A DNA stretch of 64,000 nucleotides, taken from positions 7,819,501 to 7,883,500 of the forward strand of contig NC_085127.1 in the NCBI RefSeq assembly GCF_030269925.1. The letters are read 5' to 3'. Made by a program: the position numbers and the translations under genes. This document shows, piece by piece, positions 1 through 64,000 of the stretch. The stretch is from Bombyx mori (taxonomy: Eukaryota; Arthropoda; Insecta; Lepidoptera; Bombycidae). The first letter of the stretch is position 1, and each line of letters opens with the position of its first letter. The notes under the pieces were generated by a model that ran no database searches, had not been told where the DNA came from, and saw nothing but the letters and a program-made list of their open reading frames with translations.

Positions 1-401
1 GTAATCTATTCAACAAAGCAAATATATATCCGATGCTTAATTAATCCTGACCCATCGCAAGTTGAATATTAACTAACTAACTTTGATTAGTTAAGAACGT
101 GATCTGCGGGGAACGAAAAAAAAATTGACAAAGGAAAGAAAGTTTGAAGCTGTGAGTTAAGGAGATTCAGCTTTTTAAACGCATTAAGAAAGATACCTCA
201 ATATATAATAGGATTTCTATAGAATCTTATCACAAAATATACACATAGACGTTCGATGAAAATAAAATTAAAATCCGAAATAAATTTACCTTTGAATTTA
301 TACTACTACTAATCTGGAGTCAGTCGAAATTGCCTATGTAATATTTTAATCCTATTTTTTAGTTATAGCAGAAAAATAAACTTAAAAGTGTATTAACAAT
401 T
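1..401. other. AT-rich DNA, no gene seen
   Basis: No open frame, repeat end or RNA signature that I can support; ordinary AT-rich intergenic sequence. Confidence 0.6.
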
Positions 402-725
402 TATTTTTTCTCTACCTAATCGTTGGTAGTCTAACGGGCGATTCCAACTACGCGGGGACTGGTAGGTGACGTCATAGGGTTCAACTTGGAAGTATTTGCT
501 AACACTAGCCTTAGCAATAGTAACGGTAGCTGAATCCACTACCGGATGGAAATCGCGACCCACTGAGAAGATCCGGCCAATAACTCAGTGTGTTGTATCT
601 ATGTACGTCGGCTTGGTTGCACGCCAAACTCTACGTCGCATTCGACGAATTTGTCGAGAACAGTGACTGGTGCTTGGAGAGCTTAAAAGCACCGAGAGTG
701 AATCAGGAAGATCCGATAAGATGGC
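402..725 (-). repeat. Decayed 3' end of the jockey-type LINE
   Basis: Read on the minus strand, this matches the 3' UTR and ORF2 tail of the full-length LINE at 1176-6463: the 'GCCGGATCTTCTCAGTGGGTC' type block, the GTGGTAGATTCAGC-like block, and a 3' A-tract seen here as a T-run at 402-409. Many substitutions mark it as older than the intact element. It is 5'-truncated, as usual for target-primed reverse transcription. Confidence 0.75.
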
Positions 726-789
726 ATTAGGGCGACAGCGGGTATGCGTTGGCTACATCATTTGGTCTATGACTATGTATAGCTATGCA

Positions 790-1145
790 TTTTGTTTTTT
801 TATTTAGGGTAAACGGGCTCACAGTTCAACTCATGTTAAAAGGTTACCGGACCACATAGAGATTGGTCTCTTGTCTCGAAGTAAAAGTCGTGAATTCTGT
901 CACCCACTTCGAGAGCTGATGTCGAAGTCTTTATGATTATATAGAGCTGTCTAACTTTACAAAAATCGTTTCTTTTTCTCCACAACCTTGTTCTTTCACC
1001 GTAAAAATCAATCGTGAACAGATATCAGGTAAGTATTTTATTTGATTTATCCAATGCCTGCCAGCGGTATTCGAATCCCGATACAGGCGTATCGCTTGAT
1101 GCGAGTACATCAAGAAGTCTTATCTTTTATACAACAATGACTTCG
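790..1145 (-). repeat. Degenerate Bm1 SINE
   Basis: The T-rich start, 'gggctcacag', a GGTTACCGG-like block and then the reverse complement of the tRNA-derived head (box B-like 'attcgaatcccg' near 1070) follow the order of a minus-strand Bm1. The body (about 870-975) is strongly diverged, while the head (975-1145) is clearer. The intact LINE inserted just beyond its head end. Confidence 0.6.
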
Positions 1146-1166
1146 AAAAGGAATAAGTAAGCTTGC

Positions 1167-1175
1167 ACGGTGAAC
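1167..1175. repeat. Left target site duplication of the LINE
   Basis: ACGGTGAAC at 1167-1175 is repeated directly after the LINE poly(A) at 6464-6472. It fixes the element's 5' end at 1176. Confidence 0.85.
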
Positions 1176-1375
1176 CATTCTCGCTCACGACTCGGTCGTG
1201 CGCGGACGTGCTTTCCGATCCGTGGCCCGCTTGCGAGCCGCGTCTCTGAACTCACAGTTGTGCTCGACAGTGTAGTGACCGTGAATACATCGTGCGTACA
1301 ATTCGGTAGTGCGGACGTGCCGATCCGTTGGTCGCTTGCGATCTGCGTATCGAGGTCCATTTTTGTGCGCTAAAG
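1176..1375 (+). promoter_or_regulatory. Duplicated internal pol II promoter (Inr + DPE) of the LINE
   Basis: There is no TATA box. The element starts with CATTC at 1176, and GGACGTGC (1204-1211) lies at +29 to +36. This matches the downstream element RGACGTGY known from Drosophila jockey, Doc, F and I internal promoters. A second GGACGTGC at 1313-1320 sits 109 nt further on, followed by a related stretch (cgatccgt..tcgcttgcga). The 5' end is therefore about two tandem promoter monomers. The motif and spacing are seen directly; promoter function is inferred from the family. Confidence 0.72.
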
Positions 1376-1382
1376 TTTTGTA

Positions 1383-1718
1383 ACCGCGAACCCACCCTTA
1401 CCAACTGCCTTTTTCAAGGCAACCAATCGCTACGTTCAGCTTCCTGTGGCACTCACAGGCTAGCGATTTCCTAACCCTTCCCAAAAACAACAGTCTTTTT
1501 CAAGACTAGACCCCCGCTCGCGATTCTGCCTGCTGTAGCACTATACAGCCCGAGCGGGTTCCTTTCCTTTTCCCCGCCGATTGCCGTTTTCACGGCATAG
1601 GCATTCCCCCCCCCTGCTCCTTGCTGTCCTGCAGCACAGGGGGGTTACAAATCCTATCCTATCCGGGGCCTCGCCTTTCGGCGAGTTCAACAAAAGTCCC
1701 GGGGCCGCCCCCCCCGGG
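1383..1718 (+). promoter_or_regulatory. Tandem array of conserved-geometry RNA stem-loops in the LINE 5' UTR
   Basis: Two hairpin types alternate. Type A has a 6-bp perfect stem with a TTTC loop: TGCCTT/AAGGCA (1406-1421), AGTCTT/AAGACT (1492-1507), TGCCGT/ACGGCA (1582-1597) and CTCGCC/GGCGAG (1670-1685). Type B has an 8-bp outer stem enclosing an inner hairpin: AATCGCTA/TAGCGATT (1425-1468, inner CCTGTG/CACAGG with loop GCACT), CCCGCTCG/CGAGCGGG (1513-1558, inner GCTGTA/TACAGC with loop GCACTA) and CCCCCCTG/CAGGGGGG (1609-1644, inner TGCTG/CAGCA). A last simple stem is CCCGGGG/CCCCGGG (1698-1718). Linkers from B to the next A are 23, 23 and 25 nt. The array ends 18 nt before the ORF1 ATG. 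Possible roles are translation initiation, RNP binding or packaging; none is shown. Confidence 0.8.
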
Positions 1719-1736
1719 CAAGAAGCAAGAAGAAAC

Positions 1737-3359
1737 ATGGAAGAAAGTGCAAGTGTTTGTGACAGTGATCTTGTCGGGTTCCTCCGGGATAGGTACCCGT
1801 CAATTAGGGCCGAATATTTAGCATTTAGGGCCTCTCGTGGCAATCCCTCCCCCCCCGCGTCCGTCGCCGCGTATTTCAACCGTGCCTCGGAGGCACGCCG
1901 CGCGCCCCCCGCCGCGTTAAGTTCGAGCGCACGTTCCGACGATGCGACTCACGAAGCGCCTAGCGCTACCCCCACCCCCGCGCCCGCGTCGATTACGTCA
2001 TCGCTCGTATCGTCCGTCGCGACCTCGATTGTTTCGAGTTCAGGCTCCGATACCGAATCGGAGATGGATTTCGAATCCGCGTCAAGCCCTCAGCCTGGAA
2101 CTTCGGATGGGTTCCAAACCGTAACGCGCGGTAAAAAGCGTACTCGCGCCGTGGAGTCCCGGAGCTCCACGACGAAGCAGACAAAATCCGCGACCGCCTC
2201 CCGCCCGCAGGTAGTCGTGACACCGGAGTCGGACTCCGCTCGCCGCGTAACCCCGCCGCCGCGTCCCAAGCCCGCGCCCGCTCCTAAAGCAGCTGCCCCG
2301 CCCCCGCTGATTCTCCAGGAAAAAACTGCGTGGAACCGCGTTTCCCAGGCCCTTCAGGCAAATAAAATTAATTATACCCATGCGCGTAACGTCGCGCATG
2401 GGATTCAGATAAAGGTCGCAACGCCGGGCGACCATAGGGCCCTCTCAGCATACCTCCGAAAGGAGAACATAGGTTTCCACACCTATGCTCTTCAGGAGGA
2501 CCGCGAGCTCCGCGTAGTGATACGCGGAGTCCCTAAAGAACTCGACATCGACTACATAAAGGAGGATCTGACCGCTCAGGCCCTCCCGATAGTTAGTGTG
2601 CACCGGATGCACAGCGGGCGGGGCAAACAGCCCTATAATATGATACTCGTGGCGTTAGAACCCACCCCGGAGGCCAAAAAGAAGATCGCATGTCTCACGA
2701 CAATTTGCGGCCTATCCGGGATCTCAATCGAAGCCCCCCACAAGCGTGGCACTCCCGGGCAGTGCTACAGATGTCAGCTTTACGGCCACTCGGCTCGTAA
2801 TTGCCACGCGCGCCCCCGCTGCGTAAAGTGCCTCGGCGACCACGCCACACTAGATTGCTCGCGTGTTAGGGAAACCGCGACCGAACCCCCAAGTTGTGTC
2901 CTATGCCTTAAGCAAGGGCACCCCGCGAACTACCGTGGATGTCCTAGGGCTCCGCGCAAGCGTTCAACCCTCCCAGCTCCGCGAACCGTCGGCCCAAAGA
3001 CTTCGGCACCCTCAGTGCCGAAACCTGCCTTCGTGCCGGCTGCAGTTCCCACGGTTTCAGCGTGGAAAAAGCCGCTGCCGTATACGAAGGCGGGAACACA
3101 AACCGCACCCCCGCCCCCGCTCGCGACACGCCCCGCGCCTCAGCCCCTGCTCGCACCTCGCCCCGCGCCCGCGTTCCGTCCCCCGCAACCCTCTGCCGCC
3201 AACGACTTCGCGCTCGTGCGCGACTTCGTCACCGCGGTGAACTTCGACCGTCTGCGATCGTTCGCTGACGCTATCCGTAGGTCGACAACCCCCGAACAGC
3301 GGCTCGCGGCCGCGTTCGATCACATGGACGTTTATGAGTCCGTGTCGCGTACGTTATAA
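1737..3359 (+). CDS. LINE ORF1: gag-like nucleic-acid-binding protein
   Basis: A 540-residue ORF1 protein of the jockey-type LINE. By family it coats the element RNA to form the retrotransposition RNP. I chose the ATG at 1737 because the frame upstream has no other ATG (only a TTG near 1581) and runs through the structured C-rich leader, and because the context GAAACATGG is good. The N-terminal half is Ser/Pro/Ala-rich and low-complexity. A region around residues 195-330 (WNRVSQALQANKINY.. to RGVPKELDIDYIKEDL) looks like the folded domain that precedes the knuckles in insect gag-like ORF1 proteins. Three CCHC-type zinc knuckles follow at about residues 343-400: CYRCQLYGHSARNC, CVKCLGDHATLDC and CVLCLKQGHPANYRGC. 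The C-terminal part is Pro-rich. ORF2 starts 18 nt after the stop in the same reading frame, which suggests coupled or reinitiated translation. Confidence 0.9.
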   Translation: MEESASVCDSDLVGFLRDRYPSIRAEYLAFRASRGNPSPPASVAAYFNRASEARRAPPAALSSSARSDDATHEAPSATPTPAPASITSSLVSSVATSIVSSSGSDTESEMDFESASSPQPGTSDGFQTVTRGKKRTRAVESRSSTTKQTKSATASRPQVVVTPESDSARRVTPPPRPKPAPAPKAAAPPPLILQEKTAWNRVSQALQANKINYTHARNVAHGIQIKVATPGDHRALSAYLRKENIGFHTYALQEDRELRVVIRGVPKELDIDYIKEDLTAQALPIVSVHRMHSGRGKQPYNMILVALEPTPEAKKKIACLTTICGLSGISIEAPHKRGTPGQCYRCQLYGHSARNCHARPRCVKCLGDHATLDCSRVRETATEPPSCVLCLKQGHPANYRGCPRAPRKRSTLPAPRTVGPKTSAPSVPKPAFVPAAVPTVSAWKKPLPYTKAGTQTAPPPPLATRPAPQPLLAPRPAPAFRPPQPSAANDFALVRDFVTAVNFDRLRSFADAIRRSTTPEQRLAAAFDHMDVYESVSRTL

Positions 3360-3377
3360 AATCTTTACCGGTAATCA

Positions 3378-6260
3378 ATGGCGCAAAAAGGTAGAGAAAA
3401 ACCGTATTCCCTTACGTTAGCATTCTACAATGCTAACGGACTCGCGCGGCAACGCGATCAAATTTTCGAATTCCTCCGCGATAATCTTGTAGATATTCTA
3501 TTAGTGCAGGAAACCTGTCTGAAGCCCTCGCGTCGCGACCCGAAAGTCGCGAATTACGTCATGGTTAGGAATGACAGACTCACCGCCTCCAAAGGCGGGA
3601 CTGCCATTTACTATAGGCGGGCCCTGCACGTTGTCCCTCTCGATACTCCCTCGCTCTCACATATCGAGGCGTCAGTGTGCCGTATCTCGCTGACGGGACA
3701 CCAGCCGATCGTCATCGCATCCGTTTATCTCCCCCCGGACAAGCCCCTTCTGAGCAGTGACATCGAGTCACTGTTCGGCATGGGAGACTCCGTCATCCTG
3801 GCAGGCGATTTAAATTGCCACCACACTAGGTGGAACTGCCACAGTTCAAACATAAATGGTAGGCGTCTCGACGCGTTTATAGACGACCTTACCTTTGAAG
3901 TAGTCGGTCCCCCAACTCCAACATGTTATCCGTATAACATCGCGCTCCGTCCGAGCACTATAGACCTGGCACTGCTGAGGAACGTAACTCTGCGCTTGCG
4001 TTCCATCGAAGCAATGTCAGAGCTCGACTCGGACCACCGACCTGTCGTTATGCAGCTCGGTCGCCCCCACAACCCAGTCACTGTTACGAGGACCATGGTG
4101 GATTGGAATAAGCTGGGCACGTGCCTAGCCGACACCGCTCCGCCAATCCTCCCTTACGGCCCGGATTCGAATCTATCCCCCGAGGACACCGTCGAATCCA
4201 TAAACATCATTACCGATCACATATCTTCCGCGATCATTAGATCTTCTAAAGAAGTCGATGTGGAGGACAGCTTCCACCGCATCAGACTGTCCCCCGATCT
4301 TAGGAATCTCTTAAGAGTTAGGAACGCGGCAATCCGGGCCTACGATCGTCTTCCCACGCATTCAAACCGGATTCGGATGCGTCGTCTACAACGCGAAGTC
4401 CACTCCCGCTTAAGCGACGCGCGTAACGATAATTGGCATAGTTATTTAGAACAACTCGCGCCCTCCCACCAAGCATACTGGCGACTAGCTAGGACTCTCA
4501 AATCCGAAACTATAGCCACTATGCCTCCCCTCGTACGCCCTTCAGGCCAACCACCGGCATTCGATGACGATGACAAGGCTGAGCTGCTGGCCGATGCACT
4601 GCAAGAGCAGTGCACCACCAGCACTCAACACGCGGACCCCGAACACACCGAGTTAGTCGACAGGGAGGTCGAGCGCAGAGCTTCCCTGCCGCCCTCGGAC
4701 GCGTTACCCCCCATTACCACCGACGAAGTTAGAGACGCGATCCACAACCTACAACCTAGGAAGGCACCCGGCTCCGACGGCATCCACAACCGCGCGCTTA
4801 AACTCTTGCCAGTCCAACTGATAGCAATGTTGGCTACAATTTTAAATGCCGCTATGACGCACTGCATCTTTCCCGCGGTGTGGAAAGAAGCGGACGTTAT
4901 CGGTATACATAAGCCGGGCAAACCGACAAACGAAACTTCTAGTTACCGTCCGATTAGTCTCCTCTCGACGATAGGAAAAATTTACGAACGGCTCCTTAGG
5001 AAACGCCTCTGGAATTTTGTTACCGCGAACAAAATTCTCATAGACGAACAGTTCGGATTCCGCTCAAAACACTCGTGCGTACAACAAGTGCACCGCCTCA
5101 CGGAGCACATTCTGATAGGACTAAATAGGCGTAAACAAATCCCGACCGGCGCCCTCTTCTTCGACATCGCGAAGGCGTTCGACAAAGTCTGGCACAACGG
5201 TTTAATTTATAAACTATACAACATGGGAGTGCCAGACAGACTCGTGCTCATCATACGAGACTTCTTGTCGAACCGTTCGTTTCGATATCGAGTAGAGGGA
5301 ACTCGTTCTCGTCCCCGTCAACTGACCGCCGGAGTCCCGCAAGGCTCCGCGCTCTCCCCGTTATTATTTAGTTTGTATATCAATGATATACCCCGGTCTC
5401 CGGAGACCCATCTAGCGCTCTTCGCCGATGACACGGCTATCTACTACTCGTGTAGGAAGATGTCGCTGCTTCATCGGCGACTCCAGATCGCAGTAGCCAC
5501 CCTGGGACAGTGGTTCCGGAAGTGGCGAATAGACATCAACCCCACGAAAAGCGCAGCGGTGCTCTTCAAAAGGGGTCGCCCTCCGAACATCACTTCGAGC
5601 ATCCCACTCCGTAGTAGGCGCGCAAACACCTCCGCCGTTAGTCCCATCACTCTCTTTGGCCAGCCCATTCCGTGGGTCTCGAAGGTCAAATATCTAGGCG
5701 TCACCCTCGACAGAGGGATGACATTCCGTCCCCATATAAAAACGGTACGCGACCGCGCCGCGTTTATTCTAGGACGACTCTATCCAATGCTTTGTAGTCG
5801 AAGCAAACTGTCCCTCCGCAATAAGGTAACTCTCTACAAAACTTGCATACGCCCCGTCATGACGTATGCAAGCGTAGTGTTCGCTCACGCAGCCCGCAAC
5901 CACTTGAAATCCCTTCAGGTTATTCAATCACGATTCTGCAGGATAGCCGTCGGAGCGCCTTGGTTCCTTAGGAATGTGGATCTCCACGACGACCTGGAGC
6001 TCGACTCTCTTAGTAAGTATCTACAGTCGGCATCGCTGCGCCATTTTGAGAAGGCGGCACGACATGAGAACCCTCTCATCGTAGCCGCTGGAAATTACAT
6101 ACCCGACCCAGTAGACCGAATGGTAAACCGTCGACGTCGCCCAAAGCACGTCATTACGGATCCTCCTGATCCATTAACGGTGCTTTTAGGCACCACAAGC
6201 ACCGGTCACCGTCCTCGTCGAACCCGTCGCTTGCGACGAAGGGCTCGACGAGCGAACTAA
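3378..6260 (+). CDS. LINE ORF2: AP-like endonuclease and reverse transcriptase
   Basis: A 960-residue enzyme that nicks target DNA and reverse-transcribes the element RNA from the nick. The APE-type endonuclease covers about residues 12-225, with FYNANG, LLVQETCL (catalytic Glu), AGDLNCHHTRWN (GDxN near 142) and SDHRPV near 217 (catalytic Asp-His). The RT spans about 455-740: APGSDGIHNRAL, SSYRPISLLSTIGKIYERLL, EQFGFRSKHSC, FFDIAKAFDKVWHNGL, LTAGVPQGSALSPLLFSLYI and ALFADDTAIYY, with the catalytic Asp pair at 684-685. The thumb-like region continues through WVSKVKYLGVTLD. I see no RNase H domain. The tail is very Arg-rich (TGHRPRRTRRLRRRARRAN). The frame is intact. There are two in-frame stops (3357, 3372) between ORF1 and this ATG. 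Confidence 0.95.
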   Translation: MAQKGREKPYSLTLAFYNANGLARQRDQIFEFLRDNLVDILLVQETCLKPSRRDPKVANYVMVRNDRLTASKGGTAIYYRRALHVVPLDTPSLSHIEASVCRISLTGHQPIVIASVYLPPDKPLLSSDIESLFGMGDSVILAGDLNCHHTRWNCHSSNINGRRLDAFIDDLTFEVVGPPTPTCYPYNIALRPSTIDLALLRNVTLRLRSIEAMSELDSDHRPVVMQLGRPHNPVTVTRTMVDWNKLGTCLADTAPPILPYGPDSNLSPEDTVESINIITDHISSAIIRSSKEVDVEDSFHRIRLSPDLRNLLRVRNAAIRAYDRLPTHSNRIRMRRLQREVHSRLSDARNDNWHSYLEQLAPSHQAYWRLARTLKSETIATMPPLVRPSGQPPAFDDDDKAELLADALQEQCTTSTQHADPEHTELVDREVERRASLPPSDALPPITTDEVRDAIHNLQPRKAPGSDGIHNRALKLLPVQLIAMLATILNAAMTHCIFPAVWKEADVIGIHKPGKPTNETSSYRPISLLSTIGKIYERLLRKRLWNFVTANKILIDEQFGFRSKHSCVQQVHRLTEHILIGLNRRKQIPTGALFFDIAKAFDKVWHNGLIYKLYNMGVPDRLVLIIRDFLSNRSFRYRVEGTRSRPRQLTAGVPQGSALSPLLFSLYINDIPRSPETHLALFADDTAIYYSCRKMSLLHRRLQIAVATLGQWFRKWRIDINPTKSAAVLFKRGRPPNITSSIPLRSRRANTSAVSPITLFGQPIPWVSKVKYLGVTLDRGMTFRPHIKTVRDRAAFILGRLYPMLCSRSKLSLRNKVTLYKTCIRPVMTYASVVFAHAARNHLKSLQVIQSRFCRIAVGAPWFLRNVDLHDDLELDSLSKYLQSASLRHFEKAARHENPLIVAAGNYIPDPVDRMVNRRRRPKHVITDPPDPLTVLLGTTSTGHRPRRTRRLRRRARRAN

Positions 6261-6273
6261 CCCATAGACACAG

Positions 6274-6307
6274 CCCACTGAGTTTCTCGCCGGATCTTCT
6301 CAGTGGG
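6274..6307 (+). promoter_or_regulatory. 3' UTR stem-loop of the LINE
   Basis: CCCACTGAG (6274-6282) pairs with CTCAGTGGG (6299-6307) around a 16-nt loop. The copy at 34167-34200 has CCCGCTGAG/CTCAGCGGG, where A-U has become G-C on both sides. The copy near 34968 has a G-U wobble at one pair. This suggests selection for the pairing, probably as the RT recognition structure at the RNA 3' end. Confidence 0.65.
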
Positions 6308-6463
6308 TCGCGTTTCCGATCCGGTGGTAGATTCAGCGAAGCACTGCTCTTGCTAGGGTCAGTGTTAGCAACTCTCCGGTTGAGCCCCGCGAGCTCACCT
6401 ACTAACGTTAGGATGAAGCTGAAATAGCCTCTCAAGGCTATCAGCATAGGTAGGGAAAAAAAA

Positions 6464-6472
6464 ACGGTGAAC
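6464..6472. repeat. Right target site duplication of the LINE
   Basis: ACGGTGAAC directly after the A-run, identical to 1167-1175. Confidence 0.85.
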
Positions 6473-6908
6473 GATATACGTACAATAATGCAACATGTAT
6501 ACAGTAATTTTACACGCAGAGACATATTACAAATATCCTTATTGATAAAGTCGGGTATTTTAACATTAGAACGTATTTAAAGTATCAAATATACAATATG
6601 CGCTCATGGAAATAGACTTTCATTTTTACATTACTATTATATAAAACAACTGAATACTGATAAAATCGTTTTGTGTCGCCACATATTCTTATCTACATGC
6701 CTTGAATTATCTGTTTATGTTTTCAAAACAATCAAACAAACATTCTTGCTGTCAATATCTAGAATTAATGGTGTTGATGACTACATGCTTTCTTTAATTG
6801 TATTTAATAAAATCAATAAGATTCTTTAAACGAATATTTTTTTATTGATTACTATAATATATGGTTCTAAAAGATAATTCAAGTTTCAAAAAATATAAGT
6901 TAATTTTT
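6473..6908. other. AT-rich DNA, nothing identified
   Basis: No coding or repeat signature that I can support. Confidence 0.5.
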
Positions 6909-7088
6909 GTTTTTTTTTTGTTGCTTAGATAGATGGACAAGTTCGCGACCCATCGGTGCTAAGTGGTTACCGGAACCCATAGACATCAGCAACCTAAATG
7001 CTGTCTTGAGATATGAGCTATGACTCTCAGTTTTATAATACAATTGCTGCTTCACCTTTCAAAGCAAAACGCATTACTTTTTCACGGA
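6909..7088 (-). repeat. Degenerate Bm1 SINE body
   Basis: T-run, then 'ttgcttagat', 'aagtggttaccgga', 'cccatagacat' and 'cgcattacttt', all in minus-strand Bm1 order. Truncated before the tRNA-like head and notably diverged. Confidence 0.8.
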
Positions 7089-7352
7089 ACAAATTGGAAG
7101 AGTGTTGGTACGCAATCACATGAAGCCCTTTTTTACAACCATTAAAATGAAAACCGGTAAAAATGGTCTAATAATTTGTTATACGACAAGAAGCATGTTG
7201 TAATTATTATAAGCAACGCCACTGGGCAATAAATATCAATAGGAATATTATTAGAAATACAAAATTGTGGAATCAAAATAAATGTAAATATTTCTAAAGA
7301 ATCATTTTACCTAACACATGTTCACGAACGTAGTTTTGATGAAACAACATCG

Positions 7353-7711
7353 TTTTTTTTTTTTTTTTTTAATTGCCCTTGTAGGCAGACGAGCATACGG
7401 CCCACCTGATGGTGAGTGGTTACTGTCACCCATGGACTTCAGCAATGCCAGGGGCAGAGCCAAGCCGCTGCCTACCGCTTAATACTCTCCACAAGCCTCG
7501 TTTGAAGAAGGACATGTCATAGCGCTCGGGAAACACCGTGGAGGGAAGCTCATTCCATAGCCGGACGGTACGTGGCAAAAAAGATCTCTGGAAACGCACT
7601 GTTGATGACCGCAGTGGCTCCAGGTAGTATGGACGAACTCTACTCCGGTGGCGGGCGGTGCGATGGTAAAAACGAGATGCCGGCATCATCTCGAACAATT
7701 CCTCAGAGCAC
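7353..7711 (-). pseudogene. 5'-truncated CR1/jockey-like LINE, RT C-terminus
   Basis: On the minus strand it encodes the C-terminal domain after the RT of a LINE distinct from the one at 1176-6463. The segment CSEELFEMMPASRFYH..RLWNELPSTVF is followed by a short 3' UTR and a poly(A) (T-run 7353-7370). A near-identical but slightly longer copy lies on the plus strand at 56361-56804. The reading frame is open through the retained part, so truncation rather than mutation inactivates it. The catalytic RT motifs are absent. The family name is uncertain; the RLWNELP..F..FK tail is typical of CR1/jockey-group ORF2 proteins. Confidence 0.8.
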
Positions 7712-7981
7712 TTAAAAAAACAAAACTGCAATGTTTATAAATTTCCGTAATTCGTGGAAAGGTTGAGTTTGCATGGATAGGTGCCATCATCTATCTGAGA
7801 TGAAGCAGTCATGAGCTCCATGTTGAAGAGTGACAAAGCTGTGAAATAATACGATTTCAGCCAGGAAGAATTTTAAATCAGCTACAATGTCTGTTAGGTA
7901 TTTATCTAAAGCGTCTCTGTTATATAGGCTTGTTTGTATGGAATATGGAATACACGAATCAAAAGGAAAGTTATAATTAAA

Positions 7982-8242
7982 CTAGGGGCCTTCCCCCGGC
8001 TTCGCTTGGGTAGTAGCGCACCCGATGTAAAGAATTTTAGGTATTTTTTTACACATTGGGTTACATTATTTGAGTTTCAGTAGTGGTCCCTAATTTTTTT
8101 GAGAATATAATAAATGTAGCCTATGTCACCCGGGGATAGCGTAGCTTTGCAACAGTGAAAGAATTTTTTAAATCGGTTCAGTAGTTTCGGAGCCAATTCA
8201 ATACAAACAAAAAAACAAATCTTTCCTCTTTTTAATATTAGA
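7982..8242 (-). mobile_element. Non-autonomous Helitron, internally shortened
   Basis: On the minus strand it begins TCTAATATTAAAAAGAGG and ends with CTAG (plus strand 7982-7985), with a T after CTAG. A GC-rich hairpin-forming stretch (GAAGCCGGGGGAAGGCCC) lies just before CTAG. It shares its start and middle with the element at 48820-49256. The base before the 5' TC is G rather than the expected A. Confidence 0.7.
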
Positions 8243-9600
8243 CACACTCTTCAAGTTTATGTTTCCTAATCGAATGTGGAAAAAGTACTTGTATATACTA
8301 TGACAATACAACGGATCTCTAAAATGTGAATCTTCTTCTCATATAAGTTCGAAAGTAAGTATAAAAAAGTCGAAATATAAGTTGATTTTATCATGTCATT
8401 CTTCCCGTGAAATTGGTCACCCGCAGAAGTACATTCACTATAGCGACGTGGCACGTTTTGATAGATTACCGTTAATAAATAAAGTTAATCGCTCCATTGA
8501 AGGTAGCCCGCCTATTTATAATTTCATATTTAAATATAATTTGATTCTGAAATTGTCTTTTACGGCTTTCAGAATAATTTGATAAAAGAAATACATAATT
8601 TACACATTAAAATATTGTAATACGCATAGCTTCAGGTAAATTGTCATCTTAAGTAACTAAGTGCCACAAATCTACATGTTTCTAACGCGAAATATGAGAA
8701 AGTGATACAAAAGAAGTGAATTTTTGACCTGTTGTCTTTAGTTACGTAGCGAGATTCTCGTTGTGATTTCTATGGAATCTCAACTCCTCTACCCAGTTCA
8801 TACAAGTTGATACCGCGATTCTATCTATTGATGTTAATCCAGTTCGAAGGGTGGGACATCCGTTGTGCCCACGCGATAGGAGATTCGATCGGTTTTGGGG
8901 AGCTTACGTAACGCTTCAGCCCATTTTAGCTAAAAAATAAAAGCTACTTATGTCACGAAGGGGAATGAATACATGTGAAAACAAAAGTTAAAATCGTATC
9001 ATTCAGCGATGAGTTGTTAAATTTAACTGAGCCAAGTTAATAGCCACTAACCTTTATTTTGTCTTCCATCAATTTACAAAACACGTCAGTAGTTATTGTT
9101 CAAATTTTGTGAATATCTTTTGCTTAACGCTTTTATATAGCTATTTAAAAATGGACTCCCAATATTATAAAGAAACCATTTAAGATTCATCGTCTCATAT
9201 GATATTCAAATGATGTAAAACACAGAAAATAACCCTATTGATATGTAAATTTAATACGCTACGCGTTATATAGTTTAGTATATATTTAAAAAAATACATC
9301 GACTTCAACTTATGAATATATATTAAATCTACGTTATGTTTGTATATGGAATGCATTTAGGTACGAATTTATATAAAAATATTATTTTGAGATACACTAA
9401 TGAGGAATGAAGCTCCTCGTTTATTAGGATCACGTACGTGCAGCTCTATGACTTAACTTAGTGTAATAGGATAAGGAGAGACTTGTTTATTTGAGGATAC
9501 GATAACTAAATTATCTCATGAAATATCTTGAACGTTGATCTAAGCTATATCTCAGATTGCGACTGTTAATGATATTAAACCAATATCCACATTAAAAAGT
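8243..9600. other. AT-rich DNA, nothing identified
   Basis: Short open frames here have no recognisable domain and an AT-rich random look. A slightly GC-richer patch at 8700-8900 did not match anything I know. Confidence 0.5.
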
Positions 9601-9926
9601 AGTTTAAAAAAACTAACAATATACGCTTTTATAGAAAATCCAACAAAAAATAGAAAATAAATTTTAATAAATTTTAATTAAAAATAGTGTAAGAAAATGA
9701 TTTTATTGTAAAAGAGCATGGGGTGCTTTTCAGGATATTGTCAAAATAACCCTTCTACTCATACTCGTATCTGTTCAGAAAATATTTATAACTGCTGATG
9801 CCATGCACCCCACGCTTTTTTTACAATAAAATCATTTTTTCTTACACTATTTTTAATTCAAATTTATTAAAATTTCTTCTCTATTTCTTAGTTGGAAAAG
9901 CGTATTTTGTTAGTTTTTGTAAACTA
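9601..9926. repeat. Long imperfect inverted repeat (foldback/MITE-like)
   Basis: The left arm 9601-9726 and right arm 9805-9926 are reverse complements with few mismatches, including 'agtgtaagaaaatgatttta' against its complement, around a 78-nt spacer. Arms of about 125 bp could fold into a long hairpin. There is no coding capacity. I could not see a clear TSD. Confidence 0.75.
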
Positions 9927-10415
9927 TTATTTATTTTTCATTTTTTAGTTGAATTTCTTTGTAATATTGAATTCTCATCTGTCCTTAATAAGTACACCAA
10001 ATTTCGAGTTAATCCGACGTTTTGAAGGCAGTCAAAATCATGTTCAAAGATTCCGTTACAAACATACATCAAACTACGTCTGAAGCTAATAAAAGCGTAT
10101 TAAAAATAGAAAAGAAACCATTAGCGAACAGAACGAAATCTTAAGAGTTTACGCCTTATGTGTTCGGTTATCACTTTATTTAGGTTAAAAAGTGCATGTT
10201 ATATTAATAAATTAAAATGTATGAAACTAACTTCGTTTTACAATACAACTGAATTATCAGGACTATACTAACCTCTCATTTTTTATTGGGCTTAATCCAA
10301 ATAATCCTTTGATAACAACAGAGACTAAATGTTTCGAGATACATACGTCCCTCACTAGGGCACTTCCTATTTTCGTAAGGATTCACAATCAAACAATTAC
10401 GCTTACACAACGCAC
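9927..10415. other. AT-rich DNA, nothing identified
   Basis: No supported feature. Confidence 0.5.
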
Positions 10416-10655
10416 ACTGGTGGTAAGAGGTCTTGTGAGTACGCACGGGTAGGTACCACCACCCTGCCCATTTCTGCCATGAAGCAGTAATGCGTATCGG
10501 TTTGAAGGATGGGGCAGCCGTTGTATTGTATGAACAGAGACCTTAGAAATCATATCTCAAGGCAGATGGCGGCATTTACGTTGTAGATGTCTTTGGGGTT
10601 CAGTAACCGAAAAAAATCAGGTGGGACGCGAGCTCGCCCACGCAGCAAAAAAAAA
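10416..10655 (+). repeat. Bm1 SINE, head-less copy
   Basis: Starts ACTGGTGGTAAGAGG, carries the GCAGTAATGCG and TTTGAAGGATGGGGCAGC blocks, and ends in an A-run. Moderately diverged from the other copies in this window. The tRNA-derived head is missing. Confidence 0.9.
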
Positions 10656-11583
10656 TATTTGATGGTACTCCATCAAATAATTTTTTAAGAGAAAAAGAGT
10701 AAAAGAGTTATACAGATTTATTGGACCACGATTGCCAAAAAATCTTTATTTGTTTTGAAATTCATTAACCATAACAGCGTATCGAGGTCTATCTATATAA
10801 CAGGAACAGTCTATATAACAGGAAAAACCAAGCTCTAAAGCATAGGTTTAATTCCTAATATACCGCATCTAAAGCATAGGTTTAATTCATAATCTGATGT
10901 GTAAAAGGATGGCCAAGAATTTTTTCGTGGTCCAAAACAAAGCCAGTGTCATTTAAGGGCAAAATAAACGATGAGCTAAGCATCAATCATACAATATTGA
11001 TTAGCCACATATGACATCAGGCTTAATGATTCGTGTCGAGATTGATGTGAAAAAGTTTACGTTATTTAATTTTTATTTAGTGAATTAAAAGTAAAAAAAT
11101 ATTTTATAAAAATATTAATGAATTACACATTCAAATTTTTTTCCGTATTGCGGGCTTGCTAGAGCAAAATCCCGTCACCAAAACACACGATCATGTCCAA
11201 TGGCGGCAAAAGCAGTCCGTTGACGCAATACATGATCTTATTATAACTGATAGTCTCGAATCATTAGGCGCTCGGAGAGATGAGCTTTGACGCCTGACGG
11301 AACGTGGCAAAGCTGTAATTCAGGAAAATATGATAGTAATCCGGACGTAGGGGATATTTTCGATTTTCTCAGACATGCGAGATATGGATCGCAAGTGGTT
11401 TGCTTTTAGCCAGTCATTTCCAAGTGGAATTGCCAGACCTCCGCCTACGCAGTGAAACGATAGGTGGCCCATGTCGGAGTTGAATCTGCCAATATAAAAC
11501 TTCCGCCTTAACGTCGGAATAGACAGCACTCACGGAGGGTTACCGAGGGCAAGCTGACGCATGTCGCACTCGTCGCCAATCTC
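10656..11583. other. Non-coding DNA with two short direct duplications
   Basis: 'tctatataacagga' occurs twice near 10790-10825, and 'ctaaagcataggtttaattc' occurs twice at about 10835-10890. Otherwise no supported feature. Confidence 0.55.
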
Positions 11584-11834
11584 TTTTTTTATTTTTTATT
11601 GCTTAGATGGACGGACGAGCTCACAGCCCACCTGGTGTTAAGTGGTTACTGGAGCCCATAGACATCCACAACGTTAATGCGCCACTCACCTTGAGATATA
11701 AGTTCTAAGGTCTCAAGTATAGTTACAACGGCTGCCCCACCCTTCAAACCGAAACGCATTACTGCTTCACGGCAGAAATAGGCACGGTGGTGGTACCCAC
11801 CCGCGCGGACTCACAAGAGGTCCTACCACCAGTA
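11584..11834 (-). repeat. Bm1 SINE, minus strand
   Basis: T-run, ATTGCTTAGATGGACGGACGA, then the body with few differences from the other copies, ending at CCTACCACCAGTAA. It lacks the tRNA-like head. Confidence 0.93.
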
Positions 11835-12865
11835 ATCTCTCCGCCGCCCTGCCCCTGCTCGTCACCAAGGTTCTTCGATTAGCGCTATCCATGGTCCGTT
11901 TAACTACTTAGTCTGGGGTGTATTGGACACTAAATCGAGGCCCAACATTATAATTCGCTCGACGATGAATACTAGTCAAACAGTAGAACGACCGGCATAC
12001 TCGCGAAAATTATCCGCCCGAAAAGAGTGCTCCTCAGCACCCAGCAATACCAATGCACTTGCCTCTCTGTGGAAAACAAAATCATTAATATCAGCCTAGT
12101 ATTATTATGAAAAGGCTGATTTACCTATATATATTCGTTCCATTATCTACCTTTTATCTGTGTTACGCAATTCCATTAATATTGTTTAACATCCACTCTC
12201 GTGTTGTATCGTAAACAGAACCGATATTGAGATAAGGCAAGCCCCAAAACTATTTGTCGAATATTGCGTATTTACTGAGCATCGTTTTTTCAGGACCCCG
12301 TGCTACCACGCGGGAGTTTTATGAGAAGGGTCTGTGTGAAATTTCCAAATTAAACGTCGAATCGTAAAGGTCAAGGTCCTATATCAGTTTAATGTGATTT
12401 AATATATCGTAGCATATTTTAAAAATAGGTAGGACAGTTGAATACTCACTCATAGTAGCTCACCGCTCACTCACGCTCATCAACTAGACTGTAAATATCG
12501 AATTGAACAATTAAAATTAACATCATTATTACGTAACACTTGTTTTACTTATCAAAAGACTTAGATTTAAGATTTTTGTTACCGGAGGCCATAAGTATAT
12601 ATTGGTTTCCGCCACCTACGTTTAGAATTTAGGTCTATGTTTCAATTGTAAAAAAATAATACTTTTCGGCAAAATAGCTAAATAAGTTCGTAATACCAAC
12701 GGTAAAAATGCAGATCGGTGGTAAGTCTTTATTAAACGATGTTTTATCGTCATCGACTTCCAGTCATTCGTGACGATGTGTCAAATGTTATATTTTTTAT
12801 AAAAAAAATTGTTGCCTGCGAGACGTAAACAACGGCATAGTCCCATCGCTTAATATGAAAATACC
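11835..12865. other. Non-coding DNA, nothing identified
   Basis: No open frame or repeat that I can name. Confidence 0.5.
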
Positions 12866-13081
12866 GGGCGTCTTATCCTTCAGGCCGCGAAGATTTCAAA
12901 ACAACTTCAGATAATGCCGTCTACAGAGTAGTGATTACGGAGATTAATATTGCGCTCGCACGCACAGTCAAAGTGAAGGAATAACATCGTGTAATAAAAA
13001 TCAAGCCCGCAAAATTATAATTTGTGTAATTACTGGTGGTAGGACCTCTTATGAGTCCACGCGGGTAGGTACCACCACTGT
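12866..13081. repeat. Rearranged Bm1 pieces
   Basis: 'ggcgtcttatccttcaggcc' (about 12866-12896) is a minus-strand Bm1 head. About 12966-13081 is a plus-strand middle piece (GAAGGAATAACATCG..TACTGGTGGTAGGACC..GGTACCACCACTG) that stops 50 nt into the body. The two opposite orientations imply rearrangement or nested loss. Confidence 0.7.
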
Positions 13082-13549
13082 AACGTAATGTTACAACTGA
13101 AATTGTCTGCAAAATAAAAAGATAAAAAAAAACCTTAAAACAAAAGTATTAATGTTCAAAGCAGTTATTTTATCGACTGTACCGCTGAGGTGAGAACAAT
13201 AGTTCCCACCTCCCCCCGAGACGTAGGTTCGGCTGGCGCAGACACTGCGCAGCCGCCGGCAGTCGTCACTAGACTTCCTTATTAGTCTTACGTTTGTATT
13301 CGAGTTCAGTTAAAGTTCGTTTTCAAACCTAGACGACTTACCTACAAATAATTTATTTAAAAAATATATTTAGTACAGCAATATCGTGTGCTGTTTAATA
13401 TTAACACGATTAAAATAAACGGATTCGACCCCGCTTTTAGGGTGAGTTGGAAATGGCATATTATTATTTTTTAACGCATTACTTCTTTTCTATTTTTTTG
13501 CTAATTATGCACAGCTATATTTCACTTGTTTTTTTTTTGCTTTCATTTT
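13082..13549. other. Locally GC-rich segment of unknown origin
   Basis: About 13175-13260 is GC-rich (cacctccccccgagacg.., gcgcagccgccggcag) and is followed by 'gagttcagttaaagttcg', which resembles an initiator. It could be a retroelement end, but I found no partner or TSD. Confidence 0.35.
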
Positions 13550-13882
13550 TTATTGTGAATTTACTCCGTTCTGGTTGTCCACTACCACGATAATCTCGCC
13601 ACAAGATGTGGGTACCTTGCTCGAGTTCTCGTTGGTCAACCAGATCGGAAGGTAGATAAACCAGTTCGTGAAGTTGGTCTTATCGCTTCCAGGGTTCATG
13701 CCTTGCTGCCTTTCACGCTTCTTGCTTCGCTTGATAATCTGCGTCTGTGCTGAAAAGGTCATCTCCGCACAGTAACCCGTACCCTGGTGATCTAGCCAGC
13801 CCAGGAAACCTCCAGGAGTCCAGACGTGGTGCTTCAGCGGGTCAACCCACGTCCGTTGGCTGCCGGAATTCAGGAGGGTAAC
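13550..13882 (-). CDS. Unassigned 110-codon open frame
   Basis: The minus strand is open from just after a stop at 13883-13885 to a TAA at 13550. The first ATG is at 13762, giving 70 residues. Composition is protein-like and unlike the AT-rich neighbours: upstream of the ATG WTPGGFLGWLDHQGTGYC, downstream TNFTNWFIYLPIWLTNENSS and GEIIVVVDNQ. The A-rich stretch after the stop (T-rich on the plus strand, 13528-13550) looks like a retrocopied tail. I do not recognise the family. A transposon fragment, a processed gene copy or a virus-derived piece are all possible. The alternating hydrophobic strands near the end would suit a beta-rich protein. No promoter or splice signals are evident. Confidence 0.35.
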   Translation of the reverse strand, partial: VTLLNSGSQRTWVDPLKHHVWTPGGFLGWLDHQGTGYCAEMTFSAQTQIIKRSKKRERQQGMNPGSDKTNFTNWFIYLPIWLTNENSSKVPTSCGEIIVVVDNQNGVNSQ

Positions 13883-14030
13883 CTACAGAGGGAGAGTCAG
13901 ATCGGCCGTACAACCACACCCTACAAATTTGTGTGCTCAACTGCCTGTTTTTTTTTTGTAATATATATTCTTTTAACTGAGACACTAGTTTTTTTCTTTT
14001 TTTTTTTAAAGGAAAGACTAAGCAGTTGTC

Positions 14031-14114
14031 GCACCACCTATCCTATTTTTGCCGTGAAGTAGTAATGCGTTTCGGTTTGAAGGGTGGGGCAGCGGTTGTA
14101 ACTATACTTGAGAC
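14031..14114 (+). repeat. Bm1 SINE, left part split by a transposon
   Basis: GCCGTGAAGTAGTAATGCG..GGGTGGGGCAGCGGTTG..ACTATACTTGAGAC, continuing at 15480 after the inserted element. Confidence 0.88.
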
Positions 14115-15479
14115 CACGGAATAGATAAATAAGGTTGGAAAGGCCTTTGCTCTAATTTTGTATGAGAACCAGTGTCGCCGCTTCATCCCCACTATTTTAA
14201 TTTCTACACATACACATACTGTGATTACAAGCATTTCGCACACAACAAAAACACCCACACATAAATCTCAGGACAGATATTCGTTCGCAAACTAGCACAA
14301 AACACCCGTAGGCATACACACTCACACACGCAAAAAGACAATAAAAATTTTCATACACACTAGTGCTTGATAAAATCGATATTCTTTATCGATAAATTAT
14401 CTGATGAATGAATGGAGAAAATGAAACATGAAATAAATATTGAAAATGAAAACTATTTTACTTTTATTAATTACAAATAGTCACTGTCCCTGGAATAAAA
14501 CTTATTTGTTAAGCAGTTGGCGCTTGCTATTAACTGCGAATGAATTTTTCAAAACTAAGTGTATTCTGATTTTTTTATGGTAAAATAATTTTCAGTAAAA
14601 TGTTTAGAGCAAATAGTACTCGTCTTTGTCTCCAGTTTCCTCTACCTGTCACGTCAATCCATTGTTCCCTGGCGTTAGGTTCTTTAGGAAACCTAAAATT
14701 TTTAATTTACTGCATAAGTCAAATAGCATTTTACTTAGATTTTAATACGTCTTATACAATATAGTAAATACCCGTAAATGAGAGGTCTACATGTCCCTTT
14801 ATATTATACCTTCACATTAATTCAATGATAATAATTCAATAATAATAATACATATTTATTTTACTCAAAATACGTCTCACTAAGAATATACTAGGTATCA
14901 TTAATTAAATATAAAATAATGCAAAAATTATCCATGTCAAATGTAAATATAGTCGAGAATTCTGTCGATGATTTTATTTCACCACATGGTCACCTCACTA
15001 TCGACAAACTGCAACGGCCAATCAGGGCAAAGGCCGAAATTTCAAAGATTGAAGTGTAGAGAACGCAATGCATGTAGTACATTGGAAGCTGACTTGGTCA
15101 TTGCGTTCATTGGGCGAGTACACATCGCGCAATGTATGTCATTTATAACTTGTTGCAATAATATTGTTAATGTTTGGAATTTCATAATGCTCAGTATATT
15201 TTTATGTTTTAGACAAATAATATTGTAATTAAATGGTAATTTCGACTTACCGATCGAAAGATATACCTCCTCGCTCTATACTTGAGGTCTGATTTTTTGT
15301 TTTACAAGTTATAATTGCACAACACGGCACTATAAAGCGGAGATCTGTTCGCCCAAGTATTCCGAAGCGCACTAAACGCGGTGAATGAAAGAATCGGTCG
15401 AGTTATGTTTGTTCTATCATAACTGTGGCACGCTTGCCCCGCCTACATTACCATTCCAACCTTATTTATCTATTCCGTG
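14115..15479. mobile_element. Non-autonomous hAT-like DNA transposon
   Basis: A 1365-bp insertion in a Bm1 copy. It has 26-bp perfect terminal inverted repeats beginning CACGGAATAG and ending CTATTCCGTG. It is flanked by an 8-bp duplication, CTTGAGAC (14107-14114 and 15480-15487), which fits the hAT target consensus nTnnnnAn. Removing the element and one duplicate restores the Bm1 sequence. The longest internal frame (14968-15228, 86 codons) shows no transposase motif, so it needs enzyme from elsewhere. Confidence 0.88.
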
Positions 15480-15608
15480 CTTGAGACCTTAGAACCTATA
15501 TCTCAAAGTGGGAGGCGCATTTTCCTTGTAGATGTCTATGGGCCCCAGTAGCCACTTAACACAAGGTGGGCTGTGAGCTCTTCCCCCCAACTAAGCAAAA
15601 TAAAAAAA
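15480..15608 (+). repeat. Bm1 SINE, right part after the transposon
   Basis: CTTGAGACCTTAGAACCTAT..AGATGTCTATGGGCC..ACACAAGGTGGGCTGTGAG, then an A-rich tail. It completes the copy begun at 14031. Confidence 0.88.
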
Positions 15609-15869
15609 TTAAAAAAAATTGTTAGAGCCCGCGGGAATCTGCTGAATGCAGGCAGTGCAGGATCGGTTGCTGTGGCGAGGCTTTGAAAAAGCATTTCTCC
15701 AGTAGTAGATATCTGTAGGCTGAAAGATACAGAAGGAGATACTGAAGAACTTACAAAATTGCTTTTCGTTCCACAATTACGAATATCATGCGAATCAGGT
15801 TAGTAAATTTAATAAAAATGCGCAGTACTTTTAGAATTATATATTTCTTAATGCAGGGAAAATATTAAT

Positions 15870-16285
15870 ACCCGGTCGGCGGTGTATCGCGTTCCGACCC
15901 GGCAGGCTGGTTCTGGCCCAGCGGGGTATCCCGGAACACCAGCGGCACCGCCCGGGCGGCCTGGTAGGGCCGCCGTACCGCGGAGACCGACGTCGTTGGT
16001 CGTCGACTATCGCCTCGACGACCCGTCGGTCGGGCGTCCTCGGGGTGGCGCCGCGTGTCTGGTTGTAGTGTTGACCGCGGGAACCCCCCTACTCTGAACG
16101 GGTTCTGACCCCGGACGGAGATCGGACGTCGGGTGTAAGAGTGCAGGGGAGTCGTTTAGTGGGTGGGCCCTAAAATCCTTGGGCCCGCGATCTGCTCTCA
16201 ACACCTGCAGATCGTTGAGTCTCACATACCCCGCGCGCCCCCTAGGCGCGGGGACCTCGTAGGAGGATCGGCCCCCGGCCCGAAA
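15870..16285 (+). repeat. GC-rich retroelement 3' end (R1-like?)
   Basis: A sharply bounded GC-rich island in AT-rich DNA that ends on the plus strand in 'gaaaaaataaataaat', as LINE 3' ends do. The plus frame 15882-16097 reads as a Pro/Arg/Gly-rich tail (GYPGTPAAPPGRPGRAAVPR). This resembles the GC-rich 3' regions of R1-group LINEs, but no catalytic domain is present. Confidence 0.45.
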
Positions 16286-17439
16286 AAATAAATAAATATA
16301 TATAATATAATATTAATAGTACAAGCTAAACTCCAACAAAAGTAACTACAATAAAATGTGACGTAAGAGATGGGTTGTATTTAAAAGTATTGCTCACAGA
16401 TATCACGATTAGGTCGATAGAATGACATTTACACTACAATCATAACGTTCTCCAAAAATAACAGGGCTTGGCCACTACATTAATCGTTGGAAATATTGAT
16501 AGCTTTTAGCAGATTGGATATAAGGTATACCTGAATCAGTCAATTCATAGCGGCGTATCTTGCTCTTGAAATAAATATCATTGTTTAAATAAGTCCTTTG
16601 GAAAGTGCTTAGGAAAACAAAATGTAGAAACAAATTTGAGATCTGGAAAATGTAACTTTAAACATAAACATGTTGAAAACTGTTACATAGTATAATTTAC
16701 AAAATGATAGTGTATTAGTCTATTCTTCGATAGGATATAGGAGAGTCTTCATTCCTAGACTTTTCTTGCTTTAAATGGATAGACCATCTCTCGGCCTACT
16801 ACCGCCATTTTGAGATGAGGTTGAAGCATGGATTTCAATATTAATGCTATAATTAATATCATCATGTTGAAGCCTAACGAAGTATTTCGAGATTTATTAA
16901 GAATCTTTTCGCACTAAATCTGCACGAACTGAATTAAAACATAATTTGAAATCACTTAATCGAACTTTCAAAGTAAACTGAAATCATGAATATTGAATGT
17001 AGGTATTCGTAGCCGCAGACTGAAGCTATGAAATTTTACGTTGAACCTTTTTTCCAAGACATGAATTACAACTGGAATTCATTAGAATTAAGCTAATGAC
17101 CGCAAACATATAAGGATTGAACATTAATGCTAATTTTAGAATAAAAGTGTACGGATATTTAAATATTACGATCTCCGTAGAATTAAAAATAATGTACAAT
17201 TCCCTTCCATTGTGATGTTTAACCTTTTTTATTATGCTCCAAATGCGGGTCTCATTTACAGTAAACCACTGGATACAAATTAGATTTGGAATGATACACC
17301 ATTTTCATTTAAAGCTTCAACAAAAAACGTTTTTAGATTTTTATTTGTGGTGGTAGGCTTTATTTATTCGAAAAATATGAATATGATTCTTCTTTATCAA
17401 CACTCAAAAAGCAAATTTTAGTAGCTTCTTACCAAATTG
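16286..17439. other. AT-rich DNA, nothing identified
   Basis: No supported feature. Confidence 0.5.
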
Positions 17440-17825
17440 CACCAGCATTAATGCATTACTGCAGATGCGTTCTATGAGAAACTGGACACAATGATTGAGA
17501 AACTCCTGGCAAGCCATCCTTGGTTAATCGTTCGTCCTTGCACAACAACGCTCGACTTCATAACAAACAAACGATATCTGAGCTATAAGAGTTAGGGTTC
17601 GAAGTTTTGCGCCCTCCATCGTACTCACCAGACCTTGCACTGACAGAATTCTCCTTTTCAAAGCTTAGACAACTTCTGGGCAACGATGCCCGAGACACGG
17701 AAAAAGTACCTTTGGAAGATTTGTTGACTCCCGTACGCCTTTTTCAAGACGAGCATTGAAAAATTATGGCTGTGATCGAAACACGCCCTCTTACCGCTAC
17801 AATATCACGATTGGATATTTTAATT
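17440..17825 (+). pseudogene. Dead mariner-like transposase, C-terminal part
   Basis: Around 17537-17720 the plus strand reads LHNNARLHNKQTISEL, a stop, then ELGFEVLRPPSYSPDLALTE and FSFSKLRQLL. This is the pattern of mariner transposases (HHDNARPH..., then PHPPYSPDLAPSDYHLF). The catalytic Asp of the HDN motif is Asn here, and an in-frame TAA breaks the frame. The YSPDLA Asp is kept. The upstream DNA-binding and first catalytic regions are missing or unrecognisable. I saw no TA-flanked terminal repeats. Confidence 0.8.
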
Positions 17826-18633
17826 GATAGAAATAAAAAAATGTTCGTAAACTTTTCAACATACTAAACAACAATTTCGTTGGTAAAGACCTAATATACA
17901 TAATATGAAATTAACCAAAAAAAAAATTATGTTGTAAGAACAATTTAATATTCTAATTTGAATATAATATAATAATAAACAAAAAGTAAACACCAAAAAC
18001 AAAAACAAGCAAAGTTGAATAAAAACAAAGGTACACAACACAACACAACACCCACACGCATAGTATATATTATCTCACACTCGTTAATATTAAATTGAGT
18101 ATTTAGGGATTACATATTATGTATCTTTTGTATTGTAGTTGATTTTCATCGGAATGGTTCGATTAAATCATGTGTGTATATCTGATAAATACTGAACATC
18201 TCCTTGACTTTGATCTATAGACGTAAATTGCTTCAAAAGCAACGTATTGTTGAGAATTTGCTAAGATATGTATTTCGAACTAATGATAGTATAAATTAAC
18301 GCAATTACTTGTCATATTGCAAATTAATTGCTATTAATCAATTCTAATGTTAGCCAACTCAATCTAGTCATCAGAGATTAGTTTCAAATTATTGAAAACT
18401 TTCGTTTGGCCAATTAGCAAATTATTCATTGAACACCGGTTGAAATTTGATTGCTTGGGATTTTATTTTCATAAAACTAAAATCTACTCTAGTTCGTATT
18501 GAATTCAGAATATTCGTGCAGTGCGTCAATAAGTGTAGTGATATTACCTAGAAGCGTGCTAAAACACATTTAGGCAAACGTTTAGTACATATTTGGCGTC
18601 AACTAATTCGTATTAGGCTGAAATTTATTATGA
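17826..18633. other. AT-rich DNA, nothing identified
   Basis: A (CAACA)n-like stretch lies near 18035-18055. Nothing else supported. Confidence 0.5.
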
Positions 18634-19048
18634 CTAGAGGTCCCGCAGTAGTCGAAATTCGACTATAATTAATTGAAATTGTAAATTTGTACACTATTAT
18701 AATTGTATAATCCTCGTTAATCTCAAATTTCGTCAAGACTACACTTTAAAAATATTAACAAAGGCAAACAATATTTAATGTATTCTCAATTTGACAACAG
18801 ACGTCAAGAACAAAAGTTTGACAATAAATAGTATGCATGCGTGTGTGCGTCAAATACATGGTATGTAGTGTGTATAATGTTTTCTTTATTGATTTAATGT
18901 ATATTTTATGCATTATTTAAAAAAAATATTAGTATTGTGCACTTCTTCTCTATATTCTCTATAAGTGTGGAAAATTTCATACTCCTCCGTCCGCGCAATT
19001 TTCGTAAAAAGGGATACAATTTTTTTGCTTCACGTATTAATATATAGA
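18634..19048 (-). mobile_element. Helitron, 0.42-kb family, copy 1
   Basis: On the minus strand it starts A|TCTATATATTAATACG and ends CTCTAG|T, with a 7-bp hairpin (TAGTCGA AAT TCGACTA, 18649-18665) about 12 nt before the CTAG. No TSD, no coding capacity. Copies at 35850-36274, 37659-38078 and 46293-46710. Confidence 0.82.
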
Positions 19049-19297
19049 TAAGGTAGTAAGCAGCGGCCGTGTCACTGCACAATTATCTTGTAGAATTTAC
19101 AGCAGGAATATTCAAGATAGCGATGTTGGTGTTAACGTGTCCAACGAAATTACACAAAGACCCTTGCAGAGGCAATTATTATTGAGTTTCGGTGGCTTTT
19201 GATGGACGTTTGGTTATTACTTTAAATTATGTTTAAAAAAAGTATTATATAGTATATTTCAAAGTAGCATCTTTGTTACCTTTGACTAGTGTTTTTT

Positions 19298-19302
19298 AGG
19301 TG
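19298..19302. repeat. Left target site duplication of the BEL/Pao element
   Basis: AGGTG immediately before the 5' LTR, matched by AGGTG at 25760-25764. Confidence 0.85.
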
Positions 19303-19727
19303 TGTTTCGTACTGAAACAGATTTTTCGTGTTTCTGTATTTTTATTAATATCGAGTATTAGGCAATACATCTTCAAGACAACACAAATCTTAACCTAGGT
19401 ACAGTAAGGTTCGATCTCGCCTGTGGACGGCCGGCTAGCCAACCAGAAGCTTGCTGAGCAACCCCTCCCAGCCTACGGGCTGAGATCGCCGTCACATAGT
19501 AACTTAACACACGCGTTCCGCGACAGACATTCTTTTATTACAAACAACAAAAATTACCCAACGCAAGTCACGCGTAACCATTAGAACCAGCGACAATTGT
19601 TCATCGTGTACCAGTCAAGGGACAGACGGTCCCACCTCCGGAAACGACGCTGAGCCCAGGGAGCGCGAGGCAGTGGAAGGAAGGTGAACCGGTAAGTCTT
19701 CAGACTTATTTCGTTCCTTACTGTACA
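19303..19727 (+). repeat. 5' LTR of the BEL/Pao element
   Basis: 425 bp, begins TGTTTCGTACTG and ends CTTACTGTACA, the same as 25335-25759 at every base I compared. Confidence 0.95.
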
Positions 19728-19735
19728 TATTTTTT

Positions 19736-19752
19736 TGGTCCATTCGAACCGA
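19736..19752 (+). promoter_or_regulatory. Candidate primer binding site
   Basis: TGGTCCATTCGAACCGA lies 8 nt after the LTR and begins with TGG, the complement of a tRNA CCA end. I cannot assign the tRNA. Confidence 0.4.
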
Positions 19753-19859
19753 ATTGCTTAGCGTGACCTTGTGTTGTCTTGAGTTAGTATTCATTTTTTA
19801 TTTGTAATAAAATAAAATTCACGATAACCGCCATTAACTCGCGCTGCTTCGTAGCCATC

Positions 19860-22800
19860 ATGGCGGATATCGAACAAGATTTGTTTGAACGCGAAATAAT
19901 TCTTGAGGATATCAAACGTACATTACAAGTTGCTCAAATAAATGAACAACAATTTAGATCTCGTGTTATAGACTTAACTTCTCAACACAGAAAATTCTCA
20001 AAATTACAATCCAAAATTGAAAAAGTTCTTATAAAAACAAAATGTTTCGATAAAGATGAACAGCTTAAAATTCGTGGTGATTTTAATGACTGTTACTACG
20101 CCATAATTGCTCATATGAATAGTTTGAAAAAATCAGATGAAGAGAGTAGACGAATGAGTCGACCTTCAATTTTAAATTCTTCGTTTAATGCTCATAGCGG
20201 TGGTTGCGCAAACAAACTACCCACTTTGCCTATGCCGTGTTTCAACGGGGAACCTACAGAGTGGCCCCCGTTTTATGATTTATTTCGTTCGTTAGTGCAC
20301 GACAGTGATGCCTTCACCAACACGGAGAAATTCCGTTACTTACTTTTAACTTTAAAAAATGAGCCGTATAATTTAATAAAGTCACTACCGATAACTGAGG
20401 ACAATTACTTTGTGGCTTTGAACATTTTAATTTCACGGTATGATAATAAACGGGTGATCGCAGTGAAACATATCGACAAAATACTCGATATCGAACCTTG
20501 TTCCGAAAGAAACATTCTTACTTTGCGTAATTTACTGAACGTGTATCAAGAAAATATAAAAGCGTTGGAAGTTATGCCATTGCCCACGAAACAATGGAGT
20601 TTTTTATTATTGAACATCCTACTGCGTAAAATACCACCCTCAATACGTAAGAGGTTCGAGTTATCTCTAATAAAACCATGCGATATTCCAGACATTGACA
20701 CGTTAATAAACTTCTTAGAACGTGAGTTATCTGCATGCCAGTTTTCAAACTCAAATTCAGTTAGTTTAAATACAAATGATAAAATGGTCGCACATGGGGG
20801 TAGTTCTCGAACATTACCGCAAAATGCATCGCGTGTTGTTTCTAAGTCAAGCGAAGCCACCTTAGGTACGCGACGTTCATTTGCCGCTAGCGTCATTCAT
20901 GACGTTCCCTTAAGAAATAAAAACACGAAGAACAATATATGTTTATGTTGTGAGGCTCAGCATACGTTAAATAAATGCAGCAAATTTCTAAATTTATCTC
21001 CGCGTGATAGATATTCTTTCATTCAAAATAAAAACGTTTGTTTTAATTGTTTAAATGTCGGTCATGATGTGAAACAATGCAAGTCCAATTTTGTGTGTCG
21101 CTCGTGTCAAAAAAGACATCACACTTTGCTTCATTTTGATTCTCATCGTTTGTCAGTTACAGTAAATAGTGGTATGACAGAAAGTAGTTCTGCATCTCTC
21201 TCGCGCAACGATACATCTCAATCTGACGTAGCCGCTCAACACGTCATGACCGCGGTGAATCACGCACAGTCTACTGCATCGTGTGTTCGGGGTACAGTTT
21301 TGTTAGCCACAGCGCTCATCCATGTATATGTGACTCCGCGTATTAAGCACATCGTTCGATGTATTGTAGATAGTGGTAGTCAGGCGACATTTATCACAGA
21401 GGCTTGCGCGCAGCGTTTAAATTTAGCGCGTAAATATACTAACGTTCCGGTGTTCGGTGTGGGTGATAATAGGCCTGTATACCCGAATGGCGTCGTAACG
21501 TTCTGCGTTACCCCTCGTAATGGGGATCAGCCTTCGATCCCGGTTGAAGCATTTATTTTACCAAAGATTGTTTTACAAAATATGCCAAGTGTTTCTTTAC
21601 CTTTCACGGAATGGCTTCATATACAGAATATTACATTAGCTGATCCCAATTTTCATACTCCACAACCAGTGGAAATGCTTTTAGGTGCGGACATACTGTC
21701 CCAAATATTATTAGGCAATGTGATTACGGGACTACCTGGTTCGCCGATAGCTATAAATAGCATCTTCGGTTATCTATTGTTAGGTAGTCTTTCTTTCAAT
21801 CACAATTCTTCCCCTGTTACTACAGGAATGCAAGTTTATCATTCAAGTTTTAGCTCATCCTACGATGACATGGAACTAACAAAATTTTGGGAATTGGAGT
21901 CGTTGCCTGAAAGGAAAGAGTTCACTCCAGATGAAACTTTGTGCGAATCGTTATTTGTTAGCTCACATACTCGTGACAAAACCGGACGATACATAGTCCC
22001 CCTTCCGCTTAGACCGGATTCCCCATCCTTAGGTGAATCCCGGAGTATAGCTTTATCTAGATTAAATAAATTAGAATATCGTTTAGAACGTAATCATTTG
22101 TTAAAAATGGACTATCACACGTGTTTAAAAGAATACGATGATCTTGAGCACATGGAGTTAGTTCACACTCCGTCCCTGGTCCCGGACAATTCGTATTACA
22201 TACCGCACCACTGCGTGGTCAAAGAATCGAGTACTACTACTCGAACGCGCGTTGTTTTTGATGCAGGTTGCAAAACTTCCAATGGAAAGTCTTTGAATGA
22301 CATATTGTTAGTCGGTCCTAAATTGCATCAAGACATAGTCGATGTTTTACTAAAATTTAGATTAAATTCTATTGCTTTCACGGCAGATATAAAACAAATG
22401 TACCGAAGCATTTTAATACGCGAGTCGGATCGCGATTTTCAACGAATCTTATGGCGGTCATCATTAAATGAACCCGTACGCGACTATCGACTCCGAACAG
22501 TTACTTTCGGCATTAGTTCTTCACCATATTTAGCACTACGCACGATACGACAGCTAGCTGTCGATGAGCAGACGCGGTTCCCGTTAGCCTCGGAGGTCCT
22601 GAGGGACCAAGTGTTTGTTGATGACGTAGTCACGGGAGAAAGTGACGAGTCACGTGCTTTAGTTTTACAACAACAATTAATTGGTATTTGTCAATCAGCG
22701 GGATTCGAACTGCGAAAGTGGTGCAGCAACTCGCCCGCGATACTCGCGGCAGTTCAGACGCCAAGACTTCACGGTGAGCGGCAGGACAACATATCCTTCG

Positions 22801-25187
22801 CTTCCATGGAAAATGATATGCAAATAAAAGTCCTTGGTCTGCAGTGGAACCCAAAGCTTGACGTCTTTTCATTTTCTGTTCAAGTAGGAACCGATAAAAT
22901 AACAAAACGTGCGATTCTCTCTCAAATAGCGAAAATTTATGATCCCATGGGTTGGCTCGCTCCTGTCACTTTATATGCCAAACATTTAATACAATTATTA
23001 TGGTTATCAAAAGTTGGCTGGGACGACCCACTGCCCGTGAATATAGCAAACGCGTGGTCGACCTTTATCAATGAGTTGCCACTCTTATCGCAATTAGAAA
23101 TTCCACGTTATGTTTTGCCAAATACATATGCTGTCCAAATTCATGGGTTTTCGGACGCATCCGAGAAAGCATATGCTGCTAGCATTTACCTACGTCTTAC
23201 GGACTTACAACGTAATGTTAGATGCTTTCTTTTAATTGCAAAAACTCGCGTGGCGCCTATCAAACCGGTTTTGACGATACCACGCTTAGAGTTATGTGCG
23301 GCGGTATTATTGTCTCAGCTGTGTGAGAGGGTGCTATGTATTTATAAAGATCGTGTGAACTGCGAAGATATATACGCATGGTCAGATTCTTCTATTGTGT
23401 TAGCGTGGCTTCGATCACCACCTCATGAATGGAAAACTTTCGTGTCTAATCGAACGAGCGAGATACTCTCACGACTTCCTGCAAGGTGCTGGCGTCACGT
23501 TCCATCTGAGGATAACCCAGCAGATGCTCCATCTCGTGGGATGCTTCCTGAAACATTTCTAAATAATGAAATGTGGTTTAATGGCCCGCCGTGGCTTGCC
23601 CGAGAGCCGTCTTACTGGCCCACGAACAAAAACATTCCTAATACTACGGAGGAAAGACGTAATTTAACAGTAATGCTGAATTCAGTAATAACACAACCGG
23701 AGGACGTGGAATACATATCACGCTTTTCCACGTTAGGTAAACTTGTTAGAATTACAGCTCGAATATTTCGTTTTTACAATAATTGTAAGCGAAGAAAAAA
23801 ATCCTATCCTGATTTTATTACGGTGTCCGAGTATGAGTTTTCTTTAATGAAATTAATTCACAGAGTTCAATTATTTTGTTTTTATGAGGACATAAAAAAT
23901 ATTTCACAGGGAAAATATCCTTCAAATAAACTCAGACGTTTAAATCCCTTTCTTGACAAAGACAATAATTTACGAGTAGGAGGACGACTTCACAAGTCAA
24001 TTTTGAATTTTGATTCTAAGCACCAGTTGATTCTACCTAAAAAACATCATTTAACTTTTTTAATAATCGATAACGCTCATATCACAAATTTGCATGCCGG
24101 ATCTCAATCTGTTCAACACATTTTATTTCAAAGATTCTGGATCTTATCCAGTCGTGATATTATTCGTATGCGTATTCATAGTTGTGTTCGTTGTTTTCGA
24201 GCACGTCCTGCTCCGTTACAGCCAGCCATGGCTCCGCTACCCGCCTCAAGAGTGCGTCCCGAACGTCCATTCTTAAAGACTGCAGTTGATTTCGCTGGAC
24301 CGTTTTACGTTCGTGCAAACAAAGTTCGAAACGCGAAGGTAATCAAATGTTATGTTGCTGTTTTCGTTTGTATGTCGGTTAAGGCGGTGCATCTCGAGTT
24401 GGTTTCGGAATTATCTACTGACGCGTTTTTGGCGACTCTAAGACGATTTATATCACGTAGAGGTATGAGTACCGATATTTATTCCGATTGCGGGAGAAAC
24501 TTTGTTGGCTGTAATAACTACCTACAAGAGTTATATAAATTTTTACGTGATAATAATGTACAATCGACGTTAAACAGTAAAACTTTAGAACAAGGTATAA
24601 CTTGGCATTTTCAGCCACCTTACGCTTCTCATTTTGGCGGCTTATTCGAAGCTGGTGTAAAAAGTTTTAAGCATCACTTTTACCGTGTGTTAGGCACACA
24701 AACACAGACGTATGATGAGATGCATACACTTCTTTGTCAAATTGAGGCCGTACTCAATTCACGACCACTCTGTGTGTTAAGTAGCGATCCTACGGACCCT
24801 TTACCCTTAACACCTTCTCATTTTTTAATTGGAGGTCCTTTAACGGCTCTGCCAGATGTCTCATTGACGGAGTCTACTTCAAATAAACTGACCAGATGGC
24901 GTTGGGTACAACAGTGTCTTCAACACTTTTGGAAACGTTGGAGTCGCGAGTATTTACATGAAATCCAACAACGCAATAAATGGTTTCACAATCGCGGACC
25001 ACTCATACGTGAAGGCACCATTGTCGTGGTACGCGACGATAATCTTCCTCCATTACACTGGAGACTGGCTCGCGTACACGCTCTTCATCCCGGGTCCGAC
25101 AATGTTACTCGCGTAGTAACTGTTCAAATCGGTAATACCTTCGTTAAACGTGCAGTAGTCAAACTTTGTCCACTTCCAATAAACTAA
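19860..25187 (+). CDS. BEL/Pao gag-pol polyprotein
   Basis: A 1775-residue single-frame polyprotein. In order: an N-terminal coiled-coil-like region; a gag domain of the DUF1759 type from about 118 (LPMPCFNGEPTEWPPFYDLF); zinc-knuckle region 361-425 (CFNCLNVGHDVKQC, CRSCQKRHHTLLH); a DUF1758-type aspartic protease with IVDSGSQATF near 501; an RT with VVFDAGCKTSNGKSLNDIL near 798, FTADIKQMYRSI near 840 and the catalytic VFVDD near 918; RNase H (GFSDASEKAYAASIY near 1094, LELCAAV near 1142, AWSDSS near 1173); an integrase with an HH-CC zinc region around 1400-1445, core Asp in TAVDFAGPF near 1477, Asp1543 in YSDCG and Glu1597 in GLFEAG; and the conserved C-terminal domain (RWRWVQQCLQHFWKRWSREY). 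Gag and pol are fused without frameshift, as usual in this group. The ATG at 19860 follows the LTR by 132 nt. No stop codon interrupts it. Confidence 0.96.
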   Translation: MADIEQDLFEREIILEDIKRTLQVAQINEQQFRSRVIDLTSQHRKFSKLQSKIEKVLIKTKCFDKDEQLKIRGDFNDCYYAIIAHMNSLKKSDEESRRMSRPSILNSSFNAHSGGCANKLPTLPMPCFNGEPTEWPPFYDLFRSLVHDSDAFTNTEKFRYLLLTLKNEPYNLIKSLPITEDNYFVALNILISRYDNKRVIAVKHIDKILDIEPCSERNILTLRNLLNVYQENIKALEVMPLPTKQWSFLLLNILLRKIPPSIRKRFELSLIKPCDIPDIDTLINFLERELSACQFSNSNSVSLNTNDKMVAHGGSSRTLPQNASRVVSKSSEATLGTRRSFAASVIHDVPLRNKNTKNNICLCCEAQHTLNKCSKFLNLSPRDRYSFIQNKNVCFNCLNVGHDVKQCKSNFVCRSCQKRHHTLLHFDSHRLSVTVNSGMTESSSASLSRNDTSQSDVAAQHVMTAVNHAQSTASCVRGTVLLATALIHVYVTPRIKHIVRCIVDSGSQATFITEACAQRLNLARKYTNVPVFGVGDNRPVYPNGVVTFCVTPRNGDQPSIPVEAFILPKIVLQNMPSVSLPFTEWLHIQNITLADPNFHTPQPVEMLLGADILSQILLGNVITGLPGSPIAINSIFGYLLLGSLSFNHNSSPVTTGMQVYHSSFSSSYDDMELTKFWELESLPERKEFTPDETLCESLFVSSHTRDKTGRYIVPLPLRPDSPSLGESRSIALSRLNKLEYRLERNHLLKMDYHTCLKEYDDLEHMELVHTPSLVPDNSYYIPHHCVVKESSTTTRTRVVFDAGCKTSNGKSLNDILLVGPKLHQDIVDVLLKFRLNSIAFTADIKQMYRSILIRESDRDFQRILWRSSLNEPVRDYRLRTVTFGISSSPYLALRTIRQLAVDEQTRFPLASEVLRDQVFVDDVVTGESDESRALVLQQQLIGICQSAGFELRKWCSNSPAILAAVQTPRLHGERQDNISFASMENDMQIKVLGLQWNPKLDVFSFSVQVGTDKITKRAILSQIAKIYDPMGWLAPVTLYAKHLIQLLWLSKVGWDDPLPVNIANAWSTFINELPLLSQLEIPRYVLPNTYAVQIHGFSDASEKAYAASIYLRLTDLQRNVRCFLLIAKTRVAPIKPVLTIPRLELCAAVLLSQLCERVLCIYKDRVNCEDIYAWSDSSIVLAWLRSPPHEWKTFVSNRTSEILSRLPARCWRHVPSEDNPADAPSRGMLPETFLNNEMWFNGPPWLAREPSYWPTNKNIPNTTEERRNLTVMLNSVITQPEDVEYISRFSTLGKLVRITARIFRFYNNCKRRKKSYPDFITVSEYEFSLMKLIHRVQLFCFYEDIKNISQGKYPSNKLRRLNPFLDKDNNLRVGGRLHKSILNFDSKHQLILPKKHHLTFLIIDNAHITNLHAGSQSVQHILFQRFWILSSRDIIRMRIHSCVRCFRARPAPLQPAMAPLPASRVRPERPFLKTAVDFAGPFYVRANKVRNAKVIKCYVAVFVCMSVKAVHLELVSELSTDAFLATLRRFISRRGMSTDIYSDCGRNFVGCNNYLQELYKFLRDNNVQSTLNSKTLEQGITWHFQPPYASHFGGLFEAGVKSFKHHFYRVLGTQTQTYDEMHTLLCQIEAVLNSRPLCVLSSDPTDPLPLTPSHFLIGGPLTALPDVSLTESTSNKLTRWRWVQQCLQHFWKRWSREYLHEIQQRNKWFHNRGPLIREGTIVVVRDDNLPPLHWRLARVHALHPGSDNVTRVVTVQIGNTFVKRAVVKLCPLPIN

Positions 25188-25334
25188 CTTTTTTTATTAC
25201 TATGTTACTCTTTTTTTTTTACTTTTTTATTATTATTACTTTTAATTTTCACACATTCGTAGTTGAGTTACTGAGTTTTCAAATTCCTTCATAAGTAGTG
25301 TTAAAACAATTGCATTATTTTAAGGTGAGCGGCA

Positions 25335-25759
25335 TGTTTCGTACTGAAACAGATTTTTCGTGTTTCTGTATTTTTATTAATATCGAGTATTAGGCAATAC
25401 ATCTTCAAGACAACACAAATCTTAACCTAGGTACAGTAAGGTTCGATCTCGCCTGTGGACGGCCGGCTAGCCAACCAGAAGCTTGCTGAGCAACCCCTCC
25501 CAGCCTACGGGCTGAGATCGCCGTCACATAGTAACTTAACACACGCGTTCCGCGACAGACATTCTTTTATTACAAACAACAAAAATTACCCAACGCAAGT
25601 CACGCGTAACCATTAGAACCAGCGACAATTGTTCATCGTGTACCAGTCAAGGGACAGACGGTCCCACCTCCGGAAACGACGCTGAGCCCAGGGAGCGCGA
25701 GGCAGTGGAAGGAAGGTGAACCGGTAAGTCTTCAGACTTATTTCGTTCCTTACTGTACA
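25335..25759 (+). repeat. 3' LTR of the BEL/Pao element
   Basis: Same 425 bp as the 5' LTR. The purine-leaning 'aaggtgagcgg' just before it is the best polypurine-tract candidate. AGGTG follows as the right TSD. Confidence 0.94.
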
Positions 25760-25784
25760 AGGTGTTTAATAGAATTTATCGGTG

Positions 25785-25910
25785 CCTAGTGAAAATGTGA
25801 CCACCCACCTAGAGACATAAAGTCGAAATTCCAATTGTAGAGAAGGATGGTCGTCCCAACCTTTGACCGAAACACATTATTGCTTTGCGGCAGAAATGCG
25901 CAAGATAGTG
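25785..25910 (-). repeat. Degenerate Bm1 fragment
   Basis: 'cccaacctttgaccgaaacacattattgct' style blocks (25855-25890) and GCGGCAGAAAT match the minus-strand Bm1 body with many changes. The BEL/Pao element inserted beside it. Confidence 0.6.
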
Positions 25911-28172
25911 ACGGCAATCTGAGCTGGCTACGGTCAATTAAACACTATTATCTCATCTGTCTCACCGCAGCATGAGCATGCATCTTGCGGCTTCTATAGG
26001 TTCCAGTAATTATTCTATACCTAAAAAAACTGACAAAAACCCGCAAGAATTTGCTTCTTTTATAAATAAAAAGGGTGCGTGTACTTATGTATGCGCGTAA
26101 GAAGTTGTACTTTAATTTTATAATAATAATAATAATAATAATAATAATTTTGTCATTTATATTACTAAAAAACTAATGCTAACTTTTTTTTACGACTGTA
26201 CATGCGTGAAAGTTCACCTTCGGCTATATTCAGACTCGCCAAGTTACGTCGGTCGTATTGTAACGAGCGATTTAATGGGCATCTTCATTTCTGTTAATTT
26301 TGTGTCACGGTGCGCGCGCATCGTAAAAATTCACTCTCATCAATTTTTCATAACGCGCCTAAAGAAGTATAACTTTAATAAAAATGTTCTTTCTGACATC
26401 AGAATGACAATTAAGGCTAGTTCAAAATAGTTCATTTTTAAGTTGTCTTCAGTAACACCACCCAAAATAAGAACAATGAAAGCAAACAAACCGAAAATTT
26501 GACTTTTAACCCTTATAAAAACGAAAGAGCTACGTAAATTATCTGCAGCTCCGGAGACAAAAGAATCGACGTAGCGTTTTAATGGAACAGTAATGGAAAA
26601 CCGGAGGAATATTTATATAAGCATTGCTTAGAGAATGTGCGGCATGTTTCTTTGTTTATCGCCATCTTACAGGTACACAATACGTGAAAAAAGATTGATA
26701 GCATTGCTTTAGATCTTGAGAATCGTGTCTGGTATGTTATTAAGAACTATTATCATCGTCTATGCGCTTTGTTGATGGATAAAACAATAGGCTTAAATTA
26801 TTTTTGAAATTTGCATGCCATTAAATTTAATTGAAGCTTCAGTTCAATAATACACTTACATTTTCTGAGATCACGCTTCAGACAAGCAGAAGCTTACGAA
26901 TGATCATTATTCTTTTGGAATAGTTTTTGTGGCCATTATCTACAGCCGTATAATGTTCGGTAACAAAAACATTATTTTGTATGACGAAATCAGACTCGAA
27001 ACGAGATCAAAGGTTTGTTTTAAATTAGTTCGTTTACCCTTTGTTCTTATGTGTAATATTTCTGTCCTTAAATTAGGACACAATATAAATATTTCTTTTA
27101 CAAATAAGATTGCATTGTGGTCAATCAGTTGTATTTTCTAAAAGGTGCCTAATAGATATTCGATATAATACATCTTGTAATATACCTATCATAAAAACTC
27201 GAGAAAATTTTGTGAGTGAGTCTTAGGATTTTTTTTTTATTAATTCAATATTTAGTTCGAAGTATAAAGGTAACAATTATTAAGAGTATACCAAATGTCG
27301 TAATACATATAAGCATTAATGTAAAATAAAGTAATCAAATATATTTTTGTCAATCTTTTGTTTAAGTTTTATAGCGAAATTTTTATTTCTACAAACTTCA
27401 AATTTATTTAAAGTAGGCATACCAAGAACCTCAAAGAATAAGTGAAAATTCTTAATTACTTTGTAATAACGACTAGATCATTCTTCAGTATAATATAAAT
27501 ACTTCAGAAATAAACAATCCACAAGGTACTAATGAATATAATACTGAAATCTTTTATATTTTTAAAGATGGACGATTATGAGTAATATTTAAAACCCTTT
27601 ACGAAAAACAAGCGTTCGCCGACATTGAAGGCCAACGAAGTTAATTCTCAAGCTAAAAAGGTACTAAAGAGCAATTTCTTTGTACATTTATAACATGGAA
27701 AAATTGCTGCCTGTTAATGCTTAGTTATTCAGAGAATGTACGAAAAAGTGTTTTGTGGATTGGATGTGTTGAGATCCTGCTTGAGGTGTTGTTGATTTAC
27801 CCGGTACGAAAACCGGTGACCCATAAGTCATGACGTAGAAATCTCAAGACTCATGAAGAACTATATTAATATTAAACGATAATAAACTGTTAATTCATTT
27901 TAGCATCTACTCCATTATTATAATAAAGTACATAATTCAAAATATAAGATGTTCGTTTTGTGTTAATTTACAGGGAAATCTAAGTTAACGAAACTTTCTT
28001 GAATTTAACAGGCGAGTTATCATGACAGATTATGCAACTTTCTATTAAACTTCGAGATACAAATATGAAACAATAATTTCGGTTGCCAAGAGAATTTGCT
28101 TTGATGTTTGAGTTGTTTTTGGGTTTGAAACTCGTTACAATTGTACCAAAGGATTTGTTGATGTAAGTAAAA
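25911..28172. other. AT-rich DNA with an (AAT)n microsatellite
   Basis: (AAT)n spans about 26121-26148. Short open frames at 26176-26430 and 26929-27141 have no recognisable domain and I do not support them as genes. Confidence 0.5.
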
Positions 28173-28411
28173 TTAACTTCTCCGTGTAATGTTGTTCTGG
28201 TGGTAGAACGTACGGTGGGGGGGATTTAGAGGTACAACCATCCCGTCTATCTCTCCCGAGGAGCTGACATACGTTCTAGAATGATGATGATGATGACGAT
28301 GAAGATGATGAAGATGATTATGATCATGACTCAATATGTTGGAATTTACGCTGTGATGTTTATGGTGGTATACATAATGGTAACCGCTTGATGCCACTTG
28401 AACCTGAACTA
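28173..28411 (-). CDS. Doubtful His-rich open frame (possible terminal exon)
   Basis: The minus strand is open from a TAG near 28412 to a TAA at 28173, reading VQVQVASSGYHYVYHHKHHS, a His/Leu/Asp-rich run, then SSSGEIDGMVV. There is no ATG at its start; an AG at the 'gttcag' junction could serve as a splice acceptor, but no pyrimidine tract is visible. The His run comes from an imperfect (ATG/CAT)n microsatellite at 28283-28325, so chance openness is the simpler explanation. No upstream exon was found. Confidence 0.22.
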
Positions 28412-28639
28412 ACTATTTGTCCTAAATATTACCTACCAAAATATGATTTATAATTAATATTTAAGGCTCAAAAATAATGTAGAAAAACACGAAAGCTTTT
28501 AAGATAAGTGGTATAATACTGAATAAAAAAAGAATAGGTATCGCAAAAAAAATGTGTGTTTGTCTAAATGTTTATTTAACAAAACTGTTTTTTTTTACTA
28601 CTGCGTGGCATCCAATAAACTTTTCAATTTTACGCTGGA

Positions 28640-28735
28640 AAGGAGTAGTCGTGACCTAAAAGATAAGATACCCGGAGTACTAATGTAAAGTGATGCGACT
28701 TTCCGGTGCTCAAATCGCACAAGGAGTGACATTTG
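28640..28735 (+). repeat. Bm1-like tRNA-derived head fragment
   Basis: 'gtagtcgtgacctaaaagataaga' resembles the Bm1 head with its box A, followed by a diverged box B area (TTTCCGGTGCTCAAATCGC). No body attached. Confidence 0.5.
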
Positions 28736-28945
28736 TAAGGAAATAAGGAAATGCGTACACAACACGACTGACCTCTTAACTGACCTCTGCCGTCATGGAA
28801 TCTTATCATCCTTCGTACCCTTATCCCATAGTATGCGGAGTCGGCGCAGTATATCCTCTTATCATAGTGCATGGGGATTTGACGCGAGTTTTACGACCGG
28901 TCACCTACCTTACATCAACCCTACTCGGGATCTACCTCTAAATGT

Positions 28946-29191
28946 TATTTTATTTTTTATTGCTTTGATGGGTGGACGAGCTCACAGCCCACCTGGTGTT
29001 AAGTGGTTACTGGAGCCCATAGACATCTAAAACGTAAATGCGCTACTCACCTTGAGATATAAGTTCTAAGGTTTCAGTATAGTTACAATGGCTGCCCCAC
29101 CCTTCAAACCGAAACGCATTACTGCTCCACAGCAAAAATAGGCGGGGTGGTGGTACCTACCCATGAAGACTCACAAGAGGTCCTACCACCA
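28946..29191 (-). repeat. Bm1 SINE, minus strand
   Basis: TTTTTTATTGCTTTGATGGG, full body, end at TCCTACCACCA. Head-less; low divergence. Confidence 0.93.
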
Positions 29192-30088
29192 ATGCAGAGA
29201 TCCAATGCAAGGTACCATTGGGAGGGATTTTTTCCGTTTCTTCTTTTGGTGTTTCTTATACTTGATCCAGTTTAAGTTATATTTTATGAATCATTTACAA
29301 TTTTCACGACTTTGGAATAACGTGGTGTAATTAAATTTAAACACGAATTTTTATTTATAATACTAAATACTAAATTTTCATTGCATTATAATACGTATGC
29401 CTTGAAAGCAGATCGCAAGACTGGTTTTGTGGTAAGACGATAGTAACAAATATTATTATGTTTCTTAATACAAAAATACCAATATTTTTTCAAAATGCCG
29501 AACAAAGTCACTAGTAATAAATAGTTATTAATGTTCAAAATAGAATGTATTAAAGAACAAATACTGTTTTTGTGGACCATTTTCATTCACACCTTACCTT
29601 TGGGGAATACTAATAATGTGAATAAATTTTAATAATCCATAATTAATCTAATAGATTTTTTTTAAGAAAGTGTACTATAATTGATATTTTGTAAAGTCCG
29701 CATCTATGGCAAGCCTTGAAGACATAATAATTTAAGCATTAAGTTATAACGAATTAAGCAATTCGCAAATATTCATTTGGAAATTAGAGTTAAACAGTTG
29801 TAAAACAAGACTGGATTGTCTCACCAGAAATTTAGATTTTCTTAGAAATAATTCGGATTCTCAGAAATAAGCCATTAACATCTTCTATAATACTAAACTA
29901 CAAAAACAATTTTGTGTCAAGGCTTCGCATTTAATAGTTAATGTATAATTACTAAATTTTTTTGTTAGGTTCATTGAAATATTTGTTTGCCACTTTCTTC
30001 TTTACACGCCATCTTGCACTGCCGTAATTATACAGATGTTAGCCACCGTGGACCATACCAAAAGACTTAACGATTAGGTGCAGGCTAC
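29192..30088. other. AT-rich DNA, nothing identified
   Basis: No supported feature. Confidence 0.5.
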
Positions 30089-30515
30089 CTTTTTTTTCCT
30101 ACCTAAGCTTATAGCCTGGAGAGGCTACTTCAGTATAACCTTAACTAGTAGGTGAGCTCACGAGGCTCAAACCTGACGACGTTGCTATGACGAACCCTAG
30201 CAAGAGCCATGCTTCGCAAAATCTACCACCGGATCGGAAATGCGACCCATTGAGAAGATCCGGCAAGAAGCTCAGTGGGCTGTGTTTATTGGTTAATTTA
30301 CTCGTCGAGCCCTTCGTCGCAAGCGACGGGTTCGACGAGAACGATGACCGGTGCTTGAGGTACCTAAAAGCACCGTTAGTGGATCGGGAGGGTCCGAAAT
30401 GACGTGTTTTGGTCGACGTCGACTGCATTCTGTCCGCAGCATCGGGAATGTAGTTACCAGCGGCCACAATGAGAGGGTTCTCGTGTCGTGCCGCTTTATC
30501 GAAGTGGTAGGCTAT
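30089..30515 (-). pseudogene. 5'-truncated copy of the jockey-type LINE
   Basis: The minus strand encodes the ORF2 C-terminus (AAGNYIPDAADRM, compared with AAGNYIPDPVDRM in the intact element) and the 3' UTR with its stem-loop, then a poly(A) seen as a T-run at 30090-30097. Frame shifts after the ADRM motif separate it from the intact copy. The RT catalytic part is missing. Confidence 0.85.
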
Positions 30516-32289
30516 CCGAGAGAGCTAGCATGCTATGGAACAAACTTACCTACCCGCTAACAGGAGACAGCAATAACTGCAATTTCGCTTAGCCATAACT
30601 TAAGAAGAGAATGAAGCTGAAAGAAAATAGAGGGGAACTACGATGCGCCATTAACCACTTATAAATAGAAAATAATTGATAGAATATGAAGATCAAGTCT
30701 TCTTTATGAAGCGTCAATAATAGTTTAACCCGTGTATTCACAATAGTGTCCACCACCACCAGATTTCACAATATTTTTACACAAATTTTGCGCTATCTAT
30801 CTTAACATGTTAATAACATAACAGTTTAAAGTGTAGTTCTTAAAATGTATTTAAATTTAATGATGTCAGTAATTTTGATTGAATTACAATCATCGATTTA
30901 GTTACAGACTTACTTATACATTACTACTTAGTATTATTAATAGTATAACTTATTTATATTCTTAGTATTAGTATAACTAACAATAATACAGTAATAAATA
31001 GGTTTGTTCTGTGTAAATATTTGAAGCCTACATCCGATATCATCGCCCAGTAATAGCTTGTACCCTCATTCTTGTACCCTTGTCTAAATTTTTGCGGGCT
31101 CTGAACCCATTCACAAATTTCCAGGACGTAAAATTCTGAGTACAAGAACAATTTTATTACTATAATACGTTTTGAAAGTAATTTGAAAAATTTTAAGTTC
31201 CATAATGTTGCATATCAATTATAATTTTCAAATTAGGGCACTTATTTTTCTTTAGGTCACTTATTGCAACTTATTGTTATTATTGTTATATAAGGCAACT
31301 TATTGTTATTTTTGATGTTTTCTTCTGTTGTAACTAAGCATTTAATTTTATTAACTTCACAAAACTGTAATATCTTGTCTCATGTGTTTATTTATGGCCA
31401 CAACAATGGGAAAAAGGTTTTAGTTTTGAATTGTTGAGTATGAATACTATACATTTTCCTTTATTATATTAATTTATTTTATTATTAAAAACCCAAATAC
31501 TGCTTTATTGAGCTAACATTTAAAAAACCTTTGTCATTTATATTTTTCTAATAACTTAAAGATATTCTGTATCGATAGCAGTAGGAATTAGTTGTACAGA
31601 ACTTAAGACAAATGTTTCTAATTTTATAACATTAAAAATACATAGGTACCATAAATTCAAAAAAAAAACAATCAAATGATCACTTTCTTAGCAATTTTCT
31701 TTTTCTGTTGCCTAGTTGTAATAGTAATGAATTCAATCCTTTCTTCCTTCAAGTTAGGGTACCGGCATTGTTGAGTACCGAAACAAATGTAGAGAAATAA
31801 AGGATTGCTCGAGTTCAGTTGGGATCCAGGACTACTGACAATTATTTGCTCCGATTCAAAAGCACCCATTAAGCATTTTGATTGAGATTTTAACTTTGTG
31901 TTTTAAAATTAAATATGTTAGTCACATTGGATGGATCAGTAAATACTACCACATGTACCTTCTAATCTTAAGCTCATCTAAGGTAATAAATATTAACAAA
32001 TACTGGAAGAAATAACTTTTCGGTGATGATACCAGTATCGATTCTGTAAGCTATTCAAGCGTTCTACACTCCTACGATACAAAATCAAATAGAATTTCAA
32101 AAAGTAAAAAAACTGCTTTCATGAAGATTTTGTGTTTGATGATTGGATTTAGTATCGTCTTTATGGTGATCATATTTATCTAAAATTAATTTATTTGTAG
32201 TCCTTTGTAATAGATACTATTATTTTATAAAAACATAAAAAATGCTAAGCACGTTTTTGTAAGCTCGTATTTTGGCTAATGCACAGTAT
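30516..32289. other. AT-rich DNA, nothing identified
   Basis: Short open frames only; no repeat that I can name. Confidence 0.5.
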
Positions 32290-32543
32290 ACTGGTGGTAG
32301 GACCTCTTGTGAGTCCGCACGGGTAATTACCACCGCCCCGCTTATTTCTGCCGTGAAGCAGTAATGCGTTTCGGTTTGAAGGGCGGGGCAGCCGTTGTAA
32401 CTATACTGAGACCTTACAACTTATATCTCAAGCTGGGTGGCGCATTTACGTTGTAGATGTCTATGGGTTCCAGTAACCACTTAACACCAGGTGGGCTGTG
32501 AGCTCGTCCACATATCTAGGCAATAAAGAAAAAGAAAAAAAAA
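32290..32543 (+). repeat. Bm1 SINE
   Basis: ACTGGTGGTAGGACCTCTTG start, complete body, CAATAAAGAAAAAG tail. Close to the other well-kept copies. Confidence 0.94.
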
Positions 32544-34149
32544 CATAAAATTATTATTGTCAAGGTTTTTCACAATTACCAGTAAATAAACAGACGTAGA
32601 CTTGCTAATTCAAAACATCGTACTTTCTTTCATGTAATATAATCACGGAATATCAGTCTCCATTAACGTTTATTCGTTTGAAACTCTTGAGACTTGCTTC
32701 TGACAAGTCCAAATATAAATCCTTTGAATTCAAAACACACATAAAATATTAATGAAGACTTCGTATTTGAAAATATTTCATGTTGAAGACTTTACGACAC
32801 ATCAGTGATTCAATTCGATGAATGAATCGCAAGGACATCGAGGAATATAGCAATGACGAAGTTAATTCGTAATTTTACGATAATATATTTTTTTTTTGCT
32901 TTTCGAATTTTCTTTGCGTAATCTTCGCCAGTGCGATAGATAAATAAAATCTTTGATATTACAGAAGTATTTGCGTTTTTAGGAGTGGGTTTTTTTATTT
33001 CTTAGACGGGTAGACGAAGCTCACAGCCCATGCATGACCGAATTAATATAGCACGGTTTCTGTTTAAAAGTAAAGTTAAATCGTGTGAAAATAATAAATC
33101 ACAGATCAAAATGGATGGAAATGGGTTCAAGCTAAATCATTCAATTAGTTTTGAAAAGAGATCTAAATTAATCCGATTCCATTGCATTCAATTTCATTTC
33201 ATTAATTTGTTCTAAGTAGAGAAGTACACTGAAAAAACTGTTCAATAATGAATTCATTCTAGTATTATTAAAATTTACTCCATTGACAATTATTTAAAAA
33301 TACGTTGTTTCACTTAAATCAAATTTAAACATTGTGTAATTAAAATATATAACTAAAGGCATTCCTACTTATTCGAATACTGAACTTATTGAAATATGTT
33401 TTTTTTTTCAAAAATCCAAATCGTGCATGTGTGCGACTAATTTAATAGGAGTCCTAGTGACAAATTTTCTAATTAATTTAAACTCGTTACATATTATTAA
33501 TTGGTTTGCATTTTGCAATATGATTTAAGTTTATTTTCACTTCCCTCTTTAAGATTAAGAGGACTATCGATCGATGAAAATTACAAATTATAGAAATGAT
33601 ATACCTATAAATTATTAATTCTTACCACTATTAGTTAGAGCAGAACTTACATAAAACAGGAAACAAATTAAATAACTGTTAGGAAAATGAAAATTCAATA
33701 AGATGAAGAATCCCAGGAACAGATGAGGTGGTGCTATTTGAGGCCTACCCAACAACATTTTTATTTAAGTATCAAGCCGTTGTGGAAACAAAGGGATCTG
33801 TGGACAAATCGATTTTCACAAATAAATAACTAGTTTTATTCTTAGATCTAGTCTCAAAAGCTTATGAAATGATGTACTTAATGTTTTTTAAAGAAAAGGG
33901 TTATGTTTTTCAACAAAATGACATTACATGTACAAATTTAAAACATCATCTGCTTACATGTCTGCTTACTTGCAAATATGTCTACTTACTAGAACTTATA
34001 ATTACATTTTATCCATGTTTATTTTTCTGTTGCTTTTAATTTTATCTTCTTTTATAGTCATAATTATTAGTTTTGGAGCATAATACTCTGTAGCTTGTTG
34101 GCGTCATCAGCGCTGATTGTATTTGAGGTCTTGCACAGTTCGACTTCGA
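32544..34149. other. AT-rich DNA with a 40-bp Bm1 tail fragment
   Basis: 32988-33029 carries the minus-strand Bm1 3' end (TTTATTTCTTAGACGGGTAG..CTCACAGCCCA) and then stops abruptly. Nothing else supported. Confidence 0.55.
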
Positions 34150-34387
34150 CCTAACCCATGCATCAGCCCGCTGAGTTTCTCGCCGGATCTTCTCAGCGGG
34201 TTACGATTTCGATCCGGTAGTAGGTTCATTGTCGAAGCAGCTGCTCTTGAGTTGTTGGGCTACTTAGGAGGCGCTCGGGCAGTTGTTAGCAAATTCCACC
34301 CCTCCTGGCTGAGCCTCTGCTCGCCCACCTGGTAAAACTGGAAAGGCCTCCGGGCTACCAGTAATACTTAAATCATAAAAAAATAGT
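34150..34387 (+). repeat. 3' UTR of a diverged jockey-type LINE subfamily
   Basis: Shares the stem-loop (CCCGCTGAG/CTCAGCGGG at 34167-34200) and GATCCGGTAGTAGGTTC with the intact LINE, then diverges into its own tail (GAAAGGCCTCCGGGCTACC) and an A-run. A sister subfamily rather than a copy of the 1176-6463 element. Confidence 0.72.
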
Positions 34388-34892
34388 AAATAAAAAAAAG
34401 TTCGACTTCGTGCTATTCTATACAAATGATGAGAGAAGAATTTGGTTTATGATTTTTTTTGAAATCACGAAACACCTGAGACTTTTGTTTTAGAAAATTA
34501 ATTTTGAGGCGATTAAAACGTTGTACCAAAACGTATTCATAACAAATAGCTGAAGCATGAAAAAAATTCTCAGACAGTCGATACGGTACTTAATTGATTG
34601 TTACAAAGAAAAAGATCAAGCTAAGTTGGTAGCAGCAATTTTGGATACTAATATTATCAGGCGAGTGTTATTAGTTTTTTCTAATAAAGTTTTATTAGAA
34701 GCTAAGAAATAAAAAAACAATCTCCATCATGATGAACTAGGACATAAACATAGCTTTATAGCACTACATTCGTCCATGCTATGATTGTCCGTATGTGAAA
34801 CATCTATGCGTTTTGGCAGTAAAATCGAACCGTATGCCGTAACGCAAAGGGCATGATGCTCTCTCATGCCATTATGCCCGTGCGCATACAAA
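34388..34892. other. Non-coding DNA, nothing identified
   Basis: No supported feature. Confidence 0.5.
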
Positions 34893-35166
34893 ACACCGGT
34901 CATCGTTCTCGTCGAACCCGTCGCTTGCAACGAAGGGCTCGATGAGTAAACTAACCCACAGATACAGCCCATTGAGTTTCTCGCCGGATCTTCTCAGTGG
35001 GTCGCGTTTCCGATCCGGTGGTAGATTCTGCGAAGCACGGGTCTTGCTAGGGTTTGTGTTGGCAACGTCGTCAGGTTTGAGCCCCGTGAGCTCACCTGCT
35101 AGTTAAGGTTCCACTGATATAGTCTCTCTAGACCGTAAGCTTAGGCAGAAAAAAAAAAAAAAAAAA
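34893..35166 (+). repeat. 5'-truncated 3' end of the jockey-type LINE
   Basis: Begins ACCGGTCATCGTTCTCGTCG in the ORF2 tail, carries the 3' UTR and stem-loop (with one G-U pair), and ends in a run of about 18 A. Well preserved. Confidence 0.88.
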
Positions 35167-35849
35167 CATACAAAACATTCCGTTTCTGTGAGCTGTGTAT
35201 TGGCTATGTTTTTTTTTATTTCACTTGACGCACTCACTGCTTGTTTATTCACTTTGAATTTATTATTTTATTTTCATTTTTTTTCTGTTTACTCATTATA
35301 ATTTAATACTTTTCAACAATTACAAATTCTATATTACCATCAACTTTGATAAATTACATCTGTTAGGCATTCCATGATGGCCAACTTGTTTTTACCCATC
35401 GATCTATTTAATATGTTTCAAAAATACTAACTAAACATTTCTTACGGCATGGTATACTGTATTTCAATTGAAATTTCGATGAACTGTTAGCAGTAAGCCC
35501 ACTATGTTTATGCAATTATTGATTTTAGTAACAATTATTTTAATTAGGTACAAGTAATAATAATGAATCCAATATTTGCATTGCAGACAAGTAAACAGCT
35601 GACTTCCCTGACGGTATAGTTGTTGCAAAGTACGACTGCGTGCCAACCTTAGTTGTGTGAGTGATCAATTTGTTTAAGCGTCGATGTAGGCGTGAGAGCA
35701 CGTACGGTTAGCAAACAAAAATTCATTAATTCAAGTTATTATGAATTTCACCCATTTTTATATTTTAAGTATTTTTTTAATTTACTTAATAGTAGTGGTC
35801 AAAATAAAAAATAAACAACACCGTTTTAGTAATTAATGTACATTAGTAA
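35167..35849. other. AT-rich DNA, nothing identified
   Basis: No supported feature. Confidence 0.5.
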
Positions 35850-36274
35850 TCTATATATTAATACGTGCAGCAAAAACTTTGTATCCCTTTTTACAAAAAT
35901 TGCGCGGACGGAGGAGTATGAAATTTTCCACACTTATAGAGAATATAGAGAAGAAGTGCACAATGCTAATTTTTTTTTGAAATAATGCATATAAGATACA
36001 TTAAATCAATAAAGAAAAAATTACACACACTACATAACATGTATTTGACGCACACACGCATGCATACTATTTATTGTCAAACTTTTGTTCTTGACGTCTG
36101 TGCTCAAATTGAGAACAGATTAAATATTGTTTGTCTTTATTAATATTTTTTTATAGTGTAGCTTTGGCGAAATTTGTGATTATAAAAGTATAAAATACAA
36201 TCATAATAGTGTACAAACTTATTATACAATTCCAATTAATTATAGTCGAATTTCGACTACTGCGGGACCTCTAG
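35850..36274 (+). mobile_element. Helitron, 0.42-kb family, copy 2
   Basis: A|TCTATATATTAATACGTG start, CCTCTAG|T end, hairpin 'tagtcgaatttcgacta' before the end. Same family as copies 1, 3 and 4, in the opposite orientation to them. Confidence 0.85.
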
Positions 36275-37426
36275 TAATAATTAATTACAGGTAAAAAATT
36301 AAAATAAACACATCTTTCCTCTTTATAATATTAGTATAGCAGATATGAACAGCATCGTTCTTGAATAATCAATCGAAAACTCGTGAATCCGTTTTGAATC
36401 CGTTTTACCGACAACAATGGCAATGTACAATGCTAACCCGGACAAGATATATATATGGGGTCTTATCTCCAAAGCCTACTGTGGGATTCGTGCCGGCAGT
36501 GTTTGAAGATAAGGCGCAGGAATCAGGAGAACGAGATATTCCAAAGGTCGAAGTGACAAATCTACTCATAAAATCAAAGATAATAAATGCTGTATCAACA
36601 ACAAAAATACATCATGCGCGTCGAACACGTCTCTCTTATATAAAATAACATAGTGCGAAATCATGTTATTGTGTCGTTCCTTTCAGATTTACGTGCTCAT
36701 AAAATGTATTTTTTTCGTATTGAACACAAATGTTTTGTCAAAAACAATGACTCGGGGCTTACAGTGTATAACCTAATTTCAGTTGCAATGTGTTCTAAAA
36801 TTATCATGTTCATTTTAAATAGTTAATTATTATGGTTTTATTTCGAAATTGAATCTCAGTTTTTATTAAAACTAATCATAAATTTCATCATCATCATCAT
36901 CAACAGCCCACAGTCGTCCACTGCTGGACATAGGCCTCTCCCAACCCACACCACTGAGCCCGGTCTACGGCTCTCTTCATCCACTTCTTGCCGGCCACCG
37001 TTCGGAGGTCATCGCACCATCTAGCCATAATCATAAATTTAGTAAAAGCTTATTATGGGCTGACACACAAACAGACACATTGGATCACTTGTTTCGAGCT
37101 CGAAGAAGAAGTGTTTTCTTCAATAAGCTTGTGACTTTGATCTCATGACGTCATGTCAGTCATGACCCAAGAATGGTGACATTCACTATGTGATATCTAT
37201 GGACTCCAACATTCATTTAACGCCCGAATTACGGAGGGGTCATGGCTCCTATGGACCCATGAATAAATCTCAGTGAACTCCCAGTGAACAAACAAAAATT
37301 TACCTCAAACTGATACCCAAAAATCTCTTGTCCAAACAACAAAATATTACATCATTCAGATACTCAATAACATGAATTGTAATTTTACTAATTCGATTGA
37401 TTATATTATTACACTATATGATATTA
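36275..37426. other. Non-coding DNA with two repeat fragments
   Basis: 36315-36344 is the 5' end of the Helitron family at 48820 (minus strand, 'cctctttataatattagta'). 36885-37020 is a familiar insect dispersed repeat fragment (ACAGTCGTCCACTGCTGGAC, ATAGGCCTCTCCCAA). The open frame 36361-36648 has no ATG start and no recognisable domain. Confidence 0.5.
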
Positions 37427-37658
37427 TCTATACTAATATATAAATCTAAAGTGGTTTTTACGGAGGTTCCGTTATAACTACTGAACCATGCATCCGATTG
37501 ACTTGAAACTTGGTATCCATGTAGAAAATATATGTACTTAATGGACAGGCTAATATTTATATGAGTGTTGGACTCCTTAATAATAATGACAATAAATAAT
37601 AATGTTAATTTTAAATGCGCAGCGAAGCGGGCGAGTACGGTTTGTAAATTTATAAATA
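37427..37658 (+). mobile_element. Helitron-like element abutting copy 3
   Basis: Starts A|TCTATACTAATATATAAA and has near its end the GC-rich GCAGCGAAGCGGGCGAGTACG typical of lepidopteran Helitron 3' ends. Its terminal CTAG appears to coincide with the CTAG of the next element (37659-37662). Confidence 0.55.
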
Positions 37659-38078
37659 CTAGAGGTCCCGCAGTAGTCGAAATTCGACTATAATTAATTG
37701 GAATTGTAAGTTTGCACACTATTATGATTTTATTTTATACTTCTATAATCACAAATTTCGCCAAGACTACACTATAAAAAATATTAACAAAGACAAACAA
37801 TATTTAATCTATTCTTAATTTAACAGCAGACGTCAAGAACAAAAGTTTGACAATAAATAGTATGCATGCGTGTGTGCGTCAAATACCTGGTATGTAGTGT
37901 GTGTAATGTTTTCTTTATTGATTTAATGTATCTTTTATGCATTATGTTTAAAAAAATATTAGCATTGTGCACTTCTTCTCTATATTCTCTATAAGTGTGG
38001 AAAATTTCATACTCCTCCGTCCGCGCAATTTTCGTAAAAAGGGATACAAAGTTTTTGCTTCACGTATTAATATATAGA
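37659..38078 (-). mobile_element. Helitron, 0.42-kb family, copy 3
   Basis: CTAG at 37659-37662 and TC (minus) at 38077-38078, flanked by A and T as expected. Carries the terminal hairpin. Confidence 0.85.
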
Positions 38079-39461
38079 TCACACATGAATATTCAACTGA
38101 TAACGTTCTAACACGTGCTATTCCCATAACTTTCATAACGAAACAGTTATAGCGCCCGCATTTCACTTACACAATTAACATAAACGCCCACAGGTAATGA
38201 AATCGGATTTGTTTGTCTTTTGAATTAATTATCATGGAAATGCTCGTTAACGCTTTTCGTTCAACGTTTTACAAACAAATAAAAACAACATTATTTTCGT
38301 GGCCGATGCGGTAATTGAAATTAAAAATTTAAATGTGTTTTTATTCAAGTACGTCTTCATAGTTTTTTTTCAACTTTAACCATTGTATCGCAATGCAGTT
38401 TCACTGGTGAGAAGAATCGACAAAAAAACTCAAGATTTGCTGGGTTTTTTTTAAACAGTTTACCCTAGTTAACAAAATTCAAATTATGAAATCTGTACAT
38501 ATAATAATGACTTGAATGAGAATAATCGGGTCTGCATTATCAAGCATTGGCCAAAGGTCTATTCGTACTGTTGCAGTGTGGAAAACAAATTCAAGCCATG
38601 TGCGTGGCGTCCATAGAGTTACTATTCTAACTGGAGTGCTTACTTCGTTTGACATAAAAACTAAAAATATACTTTATGTCTATGGCTTAAAGTTTATTTT
38701 TAAATAGCAAAAGATGTAAGGAAAAACGGTCTGAAAAGAGAATGATTATTAAGTGGTGGTGTCCCTCTCACACATTTTACAAACAAAAAGCAGTGTTGCT
38801 AGCTTAGAGGATTTTCCATAAAATCTCGGAATTTGGACCCCCGTCTTAGTTATCAAAAATGGCTTTTAGTGGTTAGTGGATTGTTTAGTAGCTTGGGTGT
38901 TGTTGAAAATTATCGAAAAGTTTAAAATCAATCCACTTTACAGGATTTTAAACATTTTATGACAATAATATATCTAAATACATATTATTTAAACGATGTG
39001 ACTTAAACTTAACTAGAAAATGTTGCGAGAATTTAGAATTTCCATCAACGTCAAAAATTAAATTGGTTCAAAATAAACGTACAAAGTTATGGTGAAATTA
39101 GTTTCTGATGATGACAATTTATTAAAATAAATTATATAAGAAGTATTGATTATATGATATATATTGATTTTTAATAGAACATCATATATTAATAAAGCTT
39201 ATTAACAAAAAATTATTGTTCTATGTTAATAAGAACTCTGTTTAATGGAAAATTTAATGGTAGGTACGTAGATTTCTGATGGTTTTCATGTTGAATTTGG
39301 TGGGAAGCCAGATTAATTGTTGGCATCACCGAAAAAGAGCTATGAATGGATTAAAAGAAAAATGGCGTCTATTTACGTTTGTAGTGCGAAGTTAAAATGG
39401 CACTGATACAGCTTGTGGCTTGTTTTTTTTTCGAAAATCGTGAAAGTTTCCGTGTAATCAT
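38079..39461. other. AT-rich DNA, nothing identified
   Basis: No supported feature. Confidence 0.5.
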
Positions 39462-40033
39462 GGTGAACACTTTTAATGTAAGTGGTTTTAAGCGAGAATC
39501 GTCTCCAGTTTGTGGAATATCCTTCCATATGTCAGATTCATTGATAAATTTTTACTAGTGTGAGCATATATTTTTAAAATGTGAGATATTTTTTCTCATT
39601 ATAATATTTAATACCATTTGTCTTGTAAATTGTACTTAATCTATGTCATATACTAAATTTGAAAAAACAATCGTGAAAACTATAATTTTGCAATGTATTT
39701 TTCATATTATAAGAGCCATCACGTGGTATTTTTTGAACTTTTTTTATTGTATTGAATAGCGTCGCACGGAAGCATGTATATCATTTGCCTGACGTTAAGC
39801 GAACGAGTAGGATCTTCTAGTAAATATGACGTTGGAATTTCTGGAAAATGTCCTATATAAAGGTCAAACAAGAAGTATCAAGTACTCAAACGCAAGAAAT
39901 AAAAAATACCCCGAGAAAAGCAAAATTACGACAAGATGTTAAGGTATTGAAACAAAAACTTAAAAGTCGCGAAATAGTGATTGTAAATATAAAGTCGATT
40001 TTAGATTTATTAGAGAAAAATGGCGATTTTTAA
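39462..40033 (+). pseudogene. Possible THAP-domain/P-element-like relic
   Basis: Two separated pieces. At 39462-39557 an ATG frame reads MVNTFNVSGFKRESS..CGISFH, similar to the start of THAP zinc fingers (MVxxCxxxGCKxR..SFHxFP), but both zinc-binding Cys positions are Phe here (TTT where TGT is expected), and it stops after 32 residues. At 39848-40033 a frame reads NTPRKAKLRQDVKVLKQKLK..IVNIKSILDLLEKNG, like the coiled-coil that follows THAP domains in transposon-derived proteins. The middle of the THAP domain was not found. Read as a broken transposon- or host-derived THAP gene; chance similarity remains possible. Confidence 0.38.
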
Positions 40034-40949
40034 TTGAATTGAAATTTAAATTGCGAAATTTTAATGATACTCATGGTCCACTTAGATATTGATTAAAATA
40101 AATTATGTATTTCGTTGAAAAAAAAGAATTTACTTAAAATAGAGGAAATGTTATATTATAAGACTACAGAAAATTAACTGAACTTAATAATAATAATATG
40201 TATAACCAATATTTTGTAAATAGAGATCAAGTACTATGTGTATCGTGTTATGTGTATTGACTTGTCATTTAAGAGTTATTTAATTATCTACATATAACAA
40301 ATAAATGAATTTCAGTTCATTTCATTTTATTACCCATTGTGTTTTATTTCCTAAAATGTAACTAGTAGACTTAATATACACGTGTCATGAAAATAGCACA
40401 GAAGTAAAAATACAAACAATTTTAAATCAATTGAAGATGTGAATGTAGGAAAAGAGCACCCGATACGCGCAGACCATGTGTGTTGCAGTGTCTCACTCAG
40501 TGTGTCAAATATTAATTTGCACGGCCCACTTAGCCAGTGCATTAAAGTAGGAATTGCATAATTAAGTTCAACATAATATATTATTTAAGTCGCGGTTGAG
40601 TATTCGGACGTTAAACACGAGTTTGAGGAAGTTTAAGTAATAGAACTGAGGTAATGATGTTTGTAATAAAACTCAGTGCTAGATTTTCGACTACGCAGCA
40701 ATTTCCAAAAAAAACCGTCGAAAAAAAGTCACCATGACGACGAAGCAATGCTTAGAATTGAATTTACATAAATAAAAGGTTGCAAGCACGTGTTTTGTAT
40801 TTACATAGGGTTACACAGAATTACTTAAGGTAAATTCAAAACTTATGCATGTGTATAATTTTGTCCTATAATTAAATTATATATGGTCACCACATTAGAC
40901 AAGGACACCGCGACCAAAAAGTATTCTCTTTCGAGACCGATTTCTCGGC
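40034..40949. other. AT-rich DNA, nothing identified
   Basis: No supported feature. Confidence 0.5.
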
Positions 40950-41845
40950 ATTAGACAGCACTCCAGTTGTAGGTACTTATTAACTCCATGGTGGCGTCCA
41001 TCTTACGGGGTCGTCGTACTCCCTTACGGGGGCACGGAGCGGGCCTCGGGGTAAACCCCACTACCCGGGCAGACGCTCCCTGCCACACAGGGCAGGGGTG
41101 AAATAGATGCAAGACTGGATTGGGGGGAGGGCTGTTCGCAGCGTGCTTCGGCACACTCACATCGACAAAAATACATACATATATATAATACGACGGGCTT
41201 GATGATGGAGGAGGAGTGATGCCCGTGGACGACGCTCCCCGGCGCCAGCTGCTGTCCTCTGCTTCCTAATGCTAATTTTTTTTTTTTTTTTTTTTTTCCC
41301 TTACTATCTAACTACAACTAACCTAAAGCTAACTAAACTACTATATACATACAGGGACAACAGTCAGCAACCTTGGGGCCCGCCACCGGCCCCATGCCGC
41401 GGCCCCACCTCTACAAACCAGAGGAGGAGCCGCGGCACTAGTTTGGCGTTCACCCGTTCTGGGTTCCCCAAAAGGGGAAGACCATCGCGGGGAGGGACCG
41501 ATATTAAACACTCCCCAGACGGGGGAGTGGTCCACCCAACGGGGGTGGGAAATGGGTCCCCATAAGGGGGCACCCCAACGATGTGGGGGGACATGACGAG
41601 TGTGGACAGCTCAGTCCCATGGGGGCACTCATTATGAGCACTCCCATATCACTCCGATTAAGCCGACTATCTTACCATAGCCGGGGGTTCCAGTAGCTCC
41701 CTTGGTAGCGCCCGACCATCAGGTGGTCTGGCGTGCAAGGGAGCTATATTGTGGAGGTGCTCGTGGGGTCCACCGTCAGCACCGTCCATCAATAGCATCA
41801 TAGTTGTGAATATTAATTTGAAATAAATAAATAAAACGATTTAAC
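40950..41845 (+). repeat. GC-rich retroelement 3' region (LINE-like)
   Basis: A GC-rich block in AT-rich DNA ending in 'aaataaataaataaaa', with an internal T-run (41278-41297). Contains several local stems (CGGGGTAAACCCC, CCTTGGTAGC). Terminal A-rich repeat and composition suggest a 5'-truncated R1-like LINE 3' UTR. No catalytic protein motif. Confidence 0.42.
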
Positions 41846-42895
41846 TGAAAATTCAATAATATAATTAACAATGTTTTTGTTGATTATAGTATACCTATAC
41901 AAAAAAGCAGTGAAACATCATTTTTTATTTATTAATATCATTATATTTACTAATGCAAAAGTAGCAACTTAAAAGATATAGTTAATTACATGGCTTCAGT
42001 AAAGCCCGATATGTAGTGTTCGCCCAATGATTAAATACCAACCATATTCAAGACAAGATTTAGATTAATGTTATGTACTATAGATTCACTTTTTTTGTTA
42101 TACATCTTTAATACATAACTGGCTATTCATAAATATGTATAATATATTTTTATAGCATTGGAGCTTGTTATTAGGTACTCGTACTAAACAAAAAAAGAAA
42201 TTGACAAACGGAAAAAATAAAACGGCACTTATATGTTTTGGTCTTTGCCTAATTAAATATACATACACTAAAGTATTATAACTTTATCTGTTACTTTAAA
42301 AAAAACTGATTTCAAAACAATATATTATAAATAAATAAAAATACTTTTTGGATATATTTTATAAAGTCAAAATCAGTATTTAAACGTGTGATCTTCATCC
42401 GCATCAGCAAATTTAGAGATCCTGTATAAATAGTTCGTAGCTCGCCAGAACTAAATTATCTCTTTGTAGTTTCGTAAGAATGGGCATGGATAGCAAACAG
42501 CAAAATAGAATCTAAAACAAAAAGGGACTGAGGAATTTTACTGAGCTGAATTTTACATTTGACCAAGGTTTTAAAATATATAATATGTAGCGGTTATGGT
42601 ACGACTAGAAAATGAGCTAAGAACATAATCAAGGTACATTTAATTCTGCCCTAAATAGCAAATTTACAAAACCTTGGACGGACATTTGTTTTCAGATTTT
42701 AAATTTGTGTGCGTCGTGATTATTCAACGTGATTATCAACGAAGCTCTCATTAACATTGAAATTAGAATAATTTGTATACCTACCTATAAAGACTATGTG
42801 AATATATGATTATTACATTACACTCATTTTACGTAAGTGTGAATTTTCCAATTGCCGTGCATAGTATGAAGACGTACTTACGTCCACATCCATAG
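41846..42895. other. AT-rich DNA, nothing identified
   Basis: No supported feature. Confidence 0.5.
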
Positions 42896-43135
42896 TTTTT
42901 ATTATTTTTATTGCGTAGATAGGTGAAAGAGCTCACAGCCGACCTGGTGCTAAATGGCTACCGGAGCCCATAGACATTTACAACGAAAATGCTGCCACCC
43001 ACCTTGAAATATAAGGTCTAAGGTCTCAGTATAGTTGTCTCAATCTTCAAATCGAAACCGATTACTGCTTCACGGCAGAAATAGGCGGGGCGGTGCTACC
43101 TACCCGTGCGGATTCACAAGAAATCCTACCACCAG
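42896..43135 (-). repeat. Bm1 SINE, minus strand, diverged
   Basis: T-run, TTGCGTAGATAGGTG, body with scattered changes and a deletion in the GGGGCAGC block, ending CCTACCACCAGTAG. Confidence 0.88.
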
Positions 43136-44382
43136 TAGTAGTAGTTGTTAGTCACTGGAACTTTCAGATACTTCAACATATACCTCCACCAGCTGTAGTA
43201 TATGAGATTACAATTTCATTGTATTTTAAAACGGATGTCGTCTCACCCTTAAATCTAAAATACGTGACTGCTGTATGGTAGAAATAAAAATAGAACCAGG
43301 AACACAATACACGTTGTCACCTTTAGTTAATAAATTTGGGGTTTTTATTTTATATCAACGCCACGGTCAAATTCCCTACAAATCGATTCAGAAAAAAGGT
43401 AGGAACTTTTATATGCTGTGCGTGTAGCTACGAAAGCCCGAAGACATGAATTTGACGGCTGTCCCTGCTTTAAAGCTTAAATTCATGATTGCTGGTGTAC
43501 TGTTTGGTAGCTAGCGTGTTTTTTAGTGCTCACCCATGTAGGCTCACAATATATGTAACCACTGATATACCTATATGAAAAATACAGAGTAGTTAAAGTA
43601 GGCCGAAACCCCACCGGCGATAACATGAAAGTAGTGCGTAGATGACAATGTGACGTATGGGTGTAGATGCGGAAGGATGCTTGATAGAACTTTAATGAAC
43701 GAGGTACATCAGGTCTCTAATTAATTTGGAGAAGAGATTAGTATAAAAATAAACATGGCGCGTAACGCAAGAAATTAAGATGGCGCGTAACCGAAAAACG
43801 TTACATACGTTTTTTCCTCCCTACGTCGATAAAGAAGTTTCACTTCAAAAAAAAACCACTGATACATAGAGGTCGGTAATCATAGTATGCTCGTATAATG
43901 CTCAAATAGTAATCATTCTGTGGCCTAATATTCAAATATGATATGATAGATATCCACCACTATGATAGACCGACTTAGCGATTTATACGACATGATATCC
44001 ACCCACTAGTCTTGTTACGCCAGATGTGAAAAGTTTTTTAAACATATACTTGTACTATTTTATAGTTTAACTATGTAACTACAGTAAAATGCTCCTGTTT
44101 GAAGGTTCAGTAACAAAGCCCTTTGTTAAGATACGTCCCGTGATCCACTAATTCAGTAGAAAGTTCAGCTAAAGTTCTTGTAGGTACTCTAAGTTCGTGG
44201 AACTTTATTCGAATTACTCTGTACTTTTCTCGTTTTGCTATTAGTTACAAAGTACATTTGCCGGATTAATATTGTTTAAAATTTTCGCGCTTAAATATAT
44301 TGGATCAATTTCTTGAAACTGGAATACCACGCCTACTACACACTAGAACAATAATAATTGGTGTCCTAATGCTGTAATAAAT
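43136..44382. other. Non-coding DNA, nothing identified
   Basis: No supported feature. Confidence 0.5.
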
Positions 44383-44475
44383 TACTGGTGGTAGGACGTC
44401 TTGTGAGTCCGCACGGGTAGGTACCACCACCCTGCCTATTTCTGCCGTGAAGTAGCACTGCGTTTTGGTTTCAAG
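44383..44475 (+). repeat. Bm1 SINE, 3'-truncated
   Basis: TACTGGTGGTAGGACGTC.. through TGCGTTTTGGTTTCAAGA, then abrupt loss of similarity. Confidence 0.85.
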
Positions 44476-46292
44476 ATTAATTTTATTAATTAAAATTACT
44501 TTTACGGTTTGATCGCTCGTTTTTATTGTAATTATTGTGTCATTTCGACGTTTCGCATTCACTATCGCATTTGGTACGCATTGCATTTTTTCGTGGTCAC
44601 GAAGTACTATGATTAAATCGTAAAAGTAGTCGTAGAAAATATCCTTTAATCCAGTCTAGTTCATAAAGGTCACAACATATAAGCCTAACTAAGAAAATTC
44701 TTACGTGTCATTTAGAACTTCTGGACGTAAGTTTTTCCGGCTTTATTTTGTATTTGTTTTGTAGCGTACATTCTTGTTGGAATTTTTTAAGTTCATCCCG
44801 TAATTTTACCATTGCTTTTTTATTTCAAGGCAGACAGGGGACAGAGCCAATCCGCTGCCTACCGAGCCAAGTATCACCTACCACTGGAGCAGACCTAATT
44901 CGTACCTAGAAACCCAAACGATTATCCATAATTTGCTGTCAGTATTTTTTTTGCCTCGTCGTATCTGATTCAGGGATGAAAACACCTCCACAGTTTTTTC
45001 CGAGCGCTATAAGCTATTTCTTCAAATGAGGTTTGAAGATAGTTTTAAATTGGATTAAAAAATAGTGTGTAATCTTCTGGTTACCCAACTGATAAGACTA
45101 AAAATACTTCTTGTATTGGGAGCCTTTCTGGTTCTGGTTGGGTAAAACTATCCAGCCCTGACTTGACAACAACCTTTGTATAATACTAATGGAACTTCAA
45201 TCTAACGACTCAGTTGGTTGGCGGTATTCAGCAGCGGTTATATCTATATATATCTATATAATAATATTTTGTCACTTCTAATTTCTGTTATAGACCATTT
45301 TGCTTTGCGAAGCAATAAAATAACAAAAAAACTGAAATTAAGTTTTGAAAAAGCACTTAGCACTTACTACGTTCATTCATAGTTTGTGTCACTCTTAAAA
45401 TAATTAGTCGTAAGGAAAAATGTTTTCGCAAAATCAAACTAGCACTTGGCTAGGATTTACATCAAGTATTTGCCAAGCTCTTTACTACTATTAGATTACG
45501 AGCGCAACTATTTACCTTTTGAACCAAAAAAATGTATTTGATTTCGGTAAAATATCGTAATGCTGTCAACTAAAAAAAACTTCAAACGGTACTTCAGCGA
45601 GCGAATATATCGCGAGAACTAACGAAGACTATGAAAATGAAAATGTTTGACTTTAAAAATCTCTCCTTAGAAGGAAAAATTCCGAACCAAAAAAACATGT
45701 TTTGAAGAAATCGCTCACTCAGTAAATTATTTTTTTGGAGAAAATGAAAAATATATTATTGTCATTAGAAAACTAGTGGCAAGATTAAAAACAATACAGA
45801 AAATTATCAAAATATATTTAAGAAGAACACACACAATACTAGCTAAATACTATATTATGTTAATAAAATAAAATTACGTTTGAAAAAGATTTGTTGATTT
45901 GATAATACCATATATTCTTCGGTTTTCGGGACTCGTACACGTAATAAAAGGTACTTTTTCGGTTTAATCTCGCGTTTTTTATTGTTATTATGTTATTTCC
46001 GATGTTTCAAATACTTTACGACTGTATGGTATTAGAGAATATAAATTACGCGGAATTGTACAATAGACCAATTGTAGGGACAAAGCGGTATGCTTCCAAA
46101 GCAAATTCTGTGAAATTTAGGAACCTTTTTAAGTGGCTTCAATCGATTGAAAAGGCACGTATAAATATCGTTCGGTGAATATCAATTCGTACTTTATGCT
46201 TTTATTAATTAAATTTCGAAATATTAAAACGACAGCTAAAACAATTTATAAATTTTATTACTTTATATAATCATCGGAAGTATTTATTTTAA
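44476..46292. other. Non-coding DNA with scrambled LINE crumbs
   Basis: 44825-44870 matches the minus strand of the CR1-like LINE tail (GACAGAGCCAATCCGCTGCC). About 44985-45035 matches its plus strand (CCGAGCGCTATAAGC..TTCTTCAAATGAGGTTTG). They lie in opposite orientations. The 62-codon frame at 45990-46178 has no ATG-supported homology that I know. Confidence 0.5.
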
Positions 46293-46710
46293 CTAGAGGT
46301 CCCGCAGTAGCCGAAATTCGACTATAATTAATTGGAATTGTAAGTTTGTACACTATTATGATTGTTTTTTATACTTCTATAATCACACATTTCGCCAAGA
46401 CTACACTATAAAAAATATTAACAAAGACAAACAATATTTAATCTATTCTCAATTTGACCACAGACGTCAAAAACAAAAGTTTGACAATAAATAGTATGTA
46501 TGCGGGTGTGCGTCAAATACATGGTATGTAGTGTGTGTAATATTTTCTTTATTGATTTAATGTATCTCTTATGCATTCTTTTAAATTTTTTTAGCATTGT
46601 GCACTTCTTCTCTATATTCTCTATAAGTGTGGAAAATTTCATACTCCTCCGTCCGCACAATATTCGTAAAAAGGGATACAAAGTTTTTGTTTCACGTATT
46701 AATATATAGA
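46293..46710 (-). mobile_element. Helitron, 0.42-kb family, copy 4
   Basis: CTAG at 46293, TC (minus) at 46709-46710, A/T flanks. One change (AGCCG for AGTCG) weakens the terminal hairpin. Confidence 0.84.
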
Positions 46711-46961
46711 TAACTTTTACTTAACTACGATGACTTATCCGTTTTATTGCACTCGGTTTTATGAATAAAAAATAAATTTCAATCTCAGTTGTTCCACCAA
46801 AACTTTTACTATTATACTAAGCTAGGTTTATGTTCGAGTCCCTAATTTGATGAAGTTTTGCTTTTAATATGTAAGTAAGAGTTATATGCATATGACTCTG
46901 TAGTAATTACACACCGCTAATAATTATTAGCCATCAACTTATGAGGGCATTGGTATATGGA

Positions 46962-47397
46962 TTTTTTTTTTATTGCTGGATGAGTGGACGATCTCACAGC
47001 CCACCTGATGTTAAGTGGTTACTGGAGCCCATAGACATTTACGACGTAAATGCGCCACCCTCCTTGAGATATAAGTTCTAAGGTCTCAAGTATAGTTACA
47101 ACGGCTGCCCCACCCTTCAAACCGAAACGCATTACTGCTTCACGGCAGAAATAGGCAGGGTGGTGGTACCCACCCGCGCGGACTCACAAGAGGTGCTACC
47201 ACCAGTAATTACGCAAATTATAATTTTGCGGGTTTCATTTTTATTACACGATGTTATTCCTTCACCGTGGAAGTCGTGAACATTTGTTGAGTACGTATTT
47301 CATTAGAAAAATTGGTACCCGCCTGAGATTCGAACACCGGTGCATCGCTCAACACGAATGCATCGGACGTCTTATCCGTTAGGCCACGACGACTTCG
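46962..47397 (-). repeat. Full-length Bm1 SINE with tRNA-derived head
   Basis: The most complete copy here: T-run, body, a linker with ATGTTATTCCTTCACCGTGGA, and the tRNA-like head. On the minus strand box A is GTGGCCTAACGG (plus 47376-47387) and box B is GGTGTTCGAATCTC (plus 47325-47338), the internal pol III promoter of a tRNA-derived SINE. Confidence 0.93.
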
Positions 47398-47977
47398 ATG
47401 TATGTTTTAATTACAATTGATTTTCCCAGACCAAATAAAATATTAGTGTATTATTAATTACATAAAATGAAGACAATTGAAGAAATCCTTTACTATGTAT
47501 ACAATTCCCCGATAAATTTATAAATTAACCCGGATGCTTAAATATACGTTGATGAGAGCTAATATAACATTTCTGATAATTTTTTATACATCACGGGGCG
47601 TTGGGAGCTCGGAAGGACCTATATTGTTATTGATTCTTCGTCTTCAGAACTTCAAGAAAAGTTAAATATATAGAGTATAGTATTGACTTTTCACTATCTT
47701 ATTTATACAGACGTTTAAGTCAATTAATCGGGGACACAATCACTCAAGCATATAAGGGATATATATGTATATATAACATAATAATAACAAGTGATTTTGA
47801 GCCAATTGGTTTGTGAATGACCACCACCTCTGTCAACAAATGCCTTAATAGTACTCAATCAATCTAACTAAGGGTAAAGTCAAATCAACTTTTCTAATCG
47901 GATAGAGAACTTCTATGACCAAACTACCTTAATCAACTAACAGTTCCCGTTCAGTCAATACAGAAAGCTGAAACCTT
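47398..47977. other. AT-rich DNA, possibly upstream part of an LTR
   Basis: No coding signal. May include the start of the LTR-like unit described next, whose left edge I could not fix. Confidence 0.4.
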
Positions 47978-48200
47978 TTGTTCGCGACGGACATAAAGAA
48001 ACATAGTTAGAATAAGATATTCCCGAACGGACATAAATGATTGAAAATAGTTAAATAGATATTGTTCGCGATGCACATAGATAGTTGTAAAATAATAGAA
48101 AATGTCCGCGATAAATAAATAGAGAATAAATAGATAATACGTTAAAACAGAAATGTCCGTAAATAGATACGCTAGAATAGGAATATGTTCGCAAGTACGG
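47978..48200 (+). repeat. Periodic TGTYCGCGA motif array
   Basis: Six diverged copies of a core like TGTTCGCGACGGACATA: near 47979, 48019, 48063, 48103, 48153 and 48186, spaced 41, 43, 40, 50 and 33 nt, separated by A/T-rich 'aatagttaaatagat' linkers. The core is partly palindromic (TGTCCG..CGGACA), as protein-binding sites often are. Confidence 0.6.
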
Positions 48201-48290
48201 CTAGATTTAATAGAAATAGAGATAGTCAGTATGTTAAAAATAGTTAGCATACAAATGTAAATAGAAATAAGTTAATTTGTAAATGTTATT

Positions 48291-48760
48291 TTGTAAATAA
48301 AGATTGGTCCTCGTGGTCTTTAATTTGGCGTGGGAACGCAGGAGCGAGTCACAATACGGGCAACTAATAGAGCGACTAGGCAAACAATAGGCGAGCGAGG
48401 CGGCCGAGAGAACAATAGACGCCCACCGTGCTCGGACTCATAATAGCGCTGGCCGAGTGCGTGTGGGCGACCATAAATAAGGGGCCTACCTCGCTGCAAA
48501 TTCAGTTCGAGACAGCGAGCCGACGAGTCCAGACCTCTCCAAAGAAGAGGAGAGCGCCAACCGAAGAAGAAAAGACTCGCTCCTACGCCCTGCGCCGGTC
48601 AAGCCACGAGGACCGTGTGAACGCCATACTGAAGCCTTCGTTATTTTCCTCGAACCAATCCCAGCACCCGTTCCGCGACAGCCACTGCGGCAATACTCGA
48701 GCCACCACGTTTCAACGAGAGTAAGAAGTCTAAAAATCACACGTGGTGGCCGAAACCTGA
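48291..48760 (+). promoter_or_regulatory. Probable LTR relic with TATA/Inr/DPE core promoter
   Basis: A GC-rich unit in AT-rich DNA. CATAAATAA (48473-48481) lies 30 nt upstream of an initiator TCAGTT (A at 48504), and AGACCT (48531-48536) falls at +28 to +33, matching DPE RGWYVT. AATAAA lies at about 48297. A TGGTGGCCG near 48743 could be a primer binding site. I found no second LTR or coding part, so it could also be an unrelated host or transposon promoter. Confidence 0.5.
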
Positions 48761-48819
48761 GCGGTGGCCGTCCGGAATACCTTTCATTCATTTCCTACAC
48801 ACAGACTTCGTTATAAATA

Positions 48820-49256
48820 TCTATACTAATATTATAAAGAGGAAAGATTTGTTTGTTTGTTTGTATTGAATAGGCTACGAAACTAATGAACCGATTTGAA
48901 AAATTCTTTCACTGTTTGGAAGCTACACTATTCCCGAGTGACATAGGATATAATCTTTTTTGAAAAAAATTAGGAATCCTTACTATAACTCCAATAATGT
49001 AACCCGAAGTGTAAAAAAAATATCTAAAATATTCTTTACATCGCGTGCCCTGCGAAAACTATTGATGATAGAATAAAATAATGTACTACGACTTTGTAGA
49101 ACACATTATTATTTACAAAAAAAGGTCACGACAGCATATGTCTAACTATTATACTTGTGCCGCAATAAGTGTTCTTTTATTAAAAAAAATAAAACAACGT
49201 CAAATATCGTTGAAGTTCTTGTTAGAGACCCGAGCGGAGCCGAAGCGGGCCGCTAG
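48820..49256 (+). mobile_element. Non-autonomous Helitron, lepidopteran lep1-like
   Basis: A|TCTATACTAATATTATAAAG start and CCGCTAG|T end with a GC-rich inverted stretch (CCCGAGCGG..CCGAAGCGGG) before CTAG. 437 bp. The 129-codon frame at 49081-49470 crosses its end and is not a gene. Confidence 0.82.
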
Positions 49257-49673
49257 TATTATATATATACGTAAAATATTATTCCATAGATTAATACATC
49301 TACTTAGTTCAAATTCAAATGATATGTGTATTGTGTTGTGTAATTATTCATTAGTTTCAACTTCTCTACTAGAACTAAAACTAATATATCTTTTGAATAT
49401 AAAATATGTCAGTTTACTTCTAGCCTTTTTCGAAATATTTGTGTTCATACTAAATTTAAAAAGCAGTTAGATAAATGTCGTTAGGTGCCTTGGGATTTTA
49501 ATTCCCTATAAACTAAAACTAGGTTATAATATAGCGAGACAGTTTATTTAGCCGTCATCTTAACTATGTACTAGGCTTAAGAGTAGTTTACCGTACTTCA
49601 TAAGATCGTACCAACTTTGGCTTTCCTTACGACCTATCTTCGTGAACACACGTATATCACATTTTATCATAAA
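49257..49673. other. AT-rich DNA, nothing identified
   Basis: No supported feature. Confidence 0.5.
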
Positions 49674-49963
49674 CTAGCTGACCCGGCAGACTTTGTACTG
49701 CCTCAATCGATCAATAACAGACCTAAAGTTTTGTATAAAATAAACTTAAAACAAACAAAATGAATCCGTCCGACGGGGGATACATCAAAGCGAAAACAAA
49801 ATTGTTATTTTTAATTAATTCCGAGCATTTTCATATTTATCTACCTTTTAAACCTTCTCTGGACTTCCACAAATAATTCAAGACCAAAATTAGCCAAATC
49901 GGTCCAGCCGTTCTCGAGTTTTAGCGAGACTAACGAACAGCAATTCATTTTTATATATATAGA
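49674..49963 (-). mobile_element. Short non-autonomous Helitron
   Basis: On the minus strand A|TCTATATATATAAAAATG start, GGGTCAGCTAG|T end, with a GGCAG/CTGCC hairpin near the end. 290 bp. A family common in moths and butterflies. Confidence 0.75.
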
Positions 49964-51250
49964 TTACCTATCACAATTTGTACCAGATTGGTATATATTA
50001 TACGACAATACTTTTGACCGAGTTCATAAAAGCGGGGGCTATTTTTTTAAGGGTGTTAATATAGAATCTTTTGAAGTGAAAACTTCTTTAGAATCGTTGT
50101 GATTTCAAACCGGATGCAACGGAAAAAACGACAGGTAAGAGACACAAATACAAAAATGTGTAGGATGAAGCCAGCAAAGAATGAGACAGAAATATACAGC
50201 GCCATCTGTGAGATTTTCTAATACTAACGTGTGTATGAAAGCTCTTGTAGTGAATTTTAATTTAGGATTATACGTGAAATTAAAATATCAATTCACAGAG
50301 GGCGCTACCTTACAATTATTTACTAATGACAAAATTTTACATATACTTAAGACGTTTAGGATAATTGTATTTTAATTTTGGAAGGTTTCACTTCTACCAC
50401 GGGTGAATTGCACACATGTATTTTTTTTTCATTGTGAATCGATCCGTCGTTTCTCATGTAGAGAAATAAAACATACCTCTAGATGACAGTATTTTTACTA
50501 TTATCGTTTGGATTCTTTGAAATACGAGTTATGTAACGAGCAATTTTCATTTATGTTTTCCATCTATTCATCAACATGTAACAAAGCGAGAACGTTTTTA
50601 CGACGCCTTCTATAGCGGAAATTGAGTTTGTTGAAAAAAACGAGTCGCTCATCGTAACCTTTATGTAACATTTTATTGACTAAGCACTTAGCAGTTTTTC
50701 GATTTTATTGGAAAAGCAACGAAATAGTCTACTTCCGAAATGTTTCGAACCTGATATTTTCGCAGATCTCAATGGCTTCTTCATAATAGATCATGCTCGG
50801 GCTAGGATTGTAATTTATTGTAAATTAAGCAGTCATTTTCTTTTTCAAGTGTCAATTCTTAACAAAAAACGTTGGTCCTTAAATCGGCTTTGACAGCTGG
50901 ACTGAACAAAGATCGCGTTCTTTTTAAAAACCATTGGCAAAGGTTTTTATGACACGATACTCCCCTACTCTACTACAATTATCATCTTATACACATGACA
51001 TTAAGCTCACAATCCACTACTTCAATGAACGAATAAATCGTGTGATAAAATTTTACCCGCTAAATTTCAAAATATATTAAAGAAGTCTTGCATCGAAAGT
51101 CAAACCCGTAAAGTTACGGGATTTGCGAATATATTAGTGATATTTTATATATAGTAGTGCAAGGTAGAGGAGGTAGAAGTCGATCGAAGAAAACATGGAT
51201 GGGGTGTGTGAATGACTATATGGGAGAGAGAGCAGTGAGTGTGACCAGTT
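49964..51250. other. Non-coding DNA, nothing identified
   Basis: No supported feature; the open frames at 50181-50375 and 50708-50893 show no domain. Confidence 0.5.
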
Positions 51251-51494
51251 TACTGGTGGTAGGACCTCTTGTGAGTCCGCACGGGTAGGTACCACCACCC
51301 TGCCTATTTCTTCCGTGAAGCAGTAATGCGTTTCGGTTTGAAGGGTGGGGTAGCCGTTGTAACTATACTTGAGACCTTAGAACTTACATCTCAATGTGGG
51401 TGGCGCATTTACGTTTTAGATGTCTATGGGCTCCAGTAACCACTTAATACCAGGTTGGCTGTGAGCTCGTCCACCCATATAAGCAATAAAAAAA
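51251..51494 (+). repeat. Bm1 SINE
   Basis: TACTGGTGGTAGGACCTCTTG start, complete body, AAGCAATAAAAAAA tail. Well preserved, head-less. Confidence 0.95.
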
Positions 51495-54195
51495 TGTGCT
51501 GAGTTGACGGCTGATAGAAGAGAATAGTATAGAAAAAATCGCTGTGCCTTGTGGGATAAGGTCGAGAAAAAGAAGAGAATAAGATTTTATATATATTAGA
51601 GTCAAGAGCTTCACGCTTGAAGGTAGTGTTGATGCATATTGTAATATTTATTGCTCCAGTATCCAAAAACAGATTTCAATTAATACGAACCGCGCAATAA
51701 AAATTTGAAATCATACCACATATTTTCGACAATACAATACAAACATGTCACATTCATATTTTTCATTTGTTCAGTTGTTTTATCGAATAAAGGTATTAAT
51801 TAAGATTGTTGAATTTACATACGCAAAATGTTTACAAAATGCTTACTTAAAATTGTAAATAAAATAATTAACGAACTGTATCAATAAAATAATAACATAT
51901 ATTATATTTTTTGGTCATTTATTCACTTAGAGTAAGTAGTAAGGTTTTTGAACTATAGTAAAATTGATAAAGGTAAATTTGTATGCAACTTAGAGAGCTT
52001 TTGCAATAATATCAGTAAGTTAAAAATGCTACTTTCAGTAACGACTGTAAGTGAGCACACAAAGTCGTAGTATTTTTCATCTCAAAGTTTTGCAGGATAA
52101 TCCAAAGTTTATTAACCATTCCACTTTTTATAAATTATTTAGAAGAAATTTATTTCCTACTAAAGAGCTTATTTCAAATCCATCCAATATCCATTTTTAA
52201 ACTAATTGTTCAACCACAGTCAATTAGAATATTAATAAAAGATATAATTTAAAGTTTTATTATAAATTTTATTTGACTTCCGAATCTTTAATTAATAAAA
52301 AAACATAAAATATAACAAATATTATAATACTAAAAATAACAATAAAATCGTTTGTTCTTCATTTAAACTTAATGTGTAAAGAAAATAGTAGAGACGAAAA
52401 CCGCTTTAATTTAGAGGAACAAGCTTAATGGGTACTTTGTCTTAATCCGCAAAGCTTGCGGTTGCAAACATAAAATATTATTCTCTGTTTAGTGTGAGTT
52501 AACGAATGAACATCATGAAAACGTTCCAAAACTAATATTAGATATATTAGTTTTTTGCAAAATTTGACTGGGAATCTGAATAAGTTAGTCAGTCAATATT
52601 GGTGAAATCGTATGTCCATAACTTTTGTTCAACTACATGATATTCTAATTTAGCTCAATTCACATTCCCAAACAATATACTTTCGAGAGTAAAAGGGAAT
52701 ATTTTCACTAAGGAATTTCATTTTAGGATTATTTGAAAATATTAATTAAGTTTCTGATTTAATACTAAAGCAGGCCGAACAATGTGATTTTAAGCTCTGA
52801 TATTTTCGGTCACAGGTCTCGTGTTGTTACCTCTGACGTATGAATTTAAATCAAATATTTGATACAGAACAGATGATTCCACTGCTCTATGTTTTTATAG
52901 TAAATATCAGCAAGTGAAATGAATATTATTACTTAAAATCATAGCTGGACATTGACAGCATTTTCAGCTTCTCATAGGCCACAAACTCCAAAAATAAAAG
53001 CATATTATACCGATAAAGTGTGTGGGAAAGTATTTGGATACTTCAAAAATAACCTTTGAAAATAGCATAACCAGACTATAACTACTTTTTGGGATTTTAA
53101 TTAAATAGGTAAATTCTTTCGTTGATAGAAAGAGATTCCTTGTTTAAATTTGCTTGGTTCCAGTTCATTTAGGCTCACAGTACCAACGTCCTCCAGTAAT
53201 GAAACAGGTTTATGACCGTGTTTAATTTTATTACCCGGTATTATGTGAATATATTTTACGGGAGTCGTTCGTGTACACACATTAGGTACATAATTACTTA
53301 GAAAAATGTATGCTCATCCCAGGATAGGTTTAGGAATATAGCACATGTGCTTTTTCTACCATCCTACTTATTGACAGCACACGACAACCCTACAATTACT
53401 ACAATAAATTCTCATATCTAAAGGTGAGTGGTGGGATTAAATTGTATATATAGGCTTCGAATATCTACACAAATATTTCATGAACCCAAAGCGATAGTTA
53501 ATCAAACGGATATAATGAAATAGGCCAGGAGTTTTTGTTTTAACGTCAAATACATAATTTGAATTTTTGGAAGAACGCAATAACGCACCTAGCGTACTAC
53601 TGCTCGCCTGTGGCTCCATTTCCCTGCTATAAGAGATTAAGCATTTCCTTTAGTCGCCCGGTTTTTACAAGAATGATGTGTTTCTTATGATCATTTGGAA
53701 TCATGCCTTTAATTGAAGCCATTTAAGATTGGAAATCCATTGTTGATCTATATAAGGCTGCAAGAAAGGATTCACCGCCACGAGCCTTCGATCGTTTCTG
53801 TAAATTATAGGGCGACATTAAACTAAACCAAATTGGTCACGTATCTGTTTTATTGGTTCAGTAAATGCTTTTTCCTATTCGAATTTGAACTTTGTTTCAT
53901 TACAATGAACATTGTAAATTGCACTCAGGTGGTTTGGAATATAAAAAAAATTGACTGGTTAATGTTTTACTTTGAACAGTTGAGTGTGTTTACCCGTGAC
54001 AACACTTAAGCCGATACCAACATAATATAAAACTGAGAATTTATTTGTTTGTGTCTTTATAATCTATGTGCTGTTTATTTGTTTGAATTAATAATATGTA
54101 AACATTTGTTGTTGATACTTTAGAAATGGTTTCTTATGTGTTATTGAATGCCTTTTAGAAGACAAAAAGCAGAAAAAATTATTTCATTTTAATAC
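51495..54195. other. Long AT-rich stretch, nothing identified
   Basis: 2.7 kb with no coding, RNA or repeat signature that I can support; the longest quiet stretch in the window. Confidence 0.55.
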
Positions 54196-54368
54196 TTTTT
54201 TTTTATTGCTTAGATGGTTAGACGAGCTCACAGCCCCTCTGTTGTTAAGTGGGTACCGGAACCCATAGACATCTACAACATAAATGCCCCACCCTTCAAA
54301 CGGAAACGCATTACTACTTCATGGCAGACATGGGCAGGATGGTGGTACCTACCCAGACGGACTCAAAA
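54196..54368 (-). repeat. Bm1 SINE with internal deletion
   Basis: T-run, TTGCTTAGATGGTTAGACGA, then a jump from ACATAAATGCC straight to CCACCCTTCAAAC, losing about 60 nt of the middle body. Confidence 0.88.
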
Positions 54369-54670
54369 CTTAAAGCTAGTACGATGACCTTAGAAATTAC
54401 GTTTGGTGTTGAAAACGTCGAGCGCAAGCCATGGTGTAGATTGATGAGTGAGTTTATAGAACTCCTGAATGGTGGTTCGAAAATTATAATTACTTTCCTT
54501 AATTTTACTGAGCCTGTTCGAAAGTGAGAATTCAGCACATCGATTTTGTACTAAGCCAAAAACTTTACTGAGTTAACAATTTAATTATTCTAAATGTCAA
54601 TTAACTTATAAAAGCTATACAACGATTCGTTTATTTTACATACATAATTGTAAATAGAAATACGCTTTAA

Positions 54671-55010
54671 TAGAATCCGACTTCAAATAGAAAAAAAAAG
54701 GAATTCCAAAACAAATTAATATATACACTAAAAACAAAAATCATCGAAATCGGTTGGCGTGATATTGAGTTATTGAGTTATTCATCTATTTGTCGTGCAC
54801 GTACTTAATGCAAATTTAAGACTTATATGGTTTTCTCGTGGATACCATTATCAGAACTGGATTAAATTGAAATCGGACCACACGGAAAGTGTCAGCTTTC
54901 TAATAAAAAAAAAACATCAATATCGATTCACCCAATCAAAAGTTATGAGGTAACAAACATAAAAAAACACAGTCGAATTGAGAACCTCCTCCTTTTCTGA
55001 AGTCAGTTAA
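54671..55010. mobile_element. TIR-bearing MITE-like element
   Basis: Left end 'aatccgacttcaaatag..aagg' and right end 'ccttttctgaagtcagttaa' are imperfect inverted repeats. The interior contains the familiar lepidopteran ATCGAAATCGGTTGGCGTGA block. No open frame. Confidence 0.5.
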
Positions 55011-55049
55011 TAAAACTACTTTTTTTTTCCTATAGGAGTTTGATATTGG

Positions 55050-55087
55050 ATTGAGTTTGGTATTGAATATTTAATACCAAACTCAAT
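55050..55087. repeat. 15-bp perfect hairpin
   Basis: ATTGAGTTTGGTATT (55050-55064) and its reverse complement (55073-55087) around an 8-nt loop. Confidence 0.8.
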
Positions 55088-55519
55088 TTCTAAAGTTCAC
55101 ATCTCGCTTAAAGATATTATATTTATTAAAAATAGAAAATGGTGTGTATATTATTTATCCGGTACATATAATAAATACAGCAGACATAATTCAGGTAGAA
55201 ACGTTAAACTTTGAATCAACATCAAGTTGGAAGGGAAACTTGTTTACAAATAATGTTATATCAGCAACTGTAATGAATAGTGATGTAGTATTTTGTTTGG
55301 TTTTCGTATGTCTTGTTGAGAATATAAAATTTGAGATTTATGCTAGAATTCCCTTTGTGCACTCTAATTGTTTTGTCTTCCTACGCCATGAAGTGTGTTC
55401 TGGAACAAAAAAACTGCAGAGTAGAGAATTGTGTATAAAATGTAAAAATTAAAGTGTGGGAATGTTTAGCATTTAAATTATGTCCGTAGGAACATGCCTG
55501 AAATTATGTTTTTGCTTTT

Positions 55520-55603
55520 AATTGTTGCACAAGATGTTTAACAAGATGTTAAACATCTTGTGCAACAATTACTGTATGTTTAACAAGATGTTAAACATAC
55601 AGT
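55520..55603. repeat. Twin perfect hairpins sharing one loop
   Basis: A 22-bp perfect stem (55520-55541 with 55549-55570) with loop CAAGATG is followed with no gap by a 13-bp perfect stem (55571-55583 with 55591-55603) with the same CAAGATG loop. The innermost 8 bp (ATGTTTAA/TTAAACAT) is common to both. Confidence 0.9.
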
Positions 55604-56360
55604 CAATTAAGACATCCGTAGATTTCGGTATAGTATCAAAATTAAGTTAAAAAAGTTTCATTCAAATGTTACAATAGGTTATTGGAAATAATGAAATATG
55701 CACATAAAACTTAAATCAGAATCAAATCAGTATAAAATATCATGTGTATCAAAAAGGTGGAGATAAAAATGAATTTAGGTTAAATAAATTGACCACATAT
55801 AGTTTCTAAATAAATTATAAAAGAAACTATTATTAAAAAGAACATATTTCATTTCATAATATTCATATGTTTTAATGAAAAAAATTCTATTTAATATCTC
55901 AATTGATTTTGTAAAATCATTTTTTTTAAATATACGCTATATTATTACATATATTTCTAAATATTAGCTACACGTATTTTATGTGCAATTTTTCCTTGAA
56001 ATACATCTAACTCTTCTGCCTTTTTAGCCTCAGATCCTGAGAAATCGCGATACAAAACTCGAAAAAGGTAAATTTCAGACGGACGTTGCATACTCACACA
56101 ATACGTTACCAGAGCCATTGTTTTATTAAAATTGTTAAACGGAATTCTTATTGTCTACAAATGTTATAATTTAAGATTTTGAACGAAGTTTTTATAGATT
56201 TCGCAGATATATATTCAAAGCTAATTAAGCGCAGCCACCTGAAATGAAAATTTTAACATTTCGTTTGTATCACACCATTCGTAATCATATTTAATTTACG
56301 TAAATCAATGTCCTATCCTTATTTCTACGACGCAGAAGTTCGAAGAGTAGCGTAGTATGT
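55604..56360. other. AT-rich DNA, nothing identified
   Basis: No supported feature. Confidence 0.5.
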
Positions 56361-56804
56361 GCCCCTGACTAATGGGCCGAAAATGGAGCCTCTGGGTCTG
56401 CGGAGGGACTTCGGTTCCCTCTGTATTTTGTACCGTATGTTCCATGGGGAGTGCTCTGAAGAATTGTTCGAGATGATACCAGCATCTCGTTTTTACCATC
56501 GCACCGCCCGCCACCGGAGTAGAGTTCATCCATACTACCTGGAGCCACTGCGGTCATCCACAGTGCGTTTCCAGAGATCTTTTTTGCCACGTACCATCCG
56601 GCTATGGAATGAGCTCCCCTCCACGGTGTTTCCCGAGCGCTATGACATGTCCTTCTTCAAACGAGGCTTATGGAGAGTATTAAGCGGTAGGCAGCGGCTT
56701 GGCTCTGCCCCGGGCATTGCTGAAGTCCATGGGCGACGGTAACCACTCACCATCAGGTGGGCCGTATGCCCGTCTGCCTACAAAGGCAATAAAAAAAAAA
56801 AAAA
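56361..56804 (+). pseudogene. 5'-truncated CR1/jockey-like LINE, RT C-terminus
   Basis: The frame to 56742 reads LGLRRDFGSLCILYRMFHGE, then CSEELFEMIPASRFYH, RLWNELPSTVFPERYDMSFF and SGRQRLGSAPGIAEVHGRR, then a stop, a short 3' UTR and an A-run of about 14. Same family as 7353-7711 but longer, and the frame is open. All RT catalytic motifs lie in the missing 5' part. This truncated piece is not expected to make a working enzyme. Confidence 0.85.
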
Positions 56805-57781
56805 TCGTGAGATCGACTACAAATTCAGGCATATACTCATGTGACGAACAGCTTCACTTGCTCTGTGTTTCGGTCATTAACATTTGTGCAAATTCATACA
56901 TTTATAGTTAGTACTTATAGAAGTCTCTATTTCAAGGAATGATAGTTTAGGTTTGAATGACTTTATGTGAGTCCTCAATTATTTAATTTAAAAATATACC
57001 CGCTTACAATACAAACCCGTATATGTTTAAGAGCACTTGAAGCGCATATGAAGAATGTGAGACACGCAATAATGCTTGTTTATATAGAGAAGACAATTTA
57101 AAATTCATTCGCGAAGCAGCTGGTCTCGAGTTATTAGGTTTACAAAACATTAACTGTCCCCTTCACACTAATAAGCTAGACCGCGCCAGAGAGAGATGGG
57201 CAGACTTTTCATGATGCGCATGCAGTGCGACGTCACGCCCCACGCTTATTCACACACACTACACAAGCGCAACGTGTGAATGTATTGAACGTGAGCTACA
57301 TGGAAGGCGGAGTGGGGGGTGTTAGGTTTTATTTTCGTTACGGAATTTCTTGATTCGGTCGCCGCGCTCAAAGCCCGCGATAAAAGCTATGCAATAGCTT
57401 AAAAAAAGTTCACATAGCAAACGTTAAAATACAACTTCTTCATGAATCTAAGAATTATCAAAGTATATACAGACACCATTTAATTTTCTTATGTTGACTA
57501 CCAGCCACAATATTATTCCCTACTTCGGTTCGTCACCCTTTCACATCCCACAACTTCGAGATAAACGATGTTTATTTTGGACAAACAAATATTCAGAGGT
57601 TACATACATAGTTTATCGTTTAAAGTTTCGACTTGTACCGAGAAACTCATGAATATGCTATGATAAAGATGCTCTGCTGTTCTAAAATTCTATATGCTTG
57701 TCTTCATGAATTACATTTTCACTCATCGCTAAATTATATTGACTATTTATGTTCAAACTATCACACATTAATCTCGTTTTC
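56805..57781. other. Non-coding DNA with a GC-richer patch
   Basis: About 57170-57370 is richer in GC and CpG (GACCGCGCCAGAGAG, GGTCGCCGCGCTCAAAGCCC). No gene or known repeat recognised. It lies 1 kb upstream of the receptor exon, so an upstream promoter or untranslated exon is possible but unproved. Confidence 0.4.
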
Positions 57782-58023
57782 ACTGGTGGTAGGACCTCTT
57801 GTGAGTTCGCACGGGTAGGTATCACGACGCTGCCTATTTCTGCCGTGAAGCAATAATGCGTTTCGGTTTGAAGGGTGGGGCAGCCATTGTAACTATACTG
57901 AGACCTTAGAACTTATATCTCAAGGTGGGTGGCGCATTTACGTTGTAGATGTCTATAGGCTCCAGTAACTACTTAACACCAGGTGGGCTGCAAGATCGTC
58001 CACCAACCTAAACAAGAAAAAAA
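57782..58023 (+). repeat. Bm1 SINE upstream of the receptor exon
   Basis: ACTGGTGGTAGGACCTCTTG start, complete body, CTAAACAAGAAAAAAA tail. Its tail lies 250 nt from the splice acceptor of the first coding exon. Confidence 0.94.
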
Positions 58024-58271
58024 TTTAAACAGGTATCAGCTAGTTACACGTATACTTAATCTTCGTTAAATGTTGAAAATCTATATTTAGACAATTACCA
58101 TTTTTTTAAAACCTCCACAGCTTATAAACAAAACAAAAAGAAGTTATTGTTTACCTAGTTTTCACAACATGACATATCGTCACGATCAATTTAAATATTT
58201 ATTCACTTTGTCTACATTGTCTCCAGTCTGCAAACGCTCCAAAGAAAATACTCCTTTGTCTTTTGTTACAG

Positions 58272-58982
58272 TTCGTTCATCTTTAATCGGTAGACCACGC
58301 ATGACGAAACATGGACAACGAAGGCAACAGTACCATATTATATGATGGTAATATAATGTACCCAAGTGAATTAACTCTTCGCACAGAATTCAATACGGAT
58401 GGTAATAATATGAACGTCTGTGCAATATGGCCAATAGAAAAATGTATAGAGATCCTCATACTAAATGACACAAAGACTGATGATATCCTTGGCCGATCGT
58501 TCATTTACAATGATACTCAACTTACATGCTTAGAACATGCTCCAGTACTCACCAAAACCACTGTAATCAGAGCGAGCGTTCTTTCTGCTATGGCTTTTTT
58601 ATCCTTCATTGGCAATGTGGCAACAATTATAAGCATTCGGAGGAGTAAAAGATGCAGAGGAAGAGCACGACCTTCTTGGACCGCCATTTACAGTTTAATA
58701 TTCCAGCTCAGTATAGCTGACTTGCTAGTAACGATCTTCTGTATAGCAGGAGAAGCCGCTTGGTCGTTTGCTGTCCAGTGGTATGCTGGTAATATTGGAT
58801 GCAAATTATTCAAATTCCTACAGATGCTAGCTCTTTATTTGAGCACTTTTGTCTTAGTACTAATAGGAGTGGATCGGTGGCTTGCCGTTAAATATCCAAT
58901 GAAAAGTATGGCTACAGCGACAAGAAGCGGAAGGCTGGTTATAATTGCGTGGGTCCTGAGCGTCATACTCAGCATTCCTCAG
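58272..58982 (+). CDS. CrzR: Corazonin receptor-like GPCR, first coding exon (CDS 58311-58982)
   Basis: A class A peptide GPCR of the plasma membrane; in insects the corazonin receptor answers the neuropeptide corazonin and belongs to the GnRH/AKH receptor group. This exon encodes residues 1-224: an extracellular N-terminus with Asn glycosylation sites at 6, 52 and 67, TM1 with Gly-Asn (101-102), TM2 with SIADLL (Asp137), Cys164 for the loop disulfide, TM3 ending IGVDRW (DRW in place of DRY), and TM4 with Trp214. The SLIFQLSIADLLVTIFCIAG and LSTFVLVLIGVDRWLAVKYP blocks are what I recall for corazonin receptors. The ATG at 58311 is the first in frame. TTTTGTTACAG ending at 58271 is a good acceptor, so an untranslated exon lies upstream. 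The exon ends CAG|GTAAAT at 58982, phase 0. An AKH receptor is the main alternative and less likely. Confidence 0.88.
58301..58345 (+). promoter_or_regulatory. Overlapping upstream ORF in the receptor leader
   Basis: An ATG 10 nt before the receptor ATG, out of frame, opens a 14-codon frame that ends at TGA 58343-58345 inside the coding region. If used it would lower receptor translation. Its context (CGCATGA) is weaker than that of the main ATG (AACATGG). Confidence 0.5.
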
Positions 58983-60379
58983 GTAAATATTAATTATGAG
59001 TCTATTTGTCTTAACCGAAGAGTCCAATTTAACTTTCGTGAATTTTAATAGACAGCATTAACAACCCTAAAGGAATATTTATAACTTGAGTCGTTACTGG
59101 TAGCGTGTATTGAGATTCCGCAGAGGTATGTATATTCGCGAAACAGGTTTGAAAAATGAAATTGGTATTTTTTAATACAACTGATAATTCCACTTCATTA
59201 ACTCCTTGACAACAGATGTCTTCTTTGCCCATCACATCATTCGGTACAATAAAAAGACTAGCCAGCGAGAAAACAATTAAAATTCGTAAAATAATAGTAG
59301 AAAAATCCATGGTTTTCAACCTTGAATCTCGATTTTAATAATAATATACAGATGTTAAATGTTGAACATGCTTGGCATTTCACACGAATTGCTCATTGAA
59401 AAGAAGGGTAGTCATTTGACAAACTGTACACACAGGTGTGCCTGCCAAATTGCGCCGTGTTTACCATTGTCTTTATGAACAAAAAAAAATTCCGTACAAC
59501 ATTCACGGCTTTTGAAACATTCCAAAGCGAACGGCTAACACGATTTAGATACGCCTTTTAAAATGGATTCGACGTAATAGGATTATTTAATTTATATTCT
59601 TCGTCTCTACACTCATCGATGCTCTAATGAGTATTTTATGAAATTAAATTACTATGAAATAATTTGTATATTTATGTCATTCATTTGACCCGATTTTCAT
59701 AACCAAATGTGCTAAAATAGACTATAAAGGGCTTATATTTTTTATCAGATTATTTATATTTATTTACAAATTTCTTAATAATAATTCAGTCTGTTTTGAA
59801 TCGTTGTAGATTTCAATCAGAATAAGTGCGCCCTCTGGAAACGTGATAGAAGAATTCTAAAGTGTCCTTCATTACTACTGTACTTCACGCATGATTTTTA
59901 TATGAAATGCATCATAAAAAAAATTTTTTTCATGATCTTCATGATCCTTAGATGGGCAACAATAACTCAAAGTCCACCTTTTTAGTGTTACGTTACCAAC
60001 TCCTATAAATACTATAATAATACTTTTCGAAACGACAAGAGTGTGCTACTAATGCATTAATAGCATTATTGTTTATAATGTATGTAATACAAATATAACT
60101 TGAGTTCCCGTACGGTCTCTTCAGCACAACAAAAATATTCCAACGAACATTTTTTTCACGAGCCACATGAATAATAATTTGTTTCAAAACTATGTTCCGT
60201 TATTAATATTCATATAGGCACATAATAAGTACATTCGGAGCAGAGGCGGGGGGCCCCCGTGCTCTCATGTAAAGCGACCCGCTGGACACGACCGGAATTC
60301 TAATCTCAAGGTCGAATTTTTTTCATGCAAATCAAATATCAGTTTCAATTATTTTGTTTTCAATTTCGTATATACGTAT

Positions 60380-60610
60380 ACTGGTGGTAGGACCTCTTGT
60401 AAGTCCGCACGGGTACCACCACCCCGCCTTTTTCTGCCGTGAAGCAGTAATGCGTTTCGTTTTGAAGGGTGGGGTAGCCGTTGTAACTATACTGAGACCT
60501 TAGAACTTATATTTCAAGGTTGGTGGCGCATTCACGCTGTAGATATCCATAGGCTCCAGTGACCACTTAACACCAGGTGGGCTGTGACCTCGGCCGCCCA
60601 CCTAAGCAAG
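60380..60610 (+). repeat. Bm1 SINE body in intron 1
   Basis: ACTGGTGGTAGGACCTCTTG start, small deletion in the GGGTAGGTACC block, end CCACCTAAGCAAG with no A-tail. Confidence 0.92.
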
Positions 60611-60740
60611 TGGAATTCAATCGTGAACATTTGTTAAGTACGAATTTCATTAGAAAATTGGTACTTGCCATTCGAACACCGGTGCATCGTTAGATATTAA
60701 TGCACCGGACGTCTTATCCTTTAGGTCACGACGACTTCTA
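60611..60740 (-). repeat. Bm1 head, inverted relative to the adjacent body
   Basis: 'gaacatttgttaagtacgaa', then box B-like 'cattcgaacaccgg' and box A-like 'cctttaggtcacgac' in minus orientation, joined directly to the plus-strand body before it. Confidence 0.8.
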
Positions 60741-61068
60741 GATGCCGTCACTCACCTGGAGATATGAATTCTAAGTCTCAGCTGTATAGTAAAACGGCTG
60801 TCGCACCCTTCAAACCTCAACACATTACTGCTTCAGATTCACCTGTAATTGAGCAAATTAATTTGTGCGGGTTTCATTTTGATTACACTATGTTATTCTT
60901 TCGTAGTGAAAGTCATTCGTGGCCATGAGTTAATTGGATTAGATTTAATCTTCAATTAGAGTTGATTAGATAGCTTGGTATTTGCATGCGGGATTCCAAC
61001 ACCGGCACAGTCGCATCGCTTGTTACGAATACACCGACTGTCTTATACTTAAAGCCAAGACAACTTTA
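60741..61068 (-). repeat. Diverged Bm1 with head, internally deleted
   Basis: Minus-strand order: body piece (CCTGGAGATATGAATTCTAAG..CACATTACTGCTTCA), a deletion, the linker (TGTGCGGGTTTCATTTTGAT), then a decayed head to 61068. Confidence 0.78.
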
Positions 61069-61339
61069 AATTAATACTACTACTAGTGACTAGTATGATA
61101 ATATATTATAAATCATTAGTCTAAGGCTATTACGTATATTAGGAGTCTAGGAATCTACTAGGGTCATATTTATTACTCTCACAAAGCATTCATCTGTTCC
61201 TGTTTAAAAGATAAGATAGCCGTCATACAATCTAGATTTGAACCTCATATCTAAAATAGGTTGGCGGCATTTACTTTGATTTCCATGGACATCCATGGTA
61301 GTTTCGTTGGCCCATAGTATAAAAAAGTTTTTGTTTCAG

Positions 61340-61523
61340 GCCGTAGTATTCCGAGTAGCAAAAGGCCCGTTCTTTGAAGAGTTCCATCAGTGTGTTACAC
61401 ATGGATTCTACACGGAGCGATGGCAGGAACAAGCATACACTACTCTGTCGCTAGTCTTTATGTTCATACTGCCATTGATTATATTGGTTTCTACTTATGT
61501 GTCGACGGTTAGGACAATTGCAC
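61340..61523 (+). CDS. CrzR: Corazonin receptor-like GPCR, second coding exon
   Basis: Continues the receptor from residue 225 for 61 codons plus one base. It encodes extracellular loop 2 (GPFFEEFHQCVTHGFYTERW), whose Cys at about residue 242 is the partner of Cys164, then TM5 with its Pro (LVFMFILPLIILVSTYV) and the start of intracellular loop 3 (STVRTIA). The GPF-EEF-QCVTHGFYT pattern is, as I recall, the clearest corazonin-receptor signature. Acceptor CAG at 61337-61339; donor C|GTAAGT at 61524, phase 1. TM6, TM7 and the C-terminus are not visible in the remaining 2.5 kb, so the gene is incomplete here. Confidence 0.88.
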
Positions 61524-61831
61524 GTAAGTTTCATTTTACTAATATGACATCGTCTCAAACTTTTTTGGTCTGTGTGTTGCATGTCGCGTGACGGTCGGCC
61601 ACGGAGTAGGGATAAAGTGAAATGCGCTCGTCAGAGCAGCCAAGGCCAATATGGCGGCGCCTATTGAGCAGCTGACCGTGTAGTGTATAGACTATTACTT
61701 AATTTATGCCAGTGCTCCACGCTGTTTTGTTTTTGTCAGTGTTTAATCTAAATGTTGTTTGCCAGAGTTAAATGTCTATAATGTGAAAAAAAGTTTCAAT
61801 TTTACTGTGGTTTCATAAAACCACACAATCC

Positions 61832-62010
61832 TTTTTTTTTAATCGCCTAACTATTGCTAGTAGTCTTGAGGGGTTATGCTAGCTTCAACGGACGCGTAGG
61901 CGAGCTCACGGAGCTCACAAAAGCAGTGCTTCGCTGAATCTACCATGATCAGAATCGCAACCCTTTGAAAAGATCCGACGAGAAATTTAATGGGCTGTTT
62001 TACTACCAAT
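61832..62010 (-). repeat. Old 3' fragment of the jockey-type LINE
   Basis: T-run, then 'gcgagctcacgg', 'gcttcgctgaatctacca', 'gaaaagatccgacgagaaat' in minus-strand 3' UTR order, with heavy divergence and a broken stem-loop. Confidence 0.65.
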
Positions 62011-63077
62011 GGGCAGCTAAATTCATCGGATCATTGTGCAGATCAATGGAAACGACCAGACCAGAGGCTTTATCTCTAGTAACCGGATCATTAGTTCTAT
62101 CCTATTCGTAGTATGTAACTGTTATTTAGCATTGGTATGTGAATGTTTTAGGCACTTTTAACAGAGAAATATATATTATCTAGCCTTTGAATATCGAATG
62201 CTTGAATTTAACTCTATGAGAATTAATAAATTAAACATTTTAAAATAAAAACGGCTTCCTCGCTAAAATCCGCTATTTATTAATTTATTCAATTAAATAC
62301 AAAGTCAGGCTTACAGTTTTCACCAAAACGCCTAACTCGTTAACCCAAAAAACATTACTAAAATTATTAAGTATTTATTATTATGCAAAAAATAATATTA
62401 TTTTAGATAAAAGTATTCCCGGTATTGGTATGCCAATGATTTTATTGACAGTATTTTAAAAGCCCCTGATAATAGAATTCTGAAATAGCACAACTCATGT
62501 ATTTTCAATGAAAACACAAGTTGATCTTTTAGATCCATAAATAAATTAGTGACTATATTTGTTGTATAGGTTGAAATTGTAAACGAGATTTTGTTTTAGA
62601 TTTTGTTTTATATACTTAATGCTTATTCACTTAGAACTAGGATTAAAGTATTTATTAAAGATAGATATTAGAGATAATAGATATTAGAAAATTAGATTAA
62701 AGATATTGTTAAAGTCTCCTGTATTACGCCAGCAAAAACACAGGAGACATGAACTAATAAATATAACCGGATCAAGTTATCAAATAGTATAATTAAAAAG
62801 ACCCATACATGTGCTCACATATACAAGTATGTTAGAAGTCATAGTTGTTGAGCGTAAATGAATTATTTACTAACTGAAAATCTTATTATTGTACTCATAA
62901 ATAATAAGTACATGTATGTAGCTCCAAATCTTGCTTGCTACACAATGTTTCCAATGGAACTACAATGAAATAAAATATGTGTTATGATCGATTCGATTCG
63001 TGATATGTTTTCTCAAACGCGGCAAAAGAGGTATAGCTAGCTTCAAGAATATAAAGATGATAACAATAGAGTATTAA

Positions 63078-63308
63078 TCTATACATATAAATAAAATTAG
63101 AGTGTCTGTTTGTAGTATTGAAATAATCGCTTTTTACTACATGCGTATGAATATATATATACGGTACATACACCAAAATAACATTTTTTACAATTTTTGT
63201 CTGTCTGTCTGTTTGTTCCGGCAATTCTCTGGAACGGCTGGACCGATTTTGATGAAACTTTCACTGATAGGTAGCTGATGATATAAGGAGTAACTTTTTT
63301 TAGACTAG
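63078..63308 (+). mobile_element. Helitron-like element
   Basis: A|TCTATACATATAAATAAAAT start, GGAACGGCTGGACCGATTTT and TTTCACTGATAGGTAGCTG in the middle, CTAG near 63305. A common lepidopteran family. The 3' part looks shortened and its hairpin is not clear. Confidence 0.55.
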
Positions 63309-63419
63309 CTTCGCCCCGTATATTATATTATATTACTTTAAGTTTCAAATACTTTACAGTTTTCGTGGTCACGAAAGTCATTCGTCGGTCAGACGTTATG
63401 CCGCAAAAGTACATTTTTT

Positions 63420-63663
63420 ACTGGTGGTAGGACCACTTGTGAGTCCGCGCGGATAAGTACCACCACCCTGCCTATTTCTGCCGTGAAGCAGTAATTCGTT
63501 TCGGTTTGAAGGGTGGGGCAGCCGTTGTAACTATACTGAGACTTTAGAATTTGTATCTCAAGGTGGGTGGCGCGTCTACGTTATAGATGTGTATGGGCTC
63601 CAGTAACCACTTAACACCAGGTGGGCTGTGAGCTCGTCCACCCATCTAAGCAATAAAAAAAAA
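63420..63663 (+). repeat. Bm1 SINE in intron 2
   Basis: ACTGGTGGTAGGACCACTTG start, complete body, CAATAAAAAAAAA tail. Confidence 0.95.
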
Positions 63664-64000
63664 CCATAGTTTTCATTATATCTATGACTAAAAAAGGCCA
63701 AAGAAAATACTAGCCTTACACGAATTATGATTTTCTGTAAAACTGAATACTTAGTTGTTACTTGAATATTTATTATAAGTCTCGAGAGAAACTATGACCA
63801 GTATTAACCATAAGAAATATCACTGATAATTTTAGTTAACATAGATAATTTAAAACATAAACGTCTAAAGTTATAGTGTACAGAAAGAAAAAATAATTAA
63901 CATACAACAACTATACTTAAGAGAATTAATTAAAAGTATATACGTATTATCCGATATTATATAACAAGACTCACCTTAAAGTATTCAGTGCTTTTAATAG

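Follow-up and report, generated by a model that had tools for sequence, protein, structure and literature searches.

The window, by which we mean the whole stretch of 64,000 nucleotides of Bombyx mori DNA analysed here, carries on its plus strand a full-length LINE at positions 1176 to 6463, with a 9-bp target-site duplication (ACGGTGAAC) on both sides of it, at 1167-1175 and 6464-6472. Eight array-bearing copies of the element were fetched, and the 5' end at 1176 is common to four copies besides the window's own; this comparison covered the plus strand, the remaining three copies being stored in the opposite orientation. A leader of 561 nt is followed by ORF1 (1737-3359, plus strand, 540 aa), with PRE_C2HC and CCHC-knuckle matches in Pfam, and by ORF2 (3378-6260, plus strand), with endonuclease and reverse transcriptase matches; no RNase H domain was found among the Pfam matches of the LINE. 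From these domains, together with two Papilio relatives of ORF2 that bear the name jockey (P0033 and P0036), the element is assigned to the Jockey clade. Close relatives of ORF1 or ORF2 were also met under the names Acinetobacter baumannii and Pseudomonas aeruginosa (P0001, P0062 and P0064), probably as contaminating insect DNA. Elsewhere in the window, several pieces (496-736, 30090-30507, 34147-34249, 34891-35159 and 61918-61998) are 76-85% like the 3' end of the LINE and are probably truncated LINE or SINE copies; an open frame of 1799 codons at 19788-25187 carries the Pao-type retrotransposon domains Peptidase_A17, DUF1759 and DUF5641, and an open frame at 58305-59048 with a partial rhodopsin-type receptor domain (7tm_1) is probably an exon of a host gene. 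Antisense to ORF2, the minus strand at 5788-5854 matches the Rfam family mir-2822 (33 bits, E 0.0032, short of the gathering score of 84), and this miRNA family may have originated from such a LINE; near the end of ORF2, a weak RF00032-like hairpin with a UUUA loop (6174-6202, 17.6 bits, E 0.67) is probably due to chance.

Within the leader, and ending beside ORF1, lies an array of hairpins whose geometry was recovered as the original prediction had described it. Four A hairpins on the plus strand, A1 (1406-1421, TGCCTT-TTTC-AAGGCA), A2 (1492-1507, stem AGTCTT), A3 (1582-1597, stem TGCCGT) and A4 (1670-1685, stem CTCGCC), have perfect partners and the loop TTTC. Between them, on the same strand and where first described, are three B structures: B1 (1425-1468), an inner hairpin inside an 8-bp outer stem (AATCGCTA); B2 (1513-1558), with an 8-bp outer and a 6-bp inner stem; and B3 (1609-1644), with the outer stem CCCCCCTG. 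The linkers leading from each B structure to the next A hairpin measure 23, 23 and 25 nt. A fourth B-like hairpin, B4 (1698-1718, plus strand, CCCGGGG/CCCCGGG), had been overlooked, as had two monomers of about 105 bp that open the leader (1176-1382). The linkers between hairpins are long and G-poor. Repeated duplication of the units had originally been proposed; among the A units, a repeat relationship was recovered for A1 to A3 only (76-81% against A1 across 21 nt).

Shuffled sequence does not reproduce the array. Among 2000 dinucleotide shuffles of 1383-1718, no 6-bp hairpin with a TTTC loop occurred; when any 4-nt loop was allowed, no shuffle contained more than two 6-bp hairpins (13 of the 2000 had two) against the four observed, and non-overlapping 8-bp B-type stems numbered two at the most (in 2 of the 2000) against the three observed. 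The minimum free energy (MFE) of the same segment gave a z-score of -5.9 relative to dinucleotide shuffles, and a repeat folding run gave -6.0 on the plus strand and -4.8 on the minus strand; the values for ten further 336-nt pieces of the LINE ranged from +0.1 to -4.2. The array lies beyond chance and is the most structured piece tested in the LINE, though other structured pieces exist.

The genome searched (one genome, 461.7 Mb in 30 contigs) returned 476 first-look candidates for the array; all 40 scored copies are 99-100% identical, and the top score is shared by 26, among them the copy in the window. The LINE family is young, and because its scored copies are nearly identical, covariation within it is not assessable; related families from the same genome were therefore fetched. 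We compared 59 distinct oriented places, made up of the window, 55 places reached by the P0107 search and the three loci L010, L011 and L013, where near copies of the array lie, leaving out second fetches of five places (L034, L035, L042, L052 and L073) and two loci with no ORF1 motif (L009 and L012). The A2, A3 and A4 modules precede ORF1 in 50 of the 59 places, four belonging to the group of the window element and 46 to a sister group; in seven of the nine places with no modules, the ORF1 frame spans 380 codons or fewer, as 5' truncation would give. From A2 to A4 the leader is 78-84% identical to the five sister loci compared, and against the same five loci the N-terminal part of ORF1 is 54-63% identical and the rest 71-74%. 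A perfect A1 hairpin is confined, among the 59 places, to the window element and its three near copies; the A3 and A4 stems hardly vary.

Two further LINE groups, numbered 3 (L074-L084, via the P0115 search) and 4 (L085-L089, via the P0088 search), keep only the last module, A4-B4, and their upstream leaders contain no others; the start of P0064 resembles that of group 3, and P0064 shares 63% identity with the window ORF1 over 49% of the query. The A4 stem CTCGCC/GGCGAG is perfect in 15 of the 16 places of these two groups, with the loop GCAA in 15 and GCTA in one, a B4-like hairpin lies just before ORF1, and no TTTC-loop hairpin is listed in their leaders. The invariance claimed at first for the TTTC loop thus holds for all four A hairpins of the window element and fails in its relatives, since TTTA and TCTC also occur in the sister group and GCAA or GCTA in groups 3 and 4. 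The leaders of L074-L089 also carry several copies of a repeat of about 15 bp resembling CGCCCGGCCTTTGTT, and those of group 3 two copies of a repeat of about 90 bp. The number of A-B pairs varies by lineage: groups 3 and 4 have one, the sister group has three and the window element four, and in these comparisons the part adjoining the start codon is the most widely kept. Relatives were also sought in viral contigs, genome contigs and phages, and none was confirmed there.

Paired changes were found between the groups. In the window element B2 has the outer stem CCCGCTCG/CGAGCGGG and the inner stem GCTGTA/TACAGC, and in most sisters CCCCACTG/CAGTGGGG and GTTGTG/CACAAC, so that 6 of its 14 pairs have changed on both sides with no loss of pairing in any of the 14 (P about 2e-5 under a simple random-substitution null; 0.001 for the outer stem alone and 0.013 for the inner). 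Double changes that keep pairing between the A units of the window element gave P values from 0.004 to 0.10. Within the sisters, a C-G to T-A change affects one B2 pair (4 of 50 places) and a U-A to C-G change affects pair 6 of A2 (10 of 50); neither is significant alone (P 0.077 and 0.098). RNAalifold, run on 24 unique A2-B2 sequences, reported both-side changes in 4 of 21 pairs and a small covariation term of -0.59 kcal/mol, in an alignment that undercounts the B2 outer stem of the window by setting it off by one column. At pair 4 of B4, 41 of 65 places have G-C, 16 have G-U and 8 have A-U, one variant of the 66 falling outside the pattern. Altogether 2086 stem cells were counted: 2061 are Watson-Crick, a share inflated by locating stems through patterns, 20 are sense-strand G-U, which fall at three pair positions only and represent few independent events, one is A-C and four are other mismatches. 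B3 was left out of the pair counts because its run of C does not align safely. Compensatory change, the second step of the history proposed at the outset, is supported between families, where paired changes exist, and not among the scored copies of the family itself, which are 99-100% identical. We consider it highly probable that, in this one genome, the array is a conserved RNA structure of the sense strand.

The same stems could be read at the level of DNA, as inverted repeats that a dimeric DNA-binding protein would occupy within an internal promoter. One review locates promoters in most characterized leaders of functional non-LTR elements (PMC2881922), and the near-invariance of the A3 and A4 stems would suit such sites; however, the B2 sequence changes while its pairing stays, and the wobbles match the sense RNA strand, which makes this reading very unlikely. 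Paired changes might also arise in one step and with no selection for structure, if reverse transcriptase switched templates at imperfect palindromes and so kept their arms complementary. Such fold-back copying seems to happen at these hairpins, since the leader of L088 has been shortened to 132 nt and rearranged and its A4 is now a longer perfect palindrome, and it could make perfect stems, which nearly all stems here are (2061 of 2086 cells). As the whole story, however, it is opposed by the one-sided bulge of 11-12 nt that persists in B2 and that whole-arm copying would remove, and by the single G-U intermediates on the sense strand; we regard it as unlikely, if less so than a DNA-level element.

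The LINE starts with CATTC and has GGACG at +28, which we take to be an Inr/DPE layout, so that the array would be transcribed. The two leader monomers, 75-81% alike over the reported parts, each contain GGACG (at +28 and +137, counted from 1177). GGACG is also found at +28 in 11 of 11 group-3 leaders and at the equivalent place in 5 of 5 group-4 leaders; a promoter layout common to all groups was rejected, the Inr-to-GGACG pattern being missing from all eight sister loci tried. ATG is absent from the 561-nt leader, in which about six would be expected from base composition and each of the five remaining permutations of A, G and T is found three to eight times. Among related loci, followed over up to 560 nt, 10 of 12 contain no ATG, and the single ATG of L062 and the three of L038 all lie over 510 nt upstream of the start. 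In the stretch that begins about 130 nt ahead of A2 and ends at the start codon, 49 of 50 places are free of ATG and the remaining one has two. The leaders are ATG-free in 10 of 11 cases in group 3 and in 5 of 5 in group 4. The possibility that the leader is itself coding was discarded, because A4 does not stand in the same frame in group 3 as in group 4 and, in L040, a stop codon occurs 36 nt ahead of the start.

These observations bear on the main rival to the reading that we prefer, namely that the array controls translation, the hairpins tuning cap-dependent scanning or recruiting initiation factors for ORF1, internal entry included. The array stands directly before ORF1, A4-B4 lies beside the start codon in four LINE groups, and the linkers are long and G-poor, all of which would suit such an element. 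Internal entry, in contrast, is disfavoured: the ATG-free leader fits scanning from the cap better, and the ribosome-recruiting role put forward at the outset accordingly becomes less likely, if still conceivable. For ORF1 of pol II LINEs, a review likewise favours cap recognition and scanning (PMC2881922). Control of translation is a possible explanation that we nevertheless hold to be improbable overall.

The explanation that we prefer, to which we assign a probability of about 0.35, is that the array forms, in the sense RNA, a binding platform for ribonucleoprotein (RNP) assembly at the start of ORF1. A Pol II transcript would begin at 1176 or 1177, and ribosomes would scan from its cap through the ATG-free leader. 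The core unit would be a single A-B pair, A4-B4, placed immediately ahead of the ORF1 start codon, and hairpins spaced by G-poor linkers would make the platform multivalent. Its likely ligand would be the element's own ORF1 protein, of the CCHC-knuckle type, which may nucleate the RNP and could thereby stop translation of the RNA that it packages, acting as a switch from translation to packaging. Type I ORF1 proteins with RRM and CCHC motifs are described as RNA binding (PMC4120745). The analysis establishes the structure by prediction, the keeping of that structure across places of one genome, the paired changes and the lack of ATGs upstream of ORF1, whereas the promoter, scanning, the platform role, the ligand and the switch to packaging are inferred. 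In its favour are an array beyond chance, modules in 50 of 59 places, the paired changes in B2, the excess of sense-strand G-U over A-C cells (20 against 1) and the retention of A4-B4 in groups 3 and 4. Against it, the A4 loop differs between groups, a poor fit to a ligand that reads one fixed loop; perfect stems can also come from fold-back copying, as in L088; and the data favour the ORF1 protein no more than a host protein as the ligand.

More broadly, we speculate that Jockey-clade LINEs may use a modular signal for packaging and for switching off translation, in which an A-B unit at the ORF1 start is present in three or four copies in some families, several copies are bound by the ORF1 protein, and the cassette persists as the remaining leader and the N-terminus of ORF1 diverge around it; this is a bolder proposal, and we advance it only tentatively. 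To our knowledge, little is settled about the way in which a LINE protein selects its own RNA on the 5' side. A short, conserved and countable hairpin module beside the ORF1 start, in a LINE with 476 first-look candidates in one genome, provides a direct experimental handle, and the related elements form a natural series of one, three and four units. One account describes the 5' UTRs of LINEs as varying widely and resisting generalisation (PMC4120745). We found no description of such an array, or of the use of SLBP by a retrotransposon, in the open-licence literature, which does not imply that none is in print.

The mention of SLBP refers to a further explanation, that the A hairpins mimic the histone 3' stem-loop (RF00032) and bind SLBP, which would link the LINE RNA with S phase or with translation in the germline. 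The two structures have in common a 6-bp stem and a 4-nt UUUC loop, and RF00032 matches A1, weakly, at 22.9 bits (E 3.7e-4). SLBP requires a G as the second nucleotide of the stem, together with adenines on the flanks (PMC10388802); this G is present in A1 to A3 and absent from A4, and the loops of A2 to A4 in the window and sister groups (TTTC, TTTA and TCTC) are also in keeping with mimicry. However, the array lies in a 5' leader and in several copies, the A1 score is below the RF00032 gathering score of 34 and the match is missing from the listings of the 7-kb and 64-kb Rfam scans, RF00032 matches neither A2 to A4 nor two sister loci, and the A4 loop is GCAA in two groups. In one sister, a bacterial c-di-GMP riboswitch family obtained 22.1 bits on the antisense strand, and a score of such size therefore means little here. 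Of the explanations weighed, mimicry of the histone stem-loop appears to us the least likely.

Several known systems resemble the array in part. The leaders of R2/RTE-type LINEs carry HDV-like ribozymes, and R2 has a protein-binding RNA at its 5' side; a structured leader RNA is common to these elements and ours, which differs in having a multi-hairpin array at the ORF1 start, and no HDV-like or other ribozyme family was found in two Rfam scans, one of positions 1-7000 with E up to 1 and one of the window with E up to 10. Retroviral packaging signals stand before gag, and they likewise comprise several hairpins ahead of the gene for a CCHC-knuckle protein, although they belong to another class of element and packaging is here a candidate function. 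Mouse L1 has tandem promoter monomers, and tandem leader units are found in both elements, the monomers of about 105 bp at 1176-1382 resembling those of L1. The A-B array, in contrast to the monomers of mouse L1, consists of non-identical units that lie downstream of the monomers at 1176-1382 and carry paired changes.
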